DNA from: a virus
Direction: 5' to 3' (one strand)
DNA length: 59,150 nucleotides
Virus record (IMG/VR): IMGVR_UViG_3300041409_000237
Coordinates: 1 to 59,150 of that record
Both the position numbers and the translations under genes were made by a program. Of the stretch, positions 1 through 59,150 are shown piece by piece. Each line of letters begins with the position of its first letter. Positions within the stretch are counted from its first letter, which is position 1. The notes beneath the pieces are model-generated. The model searched no databases, was not told the origin of the DNA, and worked only from the letters and a program-made list of their open reading frames with translations.

Positions 1-227
1 GGGGGGGTCCCCACTTGTCCCTCGTTGTCCCCTTCTGTCCCCTGATGTCCCGGGGACACAGGGGGACGTTCCTCGCGTTGACGACGCTTCTTAGCCGCCG
101 CCCGCGCGCGCTTTTCGGCAAGCGCCAACTCCTCAGCATCCTTCGCGGCCTGCACGGCGGCGATGATGATCTCAGTGCTGGCGCCGGCCGCAGCCATCGC
201 ACGCAGAATGGCGGGGTCGAGGCTCAT
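1..227 (-). CDS. O-like replication protein, N-terminal part (continues at 59150)
   Basis: N-terminal part of a phage replication initiator resembling the lambda O class. It begins MSLDPAILRAMAAAGAS and has a short helical N-terminus, a Lys/Arg/Ala-rich helix and a Gly/Thr/Asp linker encoded by the GTCCC repeats. The ATG at 225-227 overlaps the upstream stop as ATGA. The reading frame leaves the window at position 1. If the ends are joined, the conserved C-terminal part at 58656-59150 follows one base out of frame, inside a G homopolymer. I infer one gene with an end-of-contig indel; two separate genes cannot be excluded. Confidence 0.7.
   Translation of the reverse strand, partial: MSLDPAILRAMAAAGASTEIIIAAVQAAKDAEELALAEKRARAAAKKRRQREERPPVSPGHQGTEGDNEGQVGTP
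7..56. repeat. Five GTCCC iterons with 10-bp period, candidate replication origin
   Basis: GTCCC recurs at 7, 17, 27, 37 and 47, one copy per helical turn, and is followed by an inverted GGGGACA at 52-58. A 10-bp period is not a multiple of three, so the repetition acts at the DNA level and not on the encoded protein. In lambda-type phages the origin iterons lie inside the O gene; the same placement here suggests an initiator-binding origin. Function is inferred. Confidence 0.6.
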
Positions 228-361
228 CCCTCCCCCCTCGCCAGAATGCGGATGAGCTCGTTCGCAAGACGAATTGTCTGTCGGGACAAAAGCCCGCCAT
301 CAGCCTCATCAGCCATGATGGAGACGTAGAGAGCTTCGGCTTTGGCTTGGGCTTCGGTCAT
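224..361 (-). CDS. Small hypothetical protein (45 aa)
   Basis: Encodes a 45-residue helical protein starting MTEAQAKAEALYVS. Its ATG (359-361) overlaps the methyltransferase stop, and its TGA (224-226) overlaps the start of the O-like gene, both as ATGA, so it is translationally coupled on both sides. No domain is recognised. The perfect fit between neighbours is the main evidence that it is real. Confidence 0.7.
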   Translation of the reverse strand: MTEAQAKAEALYVSIMADEADGGLLSRQTIRLANELIRILARGEG

Positions 362-1299
362 GCGACAGCGACCTCCGCAAAGAGAGGCGCATCGCCGTGA
401 ACCCGGTTCCGCGCCATGCTCGCGTAGTCCGGGTTCAACTCGATCAGGATGGCGTCACGGCCGAGACGGTCAGCGACTAGCCCCGTGGTGCCGGCACCGC
501 CGAAAGGGTCGAGCACGGTCCCGCCTGCCGGGCATCCTGCCTTGATGCAAAGTTCGGGGAGCTCGGGCGGGAACGTGGCGAAATGGGCTTCCGAGAAAGG
601 TTGTGTGGTGATCGTCCAGACTGAGCGGCGGTTGCGGTCCTGAGTGGATCCGACCGCCTTCATCGTGCCGTTGGTCTTGCCGGGGACACGATCAGACCCC
701 GCTTGGGATTCGATGGTCGGCTGCATAAGCCGTGCGACGGAGCTTTCGGCCACAGGCTCCGCAGTGGCCTTGGCATCATAGAAGTACCGCTCACTCTTCG
801 TCAGCAGGAACAGGTACTCGTGCGCCTTGGTGCAACGGTCCCTGACGCTCTCGGGCATCGGGTTCGGCTTGTGCCAGATGATGTCCTGACGAAGCCACCA
901 GCCGTCGGCTTGAAGGGCGAAGGCGACACGCCACGGGATGCCGATGAGGTCTTTTGGCTTGAGACCCATGTAGCGCTTGTTGCGACCGATCGGGGAGCAG
1001 TGGAGCGCGTTGACATGCTTCCCGCCCGTGTGTCCGCCCCACTTGCCGTCGTTCGCGTAGCTGTCCCCGAGGTTCAGCCAGCACGTCCCGTCCGACCGCA
1101 GCACCCGCCGCACTTCACGGAACACCGCCACCATCTCGGCAACGAAGGCGTCCGGCGTCGCCTCAAGCCCAATCTGCCCGGCCACGCCGTAGTCGCGAAG
1201 GCCGAAATACGGCGGGCTCGTCACGACGCAGTGCACGCTCTCATCGGGGAGCGTGGCGAGCACGGCCCGGCAGTCGCCTTGAAGGATGCGCACGCTCAT
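358..1299 (-). CDS. DNA methyltransferase (N4-cytosine/N6-adenine type)
   Basis: A 313-residue site-specific DNA methyltransferase of the beta-class order. The catalytic motif TSPPY lies near residue 34 and the SAM-binding motif DPFGGAGTTG near residue 270. The SPPY form is typical of exocyclic-amino methyltransferases. The start at 1299 is chosen because the ATG overlaps the VRR-NUC stop as ATGA; longer reading upstream is out of character. No cognate restriction enzyme is adjacent, so it probably acts as an orphan phage methylase that protects or marks phage DNA. Confidence 0.9.
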   Translation of the reverse strand: MSVRILQGDCRAVLATLPDESVHCVVTSPPYFGLRDYGVAGQIGLEATPDAFVAEMVAVFREVRRVLRSDGTCWLNLGDSYANDGKWGGHTGGKHVNALHCSPIGRNKRYMGLKPKDLIGIPWRVAFALQADGWWLRQDIIWHKPNPMPESVRDRCTKAHEYLFLLTKSERYFYDAKATAEPVAESSVARLMQPTIESQAGSDRVPGKTNGTMKAVGSTQDRNRRSVWTITTQPFSEAHFATFPPELPELCIKAGCPAGGTVLDPFGGAGTTGLVADRLGRDAILIELNPDYASMARNRVHGDAPLFAEVAVA

Positions 1300-1688
1300 G
1301 CGCTCACCCGAAGCGGCAACTGCCAAGCCCGGCAGCGGTCCACAACGTCGTTCCAGGAGCGCACAACAGCGACCTTGAAGCCGAGGTCCGTGAGCCGGTC
1401 GTGGCACTTCATCTGCGCGTCCGTGAGACGACCGGACATCGCCTTCACTTCCATGAAGCAGCAAACGGGCTCGGGAGCCTCTAAGGGCTTCCCGTCCTCG
1501 AAATGCCGGACGCCCATGATGGTGATGTCAGGCCAGCCAGGGACGGTGCCTAGGGCCTTGAAGATGGCGCCCTCGACCTTGGACCTCTTTCCTCCGTTCG
1601 GGCTGTGATGGACCATGAAGCCGTGCGGGAGGCCTAGGCGAAGGCCACGGATGATCGCACGCTGAAGGGCTTCCTCAGGACGCTTCAT
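1296..1688 (-). CDS. VRR-NUC domain nuclease
   Basis: A 130-residue single-domain PD-(D/E)XK nuclease of the VRR-NUC family. The signature GWPDI is followed by FMEVKA and GRLTDAQ, which supply the D, E-x-K and following Q residues of the active site. Phage VRR-NUC proteins are thought to act on branched or recombining DNA. It sits between a DNA-binding protein and a methyltransferase with ATGA overlaps on both sides, in the early DNA-metabolism operon. Confidence 0.9.
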   Translation of the reverse strand: MKRPEEALQRAIIRGLRLGLPHGFMVHHSPNGGKRSKVEGAIFKALGTVPGWPDITIMGVRHFEDGKPLEAPEPVCCFMEVKAMSGRLTDAQMKCHDRLTDLGFKVAVVRSWNDVVDRCRAWQLPLRVSA

Positions 1689-1861
1689 GCCCGCGCCCTT
1701 TCGGCATCAGCCTTCAGGCGCTTGGCGATGAACTCTGCGGACCTCGCTTGCTCGAGAAGCTTGAGGACATCCGGCTCGGTAAGACCAAGCGCACGGGCGA
1801 TGTCGTAGGTGTCACGACCGGCGCGGAATAGGGCGAGGATAGCTGCGGGGGAGACGGTCAT
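1685..1861 (-). CDS. Small helix-turn-helix-like protein (58 aa)
   Basis: A 58-residue protein (MTVSPAAILALFRAG) whose centre, DTYDIARALGLTEPDVLKLL, has the pattern of a helix-turn-helix. The ATG at 1859-1861 overlaps the stop of the DnaA-like gene, and its own stop overlaps the VRR-NUC start. The role is unknown; DNA binding is inferred. Confidence 0.65.
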   Translation of the reverse strand: MTVSPAAILALFRAGRDTYDIARALGLTEPDVLKLLEQARSAEFIAKRLKADAERARA

Positions 1862-2448
1862 GCGGGCCGCCCCGGCTTCTTGTATTTCGGCCATTCAACG
1901 GACAGGAGAGCTCGTGCCCACGCCTCGGGCGTGTCCTCCGCAGGTGCGGCGATGGAATCGACCGCTACCTGCACTCGCCGCTTGCCGTGCAAGACCGTAG
2001 TGTGGTCGCGACCGCCGACGCGCCGGCCGATATCAGGCAGGCTTCGGTTCGTGAACCTACCGCAGAGCCAGAACACGACCTGTCGTGCGCGCGACACGAT
2101 CTCATTGCGACGGGCTGACAGAAGGTCGTTTTGGTGAACGCCCGAGATCGCCGACACGACCGCGACGATTTCGGCAATCAGGAAATCGACCCCGGCGCTC
2201 TGTTCCAGGCGAAGGCGACGTTCGGCGGTCGCTTTCGCCAACAGAGCGTGCGCGTGCTGAAGCCGGCCCTCGACCTCTTTCGCCTTCTCGCGCCGGGCCG
2301 CGTAGCCAATGTGCAGAAAGCGGGGGATTTCCAGTACGGGTGGAGGCGCGGGAAGCTGGGGCCGAACACGCTCTGCCGGCACATACGACGGCGCCGGCCG
2401 TCCTTGGAGAGACGGCTGAGGCATAAGGCTGCTTCGGAATCCCGACAT
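1858..2448 (-). CDS. Phage protein with isolated DnaA domain IV
   Basis: A 196-residue protein. The N-terminal half is Pro-rich, then helical. The C-terminal half (about residues 90-160) matches the DnaA DNA-binding domain: ISGVHQNDLLSARRNEIVSR, then the DnaA-box reading segment ending GGRDHTTVLH. No AAA+ ATPase domain is present, so it can bind DnaA-box-like sites but cannot melt DNA alone. It may direct replication or compete with host DnaA. The start has an AGGGGAT ribosome-binding site. Confidence 0.85.
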   Translation of the reverse strand: MSGFRSSLMPQPSLQGRPAPSYVPAERVRPQLPAPPPVLEIPRFLHIGYAARREKAKEVEGRLQHAHALLAKATAERRLRLEQSAGVDFLIAEIVAVVSAISGVHQNDLLSARRNEIVSRARQVVFWLCGRFTNRSLPDIGRRVGGRDHTTVLHGKRRVQVAVDSIAAPAEDTPEAWARALLSVEWPKYKKPGRPA

Positions 2449-2496
2449 ATCCCCTCCCCTGTTGTTGGTTGTCAGCGAGCGTTCGCGCGAAAGGTG

Positions 2497-3039
2497 TCAG
2501 TCGGCTGCGGCCATTTCGAACAGGTAGACGACCACTCGCGGCTCGACGTAGGTCGGCGCGAGGTCCTTGCCGTTGGGGTGAAGGCAGAGCACCCACGTCC
2601 CGTCCGCTTGTTGCGGCATGTAGAGGCCGTTCGGCTCGGGCTGCTCGCTCTCGAAAGTCACCCAGTCGGCGCTATTCGTGTACCCCGAGCCTTCTGGGTA
2701 CTGCGCCTTCGCTTTCCGTGGCGCCTTCGGGGCCGTGAACTGGGTGGCGTAGGGGATGCCGAAGCCAACCGATGTTGACGGGCATACCTTGTGCCGCTTG
2801 CCGGCCATGTCGACCGTGTAGGTGTAGGTGACGAGGTTCGCGGTATCGCGAAGCTCATAGATCGCCTTGAGCTGGCGCTTCTCTGCGAAATTGACGATGC
2901 CAGGCATGCCAACCGTGACGGCTGCCTGCTCGGCAAGCTGCATGGTCGCCCTCGTCTCACGAGCGGCGCCGGAGTTGTCGGGCGCGCACGCGGCGAGGGG
3001 CAGCGAGGCGAGCCCGGCGGCGATTATGATGCCCTTCAA
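2497..3039 (-). CDS. Phage lipoprotein
   Basis: A 180-residue predicted lipoprotein. The signal peptide MKGIIIAAGLASLPLAAC ends in an LAAC lipobox, with Cys18 the likely lipidated residue. The mature part contains YELRDTANLVTYTYTVDM and resembles a family of small exported proteins common in proteobacterial phages and prophages. An early-expressed envelope lipoprotein could alter the host surface; the actual role is unknown. Confidence 0.75.
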   Translation of the reverse strand: MKGIIIAAGLASLPLAACAPDNSGAARETRATMQLAEQAAVTVGMPGIVNFAEKRQLKAIYELRDTANLVTYTYTVDMAGKRHKVCPSTSVGFGIPYATQFTAPKAPRKAKAQYPEGSGYTNSADWVTFESEQPEPNGLYMPQQADGTWVLCLHPNGKDLAPTYVEPRVVVYLFEMAAAD

Positions 3040-3040
3040 G

Positions 3041-3361
3041 TTATCCTCCCATTTGCTGGACGAAGTTCCGCAGATCGGCCGGGAGCCGGTCGCGGTCGAA
3101 CGCCTGCGCTTCGTGCAGGGTCATGGCGCGGATCGTGGCGCGCTCGGCGTCGCTGCCGGCTTGCTGGTATTGGAGCTTGAGGCGGTAGAGCTGGCGCGTG
3201 GTCGCCTCGCTGTAGGCGCGGGACTCGATCATCACGTCACGCCGCACGGCCTCGTACTTCGGTGCGAAGAACGCGAAGTTGCCGTATGCGAGGTAGTTCA
3301 GACCAAAGATCGCGCCGATGCCGACGACCACGCATCCGATTACGATGAGCGCTGTCCTCAC
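3041..3361 (-). CDS. Small membrane protein (GTG start)
   Basis: A 106-residue protein with one N-terminal transmembrane helix (about residues 4-26) and a charged helical remainder. It starts at GTG (3359-3361) behind a good AGGGAGGA ribosome-binding site. Its stop lies two bases before the lipoprotein gene, so the two are co-translated and may form an envelope pair. The family is not recognised. Confidence 0.7.
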   Translation of the reverse strand: MRTALIVIGCVVVGIGAIFGLNYLAYGNFAFFAPKYEAVRRDVMIESRAYSEATTRQLYRLKLQYQQAGSDAERATIRAMTLHEAQAFDRDRLPADLRNFVQQMGG

Positions 3362-3378
3362 GAGCTATCCTCCCTCAG

Positions 3379-3513
3379 TTAGCGAGCGTCGCGGTCGCGC
3401 TTTTCGGCGCGGTCGACGGATGAATTGCCCCACTTCACAAACTTCGCGGTGAGGGCGGACCACAGGCGCCAAAGGGCTGCCGAGAAGAGCTTGTTGAGCC
3501 CGGCCAGCTTCAT
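3379..3513 (-). CDS. Small basic protein (44 aa)
   Basis: A 44-residue protein, MKLAGLNKLFSAALWRLWSA followed by a basic tail. The ATG overlaps the upstream stop as ATGA and the stop is TAA at 3379-3381. It has an amphipathic or short hydrophobic helix. Found by reading the minus strand between the neighbouring genes; no family recognised. Confidence 0.55.
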   Translation of the reverse strand: MKLAGLNKLFSAALWRLWSALTAKFVKWGNSSVDRAEKRDRDAR

Positions 3514-3863
3514 GCGGACACCTTCTCAAGGCGGGTTTGCAGGGCTTCGATTTCGGCACGGAGGCGCTTCTGCTCTTGCTCGCGCTTGGCGGCGTCGAGC
3601 CAGTCAGGAGCCCGGTCCCCGAGCCACGCGCACAGGAACGGCGGGCCGTAGGCACAGGTCATCCTCCCGAGGTAGATGCCGCTCGGGAGCGTGCCGCGGT
3701 CGATGCTCGATTGGATGGTGTCGGCGTTGCCGCCGATATCCGCCGCGACGTGCTCTGCGGTCTTGAGCGGGTACATCCCGCGCAGGAAGTCGTGAACGCG
3801 AGCCGCTGCATCTGCCCGTTCGGCAGACGGCATTTGCCGGGAAATGGCAGGGGGATGCCTCAT
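3510..3863 (-). CDS. Hypothetical early protein with coiled-coil C-terminus
   Basis: A 117-residue protein starting MRHPPAISRQMPSAER. The ATG at 3861-3863 has a GGAG ribosome-binding site at proper spacing, which excludes the longer upstream reading. The middle, LKTAEHVAADIGGNADTIQS, looks like a DNA-binding or adaptor helix pair, and the end is a charged coiled coil. Similar proteins occur in early regions of alphaproteobacterial phages. Function unknown. Confidence 0.65.
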   Translation of the reverse strand: MRHPPAISRQMPSAERADAAARVHDFLRGMYPLKTAEHVAADIGGNADTIQSSIDRGTLPSGIYLGRMTCAYGPPFLCAWLGDRAPDWLDAAKREQEQKRLRAEIEALQTRLEKVSA

Positions 3864-4054
3864 CACTCTCTCCGATGCTGTGTGCATCGGGTGAGGCCGC
3901 TTTCGGCTTCCGAGTGAGGAGAAGTGCAGTGCAGGCGAGAGCGCAGACATTAGTGCCCTCGACTGGTTTGGAGATCACGAGCGCGGACGTGAGCTGGCAG
4001 GCCTATGTGGCCGGGCGCGTGATCGAGACGAGACGTTTTGACGTGCGTAAAAGG

Positions 4055-4082
4055 CCCGGCGAGCCCGAAGGCTCTAGCCGGG
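4055..4082 (-). terminator. Hairpin terminator in the early minus operon
   Basis: The nested inverted repeat CCCGGC-GAGCC / GGCTC-TA-GCCGGG is followed on the minus strand by CCTTTTACG. It lies after the DUF551 gene and before 3863, where an early anti-termination-controlled stop would be placed. A second hairpin stands just upstream at 4089-4118. Confidence 0.55.
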
Positions 4083-4088
4083 AGAGTG

Positions 4089-4118
4089 CTCGGCAGCCGG
4101 AGGGGCGTTGCTGCCGAG
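4089..4118. repeat. 9-bp inverted repeat (CTCGGCAGC / GCTGCCGAG)
   Basis: Perfect 9-bp stem with a 12-base loop in the 277-base gene-free gap 3864-4140. Together with the terminator hairpin it makes this gap a likely transcript-structure or regulatory zone. No gene is seen in the gap. Confidence 0.45.
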
Positions 4119-4140
4119 GTCTGGGTGGGTGAGAGAGCCG

Positions 4141-4356
4141 TCATTGCGGCGGCTCCGGTAGGGGCATCCAATGGGTGGGGTTGATGTTCCGGCCGTACTC
4201 GCTTTGCCACCTACCCTTGCCGCGTTCTGTGTACGAGTAGTGCCCAATCTCTGCACAGTTGGGGCGCCACACGAGGACGCGCAAAGAGGTCATATACCAG
4301 CGCTCTTTGTCGAAGAGCGGAATCGGCGCTGTCTCTATCGGCTGCCACTCGCTCAT
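4141..4356 (-). CDS. DUF551 family protein
   Basis: A 71-residue protein with the hallmarks of DUF551: EWQPIETAP at the N-terminus and THWMPLPEPP at the C-terminus. The family is frequent in phages and prophages and its function is unknown. The ATG overlaps the GapR-like gene stop as ATGA. Confidence 0.85.
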   Translation of the reverse strand: MSEWQPIETAPIPLFDKERWYMTSLRVLVWRPNCAEIGHYSYTERGKGRWQSEYGRNINPTHWMPLPEPPQ

Positions 4357-4625
4357 GCTGCCCCCTCACGCGCATGCGTATGCGAGGGCTCGCGATGGTA
4401 GGCTTGAAGGTAGTCGTCGAACGCGGCATCCAGTTCAGCGACCTTGCCGGGGTCCTTCGCGACCCGGCGGACGTGATCTACGACCTTGCCAAGAGCGGTT
4501 TTGTCGAAGCCCGCGCTCTTTGCTTCGGCGTAGACTTCGCGGATGTCCGATGCGAGGGCGTCCTGCTCCTGTTTGAGCCTCAGGACGCGATCAACGAATG
4601 AGCGGACGAGATCGTCGGTCGTCAT
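4353..4625 (-). CDS. GapR-like (DUF2312) nucleoid protein
   Basis: A 90-residue helical protein matching DUF2312, the family of the alphaproteobacterial nucleoid protein GapR. The N-terminal half, FVDRVLRLKQEQDALASDI followed by REVYAEAKSAGFD, is characteristic. GapR clamps overtwisted DNA ahead of replication forks and RNA polymerase. A phage copy in the first early operon could support phage replication or modify host chromosome behaviour. The C-terminus (HREPSHTHAREGAA) is less conserved. Confidence 0.85.
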   Translation of the reverse strand: MTTDDLVRSFVDRVLRLKQEQDALASDIREVYAEAKSAGFDKTALGKVVDHVRRVAKDPGKVAELDAAFDDYLQAYHREPSHTHAREGAA

Positions 4626-4711
4626 TCTTCGCCCTCAGCAACAGGCGCGCGATGAACGCACTCAAGGAAGATGGCGAAGGCCGAGAGATAGAGGATCGCA
4701 AGCCAGATCAT
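4622..4711 (-). CDS. Small membrane protein (29 aa)
   Basis: A 29-residue peptide, MIWLAILYLSAFAIFLECV and a short acidic tail, essentially one transmembrane helix. It has ATGA overlaps with both Cro (upstream) and the GapR-like gene (downstream). Tiny early membrane peptides often affect the host envelope; the role is unknown. Confidence 0.6.
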   Translation of the reverse strand: MIWLAILYLSAFAIFLECVHRAPVAEGEE

Positions 4712-4947
4712 GCCGCTTGCACTCCGCTTTCGGATGCAGAGCTAGGAGAAGCTGTCGGCAGAAAGTCCTCAGCCGTGACGGCGATCCCGACCGCCCGCGC
4801 CGCGCTCTGAATGTCAGAGGCGTGCCGCACGGGGATGATGCCGCGCTCCTTCCAACCCTGGACCGTCGACGTGTTCCGATGCCCGAGAGCCCTGGCGAGG
4901 GCGCCGAGGCTGCCGAACTTTCCGATGATCCGTTCCGCTGGGGTCAT
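4708..4947 (-). CDS. Cro-like / YdaS-type repressor
   Basis: A 79-residue helix-turn-helix protein: IIGKFGSLGALARALGHRN then TSTVQGWKERGIIPVRH, the arrangement of Cro/YdaS-type proteins. It is the first gene of the minus early operon, divergent from the S24 repressor, and is read from a sigma70-type promoter that contains the shared 18-bp operator. This is the usual position of Cro in a lambda-like switch. Confidence 0.85.
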   Translation of the reverse strand: MTPAERIIGKFGSLGALARALGHRNTSTVQGWKERGIIPVRHASDIQSAARAVGIAVTAEDFLPTASPSSASESGVQAA

Positions 4948-4952
4948 GCTGC

Positions 4953-4981
4953 CTTATACGCACTCCGCGTACGCCTGTCAA
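4953..4981 (-). promoter_or_regulatory. Early minus promoter with 18-bp operator
   Basis: On the minus strand TTGACA (4976-4981), a 17-base spacer and TATAAG (4953-4958) make a near-consensus sigma70 promoter. The spacer holds the operator ATACGCACTCCGCGTACG (4956-4973, plus-strand reading), with TACGC/GCGTA half-sites. A related half-site pair lies at 4982-4997. Repressor bound here would block the cro operon. Confidence 0.8.
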
Positions 4982-4984
4982 ACG

Positions 4985-4990
4985 TAGAAT
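4985..4990 (+). promoter_or_regulatory. Possible -10 for the repressor promoter
   Basis: TAGAAT stands 12 bases before the repressor ATG at 5003, without a clear -35 and without a Shine-Dalgarno site. This suggests a weak, operator-regulated promoter giving a near-leaderless repressor message, as with lambda PRM. Inference only. Confidence 0.4.
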
Positions 4991-5002
4991 GCGTACGGTT
5001 CG

Positions 5003-5827
5003 ATGGTGCTAATCGCCCGCATGGTGAAGCTTCGTCAGAACGGGTTCGGAGAAGCCCTGCGCCGGCTGCGGGAGCGCACGGGAGACAGCATCGACACGTT
5101 CGCGAAGCGAGCTGGCTACAGGGGCGGGTCAGGATATCAGCGCTTCGAGTACGCCGACATGACGCTTGCCCAGGTGCGCGTTCCGAAGCGACAGGCTTTC
5201 GCCAAAGCGCTGTTCGGTCGCGGCGACCCGCCCATAGGGATTGCAGACCTCCGCCCACTCTTGGATGAGCCGGTGCCGGACCTTAGAAATCCGGGCGGAC
5301 AAGCTACCGCATACTCAATGCTTGGCCTGCCGATTCCTGATGACCTGAAAGTCCAGGTTAACGCTATCGAAGTGCAACTGTCGCCGCTGCCGATCATAGG
5401 CGAAGTACAGGCTTCCTATTGGATGCCTTCTGCGCCTAGCTTCGATGCGCCCATGGCAGAAACCTCTCTCCCATTCATTCTAGGCTACCCGGCTGATGTA
5501 CAGTACGGGCTGCGGGTGATCGGGCCCTCGATGAACAAGATCATCCCGGAAGGCGCCGAGGTCGTTTGCGTCCGCTACGACAGCGGCCTGATCCGCTACG
5601 AGCAAGGCAGCATCGTCCACGTTCAGCGCGAGCGAGCTGGCGAGGTCGAGTGGACACTCAAACGCTTCAAGTGGGGCGACGACGGCAGGGGTGAGCTTTG
5701 GCCAGAGAGCCACGACCCGCGATTCGTCGACCCCATCGCCCTAAACGGTGACCGAGGCGGGCACGAAGCGCGCGTGCTCATCGTTGGCGTCGTCATTAAA
5801 GTCGTCACCGATCCAAAAAATCTTTAG
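5003..5827 (+). CDS. S24/LexA-type phage repressor
   Basis: A 274-residue CI-like repressor. The N-terminal region (about residues 8-50) is a helix-turn-helix (GFGEALRRLRERTGDSIDTF). A hinge follows, then an S24 peptidase domain with the cleavage region IGEVQAS near residue 133, the catalytic Ser in GPSMNKI and the Lys in LKRFKW. The scissile bond appears to be Ala-Ser where Ala-Gly is usual. The domain layout predicts RecA-dependent self-cleavage and SOS induction of the prophage. An internal Met at 5021 is an alternative start. Confidence 0.9.
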   Translation: MVLIARMVKLRQNGFGEALRRLRERTGDSIDTFAKRAGYRGGSGYQRFEYADMTLAQVRVPKRQAFAKALFGRGDPPIGIADLRPLLDEPVPDLRNPGGQATAYSMLGLPIPDDLKVQVNAIEVQLSPLPIIGEVQASYWMPSAPSFDAPMAETSLPFILGYPADVQYGLRVIGPSMNKIIPEGAEVVCVRYDSGLIRYEQGSIVHVQRERAGEVEWTLKRFKWGDDGRGELWPESHDPRFVDPIALNGDRGGHEARVLIVGVVIKVVTDPKNL

Positions 5828-5845
5828 GCCATACGCGTTTTGCGT

Positions 5846-5873
5846 TTGACATCGTACGCGGAGTGCGTATGAT
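5846..5873 (+). promoter_or_regulatory. Early plus promoter with inverted copy of the operator
   Basis: TTGACA (5846-5851), a 16-base spacer and TATGAT (5868-5873) form a sigma70-type promoter reading into the plus-strand early genes. The spacer contains CGTACGCGGAGTGCGTAT (5853-5870), the exact reverse complement of the operator in the cro promoter. A second partial site, ATACGCGTTTTGCGT, lies at 5831-5845. The repressor gene is thus bracketed by identical operators. Confidence 0.8.
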
Positions 5874-5900
5874 CTGGTCATAGCCACTGAGGCATGACCC

Positions 5901-6269
5901 ATGAACAGCGCAGCCGCCGAAAGCCCCGCCGTCGCAGAGACCGTGATCTACGGCGCGAGCGACGACCTCATAGAGATTGAGGGCCAGCTTTCCGAAGAAC
6001 TGAACCCCCGCAGCGACGAGCCTTCGCTTCTCGCGTTCTCGGACGGCACGCTTCTCGAGGTGGAATACGACAGGGACGGGATCTGGCGGATCAAGGTTCT
6101 GGCCAAGGGCACTTGCGACTTCGTTCACGTCGCCGGGTCCGTTGAGGACGACACTCCCGACCGCATGACCATGAAGGGCGACCTCCGCTGGTGTGTCATT
6201 GGTGAGCGGGGCCAATACAACCCGGTATGGGGCAAGCGCGGTAACTCTCCCGTTCGGGAGGTGCGCTGA
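5901..6269 (+). CDS. Hypothetical early protein (122 aa)
   Basis: First gene after the plus early promoter. An acidic 122-residue protein, mostly beta-type in pattern (LLAFSDGTLLEVEYDRDGIW), with no recognised family. It overlaps the next gene by one base (TGATG). Confidence 0.6.
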   Translation: MNSAAAESPAVAETVIYGASDDLIEIEGQLSEELNPRSDEPSLLAFSDGTLLEVEYDRDGIWRIKVLAKGTCDFVHVAGSVEDDTPDRMTMKGDLRWCVIGERGQYNPVWGKRGNSPVREVR

Positions 6270-6631
6270 TGTCAGCCCTCCCCCACAATCTCCGCGAAGC
6301 CGCCGACGCGGTTCGCACCGCCACCAATCCCTTCGAGTTCGCGCGCGCTGTCGCCAGTCACGCCGAAGCGCTCATGCCGAGGGTGCCGAGCCTGGAGGGC
6401 CAGCACTACCGCTCCTTCCCCGATTACTCCGGCTTCACTGAGTTCGAGGTCTACCGCGCCCGCGACGGCTGGCATTGGTCCGCTGTCGATGATGACGGCT
6501 GCCACCGAGGCTTCTGCGAAGGCCCGTTCGCCACGGATGCCGAGGCTTACGCGAATGCGACGGGCGAAGAGATCGAGGAGGAAGAGGAAGAGGATCTTGC
6601 TGACCCCGTAGCGCAGGGAGGAACGCCATGA
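6269..6631 (+). CDS. Hypothetical protein (120 aa)
   Basis: A 120-residue protein starting MSALPHNLREAADAV, with a helical N-terminus and a very acidic Glu-rich C-terminus. It ends in an ATGA overlap with the next gene. No recognised domain. The acidic tail could make it a DNA mimic, but nothing else supports that. Confidence 0.6.
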   Translation: MSALPHNLREAADAVRTATNPFEFARAVASHAEALMPRVPSLEGQHYRSFPDYSGFTEFEVYRARDGWHWSAVDDDGCHRGFCEGPFATDAEAYANATGEEIEEEEEEDLADPVAQGGTP

Positions 6632-6635
6632 GCGC
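6616..6635 (+). repeat. 20-bp direct repeat, copy 1 (ribosome-binding site plus start)
   Basis: GGGAGGAACGCCATGAGCGC occurs here and again at 6834-6853, each covering the ribosome-binding site and first codons of a gene. It suggests duplication of a start module in this small-gene cluster. Confidence 0.8.
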
Positions 6636-6849
6636 GGTGGAGGCTGACGCGATCACACGAGGGCAAGCACTTGCTTGCATCACGGAAAGAGCGGCCATCG
6701 CGAACGGGGCTGCGCTGAAATACTACCGGGAGGAAGGCCGAAAGGCTTGGCACGACTGCGCAGCAGCGGTGCTCGCGGAAGTTCGACGGGCTTCTGAAGA
6801 AGAGCTTTCAGCTCTTGGGCTCGCCAAAGCCACGGGAGGAACGCCATGA
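6628..6849 (+). CDS. Hypothetical protein (73 aa)
   Basis: A 73-residue helical protein (MSAVEADAITRGQALACITE) with a strong GGGAGG ribosome-binding site and ATGA overlaps on both sides. No recognised family. Confidence 0.6.
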   Translation: MSAVEADAITRGQALACITERAAIANGAALKYYREEGRKAWHDCAAAVLAEVRRASEEELSALGLAKATGGTP

Positions 6850-6853
6850 GCGC
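6834..6853 (+). repeat. 20-bp direct repeat, copy 2
   Basis: Second exact copy of GGGAGGAACGCCATGAGCGC (first at 6616-6635), covering the start of the HNH fusion gene. Confidence 0.8.
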
Positions 6854-7448
6854 CATCCCCCATACCTTCACCGACGTAACCGACGCGCAAATCTCAGAGC
6901 TTGAAGGGCTGCTTGAGACGCGGCGCGGTCGGGTCGCCGCAACCCCGGAGGCCATCGTGACCACTGCTCACAAGGGCCTCCTAGAAGGCCTGACGTATGA
7001 CGCGTCAACCGGAGAGTTCCGGTGCCGCACCGCTGTCGGACCTCTACGCGCTGGAGCGGTTGCCGGGAGCACTAATGCCAATGGCTATCGATACATCACT
7101 ATAGGTGGCCGGAAATATTTAGCGCATCGGCTCGCGTGGCTTCATGAAAACGGCGCATGGCCCCCGAACGACATCGACCACGTCAATGGGAATAGGGCCG
7201 ACAACCGCATCGCAAATCTGCGGCTGGCAAGTAGAAGCCAGAACAACGCCAACCGCAGAACTAACCGCAACAGCCAGTCGGGCTTGAAGGGTGCTGTATT
7301 CCACAAGCGTCTCCAGAAATGGTGCGCGCGCATAATGATCGACCGCAAGGATGTCTTTCTTGGTCATTTCCCCACGCCTGAAGCCGCGCACGAAGCTTAC
7401 CGCGTCGCCGCCATAGCTGCGTTCGGTGAATTTGCGAGGAGCAACTGA
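6846..7448 (+). CDS. HNH endonuclease with AP2-type domain, N-terminal fusion
   Basis: A 200-residue protein. Residues 1-45 (MSAIPHTFTDVTDAQISELE) are unlike HNH proteins and resemble the starts of its neighbours. From about residue 46 it is a complete HNH_3-type homing endonuclease: AHRLAWLHENGAWPPNDIDH then NGNRADNRIANLRLAS. An AP2-like DNA-binding domain follows, ending FGEFARSN. The join suggests insertion of a homing endonuclease into, or replacement of, a small phage gene. Confidence 0.85.
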   Translation: MSAIPHTFTDVTDAQISELEGLLETRRGRVAATPEAIVTTAHKGLLEGLTYDASTGEFRCRTAVGPLRAGAVAGSTNANGYRYITIGGRKYLAHRLAWLHENGAWPPNDIDHVNGNRADNRIANLRLASRSQNNANRRTNRNSQSGLKGAVFHKRLQKWCARIMIDRKDVFLGHFPTPEAAHEAYRVAAIAAFGEFARSN

Positions 7449-7449
7449 C

Positions 7450-7566
7450 ATGACGCCCCATGAATACGCTGCTCGCCTTCGGTGGTCGGCCATGGGCGAA
7501 CTCATCGCCGCACTCAGCCTCATTGGTGGCGGCGCCATCCTGATCGCTCTTGCGAGCACGCTGTAA
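7450..7566 (+). CDS. Small membrane protein (38 aa)
   Basis: A 38-residue peptide, MTPHEYAARLRWSAMGELIA with a hydrophobic C-terminal helix rich in Ala, Leu and Ile. It sits between the HNH gene and a well-formed ribosome-binding site for the next gene. Function unknown. Confidence 0.5.
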   Translation: MTPHEYAARLRWSAMGELIAALSLIGGGAILIALASTL

Positions 7567-7576
7567 GGAGAGATTG

Positions 7577-7879
7577 ATGTTCTACGTCGGACAGAAAGTC
7601 GTGTGCGTGAATGCTCGCTTCGAACGCCTTGGTCTACGCAGTGAGATCACGCCGTTGGAAGGGCGTGTCTATACGATCCGGGCTATCGATCCCTCTCGTG
7701 GCGGGCCAAGCGTGGCCTGTTTGCTACTGAACGAGATCATAAACGCGCCACGGGAATACGCAGACGGGTTCCGGGAGTGCGCATTCCGCGCCACCCGCTT
7801 CCGACCCGTCGTCAACACCAACATCGAAGTCTTTCAGCGGATGCTCGCGCCCGCTCCGAAGCAAACGGAGCCCGTGTGA
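7577..7879 (+). CDS. Conserved phage hypothetical protein (100 aa)
   Basis: A 100-residue protein with the pattern MFYVGQKVVCVNARF, GRVYTIRAID, RFRPVV and an ending with IEVFQRML. This is a family seen repeatedly in alphaproteobacterial phages, beta-rich with an SH3-like look. The ATG has an AAGGAGAG ribosome-binding site; the longer upstream reading is rejected. Function unknown. Confidence 0.75.
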   Translation: MFYVGQKVVCVNARFERLGLRSEITPLEGRVYTIRAIDPSRGGPSVACLLLNEIINAPREYADGFRECAFRATRFRPVVNTNIEVFQRMLAPAPKQTEPV

Positions 7880-8037
7880 TGCCCCGCAACCTCCCCGCCG
7901 AGATAGCCGCCCTGAAGCGCCGCATCGCTCACGCGAAGGCGTCTCACCAAGCGGTCTCCTACCTCGAATACCAGCTTCAGCAAGTCGTGTCGAAGCAGCT
8001 CAAAGCGGAGCTTCGGGCACAACGGAGGTCAGCGTGA
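7879..8037 (+). CDS. Small helical protein (52 aa)
   Basis: A 52-residue basic, coiled-coil-like protein (MPRNLPAEIAALKRRIAHAK). It starts inside the previous stop as TGATG and ends with a GTGA overlap onto the next gene. No recognised family. Confidence 0.6.
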   Translation: MPRNLPAEIAALKRRIAHAKASHQAVSYLEYQLQQVVSKQLKAELRAQRRSA

Positions 8038-8285
8038 GCACTCGCTTCTCATCGTTCGGCGACGTGATCCAGGAGATCAAGACGAAGCTCATCCCGCTTG
8101 CGAATGAGGCCTGGCGTGTTCGGAACTACGTCCGGGACGCACCGGACTGGGGCATGGCTGACTTCGATCTGGACGGCGCGATCCGAGAGGCTGACGCCCT
8201 CGCCTCCGATCTTCGCAAGCTCCGTGAGCGCAAGGACCAATACCGGGCCGACCTGGACGCCCCGGAACTGCGGAGGATCGCATGA
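8034..8285 (+). CDS. Small helical protein (83 aa, GTG start)
   Basis: An 83-residue acidic helical protein (MSTRFSSFGDVIQEIKTKLI) that starts at GTG overlapping the previous stop and ends in an ATGA overlap with the recombination-type gene at 8282. Position suggests a partner of that gene; not recognised. Confidence 0.6.
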   Translation: MSTRFSSFGDVIQEIKTKLIPLANEAWRVRNYVRDAPDWGMADFDLDGAIREADALASDLRKLRERKDQYRADLDAPELRRIA

Positions 8286-9133
8286 GCGCCGATAGCGAAA
8301 TCCGCGAACTGTTCAAATCCAACAACGTCGCGATCTACCAGGACGACGTGTGGAAGGTGCAATCGGCCACCGTCGTTAAGCACAAGGCGCTTGAGCGGTT
8401 GGCGGCGGCAATCCGCATCCAATTCGCCGAACCAAAAATCCTCCGCGCCGAGCGCGACGAAGCCGTTTTGCTTGTCACCGGACAGCTCCCGAGCGGAGTG
8501 ACCGAGTGGAGCGTTGGCGAGGCTCTTATCGTGCAGGAGGGGCAGCCGGGCGGGAACTACAAGGTAACGGGCCGGCAGGCTAGCTACGTTTGGGCCATGG
8601 CTGAGAAGCGGGCCAAGGACCGGGTGATCCTAAAGCTCGCAGGCCTGCATGGTGTCTATAGCGAGGAGGAGGCTGACGACTTCAAGGCCCCCCGAGGCGG
8701 CAACTCAGACCCTCAACTCGATGAACTGACGGATGGTCGCCCACCCGCCGCGAAGGTTCTCAACCCGGCTACCGGCCGCCTGGTCGATCCCAATTCGTCC
8801 AGCCAGCAGAAAAAGCCGGGTGGCCTGTGGGACACACTGATTTCGTCCCTGCGCAAGTGCGAAGATCCCGGCGAGCTTTGCACTTGGTATCTCGGCAACC
8901 AGGCTGAGATCGGCGCGCTCAACGCGACCATGAAAAAGGCCCTCGCCGAGGAATGGCAGAAGGGCATCCGCGATGACCTCGCTAAGTGCCTTGGCAAGGA
9001 CGACGTGTTCGCTTGGAAAGCGCTTTGGGAGCGCGACATCGCCTCCTTGGCTCCCTACGCGCAGATGCTCGTCACACAGGAGTACGAGGACCGGCTGGCG
9101 TTCTTCGGGATCATGCGAGAGGCGGCGGAATGA
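8282..9133 (+). CDS. Putative DNA recombination/annealing protein
   Basis: A 283-residue protein. Residues about 95-135 read YVWAMAEKRAKDRVILKLAG followed by YSEEEADDF, a block conserved in phage proteins that occupy the recombination locus. It resembles the helical core of single-strand annealing proteins of the Rad52/Erf type, which is suggestive only. The C-terminal third is helical and Trp-rich. The neighbours are a zinc-ribbon protein, DUF1367 and an HNH endonuclease, a common recombination-gene setting. Confidence 0.5.
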   Translation: MSADSEIRELFKSNNVAIYQDDVWKVQSATVVKHKALERLAAAIRIQFAEPKILRAERDEAVLLVTGQLPSGVTEWSVGEALIVQEGQPGGNYKVTGRQASYVWAMAEKRAKDRVILKLAGLHGVYSEEEADDFKAPRGGNSDPQLDELTDGRPPAAKVLNPATGRLVDPNSSSQQKKPGGLWDTLISSLRKCEDPGELCTWYLGNQAEIGALNATMKKALAEEWQKGIRDDLAKCLGKDDVFAWKALWERDIASLAPYAQMLVTQEYEDRLAFFGIMREAAE

Positions 9134-9309
9134 AGTGCCGCCTGTGCCTCGGCTCACAGAACCTGTTCATCCTTCAGCGCGGACGGGAGTGGTTCGTTTG
9201 CCCGGCGTGCGAGGGCAAGGGTGTTCGCGTGGTCAGCGCGCCCGCGACTATCGCGATCACCGCGCGACAACAGAAGTGGGTTCGTCCCGAGTCAGGGAGG
9301 ACCACATGA
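9130..9309 (+). CDS. Small zinc-ribbon protein (59 aa)
   Basis: A 59-residue protein with two CxxC knuckles (CRLC and CPAC) spaced by about 24 residues, a zinc ribbon. The ATG overlaps the previous stop as ATGA, which fixes the start, and it ends in an ATGA overlap with the DUF1367 gene. Probably nucleic-acid or protein binding. Confidence 0.7.
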   Translation: MKCRLCLGSQNLFILQRGREWFVCPACEGKGVRVVSAPATIAITARQQKWVRPESGRTT

Positions 9310-9743
9310 GTGACCTTCAAGACAGGGCATTCATGTGGCGCGGCGGGGCGCTATGGCCCTCAGACCGTTTCGCAGACGAGTTCTGCGCCAAGCTGAAGGA
9401 TGGCTCTGAAATCCTCCTGTCGGCCCGGCGTCCCAGGAACGTCGCGCACCATCGGAAGCTCTTTGCGCTCCTGCGTAAGGTGACGGACAACACCGATCGC
9501 TGGGCGAATGAAACGGTGTTGCTGGACGACCTAAAGCTCGCGACGGGTTTGTTCACCACCCGCGTCAGCGCCCTCACGGGAATGCCCTACCCCGTCCCCG
9601 CGTCGATCTCCTTCGCGTCAATGCCGCAAGACGAGTTTGCCCGGTGGTATGAGCGCGCCGTCGTTGTGCTCGCTGAGATCCTGGGCTGCACGCCCGACGA
9701 ACTGGACGGCGAGGTTCAGGCTGACATGCGGAGGGCCGCTTAG
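9306..9743 (+). CDS. DUF1367 family protein
   Basis: A 145-residue protein with the DUF1367 blocks NVAHHRKLFALLRKVTDN and SISFASMPQDEFARWYERAV. The family is common in phage recombination loci, near where NinB-type genes sit, and its function is not established. The start overlaps the zinc-ribbon gene (ATGA). Confidence 0.8.
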   Translation: MSDLQDRAFMWRGGALWPSDRFADEFCAKLKDGSEILLSARRPRNVAHHRKLFALLRKVTDNTDRWANETVLLDDLKLATGLFTTRVSALTGMPYPVPASISFASMPQDEFARWYERAVVVLAEILGCTPDELDGEVQADMRRAA

Positions 9744-10142
9744 ATGGCCGCCCCGCTTCCTCCCCGCCGCAAGCTGACCAAGCTTCAGCGGGTCCGCATC
9801 TTCGACGGCAACGGCGGCAAGTGCCACCTGTGCGGGCTTCCCATCGACGGCACCCGAGAGGGATGGGAAGCCGATCATGTCGAAGCCCGATGGAAAGGCG
9901 GGACCGATGCCATCGGCAACTACCGGCCCGCGCACATCGCCTGCCATGACGTGAAGTCGGCGGCTGAGACGACAGTGCGCGCGAAGGCCGATGCCGTTCG
10001 GGCAAAGCACATCGGGGTGCGCACGGCCCCTGCGCGCCCAATCCAATCGGCGGGCTTCCCCAAGAGCGTTAAGGCGCAAAAGCGGGCCGCCGCGACCCTC
10101 AGCAAGCTCCCCTTACCGGCTGCAAGGAGCCTATTCGGATGA
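9744..10142 (+). CDS. HNH endonuclease
   Basis: A 132-residue HNH nuclease with zinc-binding CHLCG, the catalytic block EADHVEARWKGG and the trailing NYRPAHIACHDVKS (H-N-H order). It is a compact, McrA-like form without the AP2 domain of the other HNH genes in this genome. It directly follows DUF1367 with no gap, so it is more likely a resident recombination nuclease than a homing element. Confidence 0.85.
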   Translation: MAAPLPPRRKLTKLQRVRIFDGNGGKCHLCGLPIDGTREGWEADHVEARWKGGTDAIGNYRPAHIACHDVKSAAETTVRAKADAVRAKHIGVRTAPARPIQSAGFPKSVKAQKRAAATLSKLPLPAARSLFG

Positions 10143-10744
10143 CCACAGCACACGAGCGCGCGGACGTGGAGGACTGGCGCTGCCCAGATTGCGGGTGTCG
10201 CTCCTACGCTCGTGTGGATGAGCGAAAGCCAGACGGTAAGTACGCCCCTGGCCTGCTCATCCGCTGCGTGAACTGCAAGCGCGATCACGTTGGCGCCCTT
10301 CGCACCTCTCCCGAGCAAAGCGGGAAGCCGGATCGTGAGGCGGTGGCGCGGATCATCCGGGCGCATGTGAAGGTCGACGCGACCGGGCTCTCCCCTGGGA
10401 TAGCGTCTGTATTCATGCTCGGGTTTGAGGAAGCCGCCGACGCCATCCTCACCGCGTTATTCCCTCCGCCGGGGTACACCTATGTCCCGAGCGGTACCGC
10501 ATGGGCCACTGAAAGCCTCGCCCTCCCCGCCCCGCCGCCTTCAACCTCACCAGAAGCGAGAGTGCCGGAGGAACTGGACTGCCGCGCACGCGAGCTGATC
10601 ACGAAGGGCGACGGCGTTTGCCTCACCTGCGGCGAGACGAGCAAGCGGCTCGCTGACCATTGCGCCTACAGCGGCGGCATCGGGCCGATGTGCGAGTGGA
10701 AAGGCCGCTCTCTCCTTCAACGAGGCGACCATGGCGAGCGGTGA
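10139..10744 (+). CDS. Hypothetical zinc-binding protein (201 aa)
   Basis: A 201-residue protein with an N-terminal zinc ribbon (CPDCGC, then CVNCKRDH) and a second Cys/His cluster near the C-terminus (CLTCG, HCAYSG, CEWKG). The middle has a helix seen in many small phage proteins (FMLGFEEAADAILTA). Function unknown. Confidence 0.65.
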   Translation: MTTAHERADVEDWRCPDCGCRSYARVDERKPDGKYAPGLLIRCVNCKRDHVGALRTSPEQSGKPDREAVARIIRAHVKVDATGLSPGIASVFMLGFEEAADAILTALFPPPGYTYVPSGTAWATESLALPAPPPSTSPEARVPEELDCRARELITKGDGVCLTCGETSKRLADHCAYSGGIGPMCEWKGRSLLQRGDHGER

Positions 10745-11033
10745 GCTGACGAGGGACGAGGCTCATAGGACGTGGTTCATCCTGCGGGAGCCGAACCGTG
10801 TTCCGGAGCGCAAGGGGCCATTCCCGCCGGCGATGGTGAAGGGGTTCCTGCTGGAACTGATGGGGGCAAGGCCCGACGCGCTCATCACTGTTCTGTCGAC
10901 ATCGGACGACTGCCCGTGTGTGCAGGATGGGCCTGAGTGCCTTGAAATGATCGACGGGCGATATCGCGCTCGCGCTGCCCGCCACCGCAAAACCAGCCGC
11001 GCCGCATGGGCCGCTAAGGCCGGAGACTCGTGA
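10731..11033 (+). CDS. Hypothetical protein (100 aa)
   Basis: A 100-residue protein (MASGELTRDEAHRTWFILRE) overlapping the previous gene by 14 bases and ending as TGATG at the next start. It contains a CPCVQDGPEC cluster. No recognised family. Confidence 0.55.
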   Translation: MASGELTRDEAHRTWFILREPNRVPERKGPFPPAMVKGFLLELMGARPDALITVLSTSDDCPCVQDGPECLEMIDGRYRARAARHRKTSRAAWAAKAGDS

Positions 11034-11125
11034 TGCTCTCCCGCCCGCTCACCTGGCTCTTCGTGAGCTTGCACGACGGCCGGGCCGTTCCTGTGTGGCC
11101 GTACCTGATGGAGAGGAAAATATGA
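11033..11125 (+). CDS. Micro-protein (30 aa)
   Basis: A 30-residue peptide, MLSRPLTWLFVSLHDGRAVP and a short tail. It starts in a TGATG overlap and ends in an ATGA overlap with the ribbon-helix-helix gene. Its coding status rests on these couplings only. Confidence 0.45.
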   Translation: MLSRPLTWLFVSLHDGRAVPVWPYLMERKI

Positions 11126-11310
11126 GCGCAATCCTGCGTGTGTATGTCGATGATCGCACGCTCTCACAGCTTCGGCGCGTGTCGGAGGAGACGGGGCGCA
11201 CGGTCGAGGACTTGGCCGAAGCCGCTATTTCCGAGGCCGCGCTTAGGAGCGAGAGGCCGCGCGACTTGTCCGCCGATCTGGACCTCAACCCCGGGGCCTC
11301 CAATGTCTGA
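11122..11310 (+). CDS. Ribbon-helix-helix (CopG-like) protein
   Basis: A 62-residue protein: strand MSAILRVYVDDRTLSQLRRV, then two helices (EETGRTVEDLAEAAISEAAL), the ribbon-helix-helix pattern. A GAGAGGAAA ribbon-binding leader precedes the ATG, serving as ribosome-binding site. Likely a DNA-binding regulator. Confidence 0.65.
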   Translation: MSAILRVYVDDRTLSQLRRVSEETGRTVEDLAEAAISEAALRSERPRDLSADLDLNPGASNV

Positions 11311-11848
11311 CCCGAACCCAACCCCGAAGGCTCCTGCGGGGGAAGGGGAGCGCGTGCGAGCGTGGCCTGACCTCGCGACCCGCCTTAGGGAGGACCCTGA
11401 CTACCAACGTGCGGTTAGGCTGCTCGACGAGTTCGGGTGGTCGTCCAACGTCTCACGCGACGGGCGGTTGATGTCGAAGATGTACGTCGTCGCCGAGGCC
11501 GTGGCTGACGCCTTTGCGGCTGACCGCCGTGCCGCCGAAGCCCGCGCCGACGCAGCCGAGGAAGTCGTGAAGGCGCTGCGGGCCACCGCCGCTGCCGAAG
11601 CGCGCGGTGCGGAGAGGATGCGGGAGGAAGCGGCGAGGGTACTTGACGCCGAGCAAGCCTTCGCCCGCGAGAACGCCGAAGCGATCTCCGATGAGGCTGA
11701 CCGCGACCCGCACAACAACTTCACATGCCGCCGCCACTGGCGGGACCGCGAAGAACTTGGCCGCCTCTATGCCGAGACGATCCGCACCCTCCCCCTTCCC
11801 GGTGAGCCGCAGCCGAGCGCAGCTTCGCAAGCGACAGGTGGGAAATGA
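11303..11848 (+). CDS. Coiled-coil hypothetical protein (181 aa)
   Basis: A 181-residue protein with a disordered Pro-rich start, a helix pair, and a long Ala/Glu/Arg-rich coiled coil (about residues 70-140), then a His/Cys-containing end. The start overlaps the upstream gene by 8 bases. Function unknown. Confidence 0.6.
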   Translation: MSDPNPTPKAPAGEGERVRAWPDLATRLREDPDYQRAVRLLDEFGWSSNVSRDGRLMSKMYVVAEAVADAFAADRRAAEARADAAEEVVKALRATAAAEARGAERMREEAARVLDAEQAFARENAEAISDEADRDPHNNFTCRRHWRDREELGRLYAETIRTLPLPGEPQPSAASQATGGK

Positions 11849-12054
11849 TGGACGATGGCCCTTGGATCGACTGCTGGCAGTGCGCTGGCGAAGGTGTGAT
11901 CTACTCGTGCTTTGAGGAGTACGCCTGCGTCGACCCGGAAAGCGGTTGCGACGAGTGCGAGAGCAGATGTGACATCTGCCGCGGCAAGGGCGGTTGGCCG
12001 CTTTACGGCGACGCCACCTGCACCCAGCCCGAGCGCGAGGGAGGCGCGGGGTGA
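11845..12054 (+). CDS. Small Cys-rich zinc-finger protein (69 aa)
   Basis: A 69-residue protein with about ten cysteines, including DCWQCAGEG and CDICRGKGG, which resemble DnaJ-type CxxCxGxG zinc knuckles. The start overlaps the previous stop. Likely protein or nucleic-acid binding. Confidence 0.65.
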   Translation: MMDDGPWIDCWQCAGEGVIYSCFEEYACVDPESGCDECESRCDICRGKGGWPLYGDATCTQPEREGGAG

Positions 12055-12356
12055 GCTGGATGGACGCCTTCGATCAACACCTCGGGCGCCGCTTGACGGA
12101 GATGTCAGTCGTGCTGCGCGACGACTATTGGAGCCGCGGCCGCGCGCCGAGGCAAAAGTCAGAGCCGCCGCAGCACAATGCCCATTGCGGGGCATGGCGA
12201 CAGCACCGTAGCCGGCTGGCAGAGGAAGCGCGCGCGAAGCCGTTCCTAGACGCTGCCGCGATGAAACGCGCGCGTCGATGCGCTCGCAACCTCAGAGTAG
12301 CGGCCCCTCCCCTCCCGCCAAAGCCGGAGCACGCGACGGGGAAACGCGATGGGTAG
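12051..12356 (+). CDS. Hypothetical basic protein (101 aa, GTG start)
   Basis: A 101-residue Arg-rich protein (MSWMDAFDQHLGRRLTEMSV) starting at GTG in a GTGA overlap. It ends just inside the excisionase gene. No recognised family. Confidence 0.5.
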   Translation: MSWMDAFDQHLGRRLTEMSVVLRDDYWSRGRAPRQKSEPPQHNAHCGAWRQHRSRLAEEARAKPFLDAAAMKRARRCARNLRVAAPPLPPKPEHATGKRDG

Positions 12357-12774
12357 GGCGGAGCGCGAGATCGTCGGCGCGCCGCTTGTTCCGCTCACGA
12401 TGGAACAGGTGGCCGCGCGGCTGTCCAAGTCGCGTAGGTGGGTCCAGAGCTTCCTTGCGACCCTCGACAACGGCGGCAAGCGGTATTGGAGCCAAGCCGG
12501 CGCAAAGAAGCTTTTCAGCGAGGCGCAGTTCGCAGCACTATACGCTGCCCTGCCGAACGAGGCCCCGTCATGCCCATCAGGCTCATCCCCCCGCGCAAAG
12601 GTGCGTCGCCGTTCTATCGTGGTCGGGGAACCTACCTCGGCCGGTACGTTGACCGAACTACGAAAGCTAGCTCGGCGGCGCTCGCCCGGAAGGTCATCGA
12701 CCGCTGGAAACGAGAAATCGAACGTGGTGAGTTTCGAGAAAAGGGCGCGCCAACCTTCGTCCGCGCCGCAGTGA
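12349..12774 (+). CDS. Excisionase-like HTH protein overlapping the integrase
   Basis: A 141-residue protein with a MerR/excisionase-type helix-turn-helix: MEQVAARLSKSRRWVQSFLA followed by a YWSQAGAKKLF wing. The C-terminal part is Ser/Arg-rich (SSPRAKVRRRSIVV). That tail recurs in homologous phage proteins I recall, so the 205-base overlap with the integrase gene is probably real dual coding. Expected role: directional control of excision. Confidence 0.7.
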   Translation: MGRAEREIVGAPLVPLTMEQVAARLSKSRRWVQSFLATLDNGGKRYWSQAGAKKLFSEAQFAALYAALPNEAPSCPSGSSPRAKVRRRSIVVGEPTSAGTLTELRKLARRRSPGRSSTAGNEKSNVVSFEKRARQPSSAPQ

Positions 12775-13565
12775 GGTACGGCAACGCCGGTCACGATTGC
12801 CGCTTTCTCGACCGGATCGGGGAGCACCTTGGTGAGGCATTCCTCCTCGCCGACGTGACGCAAGACGTCATCGAGGACATCGCGCTTGAGCTGTACCCGG
12901 ATGGCTCGCCAGCCACGCGCAACCGGCAAGTCTACACGCCGATATCGGCCGTCCTGAAGCACAGCGGTATCACGTTCGGGATCAAGCGCCCGAAGGGCTC
13001 CGGTGGGAACAAGCAACTCCGGTGGCTTTGGCCCGAGGAAGCCGAGCGCGTGTTCGCCGCCGCGGCAGAGATAGATCGCGAGTTCGCGACGTTCCTCATT
13101 TTCCTCTGCTACACTGGCCTGCGCCTCGGCGAGGCTCTGTCGATCCCCGTCCGGGACGTGCGTCTCGATGAGGGGTTTGCCTACCTGCCGACATCGAAGA
13201 ATGACGAGGCGCAGCCGGTGTTCCTGCCCCCCTTCGTGATAGCCACGCTCGCCGCTCACCCGCGCGGGCTTGAGCGGCCGAAGGATCGCCTTTTCCGCTT
13301 CGTGAAGGGCGGCCACCTCTACACGATGTTCCGGGCCTCGTTCTTCAAGGCCGAGGTCGATCTTGGGGAGCGCGATGGCTTCCACATCCTCCGGCACACA
13401 TGGGCGACGTGGATGCGCCGCTATGCCGGGCTCGACACGCGGGCGCTCATCGGGACCGACCGCTGGAAGGACCCGAAGTCGGCGAACCGCTACGCCCACG
13501 TTGTCGTCAGCGAGGACGCGAAACGGGCTGTGATGTTGCCTGTCCCGAAGGTCCGATCCGTGTAG
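12570..13565 (+). CDS. int: Tyrosine integrase
   Basis: A 331-residue tyrosine recombinase. The start MPIRLIPPRKGASPFYRGRG lies inside the excisionase gene. Catalytic residues are visible: Arg in GLRLGEAL, His-x-x-Arg in HILRHTWATW, a Trp/His near DRWKDP and the nucleophile Tyr in ANRYAHV. It integrates the phage at a tRNA-Thr gene, as shown by the tRNA 3' half just downstream. The stop codon lies within the left arm-type site. Confidence 0.92.
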   Translation: MPIRLIPPRKGASPFYRGRGTYLGRYVDRTTKASSAALARKVIDRWKREIERGEFREKGAPTFVRAAVRYGNAGHDCRFLDRIGEHLGEAFLLADVTQDVIEDIALELYPDGSPATRNRQVYTPISAVLKHSGITFGIKRPKGSGGNKQLRWLWPEEAERVFAAAAEIDREFATFLIFLCYTGLRLGEALSIPVRDVRLDEGFAYLPTSKNDEAQPVFLPPFVIATLAAHPRGLERPKDRLFRFVKGGHLYTMFRASFFKAEVDLGERDGFHILRHTWATWMRRYAGLDTRALIGTDRWKDPKSANRYAHVVVSEDAKRAVMLPVPKVRSV

Positions 13566-13575
13566 TATCCGTGCA
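13555..13575. promoter_or_regulatory. Integrase arm-type site, left
   Basis: A 21-bp element GATCCGTGTAGTATCCGTGC(A) that matches the right-hand element at 13744-13764 in 18 of 21 positions. The pair flanks the attP core and fits integrase arm-binding sites. Confidence 0.55.
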
Positions 13576-13622
13576 AAAGGCTCCCTGTGACATGCAAGCC
13601 GTTGATAAACATAGAGATCGAA

Positions 13623-13672
13623 CTCCCTTGGTAAGGGAGAGGTCGAGAGTTCAATCCTCTCTCGCAGCACCA
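13623..13672 (+). other. attP core: tRNA-Thr(GGT) 3' half
   Basis: Fifty bases reproduce the 3' half of a tRNA: anticodon stem CTCCC-TTGGTAA-GGGAG (anticodon GGT, threonine), variable loop, T-arm GAGAG-TTCAATC-CTCTC, acceptor strand TCGCAGC, discriminator A and CCA. No 5' half is present, so it is not a functional tRNA. Integration through this core would rebuild the host tRNA gene. Confidence 0.85.
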
Positions 13673-13743
13673 GTCCGCACAGAGGGAGCAAGGCCCCTCT
13701 ACTCGGCAGACCAGCGCAGAACCGTGCAGGAACGCGCACGTCT

Positions 13744-13764
13744 GATCCGTGTAAAATCGGTGCA
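13744..13764. promoter_or_regulatory. Integrase arm-type site, right
   Basis: GATCCGTGTAAAATCGGTGC(A), 18 of 21 identical to the left element at 13555. A weaker third copy (TGATCCGGGTCTGTTCC) follows at 13768. The gene-free stretch 13566-13818 consists of these sites and the attP core. Confidence 0.55.
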
Positions 13765-13792
13765 GTCTGATCCGGGTCTGTTCCGTCCCCTC

Positions 13793-13812
13793 CCCCTTTC
13801 CGAGCACGGGAG
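13793..13812 (+). repeat. 20-bp direct repeat before the HerA-like gene
   Basis: CCCCTTTCCGAGCACGGGAG is repeated exactly at 15544-15563. The copies bracket the HerA-like ATPase gene, one just before its ATG and one at its 3' end. Confidence 0.85.
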
Positions 13813-13818
13813 TGTCGC

Positions 13819-15573
13819 ATGACCCGCGACGTGATCGCCTTGCGGCCGCGCGAGAAGCCCGAGGCAGCAATCCCGACCGCCGTGCTGGAGCAGCACATCG
13901 CGCTCCTCGGCAAGACGGGCAGCGGCAAGACCTCCACCGGAAAGCTCATTGTTGAGCAGGTGGTCGACGCCGGGTTCCGGGTCTGCATCCTCGACACGAT
14001 CAAGTCGGACTGGTGGGGCATCACCTCGAGCGCAGACGGAAAAAGCCCTGGCCTCCCGTTCAAGATCCTTGGCGGCCCTCGGGGCCACGTCCCGCTGCAT
14101 TCGTCGGCGGGGAAGGCGATCGGGCAGCTCGTCGGCGCCGGGAGCCTGCCCCTCTCGATTATCGACATGGCCGATTTCGAAGCCGGAGGCGTCCAGAAGT
14201 TCTTCGTCGACTTCGCGCCGGCGCTCATGCGGAGCGCTCGCGGTGTCCTCTATCTGGTGGTCGAGGAAGCCCACGAGGTCGCGCCGAAGGAACGCGCCGG
14301 CTTTGGGGCCGAGAACATGGCGATCCACTACGCCAAGAAACTCGCGACGGCAGGCCGATCCAAAGGCATCCGCCTCATCGTCGCAACGCAACGGGTCCAG
14401 TCGCTGCACAACGCGGTCCTGGGGAGCTGCGAGACCGTGATCGCTCATCGTCTCACGACGCCGGCGGACCAGAAGCCCGTGATCGACTGGCTCAAGGCGA
14501 ACGCCGACAAGGAGATGCAGGCCGCCGTTGCGGGGTCCTTGTCCTCGATGAGGGCAGGCACCGGCTGGGTTTGCTCGGGCGAGGCTCGCATCTTCAAGAG
14601 CGTCGCGTTCCCGAAGTTCGCCACGTTCGACAACACCGCCACCCCGAGCGGGGACACGGCGGAGATCGCGGTAAAGACGGCGCCGGTGGACCAGGATGAG
14701 CTACGGGCCATCATCGGCGATGCAGTGAAGGAAGCCGAGGCCAACGACCCGAAGGCGCTCAAGGCGCGGATCGCGGAACTCGAGCGAGCCGCGCGCGCAA
14801 GCTCCCCGGCAGTGGATCCGAAGGCGGTCGAGGAAGCCGAGCGCCGCGGGCGCGATCGTGGGTATGCCGAGGGGATCAAGGCTGCCGTGAGCCGGCTGGA
14901 ATCGCTGGCCGTCGCCGTCCATACGAGCACGGAAGGCTTGCTGGCATGGGTCGAGGAGATGCAGGGCGGGGGTGCGCCGCCACAGCGTCCCGCTCCCGCC
15001 GTGGAGCGCCCGCCCGCCCCGCGGGCCACTGCGGCGCCGCCGCCAGCGGCGCGGCCCGTAGCGGCTGTCCCCGCGTCAGATCGGCCGCTGGGCGCCGAGA
15101 AGCGCCCCCTGGCCGTACTGGCGTCAGTCTACCCGGCCGGCATGACGGAACCGCAGTGGGCCGTCGGCGCGGGCCTGAAGCGCACGGGCGGGACGTGGTC
15201 GACCTACGTCTCACGGCTCCGCACGGCAGGGCGAGTTGAAAAGCGTGGAGAGTTGTGGTTCGCCACGGACCAGGGCTTTGCCGATATCGGCGATGCGCCG
15301 CCGGTGGTCCCTCCGCCCGGGCCGGAACTCGTGGAGTTCTGGTGCCAGCGCATCTCCGGCGCTGGGCCGATGCTGCGCTACCTCGCGGGCGTGTGGCCCG
15401 CCGGCGTGAGCAAGGAAACCCTCGCGGCAGAGCTCGGGCTTTCGGCGTCGGGCGGCACCTTCGGGACGTACCTCTCTCGACTGCGGACGCCGGGCTTGAT
15501 CGAGACGAGCGGGGGAGACGTGCGGGCGGCGGACAGCCTGTTTCCCCTTTCCGAGCACGGGAGGGGGATGTGA
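13819..15573 (+). CDS. HerA/DUF87-like ATPase with C-terminal winged-helix repeats
   Basis: A 584-residue protein. Walker A GKTGSGKTST lies at residues 31-40 and a Walker B-like GVLYLVVEEAHEVAP near residue 150, with EEAH typical of DUF87/HerA/FtsK-like ATPases. ATQRVQSL is a sensor-like segment. Then come a coiled coil, a Pro/Ala linker and two similar C-terminal modules of about 55 residues, with TWSTYVSRLRTAGRVE in one and TFGTYLSRLRTPGLIE in the other, probably winged helices. DNA translocation or pumping is likely; its role next to attP is unknown. Confidence 0.8.
   Translation: MTRDVIALRPREKPEAAIPTAVLEQHIALLGKTGSGKTSTGKLIVEQVVDAGFRVCILDTIKSDWWGITSSADGKSPGLPFKILGGPRGHVPLHSSAGKAIGQLVGAGSLPLSIIDMADFEAGGVQKFFVDFAPALMRSARGVLYLVVEEAHEVAPKERAGFGAENMAIHYAKKLATAGRSKGIRLIVATQRVQSLHNAVLGSCETVIAHRLTTPADQKPVIDWLKANADKEMQAAVAGSLSSMRAGTGWVCSGEARIFKSVAFPKFATFDNTATPSGDTAEIAVKTAPVDQDELRAIIGDAVKEAEANDPKALKARIAELERAARASSPAVDPKAVEEAERRGRDRGYAEGIKAAVSRLESLAVAVHTSTEGLLAWVEEMQGGGAPPQRPAPAVERPPAPRATAAPPPAARPVAAVPASDRPLGAEKRPLAVLASVYPAGMTEPQWAVGAGLKRTGGTWSTYVSRLRTAGRVEKRGELWFATDQGFADIGDAPPVVPPPGPELVEFWCQRISGAGPMLRYLAGVWPAGVSKETLAAELGLSASGGTFGTYLSRLRTPGLIETSGGDVRAADSLFPLSEHGRGM
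15544..15563 (+). repeat. 20-bp direct repeat at the end of the HerA-like gene
   Basis: Second exact copy of CCCCTTTCCGAGCACGGGAG (first at 13793-13812). It encodes the last residues of the ATPase and precedes the next start, as copy 1 precedes the ATPase start. Confidence 0.85.
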
Positions 15574-15827
15574 GCGAGGTTGAAGTGGTGGCTGGAGCCA
15601 TGTGGGAGGTCTGGCGTACGTCGGACCTTGCAGACCGCGAGACTTGGGGCGACCTGACCTGGAACGAGCTAGGCCGGCTCGCCGGGACTGCTCCCGAGCC
15701 AAACATTGCGTCACGGTTCCGCGATCTGGGTTTTGCAGAGGCAATTGCGGCAATCGACGCCCTGGACGCCTATCGGGCTAAGCAGCTGATGGACAGCCTA
15801 GACGCGCAGTTCACTCGTCCGCCGTAG
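15570..15827 (+). CDS. Hypothetical protein (85 aa, GTG start)
   Basis: An 85-residue helical protein (MSEVEVVAGAMWEVWRTSDL) starting at GTG in a GTGA overlap with the ATPase gene. Likely co-translated with it. No recognised family. Confidence 0.6.
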   Translation: MSEVEVVAGAMWEVWRTSDLADRETWGDLTWNELGRLAGTAPEPNIASRFRDLGFAEAIAAIDALDAYRAKQLMDSLDAQFTRPP

Positions 15828-15872
15828 GCTTCCCCTCCCCTCATGGTGGGATAAGGGCAGCGTTGGGGAAGC
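15828..15872. repeat. 8-bp inverted repeat (GCTTCCCC / GGGGAAGC)
   Basis: A perfect 8-bp stem (15828-15835 and 15865-15872) surrounds a G/C-rich loop directly after the previous stop. It could be an attenuator or terminator; there is no strong T-run. Confidence 0.4.
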
Positions 15873-15890
15873 AGTTTGTAGGAGAAGCGG

Positions 15891-16148
15891 ATGGTCGCCT
15901 TCAACACGGTGAGAGTCGGTGACGTGCTGTACGACGGCGGCACCTACAAAATGGGCAACACCAAGCTCCGCGAGGTCGGGAACTGGCCCGTCAAGATCGT
16001 TGAGGTGGACACGGTGCGAGGACGAGTACTCGCGTCTTGGAATAGCAATACGCCGAAGTGGTTTTCAGAACGGGCGGTGAAGGCGTGGCGCCGGACGCCA
16101 GCCCCGAAGCGGAACCCGTTCGGTCTGTCGGCTCCGTCTACTCAGTGA
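15891..16148 (+). CDS. Hypothetical protein (85 aa)
   Basis: An 85-residue beta-rich protein (MVAFNTVRVGDVLYDGGTYK) with the look of small alphaproteobacterial phage proteins of unknown function. A GTAGGAGAAG ribosome-binding site precedes the ATG. Confidence 0.65.
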   Translation: MVAFNTVRVGDVLYDGGTYKMGNTKLREVGNWPVKIVEVDTVRGRVLASWNSNTPKWFSERAVKAWRRTPAPKRNPFGLSAPSTQ

Positions 16149-16249
16149 CCCCCCCTGATCCCCCCTCCCGCGCCCACCGCTGGCTATGGGGCCTCGGGAT
16201 TGTCTTCGCTGTGATCTGGCTTGTGCAGGCGTGGCTTACGGTGAGGTGA
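16145..16249 (+). CDS. Small membrane protein (34 aa, GTG start)
   Basis: MTPPDPPSRAHRWLWGLGIV with a single hydrophobic helix continuing to the C-terminus. The GTG overlaps the previous stop as GTGA. A longer version from 16058 in the same frame is possible but would overlap its neighbour widely. Confidence 0.5.
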   Translation: MTPPDPPSRAHRWLWGLGIVFAVIWLVQAWLTVR

Positions 16250-16326
16250 AGCCGCCGGTGTGGCCGCGCACGCCAGTCCTTCCCGCTTGGGATGTACTCT
16301 GCCACGGATTACGGAGTGCGGCGCTC

Positions 16327-16533
16327 ATGGCATCCGAACAACCTGTCCCGGTAGAGCTCGAGCCTCAAGCCGTCGCGGCCTACATCCACGAAATGGCCCT
16401 AGCCCTCGCCAGATTCGCCGAGCGACACGAGTTGCGGCACCTGGCGTGCTTCCTGGAAATGGCGGCAATCGAGGCGGGCGAGCGCTCCGGTGCGCTTGAA
16501 ACGGCGAGCTTGAGGATGGTGACCGAGCCGTGA
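16327..16533 (+). CDS. Hypothetical helical protein (68 aa)
   Basis: A 68-residue protein (MASEQPVPVELEPQAVAAYI) made of two amphipathic helices, of a type often seen in alphaproteobacterial genomes and phages. It converges on the minus-strand gene at 16550. Function unknown. Confidence 0.6.
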   Translation: MASEQPVPVELEPQAVAAYIHEMALALARFAERHELRHLACFLEMAAIEAGERSGALETASLRMVTEP

Positions 16534-16549
16534 TGTGGCTGGCCGGGGC

Positions 16550-16765
16550 CTATTTTGTAAGGAGCGCCGACTCGGCGGCGTTGATGTCGTCGACCGCGTT
16601 TTGCAAAGCGGCGTAACATGGCTCGTTCACGCCGAGCTTCCCGTCCTCATGCCGCACCACATCAGCGCCGCATTCGAAGTCCCACCACTCAAATTCGGCG
16701 TCCGTTTCCGGCTGATGACGCAATAGATCAGCGCCACAGGCGGGGCATTGGTCGAGTGGGTTCAT
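16550..16765 (-). CDS. Small zinc-finger-like phage protein (71 aa)
   Basis: A 71-residue protein (MNPLDQCPACGADLLRHQPE) with CPACG and further Cys residues, resembling Lar-type or zinc-ribbon phage proteins. Last gene of a minus-strand small-gene set at 16.5-18.1 kb. Confidence 0.6.
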   Translation of the reverse strand: MNPLDQCPACGADLLRHQPETDAEFEWWDFECGADVVRHEDGKLGVNEPCYAALQNAVDDINAAESALLTK

Positions 16766-16775
16766 GGCTCAGGCC

Positions 16776-17051
16776 TCAGTTGGAAGAAAGAGCAGCGCGG
16801 GCAATCCGGGCAAACTGACCGTCGCGAGTGACCCAGCCTTCGTCCCCGTACCCATCGCTTTTGTCGTTCCCGACGAACTCGCGCTCACGGTTCTTTTCAG
16901 CAATTTCGGTCAGGGCTGCCCGAAGCCGCCCAACATCCGCGATGCACTCGCGGAACACCTGATGTGGCGACTGCGCCCGAGCACTATCGTACTTGCCGAG
17001 CGCGCGCAGGAGGTCTCGCAAGTCGTCTTGGAGCACGTCAGTGTCGGTCAT
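16776..17051 (-). CDS. Hypothetical phage protein (91 aa)
   Basis: A 91-residue protein beginning MTDTDVLQDDLRDLLRALGK, with RLRAALTEIAEKN and a C-terminal DGQFARIARAAL. This arrangement is common in small proteins of proteobacterial phages. The start is chosen at 17051 because the upstream extension is low-complexity and atypical. Confidence 0.6.
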   Translation of the reverse strand: MTDTDVLQDDLRDLLRALGKYDSARAQSPHQVFRECIADVGRLRAALTEIAEKNREREFVGNDKSDGYGDEGWVTRDGQFARIARAALSSN

Positions 17052-17183
17052 ATCGAAGCTCCTGGAGGCGAGCGCCGCAGTGGCCGCATCTCCACGCGAC
17101 CCACTCGCTCGGGCCGATCTCAACAGGCCCTTGGTGGCCTCGGAGGAAGCACCGCATTCGACGGATGAACCACATGGGCGGCC

Positions 17184-17477
17184 TCAGTTGGAGAAAGTGG
17201 CTAGGGCCGCGTGGGATGCGTCCAGAGAAGCGTCAAGCTGCTCGCGATGCCCGGCCCAATTCGTGTCGCGACCTTCGCGCTCAGCAACAGCCCATGCGGA
17301 ACGCAGCGCCTGATTGGCGAGGTCGTGCGCTTCGCGGAGCAGCATGACGCGAGCGCGCAGCATTTGGATTTCGGCGGCTGCTTGCTTGTGAAGATCGCGC
17401 GTCGCGGACTGCCGGTTGGCGGCTTGGTGCCATCCGAACTGCGCCTCCTCGCGAAGCCGCTCGACGATGTCTTTCAT
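17184..17477 (-). CDS. Hypothetical helical protein (97 aa)
   Basis: A 97-residue helical protein (MKDIVERLREEAQFGWHQAA) of the small 'IVERLRE' type common in phages. Coiled coil in the middle. The start is set by similarity to that type. The 132-base gap to the next gene downstream holds no convincing gene. Confidence 0.6.
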   Translation of the reverse strand: MKDIVERLREEAQFGWHQAANRQSATRDLHKQAAAEIQMLRARVMLLREAHDLANQALRSAWAVAEREGRDTNWAGHREQLDASLDASHAALATFSN

Positions 17478-17499
17478 GGATTGGGGCCTTTCCTGAATG

Positions 17500-17721
17500 C
17501 TACGAGCCAAGGGCTGCGGCGCTGTCGAGGAGGACGATCTGGTGCTCCGCATCGAACGCCCCCTCAATGATGGGGATCGCCTCATCCTTGGAAACGCCGC
17601 ACGACCGGCAGGCGACCACCAGCGCGATCGTCAGAACTGAAAGCTGCGCGTCGCCGTCTGCCCCAAGCTGCTTCACGAGCCGAAGCACCGCATTCACATC
17701 GCCGCCTCGAAACTCGCTCAT
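17500..17721 (-). CDS. Hypothetical protein (73 aa)
   Basis: A 73-residue protein, MSEFRGGDVNAVLRLVKQLG, with a hydrophobic central helix containing VVACRSCGVS. No recognised family. It follows the winged-helix gene by 12 bases. Confidence 0.55.
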   Translation of the reverse strand: MSEFRGGDVNAVLRLVKQLGADGDAQLSVLTIALVVACRSCGVSKDEAIPIIEGAFDAEHQIVLLDSAAALGS

Positions 17722-17733
17722 GGGGTCGGGCCT

Positions 17734-17943
17734 TTAATGCTCAAGGGCCTTGCGGCCGGCTTCGGTGGCTTCAAGAATGTCATCGTCGTAGCCGATCTCC
17801 ACACTTAGGAGACCGGCAGATCGGAGGCTCCGCAGCGCGTTGATGCCGTGGACCGGGCGCAGCTTCGCGGCAGAGAACGCTGCCCGAGACATGCGACGCT
17901 CAAGACACGCCTCAAGCAGTCGCCGTTGCGTCGGGGCGATCAC
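17734..17943 (-). CDS. Small winged-helix-like protein (GTG start)
   Basis: A 69-residue protein (MIAPTQRRLLEACLERRMSR) whose layout (helices, then RSLRSAGLLSVEIGYDDD and EATEAGRKALEH) fits a small winged helix. Probably DNA-binding. Confidence 0.55.
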   Translation of the reverse strand: MIAPTQRRLLEACLERRMSRAAFSAAKLRPVHGINALRSLRSAGLLSVEIGYDDDILEATEAGRKALEH

Positions 17944-17946
17944 TGT

Positions 17947-18099
17947 TCACGCCTTGCCGACGTAGAACTCGCCGGGGCGCGCCTTCAGGTCGCGCTCAGC
18001 GAGGAACAGGGCCGTCCCCTTACGCTCAGCCCATACTGTACCGAGATACCCGCCGAAGCGGTCGAAGACGTTCCAGGGCTTACGGTCGAGGCTGGACAT
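17947..18099 (-). CDS. Small hypothetical protein (50 aa)
   Basis: A 50-residue protein, MSSLDRKPWNVFDRFGGYLG ending with FYVGKA, behind an AGGGAGAAAG ribosome-binding site. First gene of the minus-strand set and divergent from the ribbon-helix-helix gene at 18234. No recognised family. Confidence 0.6.
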   Translation of the reverse strand: MSSLDRKPWNVFDRFGGYLGTVWAERKGTALFLAERDLKARPGEFYVGKA

Positions 18100-18156
18100 G
18101 GGCTTTCTCCCTTCGATGTGAAGAACCTAGCACCCTCCCCGGCGTCGTGCAATAGG

Positions 18157-18223
18157 TAGGTGATATCTTTTTCGCGCTTAGGAGATATCTTTTTGCTTGC
18201 GTTTGCTATCCGAGGATGATATC
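18157..18223. promoter_or_regulatory. GATATC operator repeats in a divergent intergenic region
   Basis: TAGGTGATATCTTTTT (18157-18172) and TAGGAGATATCTTTTT (18179-18194) are near-identical direct repeats 22 bp apart, with a third GATATC at 18218-18223. They lie between the minus-strand small-gene set and the ribbon-helix-helix gene, which is a likely autorepressor acting here. Confidence 0.6.
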
Positions 18224-18233
18224 GCCTATACCC

Positions 18234-18410
18234 ATGAGCATGGGACGCAGACAGATCAATCATGAGCAGATGCCCGCCCGGCTCCCGAAAGGGACCGTCG
18301 CGCGCATGGATGCAGTTCTCGACAAGGGGGAGAAGCGTGCCGACCTCTTGCGAGAGGCTGTCGAGCGCGAGCTTAAGCGCAGGGAGCGCAAGCGGGAGAA
18401 GGACGCATGA
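18234..18410 (+). CDS. Ribbon-helix-helix regulator (58 aa)
   Basis: A 58-residue basic protein: strand region QINHEQMPARLPKGTVARMD followed by helices ending RERKREKDA, a CopG/ribbon-helix-helix layout. The exact start is uncertain (18216 or 18270 also in frame) because no clear ribosome-binding site is seen. It ends in an ATGA overlap with the GIY-YIG gene. Confidence 0.6.
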   Translation: MSMGRRQINHEQMPARLPKGTVARMDAVLDKGEKRADLLREAVERELKRRERKREKDA

Positions 18411-18835
18411 GCGTCTATTTCGTTCGGGCAGGAAAGCGCGGGCCGATTAAAATCGGGTACGCCAACGATGTCAGATCGCGCCTGCAAAAGGGGCAGACAC
18501 TAAATCACGAGCCCCTTGTGCTTCTGGGCATCGTACCTGGAGGCAAAGAACTTGAGACCGCACTTCATGCCAAGTTCAGCGAATACCGCCTCCGGGGCGA
18601 GTGGTTTGCCCTGAAGGGTAGCCTCGCTGAGTACGTAAGCATTCTGCCGCCTCCCCCTGTGGATGAGAGAAAATCCAGAGAGGAGTCGAACATCCGAGCA
18701 TCATACCTCGGTCAGATATGGTTCGATTTGAGCATCCCGAGCGACGCAGAAGCGGCACGCCGCCTACGGATGGATGCCCGGCTGCTCCGACGAGGTATCG
18801 GCCCTTCTGGCCGTACCCGCAGAAAGGCGATCTGA
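18407..18835 (+). CDS. GIY-YIG-type (T5orf172/MUG113) nuclease-like protein
   Basis: A 142-residue protein. Residues 1-70 (VYFVRAGKRGPIKIGYANDV, LHAKF, GEWFAL) match the T5orf172/MUG113 branch of the GIY-YIG superfamily. The rest ends with a helix segment, RRLRMDARLLRRGIGPSGRT, resembling DNA-binding tails. A possible mobile or regulatory nuclease. The next small gene carries a resolvase-type helix-turn-helix in another frame, so a frameshifted longer protein is possible. Confidence 0.75.
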   Translation: MSVYFVRAGKRGPIKIGYANDVRSRLQKGQTLNHEPLVLLGIVPGGKELETALHAKFSEYRLRGEWFALKGSLAEYVSILPPPPVDERKSREESNIRASYLGQIWFDLSIPSDAEAARRLRMDARLLRRGIGPSGRTRRKAI

Positions 18836-18837
18836 GC

Positions 18838-18936
18838 GTGAAGGACATCGCCAAGAAGCTGAAGGTCTCGACGGGCACGATCTACAACATGTTCCCTGGC
18901 GGGCGCACGAAACTAGCTATGGGACGGCAATCTTGA
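18838..18936 (+). CDS. Resolvase-type HTH mini-protein (32 aa)
   Basis: MKDIAKKLKVSTGTIYNMFP and a short tail reproduces the C-terminal helix-turn-helix of serine resolvases/invertases. The GTG start lies 2 bases after the previous stop. The same frame is open upstream to 18718. Either a tiny DNA-binding protein or the frameshifted or truncated tail of the upstream gene or an ancestral recombinase. Confidence 0.45.
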   Translation: MKDIAKKLKVSTGTIYNMFPGGRTKLAMGRQS

Positions 18937-18946
18937 GGAGCCAGGG

Positions 18947-19129
18947 ATGGACGAGGCAGAAACGGATAACGCTCCCGCCCACCTGTGGATGCCGTGGTTT
19001 TGTGGCATGGTGCTAACGACGTTCGGGGCGGGGGCCATTTGGGGCTACGGCGCAGGGATGATGGCGCTCGGATTGTTGATGGTGGTCACGGCCTATGCCG
19101 ATTGGATCATCCGTCTGAAATTGAAATAG
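18947..19129 (+). CDS. Small membrane protein (60 aa)
   Basis: A 60-residue protein with two hydrophobic segments (MPWFCGMVLTTFGAGAIWGY and MALGLLMVVTAYADWII). A GAGGAGCC ribosome-binding site precedes the ATG. Function unknown. Confidence 0.6.
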   Translation: MDEAETDNAPAHLWMPWFCGMVLTTFGAGAIWGYGAGMMALGLLMVVTAYADWIIRLKLK

Positions 19130-19143
19130 AGGAGGCCCCGGTG

Positions 19144-19260
19144 ATGAGACGCTGCCTCACGCGCATCCTGCGCTTCTTCAGCCTCAGCTCTTGGACGGCG
19201 GCTGAGGCCGCGCGGATCGAGGAACAGGTGACTCGGGCAGCGGGCAAGCCGGAAACGTGA
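19144..19260 (+). CDS. Small protein (38 aa)
   Basis: MRRCLTRILRFFSLSSWTAA and a helical tail, with a GAGGAGG ribosome-binding site. The adjoining GTG at 19141 is an alternative start. It ends in a GTGA overlap with the next gene. No recognised family. Confidence 0.5.
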   Translation: MRRCLTRILRFFSLSSWTAAEAARIEEQVTRAAGKPET

Positions 19261-19403
19261 TCTATTCTGACGCCCCGATCCGCTGGCGCGCGAGCTGGCC
19301 CGAGGATCCAAGGACGCACGAGACGGACGGGACTGCCTACGCCGGCACGGAGATCATCGGCCGGGTCCACTTCGCTCTTCTACCGGAGGAACCTGATGCC
19401 TGA
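19257..19403 (+). CDS. Small protein (48 aa, GTG start)
   Basis: A 48-residue protein beginning at GTG with MIYSDAPIRWRASWPEDPRT, read from the sequence between neighbours. GTGA overlap upstream and an 8-base overlap downstream support it. Not recognised. Confidence 0.45.
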   Translation: MIYSDAPIRWRASWPEDPRTHETDGTAYAGTEIIGRVHFALLPEEPDA

Positions 19404-19641
19404 CCAAAGTGGCTTCCGAATGGAGCGCATCCAGAAGCTCCTCTACGAACTCCAGTACGAGGTCCAACGCGGGATGATGGAGCACGAAATCGACGAGACG
19501 CTAGGCTTCCGGTTCCACGTCCCCGTTTCGCGAGCCATCCCTGATGGCGTGGTGTTTTGCGAGTTCCGCACGCGCCCGATGCCGCGCCACATGATGCATC
19601 CCGACGACCCCGCCGGGCCGCGCTTGCGCGTGGTGAAATGA
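19396..19641 (+). CDS. Hypothetical protein (81 aa)
   Basis: An 81-residue protein (MPDQSGFRMERIQKLLYELQ) with a helical N-terminus and a Met/His-rich end (RPMPRHMMHPDD). No recognised family. Confidence 0.6.
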   Translation: MPDQSGFRMERIQKLLYELQYEVQRGMMEHEIDETLGFRFHVPVSRAIPDGVVFCEFRTRPMPRHMMHPDDPAGPRLRVVK

Positions 19642-19650
19642 GGCCCTCAA

Positions 19651-20007
19651 GTGCCCCGTGACGGCGCCGTAACCCTAGGCGAGTACCCGATCGAGGACGT
19701 TCGCTTTGAGTGTCGCTGCGGTCGGAACGCGCTATACCGGCGAGCCGAGCTGACGAAGCGAGCGGGAGCCGACGCGGCACTGCCGACGCTCCGGCTCAAG
19801 GTGGCCAAGCGGGTCGGCTGCGAGATCGCGGTGAAGAACCTCGCTGGCCCCGCGCCGGGCTATGAGCAGTGCCAGATGAGCTACCCCGATCTGGCGAGGC
19901 TTGACGCGGAGGCTGGGCGCCGGCGGATCGAGGCAGCTGGCAGCCCGAGCGTTCGGCAGTACATGGATGAGGACCGCGAGGATGAGCGGTTTTCGAGGGA
20001 AGTGTGA
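19651..20007 (+). CDS. Hypothetical protein with CxC motif (118 aa, GTG start)
   Basis: A 118-residue protein with FECRCGRNALYRRAELTKRA near the N-terminus, a motif family recurrent in Hyphomicrobiales proteins of unknown function. It ends with a GTGA overlap onto the DUF1643 gene. Confidence 0.65.
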   Translation: MPRDGAVTLGEYPIEDVRFECRCGRNALYRRAELTKRAGADAALPTLRLKVAKRVGCEIAVKNLAGPAPGYEQCQMSYPDLARLDAEAGRRRIEAAGSPSVRQYMDEDREDERFSREV

Positions 20008-20549
20008 GGAACGCCAACGTGATCCGATCGGCAGTGATCTCCAGCTGTACCTTCTACCGCTACCGGCTTGAGCGCCGGTTTAGGGACGGGCCGACCATGA
20101 TGTTCATCATGGTGAACCCCTCGACCGCAGACGCCGAAGCGGACGACCAGACCATCAAGAAGTGCGTCGGGTTTGCCCAGCGAGCCGCCTTCGGCCGCGT
20201 CATCGTGGGCAACAAGTTCGCGTTCCGCTCGACGGACGTGGGCCTGCTCCGAAGCGCGCGTGACCCGGTTGGACCGGAGAACGACGAGCACCTCCGGGCG
20301 ATGCTGGATGAAGCCGATCAGGTAGTCGCCGGATGGGGCCAACTCACGAAGCTACCCGAGGTCTTGCGGGATCGTTGGAAAGAGATCGTGCGGCTCGCGG
20401 ACGTAGCCGGGTGCACGCTGCACGCCATCGGCACGAACGCCGACCGGCACCCCAAGCATCCGCAGATGACCGGCTACAACGTGCCAATCACGGAATGGGA
20501 CGTGCCGTGGTTCGCTAACCGCCGTCGCGTCCATGCGACGGCCGCGTAG
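20004..20549 (+). CDS. DUF1643 family protein
   Basis: A 181-residue protein with the DUF1643 hallmarks MFIMVNPSTADAEADDQTIK and a following CVGFAQR and NKFAFRSTD. The family occurs in phages and bacterial genomes with no assigned function. It starts at GTG overlapping the upstream stop. Last gene of the plus-strand accessory block. Confidence 0.85.
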   Translation: MRNANVIRSAVISSCTFYRYRLERRFRDGPTMMFIMVNPSTADAEADDQTIKKCVGFAQRAAFGRVIVGNKFAFRSTDVGLLRSARDPVGPENDEHLRAMLDEADQVVAGWGQLTKLPEVLRDRWKEIVRLADVAGCTLHAIGTNADRHPKHPQMTGYNVPITEWDVPWFANRRRVHATAA

Positions 20550-20557
20550 GTGAGGCC

Positions 20558-20662
20558 CTACGGCCGCGCGTAACTCGGATTCTTAATCTTCCGCCAATGC
20601 GGGCACCGGCCTGACCTGTAGGCCCTGTCCTTCCGCTTGGAGACGATCCCCTCGAGGTTCAT
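20558..20662 (-). pseudogene. Remnant of an ATP-dependent DNA ligase (LigD-like)
   Basis: A 34-residue fragment MNLEGIVSKRKDRAYRSGRC then PHWRKIKNP. LEGIVSKR..YRSGR..W.K.KNP is the signature around the end of the adenylation domain of LigD-type ligases. Everything before and after it is missing, so it is a decayed piece, overlapping the stop of the upstream gene by 4 bases. Confidence 0.65.
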
Positions 20663-21114
20663 CTTGCCGTGGCGGAACCCAACTTAACAATGAGATCACG
20701 ACCGCCTGCAGGGTAGTAGGTGAAGACGTTTTTGAAGCTGTCGCGGGCCATCTTCATGTTATCGCCACCCCATGGCGGGACGTAGGAGCAGATGGCAAAC
20801 GTGGTTTCCTGATTGAAGTCGGCGAGCTTCGTTTCGACAAACTCCTGAATCGACATCGAGTGATGCGTGGAGTTTGGCGCCGAGAAGCGTTCCTTTACGC
20901 CCGCGTCGACGCCGACGTATGCCTTGTGGTGGCGGAAAATGAACGCCTGCGGAGAGTAGGCGCACCCGAGGTCAACGATGGTCCAGTGGAGCGGGATGAT
21001 GCTCGCCAGCGCCTCATAAATTTCGGTGAACCCCATGAACTCCGGGTCAATGTCGCACATATCTTGATCGAACACTCGATCAAGCTGTTCCTGGGGAATG
21101 ACGCTGATGTCCAC
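20659..21114 (-). CDS. SAM-dependent methyltransferase-like protein
   Basis: A 151-residue protein (GTG start with AGGAGAG ribosome-binding site). TIVDLGCAYSPQAFIF then AYVGVDAG resembles motifs I and II of class I SAM methyltransferases. FAICSYVPPWGGD could hold motif IV. The shortness suggests a minimal or truncated enzyme. The substrate is unknown. Confidence 0.6.
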   Translation of the reverse strand: MDISVIPQEQLDRVFDQDMCDIDPEFMGFTEIYEALASIIPLHWTIVDLGCAYSPQAFIFRHHKAYVGVDAGVKERFSAPNSTHHSMSIQEFVETKLADFNQETTFAICSYVPPWGGDNMKMARDSFKNVFTYYPAGGRDLIVKLGSATAR

Positions 21115-21127
21115 GGCGGGGTCTCTC

Positions 21128-21670
21128 CTACAAACTCGCGTTGCTCGTCGAGGGCTCGCCGGCCTCCCGGCGCCGTTCCCAATGCAGGGCTGATGCCTCT
21201 CGCGGGCTGAGCGGAGGCGCTACCAGTGCGGCGCCAGACACGCCTTTCCGCACACGCTGCTTCATCGCATGGTACGACAGCCCGGCAACTTCGGCGGCCA
21301 CGCTCATGGGGACCAGTTGGTCGCGGCCGATATCCACCAAATGGTTGTGGCGGCTATTCCGGTTTTGCTCGATTTGGAGAGCCCAGCGGCAGTTGCCGGG
21401 CTCGTAGTCGCCATCGTTGTCGATGCGCTCGATTGAGTGCTTGTCGGACGGCCGGCGGCCCATATCGGAGATGAAGGTGGCGAAGCTGTCCCAGCGCTCG
21501 CAAACCCTGATCCCCCGAGCGCCGTAGTCCGGAAACTGCCTGTTCCTCGGATTACGGCAACGCCCCTTCATCACGCTCCATACCGCAAACTCCGGCGTAT
21601 GGGTCATGCCGTGGAACTCTCGAGGAAGTTTGTTCCCCTCCACTGATAGGCGGCGTCCGCGCTCAACCAC
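21128..21670 (-). CDS. HNH-like homing endonuclease
   Basis: A 180-residue protein with the block FPDYGARGIRVCERWDSFAT, FISDMGRRPSDKHSIERIDN and YEPGNCRWA, the signature of a phage HNH/His-Me-finger endonuclease family. A helix-turn-helix-like C-terminus (PMSVAAEVAGLSYHAMKQRV) probably binds DNA. The same core appears twice in the gene at 42857-43930. Annotated start is GTG; MTHTPEF at 21607 is an alternative. Confidence 0.75.
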   Translation of the reverse strand: MVERGRRLSVEGNKLPREFHGMTHTPEFAVWSVMKGRCRNPRNRQFPDYGARGIRVCERWDSFATFISDMGRRPSDKHSIERIDNDGDYEPGNCRWALQIEQNRNSRHNHLVDIGRDQLVPMSVAAEVAGLSYHAMKQRVRKGVSGAALVAPPLSPREASALHWERRREAGEPSTSNASL

Positions 21671-21680
21671 TGTTGCCTCC

Positions 21681-21742
21681 GTAAGCGATAACGCTTACTG
21701 TAAGCGTTGACGGTTACAGGGTCAATAAGCGTTGACGGAAAC
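21681..21742. promoter_or_regulatory. Operator region with palindrome and direct repeats
   Basis: Perfect palindrome GTAAGCG-ATAA-CGCTTAC at 21681-21698, then TAAGCGTTGACGGTTAC (21701-21717) and TAAGCGTTGACGGAAAC (21726-21742). It lies between the minus HNH gene and the ribbon-helix-helix gene at 21788, the likely binder. Confidence 0.65.
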
Positions 21743-21787
21743 ATGTGCGCTTTGACGAGCTTTCCGCTGACGGTTACGCCTTCCAGG

Positions 21788-21967
21788 ATGGGCCGACCGC
21801 CGTTGAGCAAAGACTCGCGAACGAAGACCACGGCGGTGCGCCTGCCGGTCAGCGTCTTTGAGAGGATCGTTGCCGTCGCCGGCCCCAACCGCATGGCGCA
21901 GTTCATCCGCGAAGCGGTCGAGGCAGAGCTGCTACGGCGCGAGCGGAAGACGTCGGGCGACCCGTAG
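21788..21967 (+). CDS. Ribbon-helix-helix regulator (59 aa)
   Basis: MGRPPLSKDSRTKTTAVRLP and VSVFERIVAVAG, then AQFIREAVEAELLRRE form a CopG-type ribbon-helix-helix. A longer in-frame start at 21707 would run through the operator repeats, so 21788 is preferred. Probably represses its own promoter and perhaps the divergent HNH gene. Confidence 0.65.
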   Translation: MGRPPLSKDSRTKTTAVRLPVSVFERIVAVAGPNRMAQFIREAVEAELLRRERKTSGDP

Positions 21968-22154
21968 CTCGTGGATCCACCCTGGCCCGGTCGGGACTTC
22001 TGTGTGCAACGCCGGCTGGCACGGGTGGATGAAGCCCTCGGGACGGCGGCGGTCCCGGGCGAGGCGGGGCGAGGTACGCGGAAACATGGAAGGTGGAATC
22101 TGGCCCGGGGCGCACGCGGTTCAACGCGGCGGGTGGTCACGCCCGTCGCCAACT

Positions 22155-23075
22155 ATGCTTATAGTGCTCCTTAGCATCGCACCTTTTGGGGAGCCCCCGC
22201 CATTGCACACGTTCAACCTCGTTGACACGTCATTCGCGCACGACTCTGGAACGACTGCTGGCAAGCCCCCAAGAACTCTCGTGTGGGACAGGACGTGCGC
22301 GGACCCAAGCCGCCCTACTTTCTACTCGAACGAGAAGATCCTCGATGCGCCGCAAAACAACGGGCGGAACTTCGGACTGTTATTCGAGTCACGGGCGATA
22401 GTACCCGAGATCTACGCCGCTGTTGGCGCGCGGCTGGAAAACTTTGAGAAAGTGTTCACCTGCGATGGTGAGCTTCTACGCGAGCATCCCGGCAAGTGTT
22501 TATTCGTTCCCGCGTCCGGGTCCTGGATTGGCGGCACGATGTCGTCCCTCCAGCCCGGTATCTACAAGAAGGAGAAGCTTGTTTCTATGGTCACGTCCTA
22601 CAAGCGGTTGTGTACCATGCATCTGAACCGATTGAGGGTAGCTGAGGAACTGCGCGGGCGCCAAATGGCAGACGTCTATGTCTCGGGTAGGATGGCGTCA
22701 GGACGAAAGGTCTGGCATTCGTTCGAGGAAACGCATCGAGACTACATGTACACAATAGTTATGGAGAACCACGTAGACGAAACCTACTTCACAGAGAAAC
22801 TGCTCAATTGTTTTGCAACCGGCGTCGTCCCGGTTTACTGTGGAGCTTCATCGGTCGGCAATTTTTTCGATCCGCGAGGCATTATATCTTTCACGAACTA
22901 CCGGGAACTTTTGGCTGCACTACCGCGCCTCTCCCCGAGCGATTACGCCAGTCGCCTCGAAGCGGTGTCCGCGAACTACGAACGTTCCTTTGATTTTTGG
23001 ACGGTCGAAGACTTCATCGTGGCGCGTTATGCAGACGTGCTCTTTCCACCTTGGGCCTCTGCCCTCGCCAGCTAA
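22155..23075 (+). CDS. Glycosyltransferase family 10 (fucosyltransferase-like)
   Basis: A 306-residue GT10-type glycosyltransferase. The donor-binding block MENHVDETYFTEKLLNCFAT and GVVPVYCGASSVGNFFDPRG is the classical alpha-fucosyltransferase motif; upstream FGLLFESRA and DVYVSGR fit the family. The start MLIVLLSIAPFGEPPPLHTF is chosen by its GT-like opening; 22086 is possible. Base composition and codon use look less GC-rich than its neighbours, a sign of transfer. Likely modifies host surface glycans in the lysogen, or phage glycans. Confidence 0.8.
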   Translation: MLIVLLSIAPFGEPPPLHTFNLVDTSFAHDSGTTAGKPPRTLVWDRTCADPSRPTFYSNEKILDAPQNNGRNFGLLFESRAIVPEIYAAVGARLENFEKVFTCDGELLREHPGKCLFVPASGSWIGGTMSSLQPGIYKKEKLVSMVTSYKRLCTMHLNRLRVAEELRGRQMADVYVSGRMASGRKVWHSFEETHRDYMYTIVMENHVDETYFTEKLLNCFATGVVPVYCGASSVGNFFDPRGIISFTNYRELLAALPRLSPSDYASRLEAVSANYERSFDFWTVEDFIVARYADVLFPPWASALAS

Positions 23076-23163
23076 GCTCGGGCCATCCCCTCTCGCCTCA
23101 ACCTCAATGCCAGATGGGCTTTCCGGGAGCCTCGTGAAGCCGGACCAAGCCCGAAACGGAAAA

Positions 23164-23194
23164 AGCCCCGCCCGGCACGAAGCCGAACGGGGCT
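23164..23194 (-). terminator. Terminator after the lysis region
   Basis: AGCCCCG / CGGGGCT stem with an inner CGGC / GCCG stem, followed on the minus strand by a T-run (GCTTTTTCCG). It is placed to end the late minus transcript after the lysis genes. Confidence 0.7.
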
Positions 23195-23225
23195 CAAGGT
23201 CAGCGGGGAGATGAGGAGCGGTAAA

Positions 23226-23675
23226 ATGCCTCGACGCGCAGCCGACGACGAGATTGTGCATTGCGCCACGTGTGGCGAGATCAAGGTCTTCCAGTGGACC
23301 GGCAAAACCCGATATGGCACGGCGAGCAGGAAGCGCGTTTGCCGGTCATGCAAGCGGGAACGCGCCAGAGCCCGCCCGCCCCGGGTTCCATCAACAAGCA
23401 CGCAAAACGCCTCCAGGCGAGCTTGGGACGCATCAAACCCGGAGAAGCGCCAAGCACAGAAGTTGGTCGAGCGCGCTATTTGCACCGGGGGGCTTCAACG
23501 ACTGCCCTGTGAGCGGTGCGGGTCCCCTCGAGCCCATGCCCACCACGAAAACTATGCACGGCCCCTGGAGGTCATGTGGCTTTGCCCGCTCCACCACAAG
23601 CAGCGGCATATCGAGCTTTCGCGGGAAGAGGGCAATCCGGCGTCCGAAAACACCCAACAAGGTGCAAACCAGTAA
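23226..23675 (+). CDS. HNH endonuclease (zinc-binding)
   Basis: A 149-residue protein with an N-terminal zinc knuckle (HCATCGEIKVFQW, later CRSCKRERA) and a C-terminal HNH module LPCERCGSPRAHAHHENYAR and MWLCPLHHKQRH. ATG 23226 has AGGAGC upstream; 23211 is an in-frame alternative. It lies between the late terminator and the last late gene, on the opposite strand, as expected of a free-standing homing endonuclease. Confidence 0.8.
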   Translation: MPRRAADDEIVHCATCGEIKVFQWTGKTRYGTASRKRVCRSCKRERARARPPRVPSTSTQNASRRAWDASNPEKRQAQKLVERAICTGGLQRLPCERCGSPRAHAHHENYARPLEVMWLCPLHHKQRHIELSREEGNPASENTQQGANQ

Positions 23676-23709
23676 CGGCCCGCACTCGCCGCGTTGCGCG
23701 CGGGAGAGG

Positions 23710-24186
23710 TCAGTTTCGAGGAACGATTTCGATCGGCAACTGCGCGGCGGGTGCCGGATCGCCGCGCACCGTGAACTCCACGTCTACCCCGTCCACAACA
23801 ATGGGCCATGCCTTGTGGAGCAGATTGCACTCGTACCGCGAGATCGCCGTGTATCGGCCGCGGCCCGGGGCGAACGACCGCGGGATGGTGATCGTCGTTG
23901 TGTAGCTGTCATGGCCGAGCGGGCCTGGCGCGCCGGCAAACTCCTGATCCTCGAGGCTGACCCGGACCCGATCAGCATCGAAGAGCAGCCGATCTACCCT
24001 GACGGCGCAGGAGCGAAGACGGAACACCTCGTAGTGGATCTTGAGCACGCCGCCCGGCGCAACGACGGGCGTCTCAGCTCGAGCGATGATGACCTGCGTA
24101 GGCGAGGTGCGATCCGACGCCCACAGGCCAGCGGTGGCGGCAAGAGCCCCGGTCGCGATCAGCACGATGATGCGCCACAGGCTCAT
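23710..24186 (-). CDS. Membrane-anchored exported protein (158 aa)
   Basis: One N-terminal transmembrane helix (MSLWRIIVLIATGALAATAG) and a periplasmic beta domain (VVAPGGVLKIHYEVFRLRSC). The family is recurrent near the end of late operons in Hyphomicrobiales phages. The start overlaps the upstream stop as ATGA. Possibly an accessory lysis or envelope protein. Confidence 0.65.
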   Translation of the reverse strand: MSLWRIIVLIATGALAATAGLWASDRTSPTQVIIARAETPVVAPGGVLKIHYEVFRLRSCAVRVDRLLFDADRVRVSLEDQEFAGAPGPLGHDSYTTTITIPRSFAPGRGRYTAISRYECNLLHKAWPIVVDGVDVEFTVRGDPAPAAQLPIEIVPRN

Positions 24187-24509
24187 GCTCCCCTCCCGCC
24201 GAACAGCGCGCGCCAAGCGATTGCGATCTTCTCGCCGAACGTCACCGCTCCGATGAAGGCGGTGACGATGGTGATCACCATCCACTTGCCGAAACGCCCG
24301 ATCGTCTTTGCGGAGCGCTGGAACCGGATCGCCTCCCTGATTTCGGAGATGTCGTCGTCGCGAAGCTCCTCCAGGAACCGCCGTGTGGACTCCGGCAGCA
24401 TGGCGAACCGATCGACGGGGCTCATGAACGGCCCGTGCTTCGCCGGGGGCGGCTCCCAGCCCGCGGCGAGCGCGGCGAGCTCGTCATGCTCCGAGAGGGG
24501 CGGGTTCAT
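24183..24509 (-). CDS. Holin-like small membrane protein (108 aa)
   Basis: A soluble acidic N-terminal part (MNPPLSEHDELAALAAGWEP), a charged helix and one transmembrane helix near residues 78-95 (WMVITIVTAFIGAVTFG), ending basic. Its place in the lysis region and its coupling to both neighbours suggest a holin or pinholin role, but one helix with this topology is not diagnostic. Confidence 0.5.
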   Translation of the reverse strand: MNPPLSEHDELAALAAGWEPPPAKHGPFMSPVDRFAMLPESTRRFLEELRDDDISEIREAIRFQRSAKTIGRFGKWMVITIVTAFIGAVTFGEKIAIAWRALFGGRGA

Positions 24510-24583
24510 AGCGTCCCTCTCGCTCGACGGTACAGAAAAACGGCGAGGATGAGCTTACATGCGAAGTCGCGGGGCTTAAGCAC
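24506..24583 (-). CDS. Micro-protein (25 aa, GTG start)
   Basis: MLKPRDFACKLILAVFLYRR and RARGTL. The GTG lies 3 to 7 bases before the end of the lipoprotein gene, and its stop overlaps the next start (ATGA). Short hydrophobic core with basic flanks. Supported only by coupling. Confidence 0.4.
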   Translation of the reverse strand: MLKPRDFACKLILAVFLYRRARGTL

Positions 24584-24788
24584 GAGGCCGACGCCAGCCG
24601 CACGCGCTCACGCCGCTCTCGATCTGCCCGTCGATCCACCGCTGGTCTGTGTGGGTGTTGCCGTGCACGACGCTCCCAGGGGCAACGAAGCTGTCGCAGG
24701 CACCCTTGATGGTGGCTGCACGCTTATCGCTTGAGGACTGGCATGCTGTGAGCAAAATGGTGGTGGCGATGACGAAAGCGATTCTCAT
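24576..24788 (-). CDS. Small lipoprotein, candidate outer-membrane spanin
   Basis: A 70-residue lipoprotein: MRIAFVIATTILLTAC is a signal peptide with lipobox LTAC. A strong AAGGAGACC ribosome-binding site fixes the start at 24788. Location after an inner-membrane spanin-like gene suggests an Rz1-type role, though it lacks the usual Pro-rich content. Confidence 0.6.
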   Translation of the reverse strand: MRIAFVIATTILLTACQSSSDKRAATIKGACDSFVAPGSVVHGNTHTDQRWIDGQIESGVSACGWRRPRA

Positions 24789-25004
24789 GGCGGTCTCCTT
24801 GTGGTAGCGTTCACATTGCGTGCGCCGCACCGCGCTTCCGACAGGACGGATGCACGAAGATTCTCGGAGCGGAGAACCACCGGGCCGTTGGTTCAGGGCA
24901 GACGAAACGGGTGAGTAGATTGGGCAAGCAGGATGGATTTCGACGCGCCGAGTCCCGGCCGGGATGTCGCCATCCAAAGACCCCGATCCAAAGCCCGGCC
25001 CACC

Positions 25005-25268
25005 CTACTTCTTCGCCAGACAGCCGCCTGTAGTCTGGTCCCAAGTCCCGCCTGTGTCGTAGCAGCGATCAAGGGCGTTCCTGGCTTCCTGCGCACCCTG
25101 TGCGGCGACCTTGTTTCGTTTCTCGACAGCGACTTGAAGCTCGTCCTGACCACGGATGTAGGCGGCACGTTCGACCGACTTGACGTAGGCCGCAGCGGCA
25201 CCCAATAGGGCCAGGGCGATGCTTCCTGCGATGATGAGTCTGGTGAGGCTGATCCCAAACATGCTCAC
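25005..25268 (-). CDS. Inner-membrane spanin-like (Rz-type) protein
   Basis: An 87-residue protein with an N-terminal transmembrane helix (LTRLIIAGSIALALLGAAAA), a charged helical periplasmic part (VEKRNKVAAQGAQEARNALD) and a Cys-containing end. This is the layout of Rz-type i-spanins. Its ATG overlaps the stop of the endolysin gene. The 216-base gap to the next gene holds no convincing gene. Confidence 0.6.
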   Translation of the reverse strand: MSMFGISLTRLIIAGSIALALLGAAAAYVKSVERAAYIRGQDELQVAVEKRNKVAAQGAQEARNALDRCYDTGGTWDQTTGGCLAKK

Positions 25269-26215
25269 ACCCCCGCGATGTAGCGAATGCGGTCGCGCAA
25301 GATGACGATCACGGCGAGGCAGATGAGCAAGACCACGCAGATGGCGACGACGGCAGGCCAGGAGTTGATCTTCTCCATGAAGCCGCCAATCGCCGTCAGA
25401 ATGCCCGTCAGCGTCGCGGCAAAGGCCGCCCAGTTGATATGGCTCTGCGCCGGAGTACGGCCCTCGCCAGTCGGCGCAGTGGTGTTCTCGATCATCACCT
25501 CTGCCGGGCTGTTTGGAACCGGGGGCTGATCAGGCTGGTCCGGTATGAGCACCGGGGTATCCATCGGGACTTGCGCAGCCTTCTTGAGTGCCTTGAAGGC
25601 TATCTTGTAGTTCGCTGCAATCTCGTCAGCATGATCGAGGGCATTGACGATCTGCCGGGCCTTGCGGGCGTCGAATTTCTCTCCGGGCTTACCGGGGACG
25701 CCGTTCGGGTGCCAGAAGTGACTGAGCTTCTTGCCGGTCCAGATGCCCTCGAAGTGCCCAACGACCGTGATCTCAGCGTCAAGCTTGTTATATTTGGGGT
25801 CGAGAAGCATGGCCGGGTTCTTCGCCAACTCGGGCACGTTGAAGCGCTTGGCGAGCTTCTCGTAATTGGCCTGATGGGTGTTCTGTATACGCCCGTGTCC
25901 GATGTAAGGAGGCTTGGAGCGCCAGTATGGGGTTTTAACCCACGGCATCTTCCCTGCCGCCCAAGCTACATTGAGGCGGCGAATAGCTTCCTTCTCACTG
26001 TCAGCGAAGGTCTCGCGTTGTGGGGTCATTTTGCCCCCGGTCTCGCGGAACACGCCCGCGAGAATGTAGGCCAGGAACTCTATGGGTTGGTCGCTGTAAC
26101 GCTCCTCCCACACGTCGAAGATGGGTTCGCAGCCATCGACATTTTGCTGAGTAACCCTGCCACCAAAAAACGGGACTTTGGCCTCGGCGTACCATACCTT
26201 GCGGTTAATGGGCAT
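25265..26215 (-). CDS. GH19-like endolysin with C-terminal membrane hairpin
   Basis: A 316-residue protein. Residues about 45-200 resemble a GH19/chitinase-like lysozyme: AGVFRETGGKMTPQRETFAD (Glu58 the likely acid) and GHGRIQNTHQANY (cf. GRG-x-IQLTGR-x-NY). A Pro-rich linker (215-250) leads to two transmembrane helices (about 262-280 and 287-307). A muramidase tethered by a C-terminal helical hairpin is unusual; the hairpin may serve as the holin function or as an anchor. Confidence 0.75.
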   Translation of the reverse strand: MPINRKVWYAEAKVPFFGGRVTQQNVDGCEPIFDVWEERYSDQPIEFLAYILAGVFRETGGKMTPQRETFADSEKEAIRRLNVAWAAGKMPWVKTPYWRSKPPYIGHGRIQNTHQANYEKLAKRFNVPELAKNPAMLLDPKYNKLDAEITVVGHFEGIWTGKKLSHFWHPNGVPGKPGEKFDARKARQIVNALDHADEIAANYKIAFKALKKAAQVPMDTPVLIPDQPDQPPVPNSPAEVMIENTTAPTGEGRTPAQSHINWAAFAATLTGILTAIGGFMEKINSWPAVVAICVVLLICLAVIVILRDRIRYIAGV

Positions 26216-26223
26216 GACGGCTC

Positions 26224-26427
26224 CTATCTGCGTTCGTGTTCAGGCTGGATGCTGTTGAGGGCGTGCTTGCGGAACCACGCGGGCAACCAGCGGCCCCACT
26301 TGTGGTCAGCGATGGCCTGCGCGCGGCGGATGTTGCGGCCAATGCGCGAGCTAATGGTCTCACCGGGGTTTCCCCCGGTCTTCCAGTTCACCCAGGCGTC
26401 AAAGGCTACGAGAGCGCGCCAGATCAT
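26224..26427 (-). CDS. Small hypothetical protein (67 aa)
   Basis: A 67-residue basic, Trp-rich protein (MIWRALVAFDAWVNWKTGGN). It follows a terminator and precedes the endolysin gene by 8 bases. Not recognised; perhaps a lysis accessory. Confidence 0.55.
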   Translation of the reverse strand: MIWRALVAFDAWVNWKTGGNPGETISSRIGRNIRRAQAIADHKWGRWLPAWFRKHALNSIQPEHERR

Positions 26428-26449
26428 GCCGTGCTCCGCGCAAAGAAAA

Positions 26450-26466
26450 GCCCGCTCGAGGCGGGC
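26450..26466 (-). terminator. Terminator between virion muramidase and lysis genes
   Basis: GCCCGC-TCGAG-GCGGGC stem followed on the minus strand by TTTTCTTTG. Sits 29 bases after the muramidase stop. Confidence 0.7.
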
Positions 26467-26494
26467 CTGTGCGGTTAGACGTGGTGGGGAGGGG

Positions 26495-27733
26495 TTAGGA
26501 GCCGATACCGGCTCCCGCTCCGAACGGGCTGCCGAAGCCGAACGAGGGCTGGTAGGTGTTCACGGGAGCCGGTCCGAACACAGGCATGTTGTATATCGGG
26601 TTCGAGGGTGAACCGGGCTGTGTGTTGATCGACGTAATGGGCCGACCGTTCATCGAACCGATTTGCTCAAATGCCGAGCCCGGGAACGAGGGCGTCGGCA
26701 GCACGCCAGCAGACCCGCCCCCGGGCATGAACCCACTCACGCCGGGGAGCGCGTCAGAGCCCCATCCTGCGCCCGCCCCCATGCCCAGGTTCGTGGTCGG
26801 CCCGCCCACTGTAAAGTTCAAGCCGTTCCAAGCCGTGTTCGGGCTGAGCCCACCTTTTGCTCCAAGATAGAAGCCGAGGTTTTCGAGAGAAGAAAAGTCC
26901 GTATCTGATAGACCGCTGCCTCCACGGTGTTCAGTTAGGCCAGACTGCAAAAAATGCTGCCACGGATCGGCACCGGCCTGCGCCACATCGGGATTGCTTT
27001 GCAGATATGTCCCTGGGTTGAAGCGAGACGCGAAGTCCTGCGGCCCGATCATGTGATTCAAATCGGTTGGCCCATAGAGGCTGCGGAACCCCACGCCATT
27101 TGCTTGATTTGGGTCAACCTGCCCGTACCCACCTGCCGTTACATCCAGCGCGCCATAGCCTGCCGGCCACGGTGTAGCTGCAAGTGTTTGATTCCAGTCC
27201 CACGATCCATAGCCAGCAGCATTCGCTGCGGTGGCATTCACATCGTTAAGTCGATTGTTCCAGCCATTGCCGAATGTTGCCCACGTCGGGAGTGCCTCAA
27301 GAAACGCGCGCCGGTTCGCCGTTAGCTGTCCGATGGTCTCGGGCAAATTAGCTTGTGCGTTACCAAGAGCCTGCTGCGTTGCATCGTTCCATTTCCCAGT
27401 GGGCTCGACGCCGAGTGTCCGCTGAAACGTGCGCAGTGCCTGCGGCGGGCCAGAATGGTAGGCAAAATCTGCAAGCGCGTAGTCAAGGCCAACGGGGAGG
27501 TTGTCAGCCCCAATCGGGTTCCAGAAAACATCGCTGAAGATGTTACGGGCTTCGCCCTCCGTTAGTTTATCTACGCCTTGCCGAGGCAGATCGTTCTGAC
27601 CCCGCCATGAGTTATAGATGCGCTGGGTTACGCCCATATTCGTCGCTCCCCCAGGATCGTCGGGGTGATTGACGTACCCGCCCTCTGACTTCAACAGGCG
27701 CTGGAAAGCTGGCTCAAAAGAAAGCTGTGCCAT
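26495..27733 (-). CDS. GH108 muramidase with virion-type C-terminus
   Basis: A 412-residue protein. Residues 1-100 are a GH108 N-acetylmuramidase (LLKSEGGYVNHPDDPGGATN, catalytic Glu17), and about 105-165 a peptidoglycan-binding domain of the PG_binding_3 type (QRTLGVEPTGKWNDATQQAL). The C-terminal 230 residues are Gly/Asn/Pro-rich and contain YLQSNPDVAQAGADPWQHFL, a motif shared with the virion protein at 47825. Position after ejection proteins suggests a virion-associated muramidase used at DNA entry. Confidence 0.85.
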   Translation of the reverse strand: MAQLSFEPAFQRLLKSEGGYVNHPDDPGGATNMGVTQRIYNSWRGQNDLPRQGVDKLTEGEARNIFSDVFWNPIGADNLPVGLDYALADFAYHSGPPQALRTFQRTLGVEPTGKWNDATQQALGNAQANLPETIGQLTANRRAFLEALPTWATFGNGWNNRLNDVNATAANAAGYGSWDWNQTLAATPWPAGYGALDVTAGGYGQVDPNQANGVGFRSLYGPTDLNHMIGPQDFASRFNPGTYLQSNPDVAQAGADPWQHFLQSGLTEHRGGSGLSDTDFSSLENLGFYLGAKGGLSPNTAWNGLNFTVGGPTTNLGMGAGAGWGSDALPGVSGFMPGGGSAGVLPTPSFPGSAFEQIGSMNGRPITSINTQPGSPSNPIYNMPVFGPAPVNTYQPSFGFGSPFGAGAGIGS

Positions 27734-27736
27734 TCG

Positions 27737-28081
27737 TTAAAAGTCCCATGGGTTGCGCTGAAGCTTGGGGGCTGTTTTCGTCAAAGGAGGAGCGGGAGGC
27801 AAAATGGGAGCCCCCTCGCGTGGGGCGGGCATCATGCCGGCATAATCAACATACCCTGGACCTCTCATGATCATGAGCAGGTACTGAAGGAGATCCTCGT
27901 CGGTCGGAGCGGCCGGTTTCAGTGACGCATCTGAATAGTCACGCGAGTTCTCGACAAGAACGCGCTTGGTCGGGGACGCTTCGCGGTCCCCTCCCATCCC
28001 GAGGTTCGCCACGGGCTGTCCATATGCCATCGCTGGCTCCATTCCGATGAGCAGGAGAAGAAGCGCTAAGACGATGCGCAT
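27737..28081 (-). CDS. Exported small protein (114 aa)
   Basis: MRIVLALLLLLIGMEPAMA is a typical signal peptide with an AMA-type cleavage site. The mature part is Pro-rich and ends LQRNPWDF. GGAGG ribosome-binding site 6 bases before the ATG. Stop lies 3 bases before the muramidase gene. Role unknown. Confidence 0.65.
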   Translation of the reverse strand: MRIVLALLLLLIGMEPAMAYGQPVANLGMGGDREASPTKRVLVENSRDYSDASLKPAAPTDEDLLQYLLMIMRGPGYVDYAGMMPAPREGAPILPPAPPLTKTAPKLQRNPWDF

Positions 28082-28181
28082 GGCCGCCTCCGATGACGAC
28101 CTAAACATAACACACAAGGCTTCACCTTGCGCCCCGCCTGATGCGCGGTTACGCTAGGTAGGACAACGCGGAGTTTAGTCG

Positions 28182-28481
28182 ATGCTTCGTCACGCGGTTG
28201 GCGCCCTAACGCTCACGTTCTTCCTCGCCGGCTGCGTTTCGCCCCAACAAGCGCAAACGGAGGATGACTCCGCCTGTCGTCAGATGGGTGCGCGGCTAGG
28301 CTCCGATGTTTATGTGCAGTGCAGGTTATCTCAGCAACTACGCCGGGATGCCCGCCGGCGTGAAATTGCGGATGCATTTAGCGACGCTGGGTTGGCTCTA
28401 ATGGCGGGGCAGGCCAGAACGGCTCCCCTAAACTGCACCTCAACGAGGTTTGGGAGCACAATCGACACCACATGTCGCTAG
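28182..28481 (+). CDS. Lipoprotein moron (99 aa)
   Basis: A plus-strand gene inside the minus late operon. MLRHAVGALTLTFFLAGC is a signal peptide with LAGC lipobox; the rest is charged with four further Cys. Opposite orientation and an envelope signal suggest a moron expressed from the prophage, for example for superinfection exclusion. Function inferred. Confidence 0.6.
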   Translation: MLRHAVGALTLTFFLAGCVSPQQAQTEDDSACRQMGARLGSDVYVQCRLSQQLRRDARRREIADAFSDAGLALMAGQARTAPLNCTSTRFGSTIDTTCR

Positions 28482-28513
28482 TGGCCTGTCGTGCGACAGG
28501 CGAGGATTGTAAC

Positions 28514-28765
28514 ATGTTTTTCGGGCTGACAGGGCGGCAGATGATCGGGGTCGCTCTTGGTGCTGCCGCGATTCATTTCTACCGAAATGGCTTCCAGGAG
28601 ATCCACGCCCTCGACATAGCGGCCATGGCTACTATCGCCGCGATGCTATGGTGGTTTTCAAGGCGTCGCTTCGGTAACGCCCCAGGAGGTGAGGACTCGC
28701 GAGAGACTTTCGCGTTCCGACTCGGAAAGTCTCTGAACCGCGTTTTTCGCCATCGCAACCTTTGA
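28514..28765 (+). CDS. Small membrane protein (83 aa)
   Basis: Two hydrophobic helices (MIGVALGAAAIHFY and IAAMATIAAMLWWF) and a basic tail. It overlaps the end of the minus-strand ejection gene by 108 bases, which is unusual for real genes here. An ATG with CGAGG upstream supports it. Second gene of the moron pair. Confidence 0.5.
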   Translation: MFFGLTGRQMIGVALGAAAIHFYRNGFQEIHALDIAAMATIAAMLWWFSRRRFGNAPGGEDSRETFAFRLGKSLNRVFRHRNL

Positions 28766-30136
28766 CGCATCCCCCCCGGCCGCAATGATGCGAGCAAGGG
28801 CGTAGACGTTGCTCGGTGTAGCTTTATCAGCAACGAACTTCCCGGCAGCGCCTGCGGCTGCGAACGGGACGGTAGCGCCGCCGGTAGCGGACCCGCCAAC
28901 CACATGACCAAGAAGCATCAGGCCATTGCCATTGGGCGATAGCTTTCCGAGAAGGCGCATAGCGTTCTGAACGGGCTCGCCTCTAACGATCGTGCGGATA
29001 CTTTCGATCTCGTCTTCTGAAAACCCCCTCCGCGCCTTCGGATTGTTCAACAGCGACTTGAACTGCTGACGGATCGCGTTGTCGATGTTTCCACCAGAGC
29101 CAGCCGCTGCTGCTTGATTGGTCGCCTTCTCGACAAGTTCATCCACAAGCTCAGACTTGCGGGCCGTCGCCCATAGCTTCCTTGCTTCTTGTAGCGAGCG
29201 CACCCCTTCCGTCTTATTGCCAGTCAGCACGTCGCCAAGGCTCATGTTGTCGAGATAATTGTCGATCTTCGCAACGAAATCCCCTCCAAACTTTCGAGTG
29301 GATGGGTCTGCATCGGTTTTCGCCGAACTGGCGATCTTTCGAAGGACATCGAGCCCCTTCAGGGTGACATTCCCTTCGGAGATGCGATCCAGTTCACTCA
29401 ATGCCGTCGCTACTTTCGGCTGGAGCTCGGGGTGATATCCAGCGTCCGCAAGCGAGGATTTGATCTGGCCGGCGAGTCGCTGAACACCCTCTGGCTTGAT
29501 GATTACCCCAGCCTCATCCGCCGCTTGGTAAGCCTTCCGTCCCGCTTCTTTGATGCCTTCCACATCGACTGGCGGTTTCTTATTGAACCACCCAGCGACC
29601 TTGCCCGCGCCGCCCGTGATCGCGTTCCCTACCCCCTGCCCAACAACGCCCGACACGCCGCCGATAAGGGCGCCAGTTCCTACGTCCGTATCATGGCCGG
29701 TCGCCTCGACGGCCCCAGTAGCTGCGCCGCCAAGCCCCGCACCCACGTACGGAACTGCGGTTTCGGCAGCAGGAACGAGGTATTTCGCGCCAACACCCGC
29801 GACGCCGGTACCAACTTTGGTTGCTAGGCCAAGGGGCGCCAGGGTACCCATGATGCCAGCGGCATCGCCAGCAAACCCGGCTCGCCGATAAGCATCATTT
29901 GATTTTGCTCGTTCAGCGGCTACGCCTTCACCGCCCATATACCCGGCTAGCTTGTCGGCGTAGCCGAGCGTAGCACCGTTGGCCACGAGCCGAGCGATAT
30001 CGTCTGCCGCCCCTCCCAACTTCGAATACCAAGGCTGGGGAGGCGGCACGAGATCGTTGAAGGACAGACCTGTGCCCGTCGTCTGTGCTGGCGGAGCACT
30101 AGATGGGATCAAATCGTCGAAGCTGAGATCGGCCAT
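28658..30136 (-). CDS. Ejection/internal virion protein (492 aa)
   Basis: Starts MADLSFDDLIPSSAPPAQTT, a disordered header common in podoviral internal virion proteins. It then has long Ala/Gly-rich hydrophobic helices (VPYVGAGLGGAATGAVEATG) and a helical coiled-coil domain. The composition fits a membrane-penetrating ejection protein. Its ATG overlaps the stop of the upstream gene. Confidence 0.65.
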   Translation of the reverse strand: MADLSFDDLIPSSAPPAQTTGTGLSFNDLVPPPQPWYSKLGGAADDIARLVANGATLGYADKLAGYMGGEGVAAERAKSNDAYRRAGFAGDAAGIMGTLAPLGLATKVGTGVAGVGAKYLVPAAETAVPYVGAGLGGAATGAVEATGHDTDVGTGALIGGVSGVVGQGVGNAITGGAGKVAGWFNKKPPVDVEGIKEAGRKAYQAADEAGVIIKPEGVQRLAGQIKSSLADAGYHPELQPKVATALSELDRISEGNVTLKGLDVLRKIASSAKTDADPSTRKFGGDFVAKIDNYLDNMSLGDVLTGNKTEGVRSLQEARKLWATARKSELVDELVEKATNQAAAAGSGGNIDNAIRQQFKSLLNNPKARRGFSEDEIESIRTIVRGEPVQNAMRLLGKLSPNGNGLMLLGHVVGGSATGGATVPFAAAGAAGKFVADKATPSNVYALARIIAAGGDASKVAMAKNAVQRLSESERESLSRVLTSWGVTEATP

Positions 30137-32877
30137 CAGAGCCCCTTTGGGTCAATGCCATTCTGGCGCAAGCGCTCGATGACTCGTTCCCGGGGCGCCC
30201 CCTTGGCGATGGCGTCACGAGCGGCGGTAAGCGCCCCGGCTGCAGCGGGCGTCTCGGCCGGCGCCACCTTCGGCTCTGTCCCGCCGTGAACAATGTCAAT
30301 GTACAGGTTGCGTACCCTCTTCAGATTGCGCTCGAATTGCTCAGCGGTCTGGGACTGCTCCAAGCTTCCGTATGCCGCCTGCAACAGTCTGCCCTCCCCC
30401 TCAGTCACTGATCCGAGGGCGCCGCCGGTGGGCGATGACGCGCGCATCTGTTGAAGTCGGTCAAACGATATGTTGGCTTTAACGGAAGCTAGGGCCTGCT
30501 GAACGTCGTGAGCCGCCGAGCCTGGAACTGCGGATAGCTTCGACCCGATTATGCCGGTGACGGGCAGTTTCGCCGTCTTAGCGGTTTCAAGAGCCCGGTC
30601 GATGTCTTGAGTTACGATATCCGAGGATGTTCTCTGCTGACGTTCCGCGAGATCCTTCTTCTTAGCCTCGTCGGCAAGTTCCCGTGCAGTCTTGCTGCCC
30701 GGAATGACTTCCATGCGATACGACCCATCGCCTTCCTTGATGAGGCGGTGATCCTGCGGGATCGTTCCGACCTCATCAATGCCGCCTTCAGCTTTGGCGT
30801 ACTTCTCCAGAAGGCCTGGTAGAAGCGTGTTATACGTCGTGGTTCCTGGCTTGTACCCCTTTGCCCGCAGTTCAGCGTCAGCAAGTTGCACTGAGGGGGG
30901 GTTACTATTCGGCATCCCGCGTTCCACAAGAGCGCGTTGCTTGTTCGGATCGTCTGGGGCGACAAAGCCCGCGTTCTTCTGGGCCTCCGGTCGCTTGTCC
31001 ACCGCCGCGCGTAGCATCTCCTGCGCCTTCGCCGGATCGTCCCTGTATGCAGCCGCGATTTCGCGCTGGGTGTCAGTCGGAAGCGCGAGTTTCAAAAGCC
31101 CCTCTAGAACGGGCTTGAGGCCATCGACCTTCATGCCGCGCGCCTCGTAGAGCGTCATGCGCTTAGCGAGAGCTGTCGCGCGAGCGTAGGCATCATCCGG
31201 CGTTGTCGGAACACCATAGCCGCCGCTGGAAATTGCCTGTGCTGCCTGCATGGTGACGGGCGTTTGCGGAATCGTGCGCTTATCATCCGGCGGGGGCATG
31301 GGGAGCTTGATGGGGCCGTTGCCCGCCGCGGCCACTTGGGTTGGGGCTGGATCGCCAAGAGGTTCCTGCTGGCCCTGGCTGACATCCTGGGGGCGCGACG
31401 GCGGTGTGGGGCCTTCCTGGGGGAGAGGAACGCCACCCGCACGCCAATCGTACCCAGCCGGCGTGCCGACAGTATCCGGCTGGATGCCGGCGACCGGCCG
31501 CGAAAGCGGCGGGACAGGGGAGGTCACCGGAGCTGGCGCCTGGGCAGGAGGGCTCATAACCGGGGCTGGTCTGGCCCCGCCGAACTCCGGCTCTGCCCCG
31601 AGAAGGGCCGAGTTCTCGCTTTGGGTTTTCTGCTGCTGAAGAAGCTGCACGACGGCAGGGTTCTTGGCCATCAGCATGGCCTCTTTCGGGTCTTTGGTCA
31701 GCCCGATCTTGAGCACCGCCGCCGCCATGGCCGCTTCGGCTTGATGCTGCTCAGATTTCTTGTCATTGAGCGCGAGGGCCTGCGCGAGCACCTGCCCATT
31801 GAACGGCTGCCTCCGATCGGTCGAAGTCAACATGCTCATGCCAAGGGCCGAGATCAGGTCGCCCATGCCACCGCCCTGCGGCTTTGGCACTTGGCCCAAA
31901 AGCTCAAGCAACCCTGATGGGTTCGTGCTGTCTGCCATTCCGGGTTTTCCTCGAGAGACTGCGGAGCTCAAAGGGCCGCCGACGGTGTTGCGGATGGGCG
32001 CAAAAGACGGGTCGGCACTCGCAACCTGAACCGGGGCGTCGCGGCCAGTCGGATCGCTTCTAGCGCCGCCTTGAAGCGCGCCCCAATCCCCCCGAGCGGC
32101 CGCCTCCGCGTAGGCCATGCGCTGTGCGGCCGATTGCTTCAGTGCCCAGGTCGCAGGGCGCTCATAATCGCGTCCAAAGATGTATCCGCCCTTGGCGGGA
32201 TCTCCTGAGGCGATGATTTTGTCCGCAACGGGCCTGTAGGCGCCGCTTAGCTCTTCGGTGATATGATCAAGCTGGGCTTCAGGATTTCGCCACGTCGTAC
32301 CGCGACCCGCTGCGATTTCGTTCAGCCGATCGGCACGATCCAGCCGCGCCTGAATAAGCCCGAACGCTGTCGGTTTGCCGCCCATATAGTCGCCGGTCGC
32401 GTTAGGGTTCCAACGGCTCTCTGGCCCCATATTGCCGACCGCAGACTGAGCCACGAGCGGATGGACGTTGCGATCAATCAAGCCGTTGTAGGCCGCCTGA
32501 GCGCCAAACCCTTGTCCGGTCAGGTCATAGTCCGTGATGGTCTTAAAGTTCACATCGCCCTGTGCGGGAGGAGCGCCCGTAGATGCAATAGGAGCCAGAA
32601 GCGCCTGCTGCCTACGAATCTCTTGCAGCCCGGCTATCGCTTGCTGCCGCTCAGCCTCAGTCGCCTTGGGGTTCTGAAATACCGCCTCGAGCTGCTGCTC
32701 AAGGGAGGAGAGGTCTGCGGGCTGGGCGGCGTTCTGGACGGTCTGAAGAAGGGGGTTGCCGCCCCAGAGGTCATTGACCGACATCTCGTTGCCAGGGCGC
32801 ATCCAAGCATCAGCACTGGCTTGAGTTGGGGGCAGGAAGTCCATGTCGTCGAGGCCAGAGAAGTCGAGGAGACCCAT
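30136..32877 (-). CDS. Internal virion protein with tail-lysozyme domain (913 aa)
   Basis: A large ejection protein. Around residues 140-260 it carries a Phage_lysozyme2-like domain (SAVGNMGPESRWNPNATGDY, TAFGLIQARLDRA), with a Glu in GPESR as probable acid. The rest is Gln/Ala/Pro-rich and disordered, then helical. It likely forms part of the ejection channel and cuts peptidoglycan. MGLLDFSGLDDMDF at 32877 has an AAGGGTG ribosome-binding site. Confidence 0.75.
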   Translation of the reverse strand: MGLLDFSGLDDMDFLPPTQASADAWMRPGNEMSVNDLWGGNPLLQTVQNAAQPADLSSLEQQLEAVFQNPKATEAERQQAIAGLQEIRRQQALLAPIASTGAPPAQGDVNFKTITDYDLTGQGFGAQAAYNGLIDRNVHPLVAQSAVGNMGPESRWNPNATGDYMGGKPTAFGLIQARLDRADRLNEIAAGRGTTWRNPEAQLDHITEELSGAYRPVADKIIASGDPAKGGYIFGRDYERPATWALKQSAAQRMAYAEAAARGDWGALQGGARSDPTGRDAPVQVASADPSFAPIRNTVGGPLSSAVSRGKPGMADSTNPSGLLELLGQVPKPQGGGMGDLISALGMSMLTSTDRRQPFNGQVLAQALALNDKKSEQHQAEAAMAAAVLKIGLTKDPKEAMLMAKNPAVVQLLQQQKTQSENSALLGAEPEFGGARPAPVMSPPAQAPAPVTSPVPPLSRPVAGIQPDTVGTPAGYDWRAGGVPLPQEGPTPPSRPQDVSQGQQEPLGDPAPTQVAAAGNGPIKLPMPPPDDKRTIPQTPVTMQAAQAISSGGYGVPTTPDDAYARATALAKRMTLYEARGMKVDGLKPVLEGLLKLALPTDTQREIAAAYRDDPAKAQEMLRAAVDKRPEAQKNAGFVAPDDPNKQRALVERGMPNSNPPSVQLADAELRAKGYKPGTTTYNTLLPGLLEKYAKAEGGIDEVGTIPQDHRLIKEGDGSYRMEVIPGSKTARELADEAKKKDLAERQQRTSSDIVTQDIDRALETAKTAKLPVTGIIGSKLSAVPGSAAHDVQQALASVKANISFDRLQQMRASSPTGGALGSVTEGEGRLLQAAYGSLEQSQTAEQFERNLKRVRNLYIDIVHGGTEPKVAPAETPAAAGALTAARDAIAKGAPRERVIERLRQNGIDPKGL

Positions 32878-32945
32878 GCGTTCACCCTTGAATTTTAGGT
32901 CTCGACGGCGCACAATAGGTAATTGACGCTCAAAGAGAAGGACAA

Positions 32946-33437
32946 ATGCTCACGCGAGAGCGAGTTATAGAAATTTTGGACTACGACCCTGAGACAGGGA
33001 TCTTTCGATGGAAGATGCCAGTTTCGCGTCGGGTCCGCATTGGAGAGCGCGCTGGGTCGCGCAACCAAAAAGGTTATCGACAAATCAGGATCAACCGTCG
33101 CTTCTATGTCGCCCACCGTTTGGCGTGGCTTGTGGTCCATGGGAAGTGGCCGGTCCATCAGTTGGACCACATCAATCGTCAGACCGACGACAATCGCATA
33201 GCAAATCTCAGAGAGGCCACCCAAACTCAGAATAAGGCGAATAGCAGGATCTACAAAAACAATAGCTCAGGCTACAAGGGTGTCGCTTGGAACAAGACCG
33301 TAGGCAAATGGGCTGCTTACATCAGAAGCGGCGGCGCTCGTACCCACTTAGGCTATTTTGCATCGCCGGAAGAGGCGCATCGTGCTTACTCCGCCGCCGC
33401 ACCAGCCGTGTTTGGAGAGTTTGCTACAGATCGCTAA
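32946..33437 (+). CDS. HNH homing endonuclease with AP2-type domain
   Basis: A 163-residue protein: ILDYDPETGIFRWK header, AHRLAWLVVHGKWPVHQLDH and DNRIANLREATQTQNKANSR (HNH_3), then an AP2-like domain SSGYKGVAWNKTVGKWAAYI. Free-standing on the plus strand between two minus-strand ejection genes, its stop overlapping the end of the next gene. Confidence 0.9.
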   Translation: MLTRERVIEILDYDPETGIFRWKMPVSRRVRIGERAGSRNQKGYRQIRINRRFYVAHRLAWLVVHGKWPVHQLDHINRQTDDNRIANLREATQTQNKANSRIYKNNSSGYKGVAWNKTVGKWAAYIRSGGARTHLGYFASPEEAHRAYSAAAPAVFGEFATDR

Positions 33438-34843
33438 GATTTCAGTGATCCTAACAGCCCACCCGTGATCACCCTCTTGCCGCCAACGCTGCTGGTCGAA
33501 CCCGGCATGGCGCGTTCAACGTCCTGAGCCATCGGGCCAACGCGCTTCGGCCCCATAGGCTGACCAGACTTCTTCGCGGCATCGACATCTGCTTGATAGT
33601 CATAGGCGTACACATCCAGCCCGGTCTTCGGGTCTTTCCCGAGGTGCTGCTTGTTCGTCTTTTCACGCTCGTCCGACAGCACCTTCGGCAGCACAGTCGC
33701 GCCCAGCCCAAGGATCTGCATGAGCGGCGACGGCGAGTTATCCGGCGCGACCTGCGTCTTAGTCCCCGTGTAGCTCGTATCTTGCGGGGTGATGCCCTTG
33801 AGCCGGTCCAGCATCGTGAATGGCAGATCGACCGCGGACTGGCCGAACTGCTGCTGCTGATTGCCGGTCGCGAGAAGCTGCTGCAATGCCTTCAACTGGC
33901 GGGCCTGAGCGTTGTTCGCGAGGCTGTCTTGAATGCCCGGTGCCTGGAGGCCGTACTGGTTCGCCATCTGGGCTGCGCTGAGACCGTACTGGTTCGCCTG
34001 CTGAGCAGCGGTCTGGCCGAACTGATTGGCCATCTGCGCGGCGCTGAGACCGTACTGATTGCGGTTCTGAGCGTCAGCGAGGCTCATCTTGTCGTTCGAT
34101 GCCGCATTGAACTCGCGGACTTGGTTTTGCTGCCCGGCATTGAACTGTGACGTGGCGTTCTCAAGCGAGGTGTTCTGCATCCCCGTTTGCTGACGCATGG
34201 CCGCGTTCTGAGCCGCAAGAGCCTGCGCCTTGTCCATGCCCTGAGCCATCAACTGCGCCGTGGTCGAGGCTGCTTGCTCCCCGAAGGAGCGATTCTGCTG
34301 CCCGCGCATGATGGCTTCACGCGATCCTCCAAATGAACCCGCAGCGGCGGCCCTCGCGCCGATCTGCGCCTGGGTGTCGTTGTTCTGCCGACGCATGTTC
34401 GCGAGCGAGGTGTTCACGACATCTTGGGTATAGGCGTTCAAAAAGGGCTTGTACTCGTCAGCCCCAATCTGCGCGGCGTTGCCTGCCGTGAACTTGCCCG
34501 TGGCGGCATCGACCATGTTGCCGCCGCCAGCGCTCGAATATTCGCCTGGAGCCGTGTAGGACGCCGCCTGATAGGCGCCCGGCGCCGTGTAGGCCGGGCC
34601 GCTAGGGCCGCCAGTGCTGGTCGTCGGGAACGCATCGACCGCCATCTGACGAGCGTAGTCGAACGCCTGCTGCTGATCGGGGTTCTGGCCCATGATCCCG
34701 AAATTGGGCTGGTTCAGAAACGGCGAGAGGATGCTCCCGCCCTGGCTGATGAGGTTCTGCTGAGCCGCCGTTACGTAGGCCGGAGCTTGCTTGCTCTCGT
34801 CGGTCGTGGTGGTTTGCGTGGGCGTGCCGCCTTTGCTGCTCAT
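33434..34843 (-). CDS. Virion protein with S74-like C-terminal segment (469 aa)
   Basis: Starts MSSKGGTPTQTTTTDESKQA. The middle has Gln/Asn/Ala repeats, with NQYGLSAAQMANQFGQTAAQ repeated in near-identical copies around residues 290-335. The C-terminus LSDEREKTNKQHLGKDPKTG then LDVYAYDY resembles the S74 intramolecular-chaperone motif (SDxRxK..G..VY.Y.Y). Probably an ejection protein or fibre-like virion protein. Confidence 0.65.
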   Translation of the reverse strand: MSSKGGTPTQTTTTDESKQAPAYVTAAQQNLISQGGSILSPFLNQPNFGIMGQNPDQQQAFDYARQMAVDAFPTTSTGGPSGPAYTAPGAYQAASYTAPGEYSSAGGGNMVDAATGKFTAGNAAQIGADEYKPFLNAYTQDVVNTSLANMRRQNNDTQAQIGARAAAAGSFGGSREAIMRGQQNRSFGEQAASTTAQLMAQGMDKAQALAAQNAAMRQQTGMQNTSLENATSQFNAGQQNQVREFNAASNDKMSLADAQNRNQYGLSAAQMANQFGQTAAQQANQYGLSAAQMANQYGLQAPGIQDSLANNAQARQLKALQQLLATGNQQQQFGQSAVDLPFTMLDRLKGITPQDTSYTGTKTQVAPDNSPSPLMQILGLGATVLPKVLSDEREKTNKQHLGKDPKTGLDVYAYDYQADVDAAKKSGQPMGPKRVGPMAQDVERAMPGSTSSVGGKRVITGGLLGSLKS

Positions 34844-35226
34844 GTCAAATCCTTTGCCATCAAACACGCGGCCTCTTGATACTGATCGAATGCCCGGAGC
34901 CACCCGCGACGACCCGCTATCGTGGCAGCATCGCAACCGATCTCTCGGGCGTAATTCTCTAGGCGAGCAACAGTGGCCTTGATCTCGTCAAGGTCGCCAC
35001 CGCAGAGCCAACCGTGCAGGGTCTTGAGCCCGGTGGGGTGCTCGTTGATAGTCGTGACGCAGACGCTGTTCGGGGTCGGCCATATTTGAGCACGGCCCGC
35101 TTCAAGATCGGCCAGGACATGCTCTGCATCGTGCGTGCGCAGCGGAAACCGGTCGAGGGCGGCTTCTATCCAGTTTCGGCAGCGCTCGAACTCACTACGA
35201 ATCCAAGCCGTCTCAGCCTCGGTCAG
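34840..35226 (-). CDS. Hypothetical 128-aa protein starting at CTG
   Basis: A clean 128-codon reading frame, LTEAETAWIRSEFERCRNWI onward to FDQYQEAACLMAKDLT. No ATG, GTG or TTG occurs between the preceding in-frame stop and this segment. The only plausible start is the CTG (35224-35226) that overlaps the tail-hub stop as CTGA, matching the ATGA habit of the genome. It ends in an ATGA overlap with the 33434 gene. It contains Cys/Trp-rich helices; function unknown. Confidence 0.75.
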   Translation of the reverse strand: MTEAETAWIRSEFERCRNWIEAALDRFPLRTHDAEHVLADLEAGRAQIWPTPNSVCVTTINEHPTGLKTLHGWLCGGDLDEIKATVARLENYAREIGCDAATIAGRRGWLRAFDQYQEAACLMAKDLT

Positions 35227-37370
35227 CGAAGTGCCCCAGTCGGCATAGCGTCAAGACGCAGAGCGCCCACCCGGTAAAAGCAGTTGGTCGCTGTCGAAGC
35301 GAGCTTCAAACGGAACTGCCTGCCTTGGCGCCGCATGTTGAGCATCTGCGTCGTGGTCGAGGCGGTGTACGGCCCACCAACCAACTCCGACCCGTTCGGG
35401 AACGGCTTGGAGTAGAGGGTGAAGGCCACGTCGCCCACCTGATCGTCAAAGTCGGGGACGATGCGGCGGATCACCATCAACGTGTGCCCATCGGCCACGT
35501 CAAAATCCCCTGAGATGATGTACGGGTTCAGCGCGTTACCCGCCGCCGTATTCCCTCGCTCATGGTAGTAGAGCACCCCGTCCGTTCCGAACCCAATCGG
35601 GTAGGGGAAGATGCCCGACGACAGCCAGCATGAGCGGGGTATCTGATGCGAGGCCCAGTGCTGTTCGATCCAGTTGAATGCCGCGATCCGAGAGCACTCG
35701 ATCCCGTCCCGGCTGTCGGCATAGAACCACCAGACTTCATCGAAACCGCCATTGATCCCAGCGAAAATCTTGTCGTTCTGATTCAAGGCGAGGTGGTCGT
35801 AGACATCTCGGGCGATGGTGCAGTCAATCTTCTGCGGCACCGCGCCCTGGAAGATGTAGAAGCCCTCCTGGCTCATCCACAGGACGATACCGTTGTGCTC
35901 CGTGCAGGCGTTCCGCCCGATCGCACCGCAGCCCGTCCCTAAGAGGCGGAACGAAAAGGCGTTGGTGTCGCCCGAGAACTGCATCGAATAGAGCGACGAG
36001 TCGGTCCAAACCATGTTCTGCTGGCGAGTGGCGATGCCCGTCAGAGCACGGCCGCCTGAGGCCAATGTGAACTCCCCGGCGAGGTTGTCAGTGTCAGGTA
36101 TCCATTGCCGGTTGTTGTCCTGATCGGACCAGCGAACCAAGAGCGGGTTGAAGTCGCCGTCCGCTTCCTGCGTGGCGAGGGCGACCACGATGCGGTTCGG
36201 ATCAACGAAGAAATAGTCGATGTTCGTTGGCGCCGTGGTGATGCGGTAGGCCCGGCTGTAGAGCTTCAGCGAGACGTTATCGATGGTCCCGGCAAAGGCG
36301 GCATCAGCGGCGAACACGATGTCGGTGACGGACGACGGCGCGTAGAACTGGCGGGTGTAAGTGCCCGACTTGTTGATCGCGGTCGAAGCCGAAGTGGTGG
36401 TCGGGAAGCCGCCGACATCCAGCACCGAACCTGCGTTGACCTGAAACTTCACCGTGCCTGCCGTGCGCACTACGGTAAATGTCACCTCATAGACGTAGCC
36501 ACTCAGAACCAAGCCTGAGACGCTTTGAGACAGGTTCGTGGCCGAACCAGCGGTCTTGGTCGCTACGCCAGAAGCGATGGACCAGTTGGTGCCGGTCGCC
36601 CATGATGCCGTCGAGGCAAAGGTGCCGTTCGCGGCCAGCTCCGGGTAGGAGTTAGCCGGGGCGTACTCGTACAGCGCCCCTCCCCTCGGGCTGGCCAGAA
36701 GACGCTCGCCCCAGTTGTCCATCGCCCAGATGCGGGGCTCGGTATCCGAGACCGTCGAGGCCCCGTACACGTCGCTGCCGTAAGTGGACGTGCCATACCC
36801 GGTCGCCGTGCCGTCGACGTTGCCCGCTCCAAGAGGGGCATAGAAGTCCACCGTCCCCCCGGCCGCGACGGAGACGGCCGAAGTGGCGTTCGAGCCATGG
36901 GTGATCGTGTAGCTGTCAACCGAAAGGACCGTGACAGTGTACGTCCCCGAGATGGTGAGACCACCAACCGCATCGGACGGCGAGAACGTGATTGTGTCGC
37001 CGGTCTTCAAGCCATGCTGGGCATGAGCAACCGTGACGGTGGGGGTCGCATTTACGGTCGTGAACGGGTTCGAGAGAACGCCCTGCGTGACATAGGGCGT
37101 GATGTCGAGCCGGCTTCCGCCCACAAAGGCATAGAGATTGGTGGCGGTGCCGCAAGCGAGGAGGGGGGTGCCACTCAGGTCCGACCAGTCATGCGCCCCA
37201 CGAGCGGCACCGCCGATAGTCTGTGACGTGACCAAATCCCACCCGCCGATGGTCTGCGGCTTGCCGCGGCGGAACCGCATCCGGTCGCCATCGATCCAAG
37301 CTCCTTCAGCCTGAAGGGCGCTCTCGTCCTTCATGTAGCCCGGCTTGAACTCGATCTTGGCGAGCGGCAT
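35223..37370 (-). CDS. Tail hub / DNA-stabilisation protein (P22 gp10-like) with inserted domain
   Basis: A 715-residue protein. The opening (MPLAKIEFKPGYMKDESALQ) and repeated beta segments fit the P22 gp10-type tail hub that plugs the portal. Residues about 243-371 (GTFASTASWATGTNWSIASG to GTIDNVSLKLY) look like a separate jelly-roll carbohydrate-binding-type domain inserted in it. Another beta domain occurs near 100-180. The end lies at the CTG-start gene. Confidence 0.7.
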   Translation of the reverse strand: MPLAKIEFKPGYMKDESALQAEGAWIDGDRMRFRRGKPQTIGGWDLVTSQTIGGAARGAHDWSDLSGTPLLACGTATNLYAFVGGSRLDITPYVTQGVLSNPFTTVNATPTVTVAHAQHGLKTGDTITFSPSDAVGGLTISGTYTVTVLSVDSYTITHGSNATSAVSVAAGGTVDFYAPLGAGNVDGTATGYGTSTYGSDVYGASTVSDTEPRIWAMDNWGERLLASPRGGALYEYAPANSYPELAANGTFASTASWATGTNWSIASGVATKTAGSATNLSQSVSGLVLSGYVYEVTFTVVRTAGTVKFQVNAGSVLDVGGFPTTTSASTAINKSGTYTRQFYAPSSVTDIVFAADAAFAGTIDNVSLKLYSRAYRITTAPTNIDYFFVDPNRIVVALATQEADGDFNPLLVRWSDQDNNRQWIPDTDNLAGEFTLASGGRALTGIATRQQNMVWTDSSLYSMQFSGDTNAFSFRLLGTGCGAIGRNACTEHNGIVLWMSQEGFYIFQGAVPQKIDCTIARDVYDHLALNQNDKIFAGINGGFDEVWWFYADSRDGIECSRIAAFNWIEQHWASHQIPRSCWLSSGIFPYPIGFGTDGVLYYHERGNTAAGNALNPYIISGDFDVADGHTLMVIRRIVPDFDDQVGDVAFTLYSKPFPNGSELVGGPYTASTTTQMLNMRRQGRQFRLKLASTATNCFYRVGALRLDAMPTGALR

Positions 37371-38042
37371 TTAGCTGGCCGCCCACGGGTTCTTGTTCGA
37401 GAACACGCCGCCCCATCCAGAGCCCTGCGGGGTCTGCCCCTGCCCGAAACCCTGCGTAGGAGCCCCAAAGCCGCCCGTAGAGGCGCCTCCCGTGGGTCCG
37501 CCGTACCCTGGCTGCCCCCAGGGCTGGTTCCACGGCATGGAGGCTCCTGGGGCAGAAGGGTCGTTCACTTGAAACGGATTGCCCGTCTGTGGCGTCCCGT
37601 AGGCCGAGTTGATGACCCCGCCCGAGTAGCCCGACATCTGCGTCGTGTTGTATTGGTTCTGGAGCGAAGCACGCTGCTGAGCCTGTTCGGGTGTCTCTTG
37701 GTAGGCTTGGAACACGTCCGGCTGCGGCGTGCGGACTTCGGGAGTCCCCTGGCTCTCCTGCATCGTGTAGGTGCTACCGTTCGGAGCCGTGTAGGTATTC
37801 CCGGTTTGATGGAACCCGTAGGAGTTCGCCTCGCTGTAAGGCCCGGCGTAGGAGATGTTCGAGCCCCACCAATCGAGGAAGCCCCTGTCCTCGCCGCCGC
37901 CGCTGCCACCGCCCCCCGTCACAATGTCGGGCTGCTTGACCCACGAGCCATCGTTGATGACGCTCGACTGACGATCCTGCGGAACGCCCATGCCGAGGTT
38001 GTAGACGCCACGGTTGGCATAGGGGCGAGGTCCGCCGCTCAT
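37371..38042 (-). CDS. Gly/Gln/Pro-rich virion protein (223 aa)
   Basis: Low-complexity protein with a VYNLGMGVPQDRQ header and a C-terminal Gly/Gln/Trp-rich tail (NQPWGQPGYGGPTGG). It lies between tail-hub and a small tail-assembly gene, with ATGA coupling upstream. Probably structural; family not recognised. Confidence 0.6.
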   Translation of the reverse strand: MSGGPRPYANRGVYNLGMGVPQDRQSSVINDGSWVKQPDIVTGGGGSGGGEDRGFLDWWGSNISYAGPYSEANSYGFHQTGNTYTAPNGSTYTMQESQGTPEVRTPQPDVFQAYQETPEQAQQRASLQNQYNTTQMSGYSGGVINSAYGTPQTGNPFQVNDPSAPGASMPWNQPWGQPGYGGPTGGASTGGFGAPTQGFGQGQTPQGSGWGGVFSNKNPWAAS

Positions 38043-38320
38043 GCCGTGATCTCCACAGCTTGTCGGAACATCTCATCCACCTGTTCTGAGGTGAGGTTGA
38101 GTTCTGCCGTGATCGAGGCGAGCAAGGCGCTGTTGCGAGAGAAAGTGCCGCGCTCAAAAGCGTCCTGAGCAATGGCCTTCTCAAGCGGGTCGGCAATGGC
38201 GTTGATGCTGTCCTGAACTGCATCGAAGAGCCCGGCCTTGCGGAGCATCGTGCGGCCCTGGAAGTTGGAGACTTCGACGGGAACCGCATTGGGGTCACGG
38301 AGAGTGAAAACATCAACCAT
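38039..38320 (-). CDS. Small tail-assembly-type protein (93 aa)
   Basis: A helical 93-residue protein, MVDVFTLRDPNAVPVEVSNF, ending LNLTSEQVDEMFRQA. Located directly after the tail fibre gene. The role is inferred from position only. Confidence 0.55.
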   Translation of the reverse strand: MVDVFTLRDPNAVPVEVSNFQGRTMLRKAGLFDAVQDSINAIADPLEKAIAQDAFERGTFSRNSALLASITAELNLTSEQVDEMFRQAVEITA

Positions 38321-38326
38321 GGTCTC

Positions 38327-40180
38327 TTATCCCCACTGGAACACTGCGGCGCGCACCTCAACACCATCTGCCGTTCCGACAGTCTGCGCGCGGTAGCGCA
38401 TGGACGTGCCGGAGGGCTGGCCCGAAATGTCCGCGGCGTTGGCTTCGAAGAGTTGGGTTCCGTCCGACAGCGTGCCCGTCTTGATAAGCGTCAGGAGCGT
38501 TTCGGTCGTCCCTCCGTCGCGGGAAATCTTCCCCAGGAGGTTTGTGTTGGCCGTGATCGTGCCTGTGGTGGGCTTCACTTCAAGGAACAGGCTCGCAGTG
38601 GTGGGCACCGCTGCCGCCGTGAAGGTGGCCGAGCGGAGGTCCATCACGGCGGGAGTGCTGCTAAAGAGATCGAAAGCTGCGGTCGGCGGCGTGAACGCGC
38701 CGCCGTAGCGCGCCGTCCCTTTCGAAATGCGGATTTCGTCGATGTGACCCGTAAAGGAGCTAGCGAGCGTTCGGTCCGTGCCGATTCGGAGCGGGAGGTT
38801 GGTTGAAGTCAGATCGATGCTAACCGTCGCCGTAGCAACGGAAACGCCATTCAAGTAGACTGTGAACACATTGCCCAGACGCTCAAGGGCAACGTGGCTC
38901 CACGTGTTCAAGGTGACTGTTGCAGCAGATGTAAGTGTGGTAGCCGCGCCGCTCGCGGCCGCATTGGAAACCACCGCAACAAGTTGGCGCGAGGCGTCCA
39001 TCATGAGCTGATATTGCTCGAAGTTGACGCCGGACTGCCCGTCCTTCTGGAAGATGTACGACGGCCCTACGGCTGTCGGGTAGATGAAAGCTTCTATGGT
39101 GAAGTTGCCGGTCCCCATGTTGAGGTCGGCGCTGTTCGGGACCGAGAGGTACTTGCCGGAACCGAAGAGACCGGACGCGCCCCCGAACTTGCTCTGCGCG
39201 GTGGAGACCGTGACCGAGCCGGTGTTGGTGACCGTCTTTCCCTTCTCTTCGGTGAAGGTCGTGCTGCCGTTGGTGCCGTCGAGATGGAACAGGGCCGTCG
39301 TGTACGTATCGACGGAACGATTGGCGTACAGGTTGTTCGCGCTGTCGTAGGCCGCGTTCACCGAGGACCCGGTGTTGATCCCCGTCTGGTCCTTGTAGTC
39401 GTCCACGATGCCAGCAGCGAGGCCCGCGAAGGTGCCCTTCAGCTTCGCGATCTCAACCCACATGGTGCGAGCATCGGTGAGACTCGCACCAGAGGCGACA
39501 ACGTAACCGCTACCCGCGCTGTTGACTGTCAGCGCTTTGCCTGCGTCGGCAGCCGTGACCGCAGGGAGATTAACCCCCGCAGCACTGGCGGCGGCCTGCG
39601 ATGCGCTACTTGCAGCGCTCGTTGCCGATGTTGCTGACGAGGTCGCACTGGTCGCCGACGCCGTAGCGGAGTTCGCTGATGCCGTCGCAGAATTGGCTGC
39701 TGCCGTAGCAGAATTTGCAGCGGCAGTGGCCGATCCGGCGGCCGCCGTAGCGGAGGCGGCGGTTGCGGCTGTTGCTGTCGCTACAGGATCAATGGCGTAG
39801 GCAATCGTGCCGTTAGTGTACCATTTGCATGCCCGACCAGCCGGGATAACCGCGCCCGTGCCCCCGGAAGGCGTGAGCGTGCAGTCATAGGCCGTTGCGT
39901 TATCAACGATGTGCCAGTCTTCGGTGGCGGGGAGCGTAACGGTGAAGGGGGCCGCGACCGCGCCTGGTACAAGGCGGAAAACCCGATTGCGGGCCTGATC
40001 GGAGATGTAGTTGTTTGAGGTAAGCGTCGCGTCGCCATTGACCGTGATAGTCTCGACGCCGTGAATGGACTCGTCGACCATATCGACGACACCAGCATTT
40101 AGCTCGGTGCCCCAGCTATTGAAGTTGTCCCCCGTCGCCTGTTTTTGGTAGCGGCCTCGAGTGGTCGGTGTATTTGCCAT
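38327..40180 (-). CDS. Tail fibre with LamG-like domain (617 aa)
   Basis: N-terminal virion-anchoring region (TINVGD-like beta segments, VDMVDESIHGVETITVNGDA). A stretch of Ala/Ser/Thr heptad repeats (about 145-205, SATAAANSATAAANSAT) predicts a trimeric shaft. A LamG/concanavalin-type domain follows (about 300-510, ALFHLDGTNGSTTFTEEKGK, HIDEIRISKGTARYGG). The C-terminus is a small beta domain. Most likely the host receptor-binding protein. Confidence 0.8.
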   Translation of the reverse strand: MANTPTTRGRYQKQATGDNFNSWGTELNAGVVDMVDESIHGVETITVNGDATLTSNNYISDQARNRVFRLVPGAVAAPFTVTLPATEDWHIVDNATAYDCTLTPSGGTGAVIPAGRACKWYTNGTIAYAIDPVATATAATAASATAAAGSATAAANSATAAANSATASANSATASATSATSSATSATSAASSASQAAASAAGVNLPAVTAADAGKALTVNSAGSGYVVASGASLTDARTMWVEIAKLKGTFAGLAAGIVDDYKDQTGINTGSSVNAAYDSANNLYANRSVDTYTTALFHLDGTNGSTTFTEEKGKTVTNTGSVTVSTAQSKFGGASGLFGSGKYLSVPNSADLNMGTGNFTIEAFIYPTAVGPSYIFQKDGQSGVNFEQYQLMMDASRQLVAVVSNAAASGAATTLTSAATVTLNTWSHVALERLGNVFTVYLNGVSVATATVSIDLTSTNLPLRIGTDRTLASSFTGHIDEIRISKGTARYGGAFTPPTAAFDLFSSTPAVMDLRSATFTAAAVPTTASLFLEVKPTTGTITANTNLLGKISRDGGTTETLLTLIKTGTLSDGTQLFEANAADISGQPSGTSMRYRAQTVGTADGVEVRAAVFQWG

Positions 40181-40423
40181 TTACGATACCACCGCTCTGT
40201 CCGTCGCCCGTCGCCAGGCTCCGGTGCTATCAAAGAATGCCAGCACCTCGCCCCCAGCCTCGTCAGTCACGATGGCTAAGCGAATTGAGCCGCTAGTCGG
40301 AAGGTTGGCCTTGGCGATGTATGGAGGCTTGATGGCCTGCTGCACGCTCTGGATCGCCGCGTTGATCGAGTTCTCTAGCTGCTGCGCCCAAAGAGGTGCT
40401 TCGCCGCCAACGACGACCCTCAT
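40181..40423 (-). CDS. Small virion-associated protein (80 aa)
   Basis: MRVVVGGEAPLWAQQLENSI then a beta end resembling a phage module that closes with FFDSTGAWRRAT. The ATGA overlap upstream and its place before the fibre gene suggest a fibre-attachment or structural role. Confidence 0.6.
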   Translation of the reverse strand: MRVVVGGEAPLWAQQLENSINAAIQSVQQAIKPPYIAKANLPTSGSIRLAIVTDEAGGEVLAFFDSTGAWRRATDRAVVS

Positions 40424-41061
40424 GGCGTCGGAGCCCGCAGGCGAACACGGCTATTGCCCCACCGAGCCTTGCGATCCGTGTTCACCAGGCCGTCCACAAA
40501 GCCCTTGAACATGGTCCCGAGGGCTGCTGCTCGTACATCGTCCATCATGTACGGAGCGGCATGGAGGAGGGCCCCATACAGGTAGACCATCGGCGCTTTC
40601 GTCAGGAGCCAGTTGGTCGGGTTTGCGTCCGAGAGCGCGGGGATCTTGGCGTAGTAGCTGACGATGATATCCGACGTGCCGTGCGGGTAGGTGATGATCG
40701 TCCCGCCCGAGAGCACATAGCCGTTCGGCGTCGCCGAGGCCGACGAGTAGGCGTATTCATCAACTCCGAAGTCGGGAGAGACCAAGCCGCCCATGCTCGC
40801 GTTCGGGCTGGAGTTTGAGCGAACCGACCGGAGCTCCAGAAAATCATCGGGCAGGGTCGCTACGCCGTCCGTAGGGGTCAGCGTGTCGCTCGTCTCCATC
40901 TCCGACACCCGCAGGGCCGGAATGTCACCAAAGCCGTAGTTGAACATCTGCTCGGCGGCGGTGATGAAGTCGGGGACTTGGGCCTCGAAATCCGTGTCGC
41001 CGGCTCTCATCGCCCAGGTCGTGATGGCGTCCTGAAGCGTTGAGTAGCTGGTGATGGCCAT
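40420..41061 (-). CDS. Head-tail adaptor (P22 gp4-like)
   Basis: A 213-residue protein: MAITSYSTLQDAITTWAMRA, LRVSEMETSDTLTPTDGVAT, then LPDDFLELRSV and FVDGLVNTDRKAR. This order matches the tail accessory/adaptor proteins of P22-like podoviruses that sit under the portal. Position between capsid and tail genes agrees. Confidence 0.7.
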   Translation of the reverse strand: MAITSYSTLQDAITTWAMRAGDTDFEAQVPDFITAAEQMFNYGFGDIPALRVSEMETSDTLTPTDGVATLPDDFLELRSVRSNSSPNASMGGLVSPDFGVDEYAYSSASATPNGYVLSGGTIITYPHGTSDIIVSYYAKIPALSDANPTNWLLTKAPMVYLYGALLHAAPYMMDDVRAAALGTMFKGFVDGLVNTDRKARWGNSRVRLRAPTP

Positions 41062-41063
41062 GG

Positions 41064-41426
41064 TTAAATCCGGCCCCTGAACGTGCGATAGCGACGATTT
41101 TCAGAGTCGTTGATCCACCGCTTCACCCACCCGTCATCACCAGCCTGCACGGCAGGAAGGATGGTCGAGTAGTAGGTCGGCAGGTCGATGCTGGCGACGA
41201 TCTGGCCGTCACCGAACCGCTTGCCTTCCGACTCTTTCAGCCGCTCGTTGTTGGCTTGAAAAAGAGGGTCGGTGATCGTGCGCTTGCAGACCGCAAACAC
41301 GCCCGGCTCGATCTCAGCCGACCACGTCACGCTGTCTGGGGCTCGGGCAGTAATCTCGCCCTTCCCGCCGAACGGATCGTCGAGGGGGTCGCCCACCTCG
41401 ACGGTCGTTTTCGTCGCGATGCTCAC
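41064..41426 (-). CDS. Hypothetical structural protein (120 aa, GTG start)
   Basis: MSIATKTTVEVGDPLDDPFG to NRRYRTFRGRI. The GTG overlaps the upstream stop as GTGA; the longer reading is rejected. Lies in the head-completion region. No recognised family. Confidence 0.6.
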   Translation of the reverse strand: MSIATKTTVEVGDPLDDPFGGKGEITARAPDSVTWSAEIEPGVFAVCKRTITDPLFQANNERLKESEGKRFGDGQIVASIDLPTYYSTILPAVQAGDDGWVKRWINDSENRRYRTFRGRI

Positions 41427-42418
41427 GCGAACGTCTGCTTGGTCGGAACGGCAATGCCGTTCAGGTGCAGAATGCGCTGGGCTTCCTTCTCGGACACCTT
41501 GACCACCGTGCCCTCGGGCAGCGTCCGCATGACCTCGCCGGACTGGCTCTGAAGCTCGCCGTCCTCGTTCTCCCACGAGATCGGCGCGTACTTTCGCTTG
41601 AGCTCGACCTCGACCATCTTCGGCTTGGCCTTCGTCGGCGCCGCCTCGGGCTGTTCAACCCGAAGGTTCGTCTCAAGCGGCTGCGGTGCTTCGTTCGACA
41701 CTCTCTCTGCCTCCACACGCTGCTCATGCTGCAGCTCTTCGATGCGACGACGCTCGGCGATGGCACGCTCATTGGCGCGGGCCTGCTCGGGGGTCTTCTT
41801 GTCCTGCAAAGCGTCGCCCTTGTCGGACTCACGCTGAGCAGCAACGCGCTCCTTGTGACCCGCCTCTTCGATCTCCTCGAGAATGCGGCGGTTCTCCTCG
41901 TGAGCCCGCTGGACCATGGGATCGCGGCGGTACTGCTCTGCCGTGCCGCGGTCTGACTCGCGTTGAGCGTCGGCCCGCTGCTTCTCGCCAAGCTTTTCGG
42001 CCTCGGCGTAATCACGCTCAGCCGTGCCCTCGGGGAAGTTCTCGGGCGGCTGGTTCGGCCCCTGCTGGGTGAGCAGCTGCTCGGGGTTGGCGTTGTAGTG
42101 CTCCTTAACGAGCACGCTGCCCGAGTGGTCGGTCGGAAGGCGACCCGGACCCGGAACGTCCAGCTCCGACACCAAGGCAGTCGGCGGCTCGGGGTTGGTG
42201 CCTTCCGGGCGACCCTTGGCAATCACATCAGCCTGCGGCTGCGGCTTGCCGGTCTCAGTCGGGTCCTTCGGGGGCGTCTGAGACGGATCGGCGGGGACAT
42301 GCACCCCGTCCGAGCCCGACTTGTCATCGCCGCTCTTCTCAAGGTGCTTCGCGTCAGGAATCTTCTGGCCCTTGGCCGCGTCCAGTCTCGGGCGGCCAGG
42401 CTTGCGCTTCTCTGCCAT
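41423..42418 (-). CDS. Charged coiled-coil protein (331 aa)
   Basis: Opens MAEKRKPGRPRLDAAKGQKI (AT-hook-like RKPGRPRL), continues as a Glu/Arg/Gln-rich coiled coil (ERAIAERRRIEELQHEQRVE) and ends in a small globular part (VVKVSEKEAQRILHLNGIAV). A virion or assembly protein by position; function unknown. Confidence 0.6.
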   Translation of the reverse strand: MAEKRKPGRPRLDAAKGQKIPDAKHLEKSGDDKSGSDGVHVPADPSQTPPKDPTETGKPQPQADVIAKGRPEGTNPEPPTALVSELDVPGPGRLPTDHSGSVLVKEHYNANPEQLLTQQGPNQPPENFPEGTAERDYAEAEKLGEKQRADAQRESDRGTAEQYRRDPMVQRAHEENRRILEEIEEAGHKERVAAQRESDKGDALQDKKTPEQARANERAIAERRRIEELQHEQRVEAERVSNEAPQPLETNLRVEQPEAAPTKAKPKMVEVELKRKYAPISWENEDGELQSQSGEVMRTLPEGTVVKVSEKEAQRILHLNGIAVPTKQTFA

Positions 42419-42447
42419 GTGCGTGGTTCCTTAAATGAGAGGAGGCG

Positions 42448-42771
42448 TTACGCCGGGATCGAGAACCACCGGCCTTCGCGGCCAGCGACGAAAAGGACAG
42501 CCTTGTTGGCGGTCTGCGAATAGACAGCGTTCGCAGCGAGGGCGTTGATGCTGTCGCCCGGCGCCGGGAACACGCCCATGGCGTTGGCCGCTGCCGAGTT
42601 GATGACCACACAAGTCTTGCCCTTGGTGGCCTTCGGGAGCTTCACGGCGTCCGCCGCAGTCCCGACCGTGACGACATCGTTGACGCCCTGCTCAAGCTGC
42701 AATGCGCCCGCCTGAGTCTGCGTGGTGCTCGCAACGAGCCCCGTGGTGGTTTGAACATTCCGTCTGAACAT
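42448..42771 (-). CDS. Head decoration-like protein (107 aa)
   Basis: Beta-rich 107-residue protein, LVASTTQTQAGALQLEQGVN and VVINSAAANAMGVFPAPGDS, following the capsid gene. It resembles small head or fibre-knob proteins of related podoviruses. The call is by pattern and position. Confidence 0.55.
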   Translation of the reverse strand: MFRRNVQTTTGLVASTTQTQAGALQLEQGVNDVVTVGTAADAVKLPKATKGKTCVVINSAAANAMGVFPAPGDSINALAANAVYSQTANKAVLFVAGREGRWFSIPA

Positions 42772-42808
42772 CGGTGGACCCTCTTCTTGGGATATGAGGT
42801 CAAAGAAA

Positions 42809-42830
42809 AAGCCGCCCCGAGGAGCGGCTT
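42809..42830 (-). terminator. Terminator downstream of the capsid/HNH genes
   Basis: AAGCCGC / GCGGCTT stem followed on the minus strand by TTTCTTTGACC. Lies between the HNH gene at 42857 and the decoration-like gene. Confidence 0.7.
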
Positions 42831-42856
42831 GGCATCAGATCCCGGAGGGGATCGGA

Positions 42857-43930
42857 TTAGGCGATGTGCTTCCAGGTTTTGCCTCGTTGGACAGCGGACA
42901 GGCAGTTCTCTGTCACACCGAACATCGCGGCTAACTCTCGGAGCTTCAGGTGCCGATTGGCTCTGGCAAACCTGACCTGCTCCTCGTTAAGGCCAATCCG
43001 TCGATTTCCTGTCTGCTCAGCGGCTGTGGCCCATCGGCAGTTTTCAGGGCTGTAGTCACCGTTCACGTCAATCCGGTCTAGGCTATAGCCCTTCGGCGGG
43101 TCGCCCATGTCGGCGTAGAAGTTCTCGAAGCTGTTCCAGCGCTCGCAGACCTTGATGCCCCGACCGCCGTAGTGGTGGAAGTTGCTCGTGTTCGGGTTAT
43201 TGCAGCGCGTTTTCATCGCGTGCCATGTGCCGTAGACCCGAGACCGTTTGCTCTTTTGATTTTGCCCATGAACGGTTTTTGATACCGCAATGCGCAATCC
43301 CCTTTCGCAGCCGCATGATCGCAATCTGCCCTGTGCGAAGAAGGCTCCCACCATTTCTTTTTCAGTTCCACAGTCACATCGGACGAGCCATTTACGGCGC
43401 CCGCCTGCGAAGGGCATCTCGTGTACCGCAACCAAGCTCCCAAACCGGCGGCCGGTAAGGTCAACCGCCCTTCGGCCGCTCTTTCCAGCGGGATCATCTT
43501 TGGTGGCCCACATGCAGTTACCGGGCTCATAGTCCCGATCCTTGTCGATCCTCCCGAGGACATGTTGGTCAGATGGAGGCTCACCAACGTCGGCAAGGAA
43601 GGCATCGAACGAATGCCATCGCTCAAACAACTTGATGCCTCGCCCGCCGAACCTCGGATAATGAGGCTGCTTAGGATCGTGACAGCGCTTCTTTACGCTC
43701 TCCCACGTCCGGTACGCCTTGGTCTTAGCGCCGCGAGATGCGTAGCCATGCTTGGTGTGGCGACAGCCGCACGAGACGGTGTTTAGAAGGGCTGTAGAGG
43801 GCAGAAATACCGTTTGGCCGCAGTCACACTGACAAAGCCAGTTTCGACGCCCCTTGGCATCACTTCCGATGTCCTTAAGAGCAACAAGCGAGCCGTGGCG
43901 GAATCCAGTAAAGTTCCTCGGCGCATTCAT
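42857..43930 (-). CDS. Tandem-duplicated HNH-like endonuclease (357 aa)
   Basis: Two successive units of the same endonuclease. Unit 1 has [39 protein letters not shown]; unit 2 has [39 protein letters not shown]. Each unit is preceded by a CDCG/CGC zinc-type module. The C-terminus ([20 protein letters not shown]) is a helix-turn-helix. It sits just downstream of the intron-split capsid gene, on the same strand. MNAPRNF is taken as start. Confidence 0.8.
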
Positions 43931-44004
43931 GGGAGGCTCTGGGTTGGTGTTGGCAATTACGAGTGTAACCGCCAACACCGTTTTTGCAAGAGCTACGTCA
44001 CCGA

Positions 44005-45782
44005 TTAGGTGGACGCAGTTAGCCCATAGACATCGGCCACGACGGCGTGCGCGGCCTCATTCGTTACCATTAGACACCACTCGCAGAGCATGACCTTGGC
44101 GGTCGCGTCTGCGTTGGTGGTCACGTCCTTGTCTTCCTGAATCGGGCGAAGGAAGCCCTTCTTGACCTTGTCCGGGTCGATCAGGAACACGGACGAGGCG
44201 ACCGTGGCTGAGGTGCGGGCCATCTGGCGGTTCGGAACGAAGCTCATCAGTCCGAAGTCGGAGAGATAAGCGTCAGCCGCGCCGAGGATGGTCGCCTGCT
44301 CGTTGCTCGACGCCGTCATGTGCAGGTTCGCCACGTTGGCGTCCGACATGAAGGTCGAGAACACACGCTTGTTCCAGGGCGATCCCATGATGATCTTGGG
44401 ATTGCCGCCAGAGGCGTAAGCGAGCGAAATGCCCTCATCGAGGAGCGTCTTCGTGAACGCACGGAGCGTTCCAGCAGTCGCAGCGTCTACGACGCCCGTG
44501 CCGCTGTTGAAGCCGCCAGACGCACCGCCAGCGCCGAAGCTGTCGTTGGTCTTGAGCCACGCGCGCATACCAGCGCTCTGTCGCGTCGCGCCACCGATGG
44601 AGGCGTTGTTCGACAGCATCGAAGCCTCGATGTCGTGACGGAGCGCGATACCCGCGCGCTGACGTTCACGACCGAGTTCCGACTGAGGCCCGGCCTTGGA
44701 CACAGCTTCCTGCGTCCGAGACACGACGAACGACTCACGCGAGATCTGCGTGTAGTTGCCAACGCGCACGGTCGGCGTGATGGCGTTGTAGGTGTAGACG
44801 TCACCTTCCAACTGCTTGTTGGTCAGCACGGGAACGCGGATGGAGTCATTGCTCCACTCTGGCTTCGTGCCTTCAACGGTCTCCTTCTCCAACATGGAGT
44901 AGAAGGGGGTCTCTTCCAATTGTGTTATCGCGCGGCTCTTTATCCACGCTTCTCACGGTTTCCGCGTGAGTTCAGACTATATCATCTACCGTCGCCATGC
45001 TATGTTTCGCCAATGTGGTCAGCGAAGCACAACCTACCTGCCTGTCAGGCCTGCGGAACGACAGTCACCCCTCACCGAGCCCACGGGCTTTGCCGAAACT
45101 GCTACGCCAAATCGAAGGGGTTCGTTTGGCAGAAGCAGCATCAACAAAAGCACCGCGCGAAGATCACGACCTACGCCCGAGAATGGGCGCGGGCTAATCC
45201 CGCCAGCGTCGCCAAGACACGGCGCAAATACATTGAGAGCGATGCTCAACGCGCCCGCGATCAGGCGCGTAAGCACCTGAGAACGTGGCGAGTGAAGAAC
45301 CGCGCTCCATTCTGCATCGTGTGTGGTGAAGATCGGGTGGCCGAATGGGCTCACCTAGTTCCGCATTGCGATGGCGGACCAGTTGCACCGTGGAACTTGG
45401 TGCCGCTGTGTCCTACTCACCACCGCTGTTTTGACCTCGGGTTAATGACCGAGGATGAGAGGCAGATTGTAGAACCCTACTTGGCCGAAGCTAAGGAGAG
45501 GATGGTACGGTAGTCGGGCGCTCGTGGGCGGATTATTCTTTCGTCACCGCCTAGTCGTTGAACCTTCCGCATCCCTGGGCCTTGCGGCTTACGTATGCGG
45601 CTTGGCTGCTGATTACCCTCGACTTCACGTTAGGGCTTCCCAGCAATTCACCCGATGTTCGATCACCGTTGCCGGTGAAAGGCCCTAGAAACTCAAGGCG
45701 TAATGCGGTCGATGATGTTGGAAAACGTCTCCCGATTGCGAGTGGAGTTCGCAACGGTAAACGTGTTGGTCAAAACTGCCAT
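44005..45782 (-). CDS. Major capsid protein, split by a group I intron (join 45782-45696, 44916-44005)
   Basis: Exon 1 (45696-45782) encodes [20 protein letters not shown] to DRITP (29 residues) and runs straight into a stop codon in the intron. Exon 2 (44005-44916) continues [20 protein letters not shown]. Joined, they give 332 residues with the typical opening of SU10/DUF5309-type major capsid proteins, in which ITPEETPF is continuous. It follows the scaffold gene. Without splicing no full-length capsid can be made. Confidence 0.9.
44917..45695 (-). ncRNA. Group I self-splicing intron in the capsid gene
   Basis: A 779-nt intron on the minus strand. The 5' splice site follows the U of CCT|TGAG, paired as U-G in P1 with TAGGGC; the 3' site is after the terminal G of AATTG|GAAGAG. 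P10 can form between GAAG and TTTC. Core elements in order: P AATTGCTGGGAA (45637-45648), Q AATCAGCAGCCAAGC (45600-45614), R GTTCAACGACTAGG (45550-45563), S GATATAGTCTGAAC (44970-44983). R and S are complementary as GTTCA..GACTA / TAGTC..TGAAC, forming P7. Confidence 0.9.
45013..45513 (+). CDS. Intron-encoded HNH endonuclease, antisense to the capsid gene
   Basis: A 166-residue protein: zinc knuckle [20 protein letters not shown], a basic helical linker, then HNH module [20 protein letters not shown] and [14 protein letters not shown]. It lies within the intron loop between R and S, on the strand opposite the capsid gene, so it needs its own promoter. Presumed homing endonuclease that spreads the intron to intronless capsid genes. 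Confidence 0.85.
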   Translation: MWSAKHNLPACQACGTTVTPHRAHGLCRNCYAKSKGFVWQKQHQQKHRAKITTYAREWARANPASVAKTRRKYIESDAQRARDQARKHLRTWRVKNRAPFCIVCGEDRVAEWAHLVPHCDGGPVAPWNLVPLCPTHHRCFDLGLMTEDERQIVEPYLAEAKERMVR

Positions 45783-45793
45783 GGAAATGAACC

Positions 45794-46864
45794 TTAATCA
45801 AAGAGGGCGAGAGCCGCCGCAGCATCGCCGGGGCGGCCGGTTTTCATCGCTCTCTGGATCAGTTCATCAGCTTTTGCCTGATCGGCGGCCTTCGGTGCTT
45901 CGCGCTTTGTGGGCGCTGCCACCGGGACTGCCGTGGCTACCTTGGCCTGCACGACGGTCTTTTGGGCCGCCTGCTTGGCAAGGTGCTCATCCCACCGCTT
46001 GGCTTTTTCATAGAGAGAAACAACGCCGACCACCAAACGGTGATCGTGTACGTTCGCTGCTTCTTCGTCGTTAAAGCCCATTAGCTTAGCGGCTTCCGAG
46101 TATGCTCTCGTGAAGTCGTTAGCCTTCGCGGGGTCCCTTAGCTCAGGACGTACAGACAGAAGTTTGTTTGTTTCCTGAGTTAGCCGTTGTGCCGCTTGCA
46201 CATCATGTTCACGCTTGGCCATAGCCATGCGCGCCTGTTGTGCCTGCTGCAACTGCTGGAACTGCCCCATTTCCTGATTGTAAAGGACCATCTGCTGGTA
46301 GTGCTCGATGGGGTCTTCCGTTGCCAACTTCGGATCGGGGGGCTGGGGAAGCTTCGTCTGCGCAAACTGTTGGGTTAGCGACAGAACGTGCTGAGCGTAC
46401 TGATCTTTTTGAGCGAGCTGAGCTTCACGAGCCTGTAGCTCCTGGAAACGCTGTTCCAGTTGCGGCTTGATCCGCTCATATTCCCGTCCTGCTTCGATAA
46501 GAGGCTTGGCCTCTGCTACGGTCACAGAAGTGCGGTCACGCAGGCGCACTTTCATGTTTCCGTGAGCGACTAGTTCCTCTTCCGCGTTAGGGTCGGGCTC
46601 GGCCTTCTCTTCGTCGGCCGGAACAGCCTCCTGCGCTTCGGCAGTCGGCTGCGCCTCCTCTTGAGATTCCTCAGCCACCGCAGGGGCGTCGGGCTCAGAA
46701 GGTTTGAGCAATTCAGGGGCGTCGTCTGGCTTCCAGTCCGCCAACATCTCGGCGGCTGCCGAGGCTGAGAGCGGAGCTTCAAGCGGACGCGGGATGACAG
46801 CCTCGGGTGTCACGGGTGCGTCAACTGCGGCCGCAGGCGCAGTCTGTTCGTCTTCGGTAGCCAT
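45794..46864 (-). CDS. Scaffolding-like protein (356 aa)
   Basis: Directly upstream of the capsid gene. Acidic Pro/Ala/Glu-rich N-terminal half (about 1-100), then long Gln-rich coiled coils (QELQAREAQLAQKDQYAQHV) and a small helical C-terminus. Composition and position are those of podoviral scaffolding proteins, though sequence identity to a known one is not visible. ATG 46864 is preferred over the GTG 9 bases upstream. Confidence 0.7.
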   Translation of the reverse strand: MATEDEQTAPAAAVDAPVTPEAVIPRPLEAPLSASAAAEMLADWKPDDAPELLKPSEPDAPAVAEESQEEAQPTAEAQEAVPADEEKAEPDPNAEEELVAHGNMKVRLRDRTSVTVAEAKPLIEAGREYERIKPQLEQRFQELQAREAQLAQKDQYAQHVLSLTQQFAQTKLPQPPDPKLATEDPIEHYQQMVLYNQEMGQFQQLQQAQQARMAMAKREHDVQAAQRLTQETNKLLSVRPELRDPAKANDFTRAYSEAAKLMGFNDEEAANVHDHRLVVGVVSLYEKAKRWDEHLAKQAAQKTVVQAKVATAVPVAAPTKREAPKAADQAKADELIQRAMKTGRPGDAAAALALFD

Positions 46865-46944
46865 AGGTCTCACAATGAGTTTGGGTTGAAAGATCGAACC
46901 GCAAAAAGCGGCTTGGCGGCTGTTACGTCGCTCGCCTCACGAAA

Positions 46945-46965
46945 AAGGCCCCGGTTAGGGGCCTT
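46945..46965 (-). terminator. Terminator between portal-side genes and scaffold
   Basis: AAGGCCCC-TAACC-GGGGCCTT on the minus strand followed by TTTCGTGAG. The 186-base gap 46865-47050 contains this and no gene; a promoter for the capsid transcript probably lies after it. Confidence 0.7.
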
Positions 46966-47050
46966 GATCTCTAAAATCTTCGTTTGCGCCTGAACTCGGC
47001 CGTTTGATCAAACCACCAGGGCCAATAGTGATACGGCTTATTCGCGATCA

Positions 47051-47308
47051 TTAAACGTACCCGCCGCCCCGATTCTGCGCGGCGACTTCCGACTTGGCGT
47101 TCTGGATGTAGGTCCGAAGGCTCGCCTTGAAATCTCGAATGACGTTGACCGTGATGGCACCAATGAGCCTGTCACGATCCCCGCCGGGCTCTGCCGTCAG
47201 GATGCTGTTCACCGCGGCGGCTTCCATCCTGGCCAGGGCCGCGTCCAGTAGCGGCTCCTGTGTCAGAAGGCGATCGGCCTCTAGGGCAAGGCGCTCGGAT
47301 TCGGTCAT
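47051..47308 (-). CDS. Hypothetical structural-region protein (85 aa)
   Basis: An 85-residue helical protein (MTESERLALEADRLLTQEPL) ending in a Gly-rich tail (QNRGGGYV). This type is recurrent beside phage portal genes. Function unknown. Confidence 0.6.
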   Translation of the reverse strand: MTESERLALEADRLLTQEPLLDAALARMEAAAVNSILTAEPGGDRDRLIGAITVNVIRDFKASLRTYIQNAKSEVAAQNRGGGYV

Positions 47309-47330
47309 GCGGGCTTACCCCTCCGCTCAT

Positions 47331-47552
47331 TCAAAAGCTTACCGTCGATCCCTTGCGTCTGAACGTAGGGCTCTTAGGCGAGGCCATTCCAATCTTCTTC
47401 GCGTAAGCCGCTTCGGCCTTGGCGCGCTCGGCTTCGCGCTGCCTCAGATCCTCGGCCACCTTGTCGCTCACCTTGCCGTCCTTGGTCCGCTTTTCAGATG
47501 CGGTACGGATTTCCTCGTCAGACTTGATGACGGTGGAGCGGCGGGCTTCCAT
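47331..47552 (-). CDS. Basic coiled-coil protein (73 aa)
   Basis: MEARRSTVIKSDEEIRTASE then a Lys/Arg/Glu-rich helix and a basic end (SPTFRRKGSTVSF). The start overlaps the upstream gene by 35 bases. Not recognised. Confidence 0.55.
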   Translation of the reverse strand: MEARRSTVIKSDEEIRTASEKRTKDGKVSDKVAEDLRQREAERAKAEAAYAKKIGMASPKSPTFRRKGSTVSF

Positions 47553-47811
47553 TCTTCGGTTCCTCACGTTTGCCGTCCATCGCGTCCCGTATTGAGCGCG
47601 CGATGATCGCACCGTCGTCGTGCTCTTTTACGGCGAAGCTATCCGCGATGCGCGCTGCCATATCTAGCGCGTCGCGCTCGGCCGCGCGGAAGGCATCTAC
47701 CAGCGCCACCCGAGCCGCGTCGGCTCGCTGCTTAGTCCCACGGTTCCCGTCTGTGACCTTGGCCGCGTGGAAAGCCCTGCCGTAATCATCGAGCAATTGG
47801 CCAAGTCCCAT
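47518..47811 (-). CDS. Hypothetical protein (97 aa)
   Basis: MGLGQLLDDYGRAFHAAKVT, helical, ending in a charged tail. It follows the NPDVA-motif protein gene by 13 bases. Not recognised. Confidence 0.6.
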   Translation of the reverse strand: MGLGQLLDDYGRAFHAAKVTDGNRGTKQRADAARVALVDAFRAAERDALDMAARIADSFAVKEHDDGAIIARSIRDAMDGKREEPKNGSPPLHRHQV

Positions 47812-47824
47812 CAGAGCCTCCTCA

Positions 47825-48448
47825 TCAGTTCCCGCCCTGCCCCGGCGCCTGGTACAGCAGCTGCGCTAGAAGGGCGTTCTGCTCGGCCTGCTGCTGTGCC
47901 GCGGGATCGCCAAGCAACGAACTTGCCGGAGTCCCTGAATAGTTGCCTTGGCCCGAGGGAAGCCCTGAATAGTTGCCTTGGTTCGATGCAGTAGGCTTTG
48001 CAAACTGCGATGCTCTCGGAAAGAGCAATCGCCCATTCGCCATCTGATCCGACCCGCTCAGCATCTGCGGATTGAGCACGAAGGGCATCGCGTTCATGCC
48101 GGCAGTGGCCTGACGGGCAGCCGTCACCCAATCAGGGGCCGCTTGCCCGTTTGCCATCGGTGCCTTGCCATCCTGACCGCCCGGCCTGAATGGCGGCGGC
48201 GGCGGGGGTCCAGCGGGGACCTGAGTAGCAGTAGCCGCCTGCGCGTTCGGCTGACGACCCTCGGCCTTGCCGAACATCGAATAATGCTCAGCGGGGGTGC
48301 GCACCGTGCCCTGCTGAATGGCCTGCGCCACGTCGGGATAGGTCTGGAGATACCACGCGGCATCGACGCCGTTCGGGTCTGAGGCAGCCATGGACGGGCC
48401 AGGAGAGCCCATCCCCATGCCGAGGTTCATGAGAGGGCCAGCAGCCAT
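47825..48448 (-). CDS. Virion protein with NPDVA-type repeat (207 aa)
   Basis: Contains YLQTYPDVAQAIQQGTVRTP and EHYSMFGKAEGRQ, the 'NPDVA..A..HY...G..EGR' motif. It also has Pro-rich and Gln/Asn-rich low-complexity segments with a doubled QGNYSG. The same motif occurs in the GH108 muramidase (26495). Coupled to the portal gene; probably a virion component. Confidence 0.6.
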   Translation of the reverse strand: MAAGPLMNLGMGMGSPGPSMAASDPNGVDAAWYLQTYPDVAQAIQQGTVRTPAEHYSMFGKAEGRQPNAQAATATQVPAGPPPPPPFRPGGQDGKAPMANGQAAPDWVTAARQATAGMNAMPFVLNPQMLSGSDQMANGRLLFPRASQFAKPTASNQGNYSGLPSGQGNYSGTPASSLLGDPAAQQQAEQNALLAQLLYQAPGQGGN

Positions 48449-48450
48449 CG

Positions 48451-51060
48451 TTAAATCCCTTCCGCCGCGGGTTGGGCCGCCGGCATGGTCGCAACATCAC
48501 GAACGCCCGCGTGAAGGGCCATTTCCTCGCGTCTCAGACCCAAGTTCCATTCCATTCTTTCGCGTTCAAGCTTGTGGTTCAGTAACGCCATGTGCTCTGC
48601 AAAAGCTTGAGCCTGCTCGGCGAGCCGCGCCTTCTGCCTGGCCTCAAAGTCCTTCACGGCAATATCAGCCTGAGCCTGCCGCTCCTCTTTCGCGGCCTCG
48701 CGCTCCAACTGCACCTGCTGGCGCTGTTCATCGCGCTGCATCTTCCGGTCTTCGGCCTGCTGTTGCCAAATGAGCCTAGCCTGTTCGGCTTGGGCTTCTC
48801 TCGCGGCTCTCGCCTCTTCGCGCTGTGTTTCGGCCTGGAACTTCGCCTGCTCCATCTGGCCCTTCATCTGAAGCTCAAGCATCTTCGGATCGGGCGCTTG
48901 ACCCTGCTGTGCCTGCTCGGCAATCAGCCGCTTCTCATCCTCTTCCGTGATCTCGGGGAAATACTGCTCGGGCGACCGAACGCCAGCAGCCTCGGCCATA
49001 TCCCGGTAGACCTTGAACGCCTTGTGCGGGCCAAGCCCCAGCTTGGAGGAGACCATCGGCCCAAGGCCCTGGTTTACGAACTCGATCTTCTGCGCGATGC
49101 CCTGGAGCATCTGAAGGTCGCGGTCGCGCGATCCGGTGCCGAGCCCCGTGTTGATCGACACATCCATCTCGGCGTCCCAACCGCGCGGGTCCATCTCCAC
49201 CCACTTGCCACGAAGGCGGATGGTGCGGGCCTTGGCCTGATGCTTCACAATCAGACGAAGCGCACAAGCAAACACCCGACGAAGGCCACCGCATTCCGCG
49301 ATGTTGCGCGCGTACTCCTCCGTTTGTGTTTGAGCGGCCGACTGCATGGCGTTGACGGCAGTCGCGGTCTGATTAGCAAGCGCGTCTTGATCGAGGGCCG
49401 CTGTGTTGCGGGAAACACCCGTGCGCTTCTCCAGGATTTCATCCATGAGCTGAAGCATCGGATAGATATTGGCAGCGACAAACGGCACCGGGAGCGGGGT
49501 AACTGCGCCTTGGGTCTTGACCTCCAAAATTGCGCCGAACTGCGGATTGAGCAGCGCGTCCGGGTTCTCGACCTGAGTCATAACTGCTTGGAGCATTGGG
49601 TTGTTCACCCAATAGATGTTGTCGAGCGCGCCCCGCAAAAGAACCGTCTTAACGCGCTGAACATCTTCGGCCAGCTGAAAGATACCGCGCCCGACCCAAT
49701 GGTGAGGCTGCGGGTCAGGGCAGATGTCCGAGAACGGAAGGTCGTCGCCCCACTCTTCCCACTTCAGCAGGCCGTGCTTGTCGTTCTTGTTGGCGTTCGC
49801 TCCCCCAGCGACTTCGGCCATGATCCATTCGGCAACGCCGTCGCCATCCATGTCGGCGCGGACGTAGCACTCATCGATCTCAATGAGATCCATGCTCTTG
49901 TCGGCCGCGACGTTCCCGGCTGAGTACCGATCACGGGCGCTGTCGTCGCTCTCCATGCTTTCGGTCGAGGCGGGCAGGTCGTTGACGAGGTCGGGATCGT
50001 AGCCCTCCTCGATCAACTGGCTCCGAGTTTTCGTGTAGTGATGCGAGATGAACGACACGTCGCGCTCGGTGATGCGGCGTGCGTTGCGGTCGATACGAAC
50101 CTGCTCTGGCGGCAGGGCCTCGAGGCGGAAGCGACCCGTCTTGTCTGTGCGCTTGATCTTGCCGTCGTGCAGCATCGGCACGGGCGAAGGGGCATCCATC
50201 CCGAACGGATCAACGCTTGCTGCCTGCGTAAGGGCGGTAAGCGCCGGCAGCGGGTCGACAGGACCGGGCGGAACCTCGGGGTCTAGTGGGACCGGCCCTG
50301 TGGGCTCCACCGTCTCAGGGGGGAGTCCATCCCGCAGGTGAGCGACAGGAGCCCCATCCTCTCGCGCTCCTGCCCCGCCAGCATCTGTGCTGTCTGCGAG
50401 AGCATCAAGTCCAGCAGAAGCTCCAGTTGCCTCTGACGCTCCAACCTCCCCAGGGAGAACTGGTTCGGCGGGAGCGGTGGGCGCAACGGGCGCAGGCGGG
50501 GCGATGAGACCCTGCGGCGGCGCAGATGGGTCAGGGTAGTCGGTGTGCTCAAGGAGTTCGACGTCATCGGCTGCCACAAGGTCGGAGAACGCGGCGTCAT
50601 CAAGCCCTGAAAAGCGCTCAGTCGTGCTAACAGGCGTCGGATCCCAGTAGTGCTTCAGGAACCCGTTGCCGTGAAGCAGGCCGTCCTCGAACGCCGACCG
50701 GAACTGCCGGTAGCCGTCGCTCTCCTTCATCACGATGTGATTGACGAGATCGGTCGCCTGGGCGGCGAACTGCTCGTGCTCCTTCCGCGTCGGCTCATAG
50801 CGAGCCATCTGGTCGGAGCCCGTGAACACCCGCATGATCGAGGGCATAATCATGCCCATCATGTCGGCTACGTCACGAGAGACGACGGACGATCGGCCCG
50901 TGATGGCCGGAACGTCGGTCATCACGCCGCGGACGTACTCAAGGGCCTTGGTGCGACGTGCGGCTAGATCGGATGCGTCGTAATTGACGGCATCACGGAT
51001 TTGTTCTTCCAGCAGCGCTGCGAGCTCGCTTTCTGTGGTTTTGCGAGTCGCAGATGCCAT
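48451..51060 (-). CDS. Portal protein (P22-type, 869 aa)
   Basis: A large portal of the P22-like class: helical wing opening (ELAALLEEQIRDAVNYDASD), RSSVVSRDVADMMGMIMPSI, then WDPTPVSTTERFSG and the stem/crown region with KRTGVSRNTAALDQDALANQ. A Pro/Ala-rich insertion at about 190-290 and a long Gln/Glu/Arg coiled coil (about 690-840, barrel-like) explain its size. Dodecameric DNA entry channel at one capsid vertex. Confidence 0.88.
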   Translation of the reverse strand: MASATRKTTESELAALLEEQIRDAVNYDASDLAARRTKALEYVRGVMTDVPAITGRSSVVSRDVADMMGMIMPSIMRVFTGSDQMARYEPTRKEHEQFAAQATDLVNHIVMKESDGYRQFRSAFEDGLLHGNGFLKHYWDPTPVSTTERFSGLDDAAFSDLVAADDVELLEHTDYPDPSAPPQGLIAPPAPVAPTAPAEPVLPGEVGASEATGASAGLDALADSTDAGGAGAREDGAPVAHLRDGLPPETVEPTGPVPLDPEVPPGPVDPLPALTALTQAASVDPFGMDAPSPVPMLHDGKIKRTDKTGRFRLEALPPEQVRIDRNARRITERDVSFISHHYTKTRSQLIEEGYDPDLVNDLPASTESMESDDSARDRYSAGNVAADKSMDLIEIDECYVRADMDGDGVAEWIMAEVAGGANANKNDKHGLLKWEEWGDDLPFSDICPDPQPHHWVGRGIFQLAEDVQRVKTVLLRGALDNIYWVNNPMLQAVMTQVENPDALLNPQFGAILEVKTQGAVTPLPVPFVAANIYPMLQLMDEILEKRTGVSRNTAALDQDALANQTATAVNAMQSAAQTQTEEYARNIAECGGLRRVFACALRLIVKHQAKARTIRLRGKWVEMDPRGWDAEMDVSINTGLGTGSRDRDLQMLQGIAQKIEFVNQGLGPMVSSKLGLGPHKAFKVYRDMAEAAGVRSPEQYFPEITEEDEKRLIAEQAQQGQAPDPKMLELQMKGQMEQAKFQAETQREEARAAREAQAEQARLIWQQQAEDRKMQRDEQRQQVQLEREAAKEERQAQADIAVKDFEARQKARLAEQAQAFAEHMALLNHKLERERMEWNLGLRREEMALHAGVRDVATMPAAQPAAEGI

Positions 51061-51115
51061 TGGCTAACGATCCAATTCGGGGCAATAATTAGGTGATGAA
51101 AGGGAGGTCGCTGGA

Positions 51116-51373
51116 ATGAGCGAGATGGTCGAACGAGTGGCAAGCGCAATACGCGAAGCGACAGGCTTCCCGCCCGAAGTCTGCACCAATGGGTACTATA
51201 CGGACCTTGCCCGCGCTGCGATCCTCGCTATGCGGGAGATCACGCCAGAGATGTTAGCTGCCGGGCATCGCTTCCACGGTCAGGCGGGCGCGGCGCATTT
51301 CCATGGCGCATGGATCGCGGCAATCGACGCCGCTCTCTCTGAAGAGAAGGCCGACGCCTACGGAGGTCGCTGA
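51116..51373 (+). CDS. Moron protein (85 aa)
   Basis: Plus-strand gene upstream of portal, opposite to the late operon. MSEMVERVASAIREATGFPP, ARAAILAMREIT and a C-terminal helix form a family often seen in small phage and prophage proteins. GGGAGGTCGCTGGA precedes the ATG. Probably expressed independently. Confidence 0.65.
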   Translation: MSEMVERVASAIREATGFPPEVCTNGYYTDLARAAILAMREITPEMLAAGHRFHGQAGAAHFHGAWIAAIDAALSEEKADAYGGR

Positions 51374-51374
51374 A

Positions 51375-51743
51375 ATGCCCAACGTGTGGAATGCGCCCGC
51401 TACAATCGAACGTCTTGCGGCAGAGATTGATAAGATTGTTCAAGAAGCTGTCACTGAGTACGTGTCAGGGGGCTTTCTGATGCTTACCAGAGATGGCGCA
51501 CTAGGTGTCGAGTTCACCGTCGCGGACCCACTGGACGACATCACCAAGGAGCGGACGCTAAAGGAACTGCTCTGTCTGGAATTGGAAGCGTTTCGGTGGG
51601 GGCCACCCAACGCTGAAGGTTACTTTTACAATCCCGCGCACAGCGACCAGCCAGCGCACGTGGCGCTTTGCCAGGACTTACTACGCGTACTGGAAAAACA
51701 CGCTGCGATTACGCCTCTCTCCGAAGAGAAGGCAGAGACTTAA
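51375..51743 (+). CDS. Moron protein (122 aa)
   Basis: MPNVWNAPATIERLAAEIDK, acidic, with LCLELEAFRWGP. The ribosome-binding site GGAGGTCGCTGAA repeats the leader of the preceding gene. It converges on the minus-strand gene at 51740 with a 4-base overlap. Function unknown. Confidence 0.6.
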   Translation: MPNVWNAPATIERLAAEIDKIVQEAVTEYVSGGFLMLTRDGALGVEFTVADPLDDITKERTLKELLCLELEAFRWGPPNAEGYFYNPAHSDQPAHVALCQDLLRVLEKHAAITPLSEEKAET

Positions 51744-51943
51744 GCCCCGTCGTTCTCGCCCTTGCTGTCGCTCGACCGCCCGTCCAATTTTCGCGCTTTA
51801 GCCACAAGATCTCGCGCTTCGGCTCTTAAACGCCGCGCTTCTGAGCGCAAGAACTTCGCTTGCTCAACGTCCGTACGCACGATGAACGGTACGAAGCCGC
51901 CACTCAGGCCGTGGCTCAGGTAATCGTACAGGTCGCTCGTCAC
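51740..51943 (-). CDS. Hypothetical protein (67 aa)
   Basis: MTSDLYDYLSHGLSGGFVPF then an Arg/Ala-rich helix. ATGA overlap with the upstream gene. Not recognised. Confidence 0.55.
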   Translation of the reverse strand: MTSDLYDYLSHGLSGGFVPFIVRTDVEQAKFLRSEARRLRAEARDLVAKARKLDGRSSDSKGENDGA

Positions 51944-52329
51944 GCCCCGTCGTCCTCAGCCTGATGGTCCACAGCCTTGCGGTCGTAGCTCGTTCGGCCG
52001 TCCCACACTCGCCCGTGGCCCAAGAATGGTTGCTTGGGACCTCGCCGTAGCAGCGTGTTTCTGGGACCAGGGTCTAGTCTCTTATTCAACTCGGACAGCC
52101 ATTCGTCGTGGCTTTGAGCCTCAGGCTGCGTCGGCGGAACACGCTCCACCATCCACTTGCCTAGCCGCTTCTGCCAATCATCCCAGGCTTTGGCGACAGC
52201 CTGATAGTCCTGCCACTCTGTCTCGCTCATCTCGACAGCGTCCCAAGCGAACAGCCGTGTGGACACTTCTGAGACCTCGTGGACGGTGTAGACCGGGTAC
52301 TTCTCGTCCACGTCGAGGCGGAGTTTCAT
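51940..52329 (-). CDS. Hypothetical protein (129 aa)
   Basis: MKLRLDVDEKYPVYTVHEVS, with a beta N-terminus, a Trp-rich helix (YQAVAKAWDDWQKRLGKW) and a basic tail. Between terminase and portal; possibly a packaging accessory, not recognised. Confidence 0.6.
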   Translation of the reverse strand: MKLRLDVDEKYPVYTVHEVSEVSTRLFAWDAVEMSETEWQDYQAVAKAWDDWQKRLGKWMVERVPPTQPEAQSHDEWLSELNKRLDPGPRNTLLRRGPKQPFLGHGRVWDGRTSYDRKAVDHQAEDDGA

Positions 52330-52333
52330 CGCT

Positions 52334-52438
52334 TCACCAATAGGTTCCGACGACCGACCAGACTTTCAATTCCATCCGCTCGAATACGCCAAACTCGGGC
52401 CTCAGACAGGGCGGTAACGAGCGCGGACGCGTGCTCAT
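52334..52438 (-). CDS. Possible micro-protein (34 aa)
   Basis: MSTRPRSLPPCLRPEFGVFE and ERMELKVWSVVGTYW; ATGA overlap with the terminase stop. Another frame over the same stretch is also open and protein-like but lacks a start. Low confidence. Confidence 0.35.
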   Translation of the reverse strand: MSTRPRSLPPCLRPEFGVFERMELKVWSVVGTYW

Positions 52439-53712
52439 ACGAACCCTCGTTCCAAGCCTGACTTGGGCCTCGTCTGCTGCGAGATGGTCTTCCTCGGCTC
52501 GGTGTAAGCCGTAGCCATCAGGCCAAAGCTGTCCGCGCCGTGCGACGCCCAATCGTGCTCTGGCCCCAAGCCAATCCCGCGATGCTCGTCTCGGCGCTCG
52601 TGATACGCTGCCAAAGCCTTGCGACCCGCGTGTGTCTTATCAGCGTCAAACCACATGCGAGGGAACCAGCGCCTGCCGGCCTCAACCCGCTTCATCGCGG
52701 CGCCCTTGCCCTGGTTCTTCACAACCTGAACGCTGAAGCCAGCCGACCTCACGTGATCCTCGAACCGTGTGGCCATCACCGTGTCAGGATGTGCGCCGTC
52801 GTGCGGCAGGATGCATTCAGCCTGCCCGTAGCCACGAACGCGCAGCTCGTTGAGGTAATAGCTAAGCGGCTGCCCCTCACCCTCAATGTAGTCGAGGAAG
52901 TTGATCTGACCGCCAACCCACTGTGCCACCCAAATGGCTGTCGCATCCGAGATGCCTAGGTCCCACGATGCCTTGAGGCTTTGCAGCGGATCAAGCGTGA
53001 CGTGCGTTACTCGGCCTTGGTCCTCAGCCATCCTGAGCGAGTCGGCGTAGTAGGCACCTTCAACGCTCTTCGCGTACTCGCCCAGCCACACATGCGCGAA
53101 CTTGTCGGGATCGCCCTTGTCGATCTCGGCTTCGTCCAGAAGCTCTGTCGTGAGCCATGGGTTGTCGGCGTAGTTCGCCTTGACCACGATGGCGTTCGGC
53201 GGCGGCCTGATCCTGAGAAACTTATCCACAGGGTCGTTTTCGTTATCCGGGTTCCATGAGAACCAGATCTCCGAGCCTTCCTTGCGGATCGTCGGTCGAA
53301 GCAGATTGAGGCTCTTTTGTGAGAGCGACTGAGCCTCTTCGACCCACGCTACGTCGAACCCTTCAAGCGACTTGATCGACTGCGCCGTGTGGTTCTGCAT
53401 TCCCTGAAAGACGATGAGCCCACCGCCTGGCGTTCGTATCTCAGATTCCAGGACGTCGAACTGCTGGGCGAGCCCGAACGCCTCGATCTTGTCCTGAACG
53501 AGCTGCTTGACCGATTGGGCGAGCGACTTCTGAATCTCACGAATGCAGACCGCCCGAAAGCCAGGTTGGCCCACGGCGCGCGATATGAGGTAGCCAGCGA
53601 AGAAGTGTGACTTACCCGATCCTCGCCCGCCCCATGCACCCTTGAAGCGTCTCGGCTGCAAGAGCGGCGCGAAGACCTCAGGTGTTTCGATTGGGAGGGC
53701 GGACAATGACAT
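52435..53712 (-). CDS. terL: Terminase large subunit
   Basis: A 425-residue terminase. ATPase: Walker A GGRGSGKSH (residues 28-36), Walker B FDVAWVEEAQS (119-129). Nuclease half: SWDLGISDATAIWVAQ and LPHDGAHPD with acidic residues for metal binding. The type resembles PBSX/XtmB-like terminases, not the HRRAGKT type whose N-terminal stub lies just upstream. It starts within the small-subunit gene. Confidence 0.92.
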   Translation of the reverse strand: MSLSALPIETPEVFAPLLQPRRFKGAWGGRGSGKSHFFAGYLISRAVGQPGFRAVCIREIQKSLAQSVKQLVQDKIEAFGLAQQFDVLESEIRTPGGGLIVFQGMQNHTAQSIKSLEGFDVAWVEEAQSLSQKSLNLLRPTIRKEGSEIWFSWNPDNENDPVDKFLRIRPPPNAIVVKANYADNPWLTTELLDEAEIDKGDPDKFAHVWLGEYAKSVEGAYYADSLRMAEDQGRVTHVTLDPLQSLKASWDLGISDATAIWVAQWVGGQINFLDYIEGEGQPLSYYLNELRVRGYGQAECILPHDGAHPDTVMATRFEDHVRSAGFSVQVVKNQGKGAAMKRVEAGRRWFPRMWFDADKTHAGRKALAAYHERRDEHRGIGLGPEHDWASHGADSFGLMATAYTEPRKTISQQTRPKSGLERGFV

Positions 53713-53977
53713 ACTCCACCCGCGTGATGGTCTTTAGCGGATTGTCCTCATCACCCTGCACCACGACGGAGGCAAGCTTCGCATGGACATACGGGGCCGC
53801 CGCCTTCGCTGCATCCAACCGGGTGCTAAACTCGTGCTGATCGTCTCGCATCGCAGCGAGCAGAAAGTCGAGCGGCGAAATCCCCGATGCCAAGGCGGCC
53901 TCTCGGGCTTCCCTGTCGATCTGGGCAACAGCACCAATCGGCCTCCCGCTGCCGGGACGCACCCCGCCGCGAGCCAT
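53678..53977 (-). CDS. terS: Terminase small subunit-like protein (99 aa)
   Basis: MARGGVRPGSGRPIGAVAQI header (GGxRxGxGRP is typical of small terminase-type proteins), then ISPLDFLLAAM and KAAAPYVHAKLASV. It overlaps terL by 35 bases. Expected to recognise the packaging site. Confidence 0.75.
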   Translation of the reverse strand: MARGGVRPGSGRPIGAVAQIDREAREAALASGISPLDFLLAAMRDDQHEFSTRLDAAKAAAPYVHAKLASVVVQGDEDNPLKTITRVEYVIVRPPNRNT

Positions 53978-53979
53978 GT

Positions 53980-54129
53980 TTAATTCCCTTTGATTATTCG
54001 ATAAAAAATCAGCCGGCAGCTGCGGGTCATACTTCGCAGGCGCGCCACGATGACAGCCCAGCGCTGTTGGCGGGCGTGGAAGGGGGCGAACTGGGGTCTC
54101 GCGCGATAGCCTAGGTCGATGGCGGGCAT
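53980..54129 (-). pseudogene. N-terminal stub of a second, different terminase large subunit
   Basis: A 49-residue reading frame, MPAIDLGYRARPQFAPFHAR and QQRWAVIVA, matches the opening of HRRAGKT-type terminases in which R.RPQ..FH.R.QRWA.IVAHRRAGKT leads into Walker A. Here the similarity ends right before Walker A and the frame closes (RIIKGN, stop). It stands directly upstream of the present terS. I read it as a leftover of a replaced packaging gene. Confidence 0.65.
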
Positions 54130-54371
54130 GAAGGATTAGCCAACCAGGCTTCAGTTTCCTTGGCGATGAACGCCACCTTCTCAGCGCCCTTCAGGCCCAG
54201 ATCGTTCGCCTGAATTTTGATGAGCTGGAGATTGAAGGCTTTCCACTCTTCGGGCGTGAACGGACGCGGCTTTGGCCCGTACTCTGCCTCGTACAAATCG
54301 TCCAGCAGGCGAGCGTTCTCGCGTTCAAGCTCCTCGATACGAGCCTGGAGAAGTTCAATCTGCGTCGTCAT
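54111..54371 (-). CDS. Coiled-coil hypothetical protein (86 aa)
   Basis: MTTQIELLQARIEELERENA, a clear coiled coil, then YGPKPRPFTPEEWKAFNLQL and a helical end. ATG 54371 lies two bases after the phosphoesterase stop. Not recognised. Confidence 0.6.
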   Translation of the reverse strand: MTTQIELLQARIEELERENARLLDDLYEAEYGPKPRPFTPEEWKAFNLQLIKIQANDLGLKGAEKVAFIAKETEAWLANPSCPPST

Positions 54372-54372
54372 A

Positions 54373-54996
54373 CTAAACGTCGAACTCCCGAGCCTCAAGC
54401 TCAGCGAGGCAGACGAACCGCACGCCCTCGATCACTTCGTCGAAACTGCGGTGCCAATGACCAAAAATCCAAAGGTCGGGCTGGTGTGCCTCAAACATGG
54501 ACTGAAGTGCCTGTCGTGTGCGAGACGGGAAATCGAGTTTGCGCCAGCGGTGCGCCTGGCACATGCGCGTGGCAACACTCTCGGGGCAGTCATGAGTGAC
54601 GACGACTTTCGGCCGCACGCCAACATACCGACCAACTAGGATATTCAGATCAGGCGCGCTCAGTTCCTCGTCGGCCCACCAATCGGCCCCCTCGCGACGC
54701 ATCTCTCTGTCGATACTGAGCCCACCGCCCATCAACATCATGTCGCCCTCGACATGACCATCCACTATCCATTGAGGGTGACCCCGACAAACACTCGGGC
54801 TATCGTGATTGCCTCGTATAAATCGATGCCCTCGAGCGGCCATCAAATCAGTCGGCGGATCGTGCGCAACCTCACCGCTGTATGTATCAATGAAGCCGAC
54901 ACCCAGATCCCCCACTTGGATCGAGTTCTCGCATTCAAGGATGATATCCGTGTAGGAGCTAAACAGCCCATGCACGTCACCAATGAAGACCGTCAC
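54373..54996 (-). CDS. Calcineurin-like metallophosphoesterase (207 aa)
   Basis: All metal-binding motifs are visible: GDVHG at the N-terminus, GDLG, RGNHD, VVTHD and GHWHR near the C-terminus. Substrate unknown; phage members are thought to act on phosphoesters such as nucleotides or nucleic-acid ends. Upstream of the terminase region, with an ATGA-type coupling to the preceding gene. Confidence 0.9.
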   Translation of the reverse strand: MTVFIGDVHGLFSSYTDIILECENSIQVGDLGVGFIDTYSGEVAHDPPTDLMAARGHRFIRGNHDSPSVCRGHPQWIVDGHVEGDMMLMGGGLSIDREMRREGADWWADEELSAPDLNILVGRYVGVRPKVVVTHDCPESVATRMCQAHRWRKLDFPSRTRQALQSMFEAHQPDLWIFGHWHRSFDEVIEGVRFVCLAELEAREFDV

Positions 54997-55238
54997 TGAT
55001 CCCCCGCCCGCACCACGCCGGTCGCAATCAGGCGATTAAGCCAACGGTCACAGGCGGCTCTACGGCGTTCAGACCGTAACGCCCGCTTAGCTTCCGCCTG
55101 GGCGAACCACGCCTTCCAAGACGGAGCGCCTTGGATGTCAAAGATGGACACTTTCGTCGTATCTAGCGAATCGATGAAATCTAAAAACGATTGCCGCTTG
55201 GCCGCTAGCCGCCTGGCTGACAGGTTACTCCCCGGCAC
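54993..55238 (-). CDS. Hypothetical protein (81 aa, GTG start)
   Basis: From GTG 55238: MPGSNLSARRLAAKRQSFLD, helical, with SWKAWFAQAEAKRALRSERR. The last residues LIATGVVRAGDQ repeat the C-terminus of the upstream small-terminase remnant (LIATGVVCAGE), as if a tail had been duplicated. Not recognised otherwise. Confidence 0.55.
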   Translation of the reverse strand: MPGSNLSARRLAAKRQSFLDFIDSLDTTKVSIFDIQGAPSWKAWFAQAEAKRALRSERRRAACDRWLNRLIATGVVRAGDQ

Positions 55239-55437
55239 AGACAACCCCCGTCGCAATCAGAATAGGCCCGCCGTCAGGGCCAACGTGCGTCTGCTCAACC
55301 TTGTCGCCGTACTTCTTCGGGGCCAGTTTCGCAGCCCGCCACTGGAACGCGGGCCGGACCTCTTCCGCCTTGTTCTGAGTGGCGTCATGAGCGGCCATCA
55401 TCTCGCGAACGAGGCGGCGCCTTTCATGCCTGAGCAT
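55225..55437 (-). CDS. Small-terminase-like remnant (70 aa)
   Basis: MLRHERRRLVREMMAAHDAT then WRAAKLAPKKYGDKVEQTHV and GPDGGPILIATGV. The W-x-A-x-KLAPKKYGDK..GPDGGPI segment is the C-terminal end of a common small-terminase family; the N-terminal DNA-binding domain is missing. Consistent with decay of an earlier packaging module. Confidence 0.6.
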   Translation of the reverse strand: MLRHERRRLVREMMAAHDATQNKAEEVRPAFQWRAAKLAPKKYGDKVEQTHVGPDGGPILIATGVVCAGE

Positions 55438-55624
55438 CGTCGTCTCTCGGCTCTTGAAGCACCGTTTCCGTGATCTCAAACAGCGGCGAGCCTCGCTCAA
55501 TAGCGCGTTCCTTGAAGGAGTCGTACTCAGCAACGCTGACACCGCGAGATGCCAAATGCATTCGCGCGATAAACTCCTCAAGCACAGCTACGCGCCGCTC
55601 CAAGAGTTCCACGTCAATTGCCAT
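55424..55624 (-). CDS. Hypothetical protein (66 aa)
   Basis: MAIDVELLERRVAVLEEFIA, helical, charged. The start is in a TGATG overlap; the end overlaps the next gene by 14 bases. Not recognised. Confidence 0.55.
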   Translation of the reverse strand: MAIDVELLERRVAVLEEFIARMHLASRGVSVAEYDSFKERAIERGSPLFEITETVLQEPRDDDAQA

Positions 55625-55752
55625 CACGGTCTTCCCTGTCCCCTGTACGGCTTCCGACGCGGCCTTCCTGGCCTAGTGCGCTCGGACTTGGTGCGCTTGG
55701 ATGTCCAGAGCTTCTTGAGGATGATTGAGTCGGGTTTCTTGGTGGTGGCCAT
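55624..55752 (-). CDS. Basic micro-protein (42 aa)
   Basis: MATTKKPDSIILKKLWTSKR followed by an Arg/Lys/Pro-rich tail. TGATG coupling to the next gene. Strongly basic, so nucleic-acid binding is conceivable. Confidence 0.45.
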   Translation of the reverse strand: MATTKKPDSIILKKLWTSKRTKSERTRPGRPRRKPYRGQGRP

Positions 55753-55819
55753 CAAACTCTGCTGTGAAGTGACCCATCTTGTGCAGGACGAGGATAATCA
55801 GGAGGACGAGAAGGCTCAT
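55673..55819 (-). CDS. Small membrane protein (48 aa)
   Basis: MSLLVLLIILVLHKMGHFTA then a His/Gln-rich tail. ATGA coupling upstream; overlaps the basic micro-protein gene in another frame by 80 bases, so one of the two may be spurious. Confidence 0.45.
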   Translation of the reverse strand: MSLLVLLIILVLHKMGHFTAEFDGHHQETRLNHPQEALDIQAHQVRAH

Positions 55820-55893
55820 AGCTGCGAGTCCCCTGGCGTCAGGATGAAGCCGAGCGCGAAGCAGGCGAGAACGCCGAGGATGAGGAGGCTCAC
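55816..55893 (-). CDS. Membrane micro-peptide (25 aa, GTG start)
   Basis: MSLLILGVLACFALGFILTP and a short tail, a single hydrophobic helix. GTG overlaps the upstream TAG as TAGTG and the stop overlaps the next ATG. Confidence 0.45.
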   Translation of the reverse strand: MSLLILGVLACFALGFILTPGDSQL

Positions 55894-56009
55894 TACTCGC
55901 TCATGGCCTTGCCGCAACGATAGCAGCGGCTTCCAAGCGGAAAGGTGTCGTGGCCTGCAACCCGGCACGCAAGCCAGGGGAGCGCCGCATATCGCAACCA
56001 GCGTAGCAT
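55893..56009 (-). CDS. Small zinc-knuckle-like protein (38 aa)
   Basis: MLRWLRYAALPWLACRVAGH then RCYRCGKAMSE, a layout recalled from small phage proteins with a Cys knuckle. First gene of the micro-gene cluster. Confidence 0.5.
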   Translation of the reverse strand: MLRWLRYAALPWLACRVAGHDTFPLGSRCYRCGKAMSE

Positions 56010-56350
56010 CGTGGGCTCCTGTGGGGAATGAATCGACGCGGGCCGAGCTTGATACCGGCTGCCCTGGGCAAACGATCACTGGCAAACGGAGGGCGCCCCA
56101 GCGCGTTCCGAAGCCTCCCGCTGCATTATGGGCCAACACCGCTGGGGTTGTTGGTGCGCGTGTCCATCCACGCCGCCGCGTCGAACTCTGTGTTTGAATC
56201 AGGCCCCGTGTTCCGGCGAGGGGACAACGGAGGTGGGTTGATGTTGACCGGAGGGGCCTGAAGGGTTTCGACGCGGCTTGATCCGCGAATTTCGGTCGCC
56301 CTACTTTACCGGCCGCCGAAGCACCGGGCTTTCTCGGGCCGCGTCGAATT
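56010..56350. other. Gene-poor stretch
   Basis: Between tRNA-Gly and the micro-gene cluster. A minus-strand frame (through NTEFDAAAWMDTRTN) and a plus-strand frame (56028-56261) are open but lack a start or any protein-like character. Promoters for the packaging transcript may lie here; none is clear. Confidence 0.4.
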
Positions 56351-56425
56351 TGGAGCTGGCCGTGGGACTCGAACCCACCTAGTACAGCTTGGAAGGCTGA
56401 CGCTCTCCCCGAGAGCTAGACCAGC
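56351..56425 (-). tRNA. tRNA-Gly (anticodon TCC)
   Basis: A 75-nt cloverleaf on the minus strand: acceptor GCTGGTC / GGCCAGC, D-arm GCTC..GAGC, anticodon loop CTTCCAA (anticodon TCC), T-arm GTGGG-TTCGAGT-CCCAC, discriminator T and encoded CCA. The anticodon stem has one mismatch at its outer pair, otherwise complete. Transcribed with the late genes. Confidence 0.85.
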
Positions 56426-56442
56426 GATAGGCTTGAATCAAA

Positions 56443-56471
56443 ACCCCGGCCGAGAGCTTCCTCGGGCCGGG
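56443..56471 (-). terminator. Terminator at the end of the early/replication operon
   Basis: CCCCGGCC / GGCCGGGG stem with an inner GAG/CTC extension, then TTTTGATT on the minus strand. It lies just after the gene at 56488 and before tRNA-Gly. Confidence 0.75.
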
Positions 56472-56487
56472 GCATAAGTCGGAATGC

Positions 56488-57054
56488 TCAAGTTCTGCCA
56501 TTTCGCGAACCTTGTGTCAAGCCCCATAGAACCGATAGGCTCCCAAGACCACGAACAAGGTTATTGAGGCCCACCTGCCCTTCCGGTGCAAGGTCGTCCT
56601 CACAGGTGCGCCGAACGGCATTCTCCGCCAGCATTCCAAAGGAAATGAGCACGCCGTGCGACTCCAGCATCGCCGTGGTCAGCTCGCGAGCTCGTGCGAT
56701 TTCCTTGCGGCCCTCGTCGCTATCAGGATCAGCTGGCTCTGACTTCGGACCTGAGAACATTGCAAGGGCCTTCGGGCTCGGCTTTGGAAGTCCCGTGGCT
56801 TGTCGCCATGCATCGACGAGCCGACGCCAACGCTTGCCGGCCTCGAACTCGTCTGCTGAGATTTTCCCCTGAAGGAACAGACGCCCGATCTCCCACCCCC
56901 ATGCTTCGTCATGCATGTTCGCTAGCGCGGCATCCCGAAGGCGCCTGACCTCGGCTGGCGAACACGGCTTCACCGCATCCGCGACGGCCCGTGATGGGCG
57001 ACCGCTGGGCTCGCGAATGACGAACAGTTCCTTGCGCTCTTTGGCCTTCGCCAT
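56488..57054 (-). CDS. Hypothetical protein (188 aa)
   Basis: MAKAKERKELFVIREPSGRP opening (REPSGRPSR), then helical regions with WRRLVDAWRQATGLP and ENAVRRTCEDD. Last gene of the early operon, a place where late regulators can sit, but no regulator motif is visible. Confidence 0.65.
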   Translation of the reverse strand: MAKAKERKELFVIREPSGRPSRAVADAVKPCSPAEVRRLRDAALANMHDEAWGWEIGRLFLQGKISADEFEAGKRWRRLVDAWRQATGLPKPSPKALAMFSGPKSEPADPDSDEGRKEIARARELTTAMLESHGVLISFGMLAENAVRRTCEDDLAPEGQVGLNNLVRGLGSLSVLWGLTQGSRNGRT

Positions 57055-57057
57055 CAA

Positions 57058-57132
57058 TCATTCTCCATGCTTACGGCCATTGGGCTCACGGCGCATGAGA
57101 GCCAGGCGCTCGGGATCTCGGATGAAGCTCAC
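57058..57132 (-). CDS. Micro-protein (24 aa, GTG start)
   Basis: MSFIRDPERLALMRREPNGR and KHGE. GTGA overlap upstream and three bases before the next start. It shares the REPNGR/REPSGR motif with the next gene. Low-to-moderate support. Confidence 0.4.
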   Translation of the reverse strand: MSFIRDPERLALMRREPNGRKHGE

Positions 57133-57398
57133 GGCGCAGGATCAAACTTAAGGGCCGCAACGCGCTTGATCTGCTTCTGCAAGGAGGCGACCTTGGCGTC
57201 CCGCAACTTTTCAGCACGGGCAACGGCCTCTTCACGACTTGCGAAGGCGTCCCGGCCCATCAGGTATTGGGCGTGAACCCACGGGCCAATCGAGCTATGG
57301 TAGACGTACTTCGGATCGCGACCGGGCTCGACTTCCAACTGCTTGACGCCATCGGTCAGCGCGTATTTGGCAACCCAAACCTTGATTGTCTTGGTCAT
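57129..57398 (-). CDS. Hypothetical protein (89 aa)
   Basis: MTKTIKVWVAKYALTDGVKQ, a beta N-terminal half and a helical basic end, of a type found in phages that modulate or bind nucleic acids without known role. AGGGAAG ribosome-binding site about 8 bases upstream of the chosen ATG. Confidence 0.6.
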   Translation of the reverse strand: MTKTIKVWVAKYALTDGVKQLEVEPGRDPKYVYHSSIGPWVHAQYLMGRDAFASREEAVARAEKLRDAKVASLQKQIKRVAALKFDPAP

Positions 57399-57434
57399 TC
57401 GCATCTTCCCTCGTTTCGGGGTCTCGGATGAAGT

Positions 57435-57680
57435 TCATGAAGTGGGCTCTGTGGTTTTGAGAGACCGGATTGCCTTAGCCATGAAGGTGTACGCCTCCGC
57501 TTCCCGAGCCGCCTCTTCCAGCGCGGCGTTGCGGGCGTCAGTCTCGGCAGCGCGGATGGCGGTGGCCGCCTGTGCCACGCACTTACGGCACGCCTCGCTC
57601 TCGGCCGCGAAGTTCTCTCCTATGATGTGCCGAGCCATCCAGTTTGCCAGCAGGCCTGCTCGTTCTTCCGCAGTAAGCAT
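57435..57680 (-). CDS. Hypothetical helical protein (81 aa)
   Basis: MLTAEERAGLLANWMARHII with ACRKCVAQAATAI and a long Ala/Glu helix. The start is in TGATG overlap with the HNH stop, which suggests the HNH gene was inserted cleanly between coupled genes or coupled afterwards. Confidence 0.6.
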   Translation of the reverse strand: MLTAEERAGLLANWMARHIIGENFAAESEACRKCVAQAATAIRAAETDARNAALEEAAREAEAYTFMAKAIRSLKTTEPTS

Positions 57681-58162
57681 CAACGCTCTCCATCCGATGC
57701 GAACTCACCGGAGCGCTCATGCGCCGCGACGACATAAGCAGCGTGGGCTCCCTCGGGAGTGTCAAAGTATCCGAGGCTCTTCATCCTTCCGTTCAAGCTG
57801 ATGCGAGCTTCGAAACGTCCGCTAGGCCTCGCAGACACGCCTTTTTGGTGTTTCTGGTCTCGGCGTTTTCTCGCGTTCGCCATATTCTGGGCGTGAGTAG
57901 CGAGACGAAGATTGGCGATGCGATTGTCTCCCGGATCGCCGTTCATGTGGTCTAGCCTCATCTCGGGCCAAGTGCCGTAGACGTACAGCCACGCAAGCCG
58001 GTGGGCGTAGTAGTTCTTGCCGCCGGTACGGATCACAACGTACCCCTCTCGATTTGTACCAGCGACCGAACCGGCAACGTGCTTTTGGCGCTGAATGCGC
58101 CAGCGAAACACGCCCGTAAGGGCATCATATTCCAGCAGTTCCCGCAGCCGTTCCGGTGTCAT
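57680..58162 (-). CDS. HNH homing endonuclease with AP2-type domain
   Basis: A 160-residue protein: LLEYDALTGVFRWRIQ header, AHRLAWLYVYGTWPEMRLDH, DNRIANLRLATHAQNMANAR, then QKGVSARPSGRFEARISLNG (AP2-like). It belongs to the same family as the genes at 6846 and 32946. Lies in the replication operon in the same direction. Confidence 0.9.
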   Translation of the reverse strand: MTPERLRELLEYDALTGVFRWRIQRQKHVAGSVAGTNREGYVVIRTGGKNYYAHRLAWLYVYGTWPEMRLDHMNGDPGDNRIANLRLATHAQNMANARKRRDQKHQKGVSARPSGRFEARISLNGRMKSLGYFDTPEGAHAAYVVAAHERSGEFASDGER

Positions 58163-58166
58163 CTGT

Positions 58167-58244
58167 TCATCCCCAAATCTGTGCCGGCGCCTTGGTGGCG
58201 TAGAGAAGAGCGAAGAGAGCGAAGGTGAGGAGTGCCGCTTTCAT
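58167..58244 (-). CDS. Small exported or membrane peptide (25 aa)
   Basis: MKAALLTFALFALLYATKAP and AQIWG, signal-peptide-like. ATGA overlap with the upstream gene, 4 bases before the HNH start. Confidence 0.5.
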   Translation of the reverse strand: MKAALLTFALFALLYATKAPAQIWG

Positions 58245-58855
58245 GCGGCCTTGCCCTGGGCCATCGCGCGGATGACCTCAGCAGCAGCCGCAGCGACGTC
58301 CGGGTTCGGCGCGGGCAGCTCGGGCGCCGGCTGGGCTGCTAAGATCCGCTGCATGAGCACGCGCTGGCCCCTCGCAATCTTCGTGATCTCCTCGGCTGCT
58401 TGCCGGATCACGCCAGGGTCAGGAGCAAAGCCTCGGGTCTCCCCAAGCTGGCCCCGGAACCATCGGCGCTTTGCCTCGGCGACTGCCAACGCCGGAACAT
58501 CAGCCAATGCCTCGATCCAGATGTTCGCCTTGATCGCGATCTGCGTCTCGTTCGCGTTGCCGTGAGCGTAGTAGGTCAGGATTTCCGTCACGGTTTGCAG
58601 CGTGGTCGCTTCCGGCCCTGGAATGCTCATCCGGTCGAGCTGGGCGATGCGGCCCTCAATGGCTCTGCGCTGCGCTCCAGTCGGCATCGACGACGCCGGG
58701 ATCGTCGGGACGCGGCTCCATGTCGGCTCCCCGTCCAGACCCGTTGAGACCGCGCGCTGTAGCGACCCGAGCCACACCGGCAGCAACAGCATCGAACCCG
58801 GATCGGCGGGGTTGATGGCCGGAAGGCTGGAATCGGTTTTGGTGATGTCGCGCAT
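58241..58855 (-). CDS. Possible helicase loader / replication protein (204 aa)
   Basis: MRDITKTDSSLPAINPADPG start with GGAG 6 bases upstream; helical C-terminal part (QIAIKANIWIEALADVPALA, AEAKRRWFRGQLGETRGFAP) resembling phage replication accessory proteins that follow O-like genes (P-like position). It overlaps the O-like gene by about 200 bases in another frame, an unusually long overlap. Confidence 0.6.
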   Translation of the reverse strand: MRDITKTDSSLPAINPADPGSMLLLPVWLGSLQRAVSTGLDGEPTWSRVPTIPASSMPTGAQRRAIEGRIAQLDRMSIPGPEATTLQTVTEILTYYAHGNANETQIAIKANIWIEALADVPALAVAEAKRRWFRGQLGETRGFAPDPGVIRQAAEEITKIARGQRVLMQRILAAQPAPELPAPNPDVAAAAAEVIRAMAQGKAA

Positions 58856-59150
58856 GGGGTTCTCCGGGGACAAGGGCCAGCTGTCGGCTGTCGCTCGGCG
58901 GTCCAGTGGTCTTCAGGTAGGGCGACCGCAACCAGGTCCGCAGCGCAGCGTGCCAATCCTTGAACATCGATCCCTTGGCCGTGTGGTGGTCACGCCAATG
59001 GGCGATAATCGCCGATCGCTGTTCGGCCGTGTGGATGCCCTGCTCGGCAAAACAGTCGAGGTCGGTCTTGTTCGGCTCAAAATCATCGGGAAACGAGGTC
59101 GCGCGCTTCGCGCCCTTTTGTGTCGTTTGGGGGGTAAGGGGGGGTGTTTG
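58656..59150 (-). CDS. O-like replication protein, C-terminal part (from 227 via the window junction)
   Basis: Open to the window edge. FPDDFEPNKTDLDCFAEQGI, then FKDWHAALRTWLRSP, is the C-terminal domain typical of phage O/DnaT-like initiators (DW.A..R.WLR). The upstream part with a start codon is at 1-227. The part after about 58900 is not protein-like and overlaps the next gene, so the true end may be earlier or a small frameshift may exist here as well. Confidence 0.7.
   Translation of the reverse strand, partial: QTPPLTPQTTQKGAKRATSFPDDFEPNKTDLDCFAEQGIHTAEQRSAIIAHWRDHHTAKGSMFKDWHAALRTWLRSPYLKTTGPPSDSRQLALVPGEPHARHHQNRFQPSGHQPRRSGFDAVAAGVARVATARGLNGSGRGADMEPRPDDPGVVDADWSAAQSH
59129..59150 (+). 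repeat. G-runs at the contig junction (possible G-quadruplex)
   Basis: Plus strand has G6 (59129-59134), TAA, G7 (59138-59144), TGTTTG, then G7 at window positions 1-7 if joined, with another G4 at 52-55. Runs of this length cause indels in sequencing and could form a quadruplex next to the iterons. Confidence 0.6.

Follow-up and report, generated by a model that had tools for sequence, protein, structure and literature searches.

It is already known that the major capsid gene of a phage can be interrupted by a group I intron whose endonuclease gene is encoded antisense to the capsid: in gene 13 of mycobacteriophage LittleE (JF937101) the intron carries a bottom-strand endonuclease gene, and its splicing was proved by RT-PCR and N-terminal protein sequencing (PMC3706429). 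In myxomycetes, the nuclear L2066 introns have endonuclease genes in sense or in antisense, the antisense one being both expressed and active (PMC9548176). Given LittleE and L2066, neither the location in a capsid gene nor the antisense orientation is therefore new. Phage C72C1 (OQ984150) also has a group I intron in an SU10-type capsid gene (81.8 bits), at an insertion site that differs from the one described here, and no endonuclease gene is annotated or identified in it. The C72C1 intron itself (L002, OQ984150.1:2779-3019) is unannotated, and the capsid is entered as two head-protein genes separated by small hypothetical genes in antisense. For an HNH gene in the P8 loop of an intron within an SU10-type capsid gene, no description was found in the open-access literature and the few subscription papers covered.

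The locus considered here lies in a 59,150-base virus record (IMGVR_UViG_3300041409_000237), the whole of which was analysed and is referred to as the window. As in LittleE, a group I intron lies in its major capsid gene and an endonuclease gene runs antisense within that intron. The locus is a bona fide new case of a mobile-element type that was already known. The sequence-only reading called this arrangement uncommon, which is fair, yet an antisense endonuclease in the intron of a phage major capsid gene had already been published for LittleE. Unlike the window, LittleE represents a different capsid and a different phage group; the RF00028 match of its intron scores 30.7 against 59.7 for the window, and its endonuclease gene lies just 3' of the RF00028-matched stretch, whereas that of the window is placed in P8. 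The LittleE enzyme (gene 14, L169:1065-1598) is LAGLIDADG_3 by Pfam, while the window's is HNH_2, and the two proteins show no meaningful similarity. The record of LittleE gene 14 says HNH endonuclease, while the text of the paper agrees with LAGLIDADG (PMC3706429). In harbouring sense and antisense endonuclease genes at a single insertion site, the capsid site of the window and its relatives resembles that of the L2066 introns, although the latter reside in eukaryotic rDNA, belong to group IE and encode His-Cys endonucleases.

The capsid gene is read from the minus strand and consists of exon 1 (45696..45782; 29 codons, ending in ACGCCU), the intron (44917..45695; 779 nt, the first base being U and the last the terminal G at 44917) and exon 2 (44005..44916; 303 codons and a stop). 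An in-frame stop TGA stands right at the start of the intron, so that an unspliced mRNA would give a 29-residue peptide, and in silico removal of 45695-44917 fuses CCU with GAA and yields a product of 332 amino acids, with coordinates and lengths the same as those first proposed. The DUF5309/SU10-type nature of the capsid, also proposed from the sequence, is well founded, as the spliced product matches PF17236 (SU10_MCP) over residues 5-325 with E=1.5e-74, relatives align with it end to end, and the gene is syntenic with portal and adaptor genes. The best phage relative, from Rhizobium phage RHph_I1_23 (53%), aligns over residues 1-332 uninterrupted; the capsids of intronless relatives are likewise continuous across the junction, which falls inside the conserved motif ITPEETP.

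In the Pfam search, portal (PF23899, SU10_portal), terminase and adaptor (PF24175, SU10_adaptor) genes were found around the capsid gene on the same strand, and in the genomes of relatives the portal gene is likewise upstream of the capsid gene. An integrase and an S24-type repressor-like gene in the window suggest a temperate phage. The phage would be alphaproteobacterial judging by the relatives of its capsid and portal in Rhizobium and Sulfitobacter phages, which are the sole basis for this label. Directly downstream of the capsid gene, on the minus strand, there is a free-standing two-domain HNH endonuclease gene (42857..43978; phrog_374), and in Sulfitobacter phages phiGT1 and pCB2047-A an HNH gene adjoins the capsid gene at the same place. 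Counting this one, the window has at least five further HNH genes (42857-43978, 6846-7448, 9744-10142, 32946-33437 and 57680-58162), of which 32946-33437, on the plus strand, is antisense within the late region.

The sequence-only reading had proposed a covariance search of the minus strand, and this search was positive: RF00028 (group I intron) matched 45704-44952 with 59.7 bits (gathering cut-off 50 bits; E=1.1e-12 for the whole window), which is the sole group I match in the window. All structural elements are on the minus strand. In P1 (45682..45699), exon bases GCCU (45699-45696) and intron base U45695 pair with the guide GGGC (45685-45682) and A45686, with the wobble U45696.G45685 at the 5' splice site. 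P2 (45663..45678) is formed by UCACCG and CGGUGA, and is followed by a stretch (45514..45656) with the P3-P6 core, the 5' strand of P7 (R element, 45563-45552) and a P7.1-like hairpin. The two strands of P8, CUACCGU (45507..45513) and ACGGUAG (44986..44992), enclose the endonuclease gene; then come the S element GAUAUAGUC (44975..44983) and the P9 hairpin CUCACG...CGUGAG (44952..44970). P7 arises from pairing of GACUA in R (45556-45552) with UAGUC in S (44979-44975). The P3-P8 core with an R/S P7, the exon U opposite a guide G at the 5' site and the terminal G at the 3' site are those of a group I intron. Thus the U-G pairing, the terminal G and the P7 anticipated from the sequence all hold, while for P10 inspection of the sequence gives only a possible pairing of 3 bp (GAA/UUC).

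Once the endonuclease gene is removed, the remaining 265-nt core has a better fold than all but one of 200 shuffles. In an alignment of the window intron with 11 introns from other contigs, P7 is invariant in all 12 introns, and compensatory changes are present in P3, P6 and P8. The covariation score of 0.323 exceeds those of all slid versions and was reached by none of 500 shuffles; low counts in P5, P7.1 and P9 carry little weight, because the alignment is poorer there.

Scans of IMG/VR viral contigs with a single capsid or HNH protein sequence gave no matches, and an alignment-based IMG/VR capsid scan revealed two loci (L011, L025) in which the match starts exactly at residue 30, both with an RF00028 match; among the closest capsid loci screened, these two were the only ones with introns at the window's site. 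A pattern that combined the S element with the 3' exon yielded 64 viral stretches, and in 46 loci including the window (45 others) exon 1, intron and exon 2 are readable with the insertion at the identical base; these loci represent 37 distinct introns, again with the window included (36 others). A pattern scan of the genome collection gave 15 matches, none of which, judged by score, lies in a capsid gene. As the terminal G was built into the pattern, its presence in these introns is no independent evidence. For the last exon codon the pattern demanded proline but not CCT specifically, and CCT is present in 46/46 intron-bearing loci versus 5/68 distinct intronless relatives, a contrast in which kinship is ignored. 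The introns share the GGGC guide and conserved R and S elements, and their scattered occurrence at one site among relatives is what marks a homing intron.

Most of the same-site introns are 250-274 nt long and have no ORF. Two larger ones carry a sense HNH gene, of 259 codons in the 902-nt intron of L095 (same contig as L025) and of 263 codons in the 954-nt intron of L112; both genes start before P3 and run through P4-P7. In these two (L025:545-1324 and L112) the conserved core would be ribozyme and protein-coding sequence at once. The 529-nt intron of L011/L092 retains only an HNH remnant, and an antisense gene is present in the window's intron only among the 37 distinct introns. Between the L095 sense HNH and the HNH protein of the window there is no meaningful similarity, and the ribozyme cores of the other introns compared are at most 63% identical to that of the window.

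The antisense HNH gene of the window (45013..45513, plus strand) encodes 166 amino acids, with a Cys-rich N-terminus, a helical middle part (predicted with low confidence) and an HNH_2 domain at residues 101-145. The length of the ORF was rejected as proof of a gene, as GC-rich random sequence often gives equally long frames; the gene is instead taken as real on the domain match, 29.9 bits for PF13391, where the cut-off is 21. The protein also matches several PHROG HNH families, phrog_589 among them, and in codon-position GC the ORF resembles the window's further HNH genes. The gene stays within the P8 loop, with a stop codon that overlaps the 5' strand of P8 (45513-45507) and an ATG about 20 nt from the 3' strand (44992-44986), so the insertion spares the catalytic core. 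Phages, plasmids and viral contigs were searched for HNH homologues, and similarity never went beyond the domain level; comparison with the PDB returned weak matches only, and AlphaFold without an alignment gave no usable fold (pLDDT 57). A sigma-70-like promoter for the gene was searched for and not found (best relaxed upstream match 8/12), and no clear Shine-Dalgarno sequence was found before the ATG, so that expression independent of the capsid transcript is inference only. The antisense HNH gene claimed in the sequence-only reading itself stands.

Taken together, we are highly confident that a mobile group I intron is inserted after codon 29 of the SU10-type capsid gene of a presumably temperate tailed phage, that it splices, and that the antisense HNH gene in P8 most likely starts, or once started, its homing. 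Capsid pre-mRNA would fold into the ribozyme, as the computed fold and splice sites indicate, guanosine would attack at the U.G pair (CCU|UGAG), and the freed exon 1 would then attack after the terminal G, by which the exons would be joined into the mRNA of the 332-residue capsid. Only transcription of the opposite strand should allow the HNH gene to be read, and its product most likely nicks or cuts, or did so in the past, intronless capsid alleles, with homing of the intron as the consequence. This explanation is backed by the RF00028 match, the spliced SU10_MCP product, the uninterrupted relatives, the introns at the same junction and the CCT contrast, as well as by the covariation, the HNH_2 domain, the confinement of the ORF to the P8 loop and the scattered distribution of introns; in LittleE, moreover, the same design splices in vivo (PMC3706429). 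Counted against it are the HNH promoter and ribosome-binding site that were not found, the lack of a close HNH homologue, the uninformative AlphaFold model and the low identity of the cores.

Among other explanations, the one that survives best agrees that the intron splices and regards the antisense HNH as a silent passenger or relic reversed into the P8 loop, with mobility, if any, supplied by another nuclease such as the 42857-43978 HNH. The promoter and Shine-Dalgarno results favour it, as do the same-site 529-nt intron with its HNH remnant and the HNH gene that adjoins the capsid gene here, in phiGT1 and in pCB2047-A; however, the 166-codon frame is intact, the match to the HNH domain is complete and the codon-position GC is like that of the window's other HNH genes, and we hold this explanation to be rather doubtful, though a serious competitor. 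It is very improbable that antisense transcription of the HNH gene is regulatory, e.g., by pairing with P8 and the core and so restraining splicing and capsid output: the geometry would allow it, a plus-strand HNH transcript being complementary to the P8 loop, but no promoter was found for the gene, and the same-site introns without an ORF manage without an antisense gene. An insertion that merely disrupts the gene and does not splice, or that arose in assembly, with the capsid made otherwise, can be practically dismissed: although the window is a single virus record, independent contigs hold 36 other distinct introns at the identical base, both the Rfam score and the covariation speak against it, the exact in-frame junction restores ITPEETP, and no second intact capsid gene was seen by eye among the listed ORFs of the window.

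Returning to the mobile intron with its homing endonuclease, the site occupied in the window is one of several in these genes. In six loci (L093, L094, L100, L106, L124 and L145) an intron occupies a second insertion site, DVI|YNISP, which lies roughly four codons further upstream, and other introns in capsid genes lie near residues 56, 112 and 248. Capsid genes with two introns occur in L145, L121, L135, L108, L098, L101, L137 and L140, and L111 (149-1944) and L130 (5737-7534) each have four capsid exons and three RF00028 introns. On the same viral contig as the two-intron capsid gene of L098, a glutamine riboswitch aptamer was matched at 12501-12549 (58.5 bits). A single clade of all same-site introns was considered and is unsupported, as second-site introns fall among them in a core tree of low resolution, and this intermixing suggests that the capsid site may have been invaded repeatedly. 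On balance, we incline to the view that the codons of the SU10-type N-terminal arm are a homing hotspot, where several ribozyme lineages with independent HNH captures, in opposite orientations and in different loops, have inserted, the antisense P8 HNH of the window being one such capture and some genes having up to three introns.

Few late genes of a phage are expressed as strongly as the capsid gene, and a ribozyme placed in it must therefore splice very efficiently. More interesting than the window's intron alone is the hotspot, where endonuclease genes differ in orientation. Introns without an ORF, with a sense HNH and with an antisense HNH at one base form a natural comparison of how endonuclease genes enter ribozymes, and the same set bears on the effect that sense or antisense placement in a strongly transcribed gene has on endonuclease expression. 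It is also a warning for annotation, as some SU10-type capsid genes, e.g., that of C72C1, appear truncated or split through unrecognised introns.
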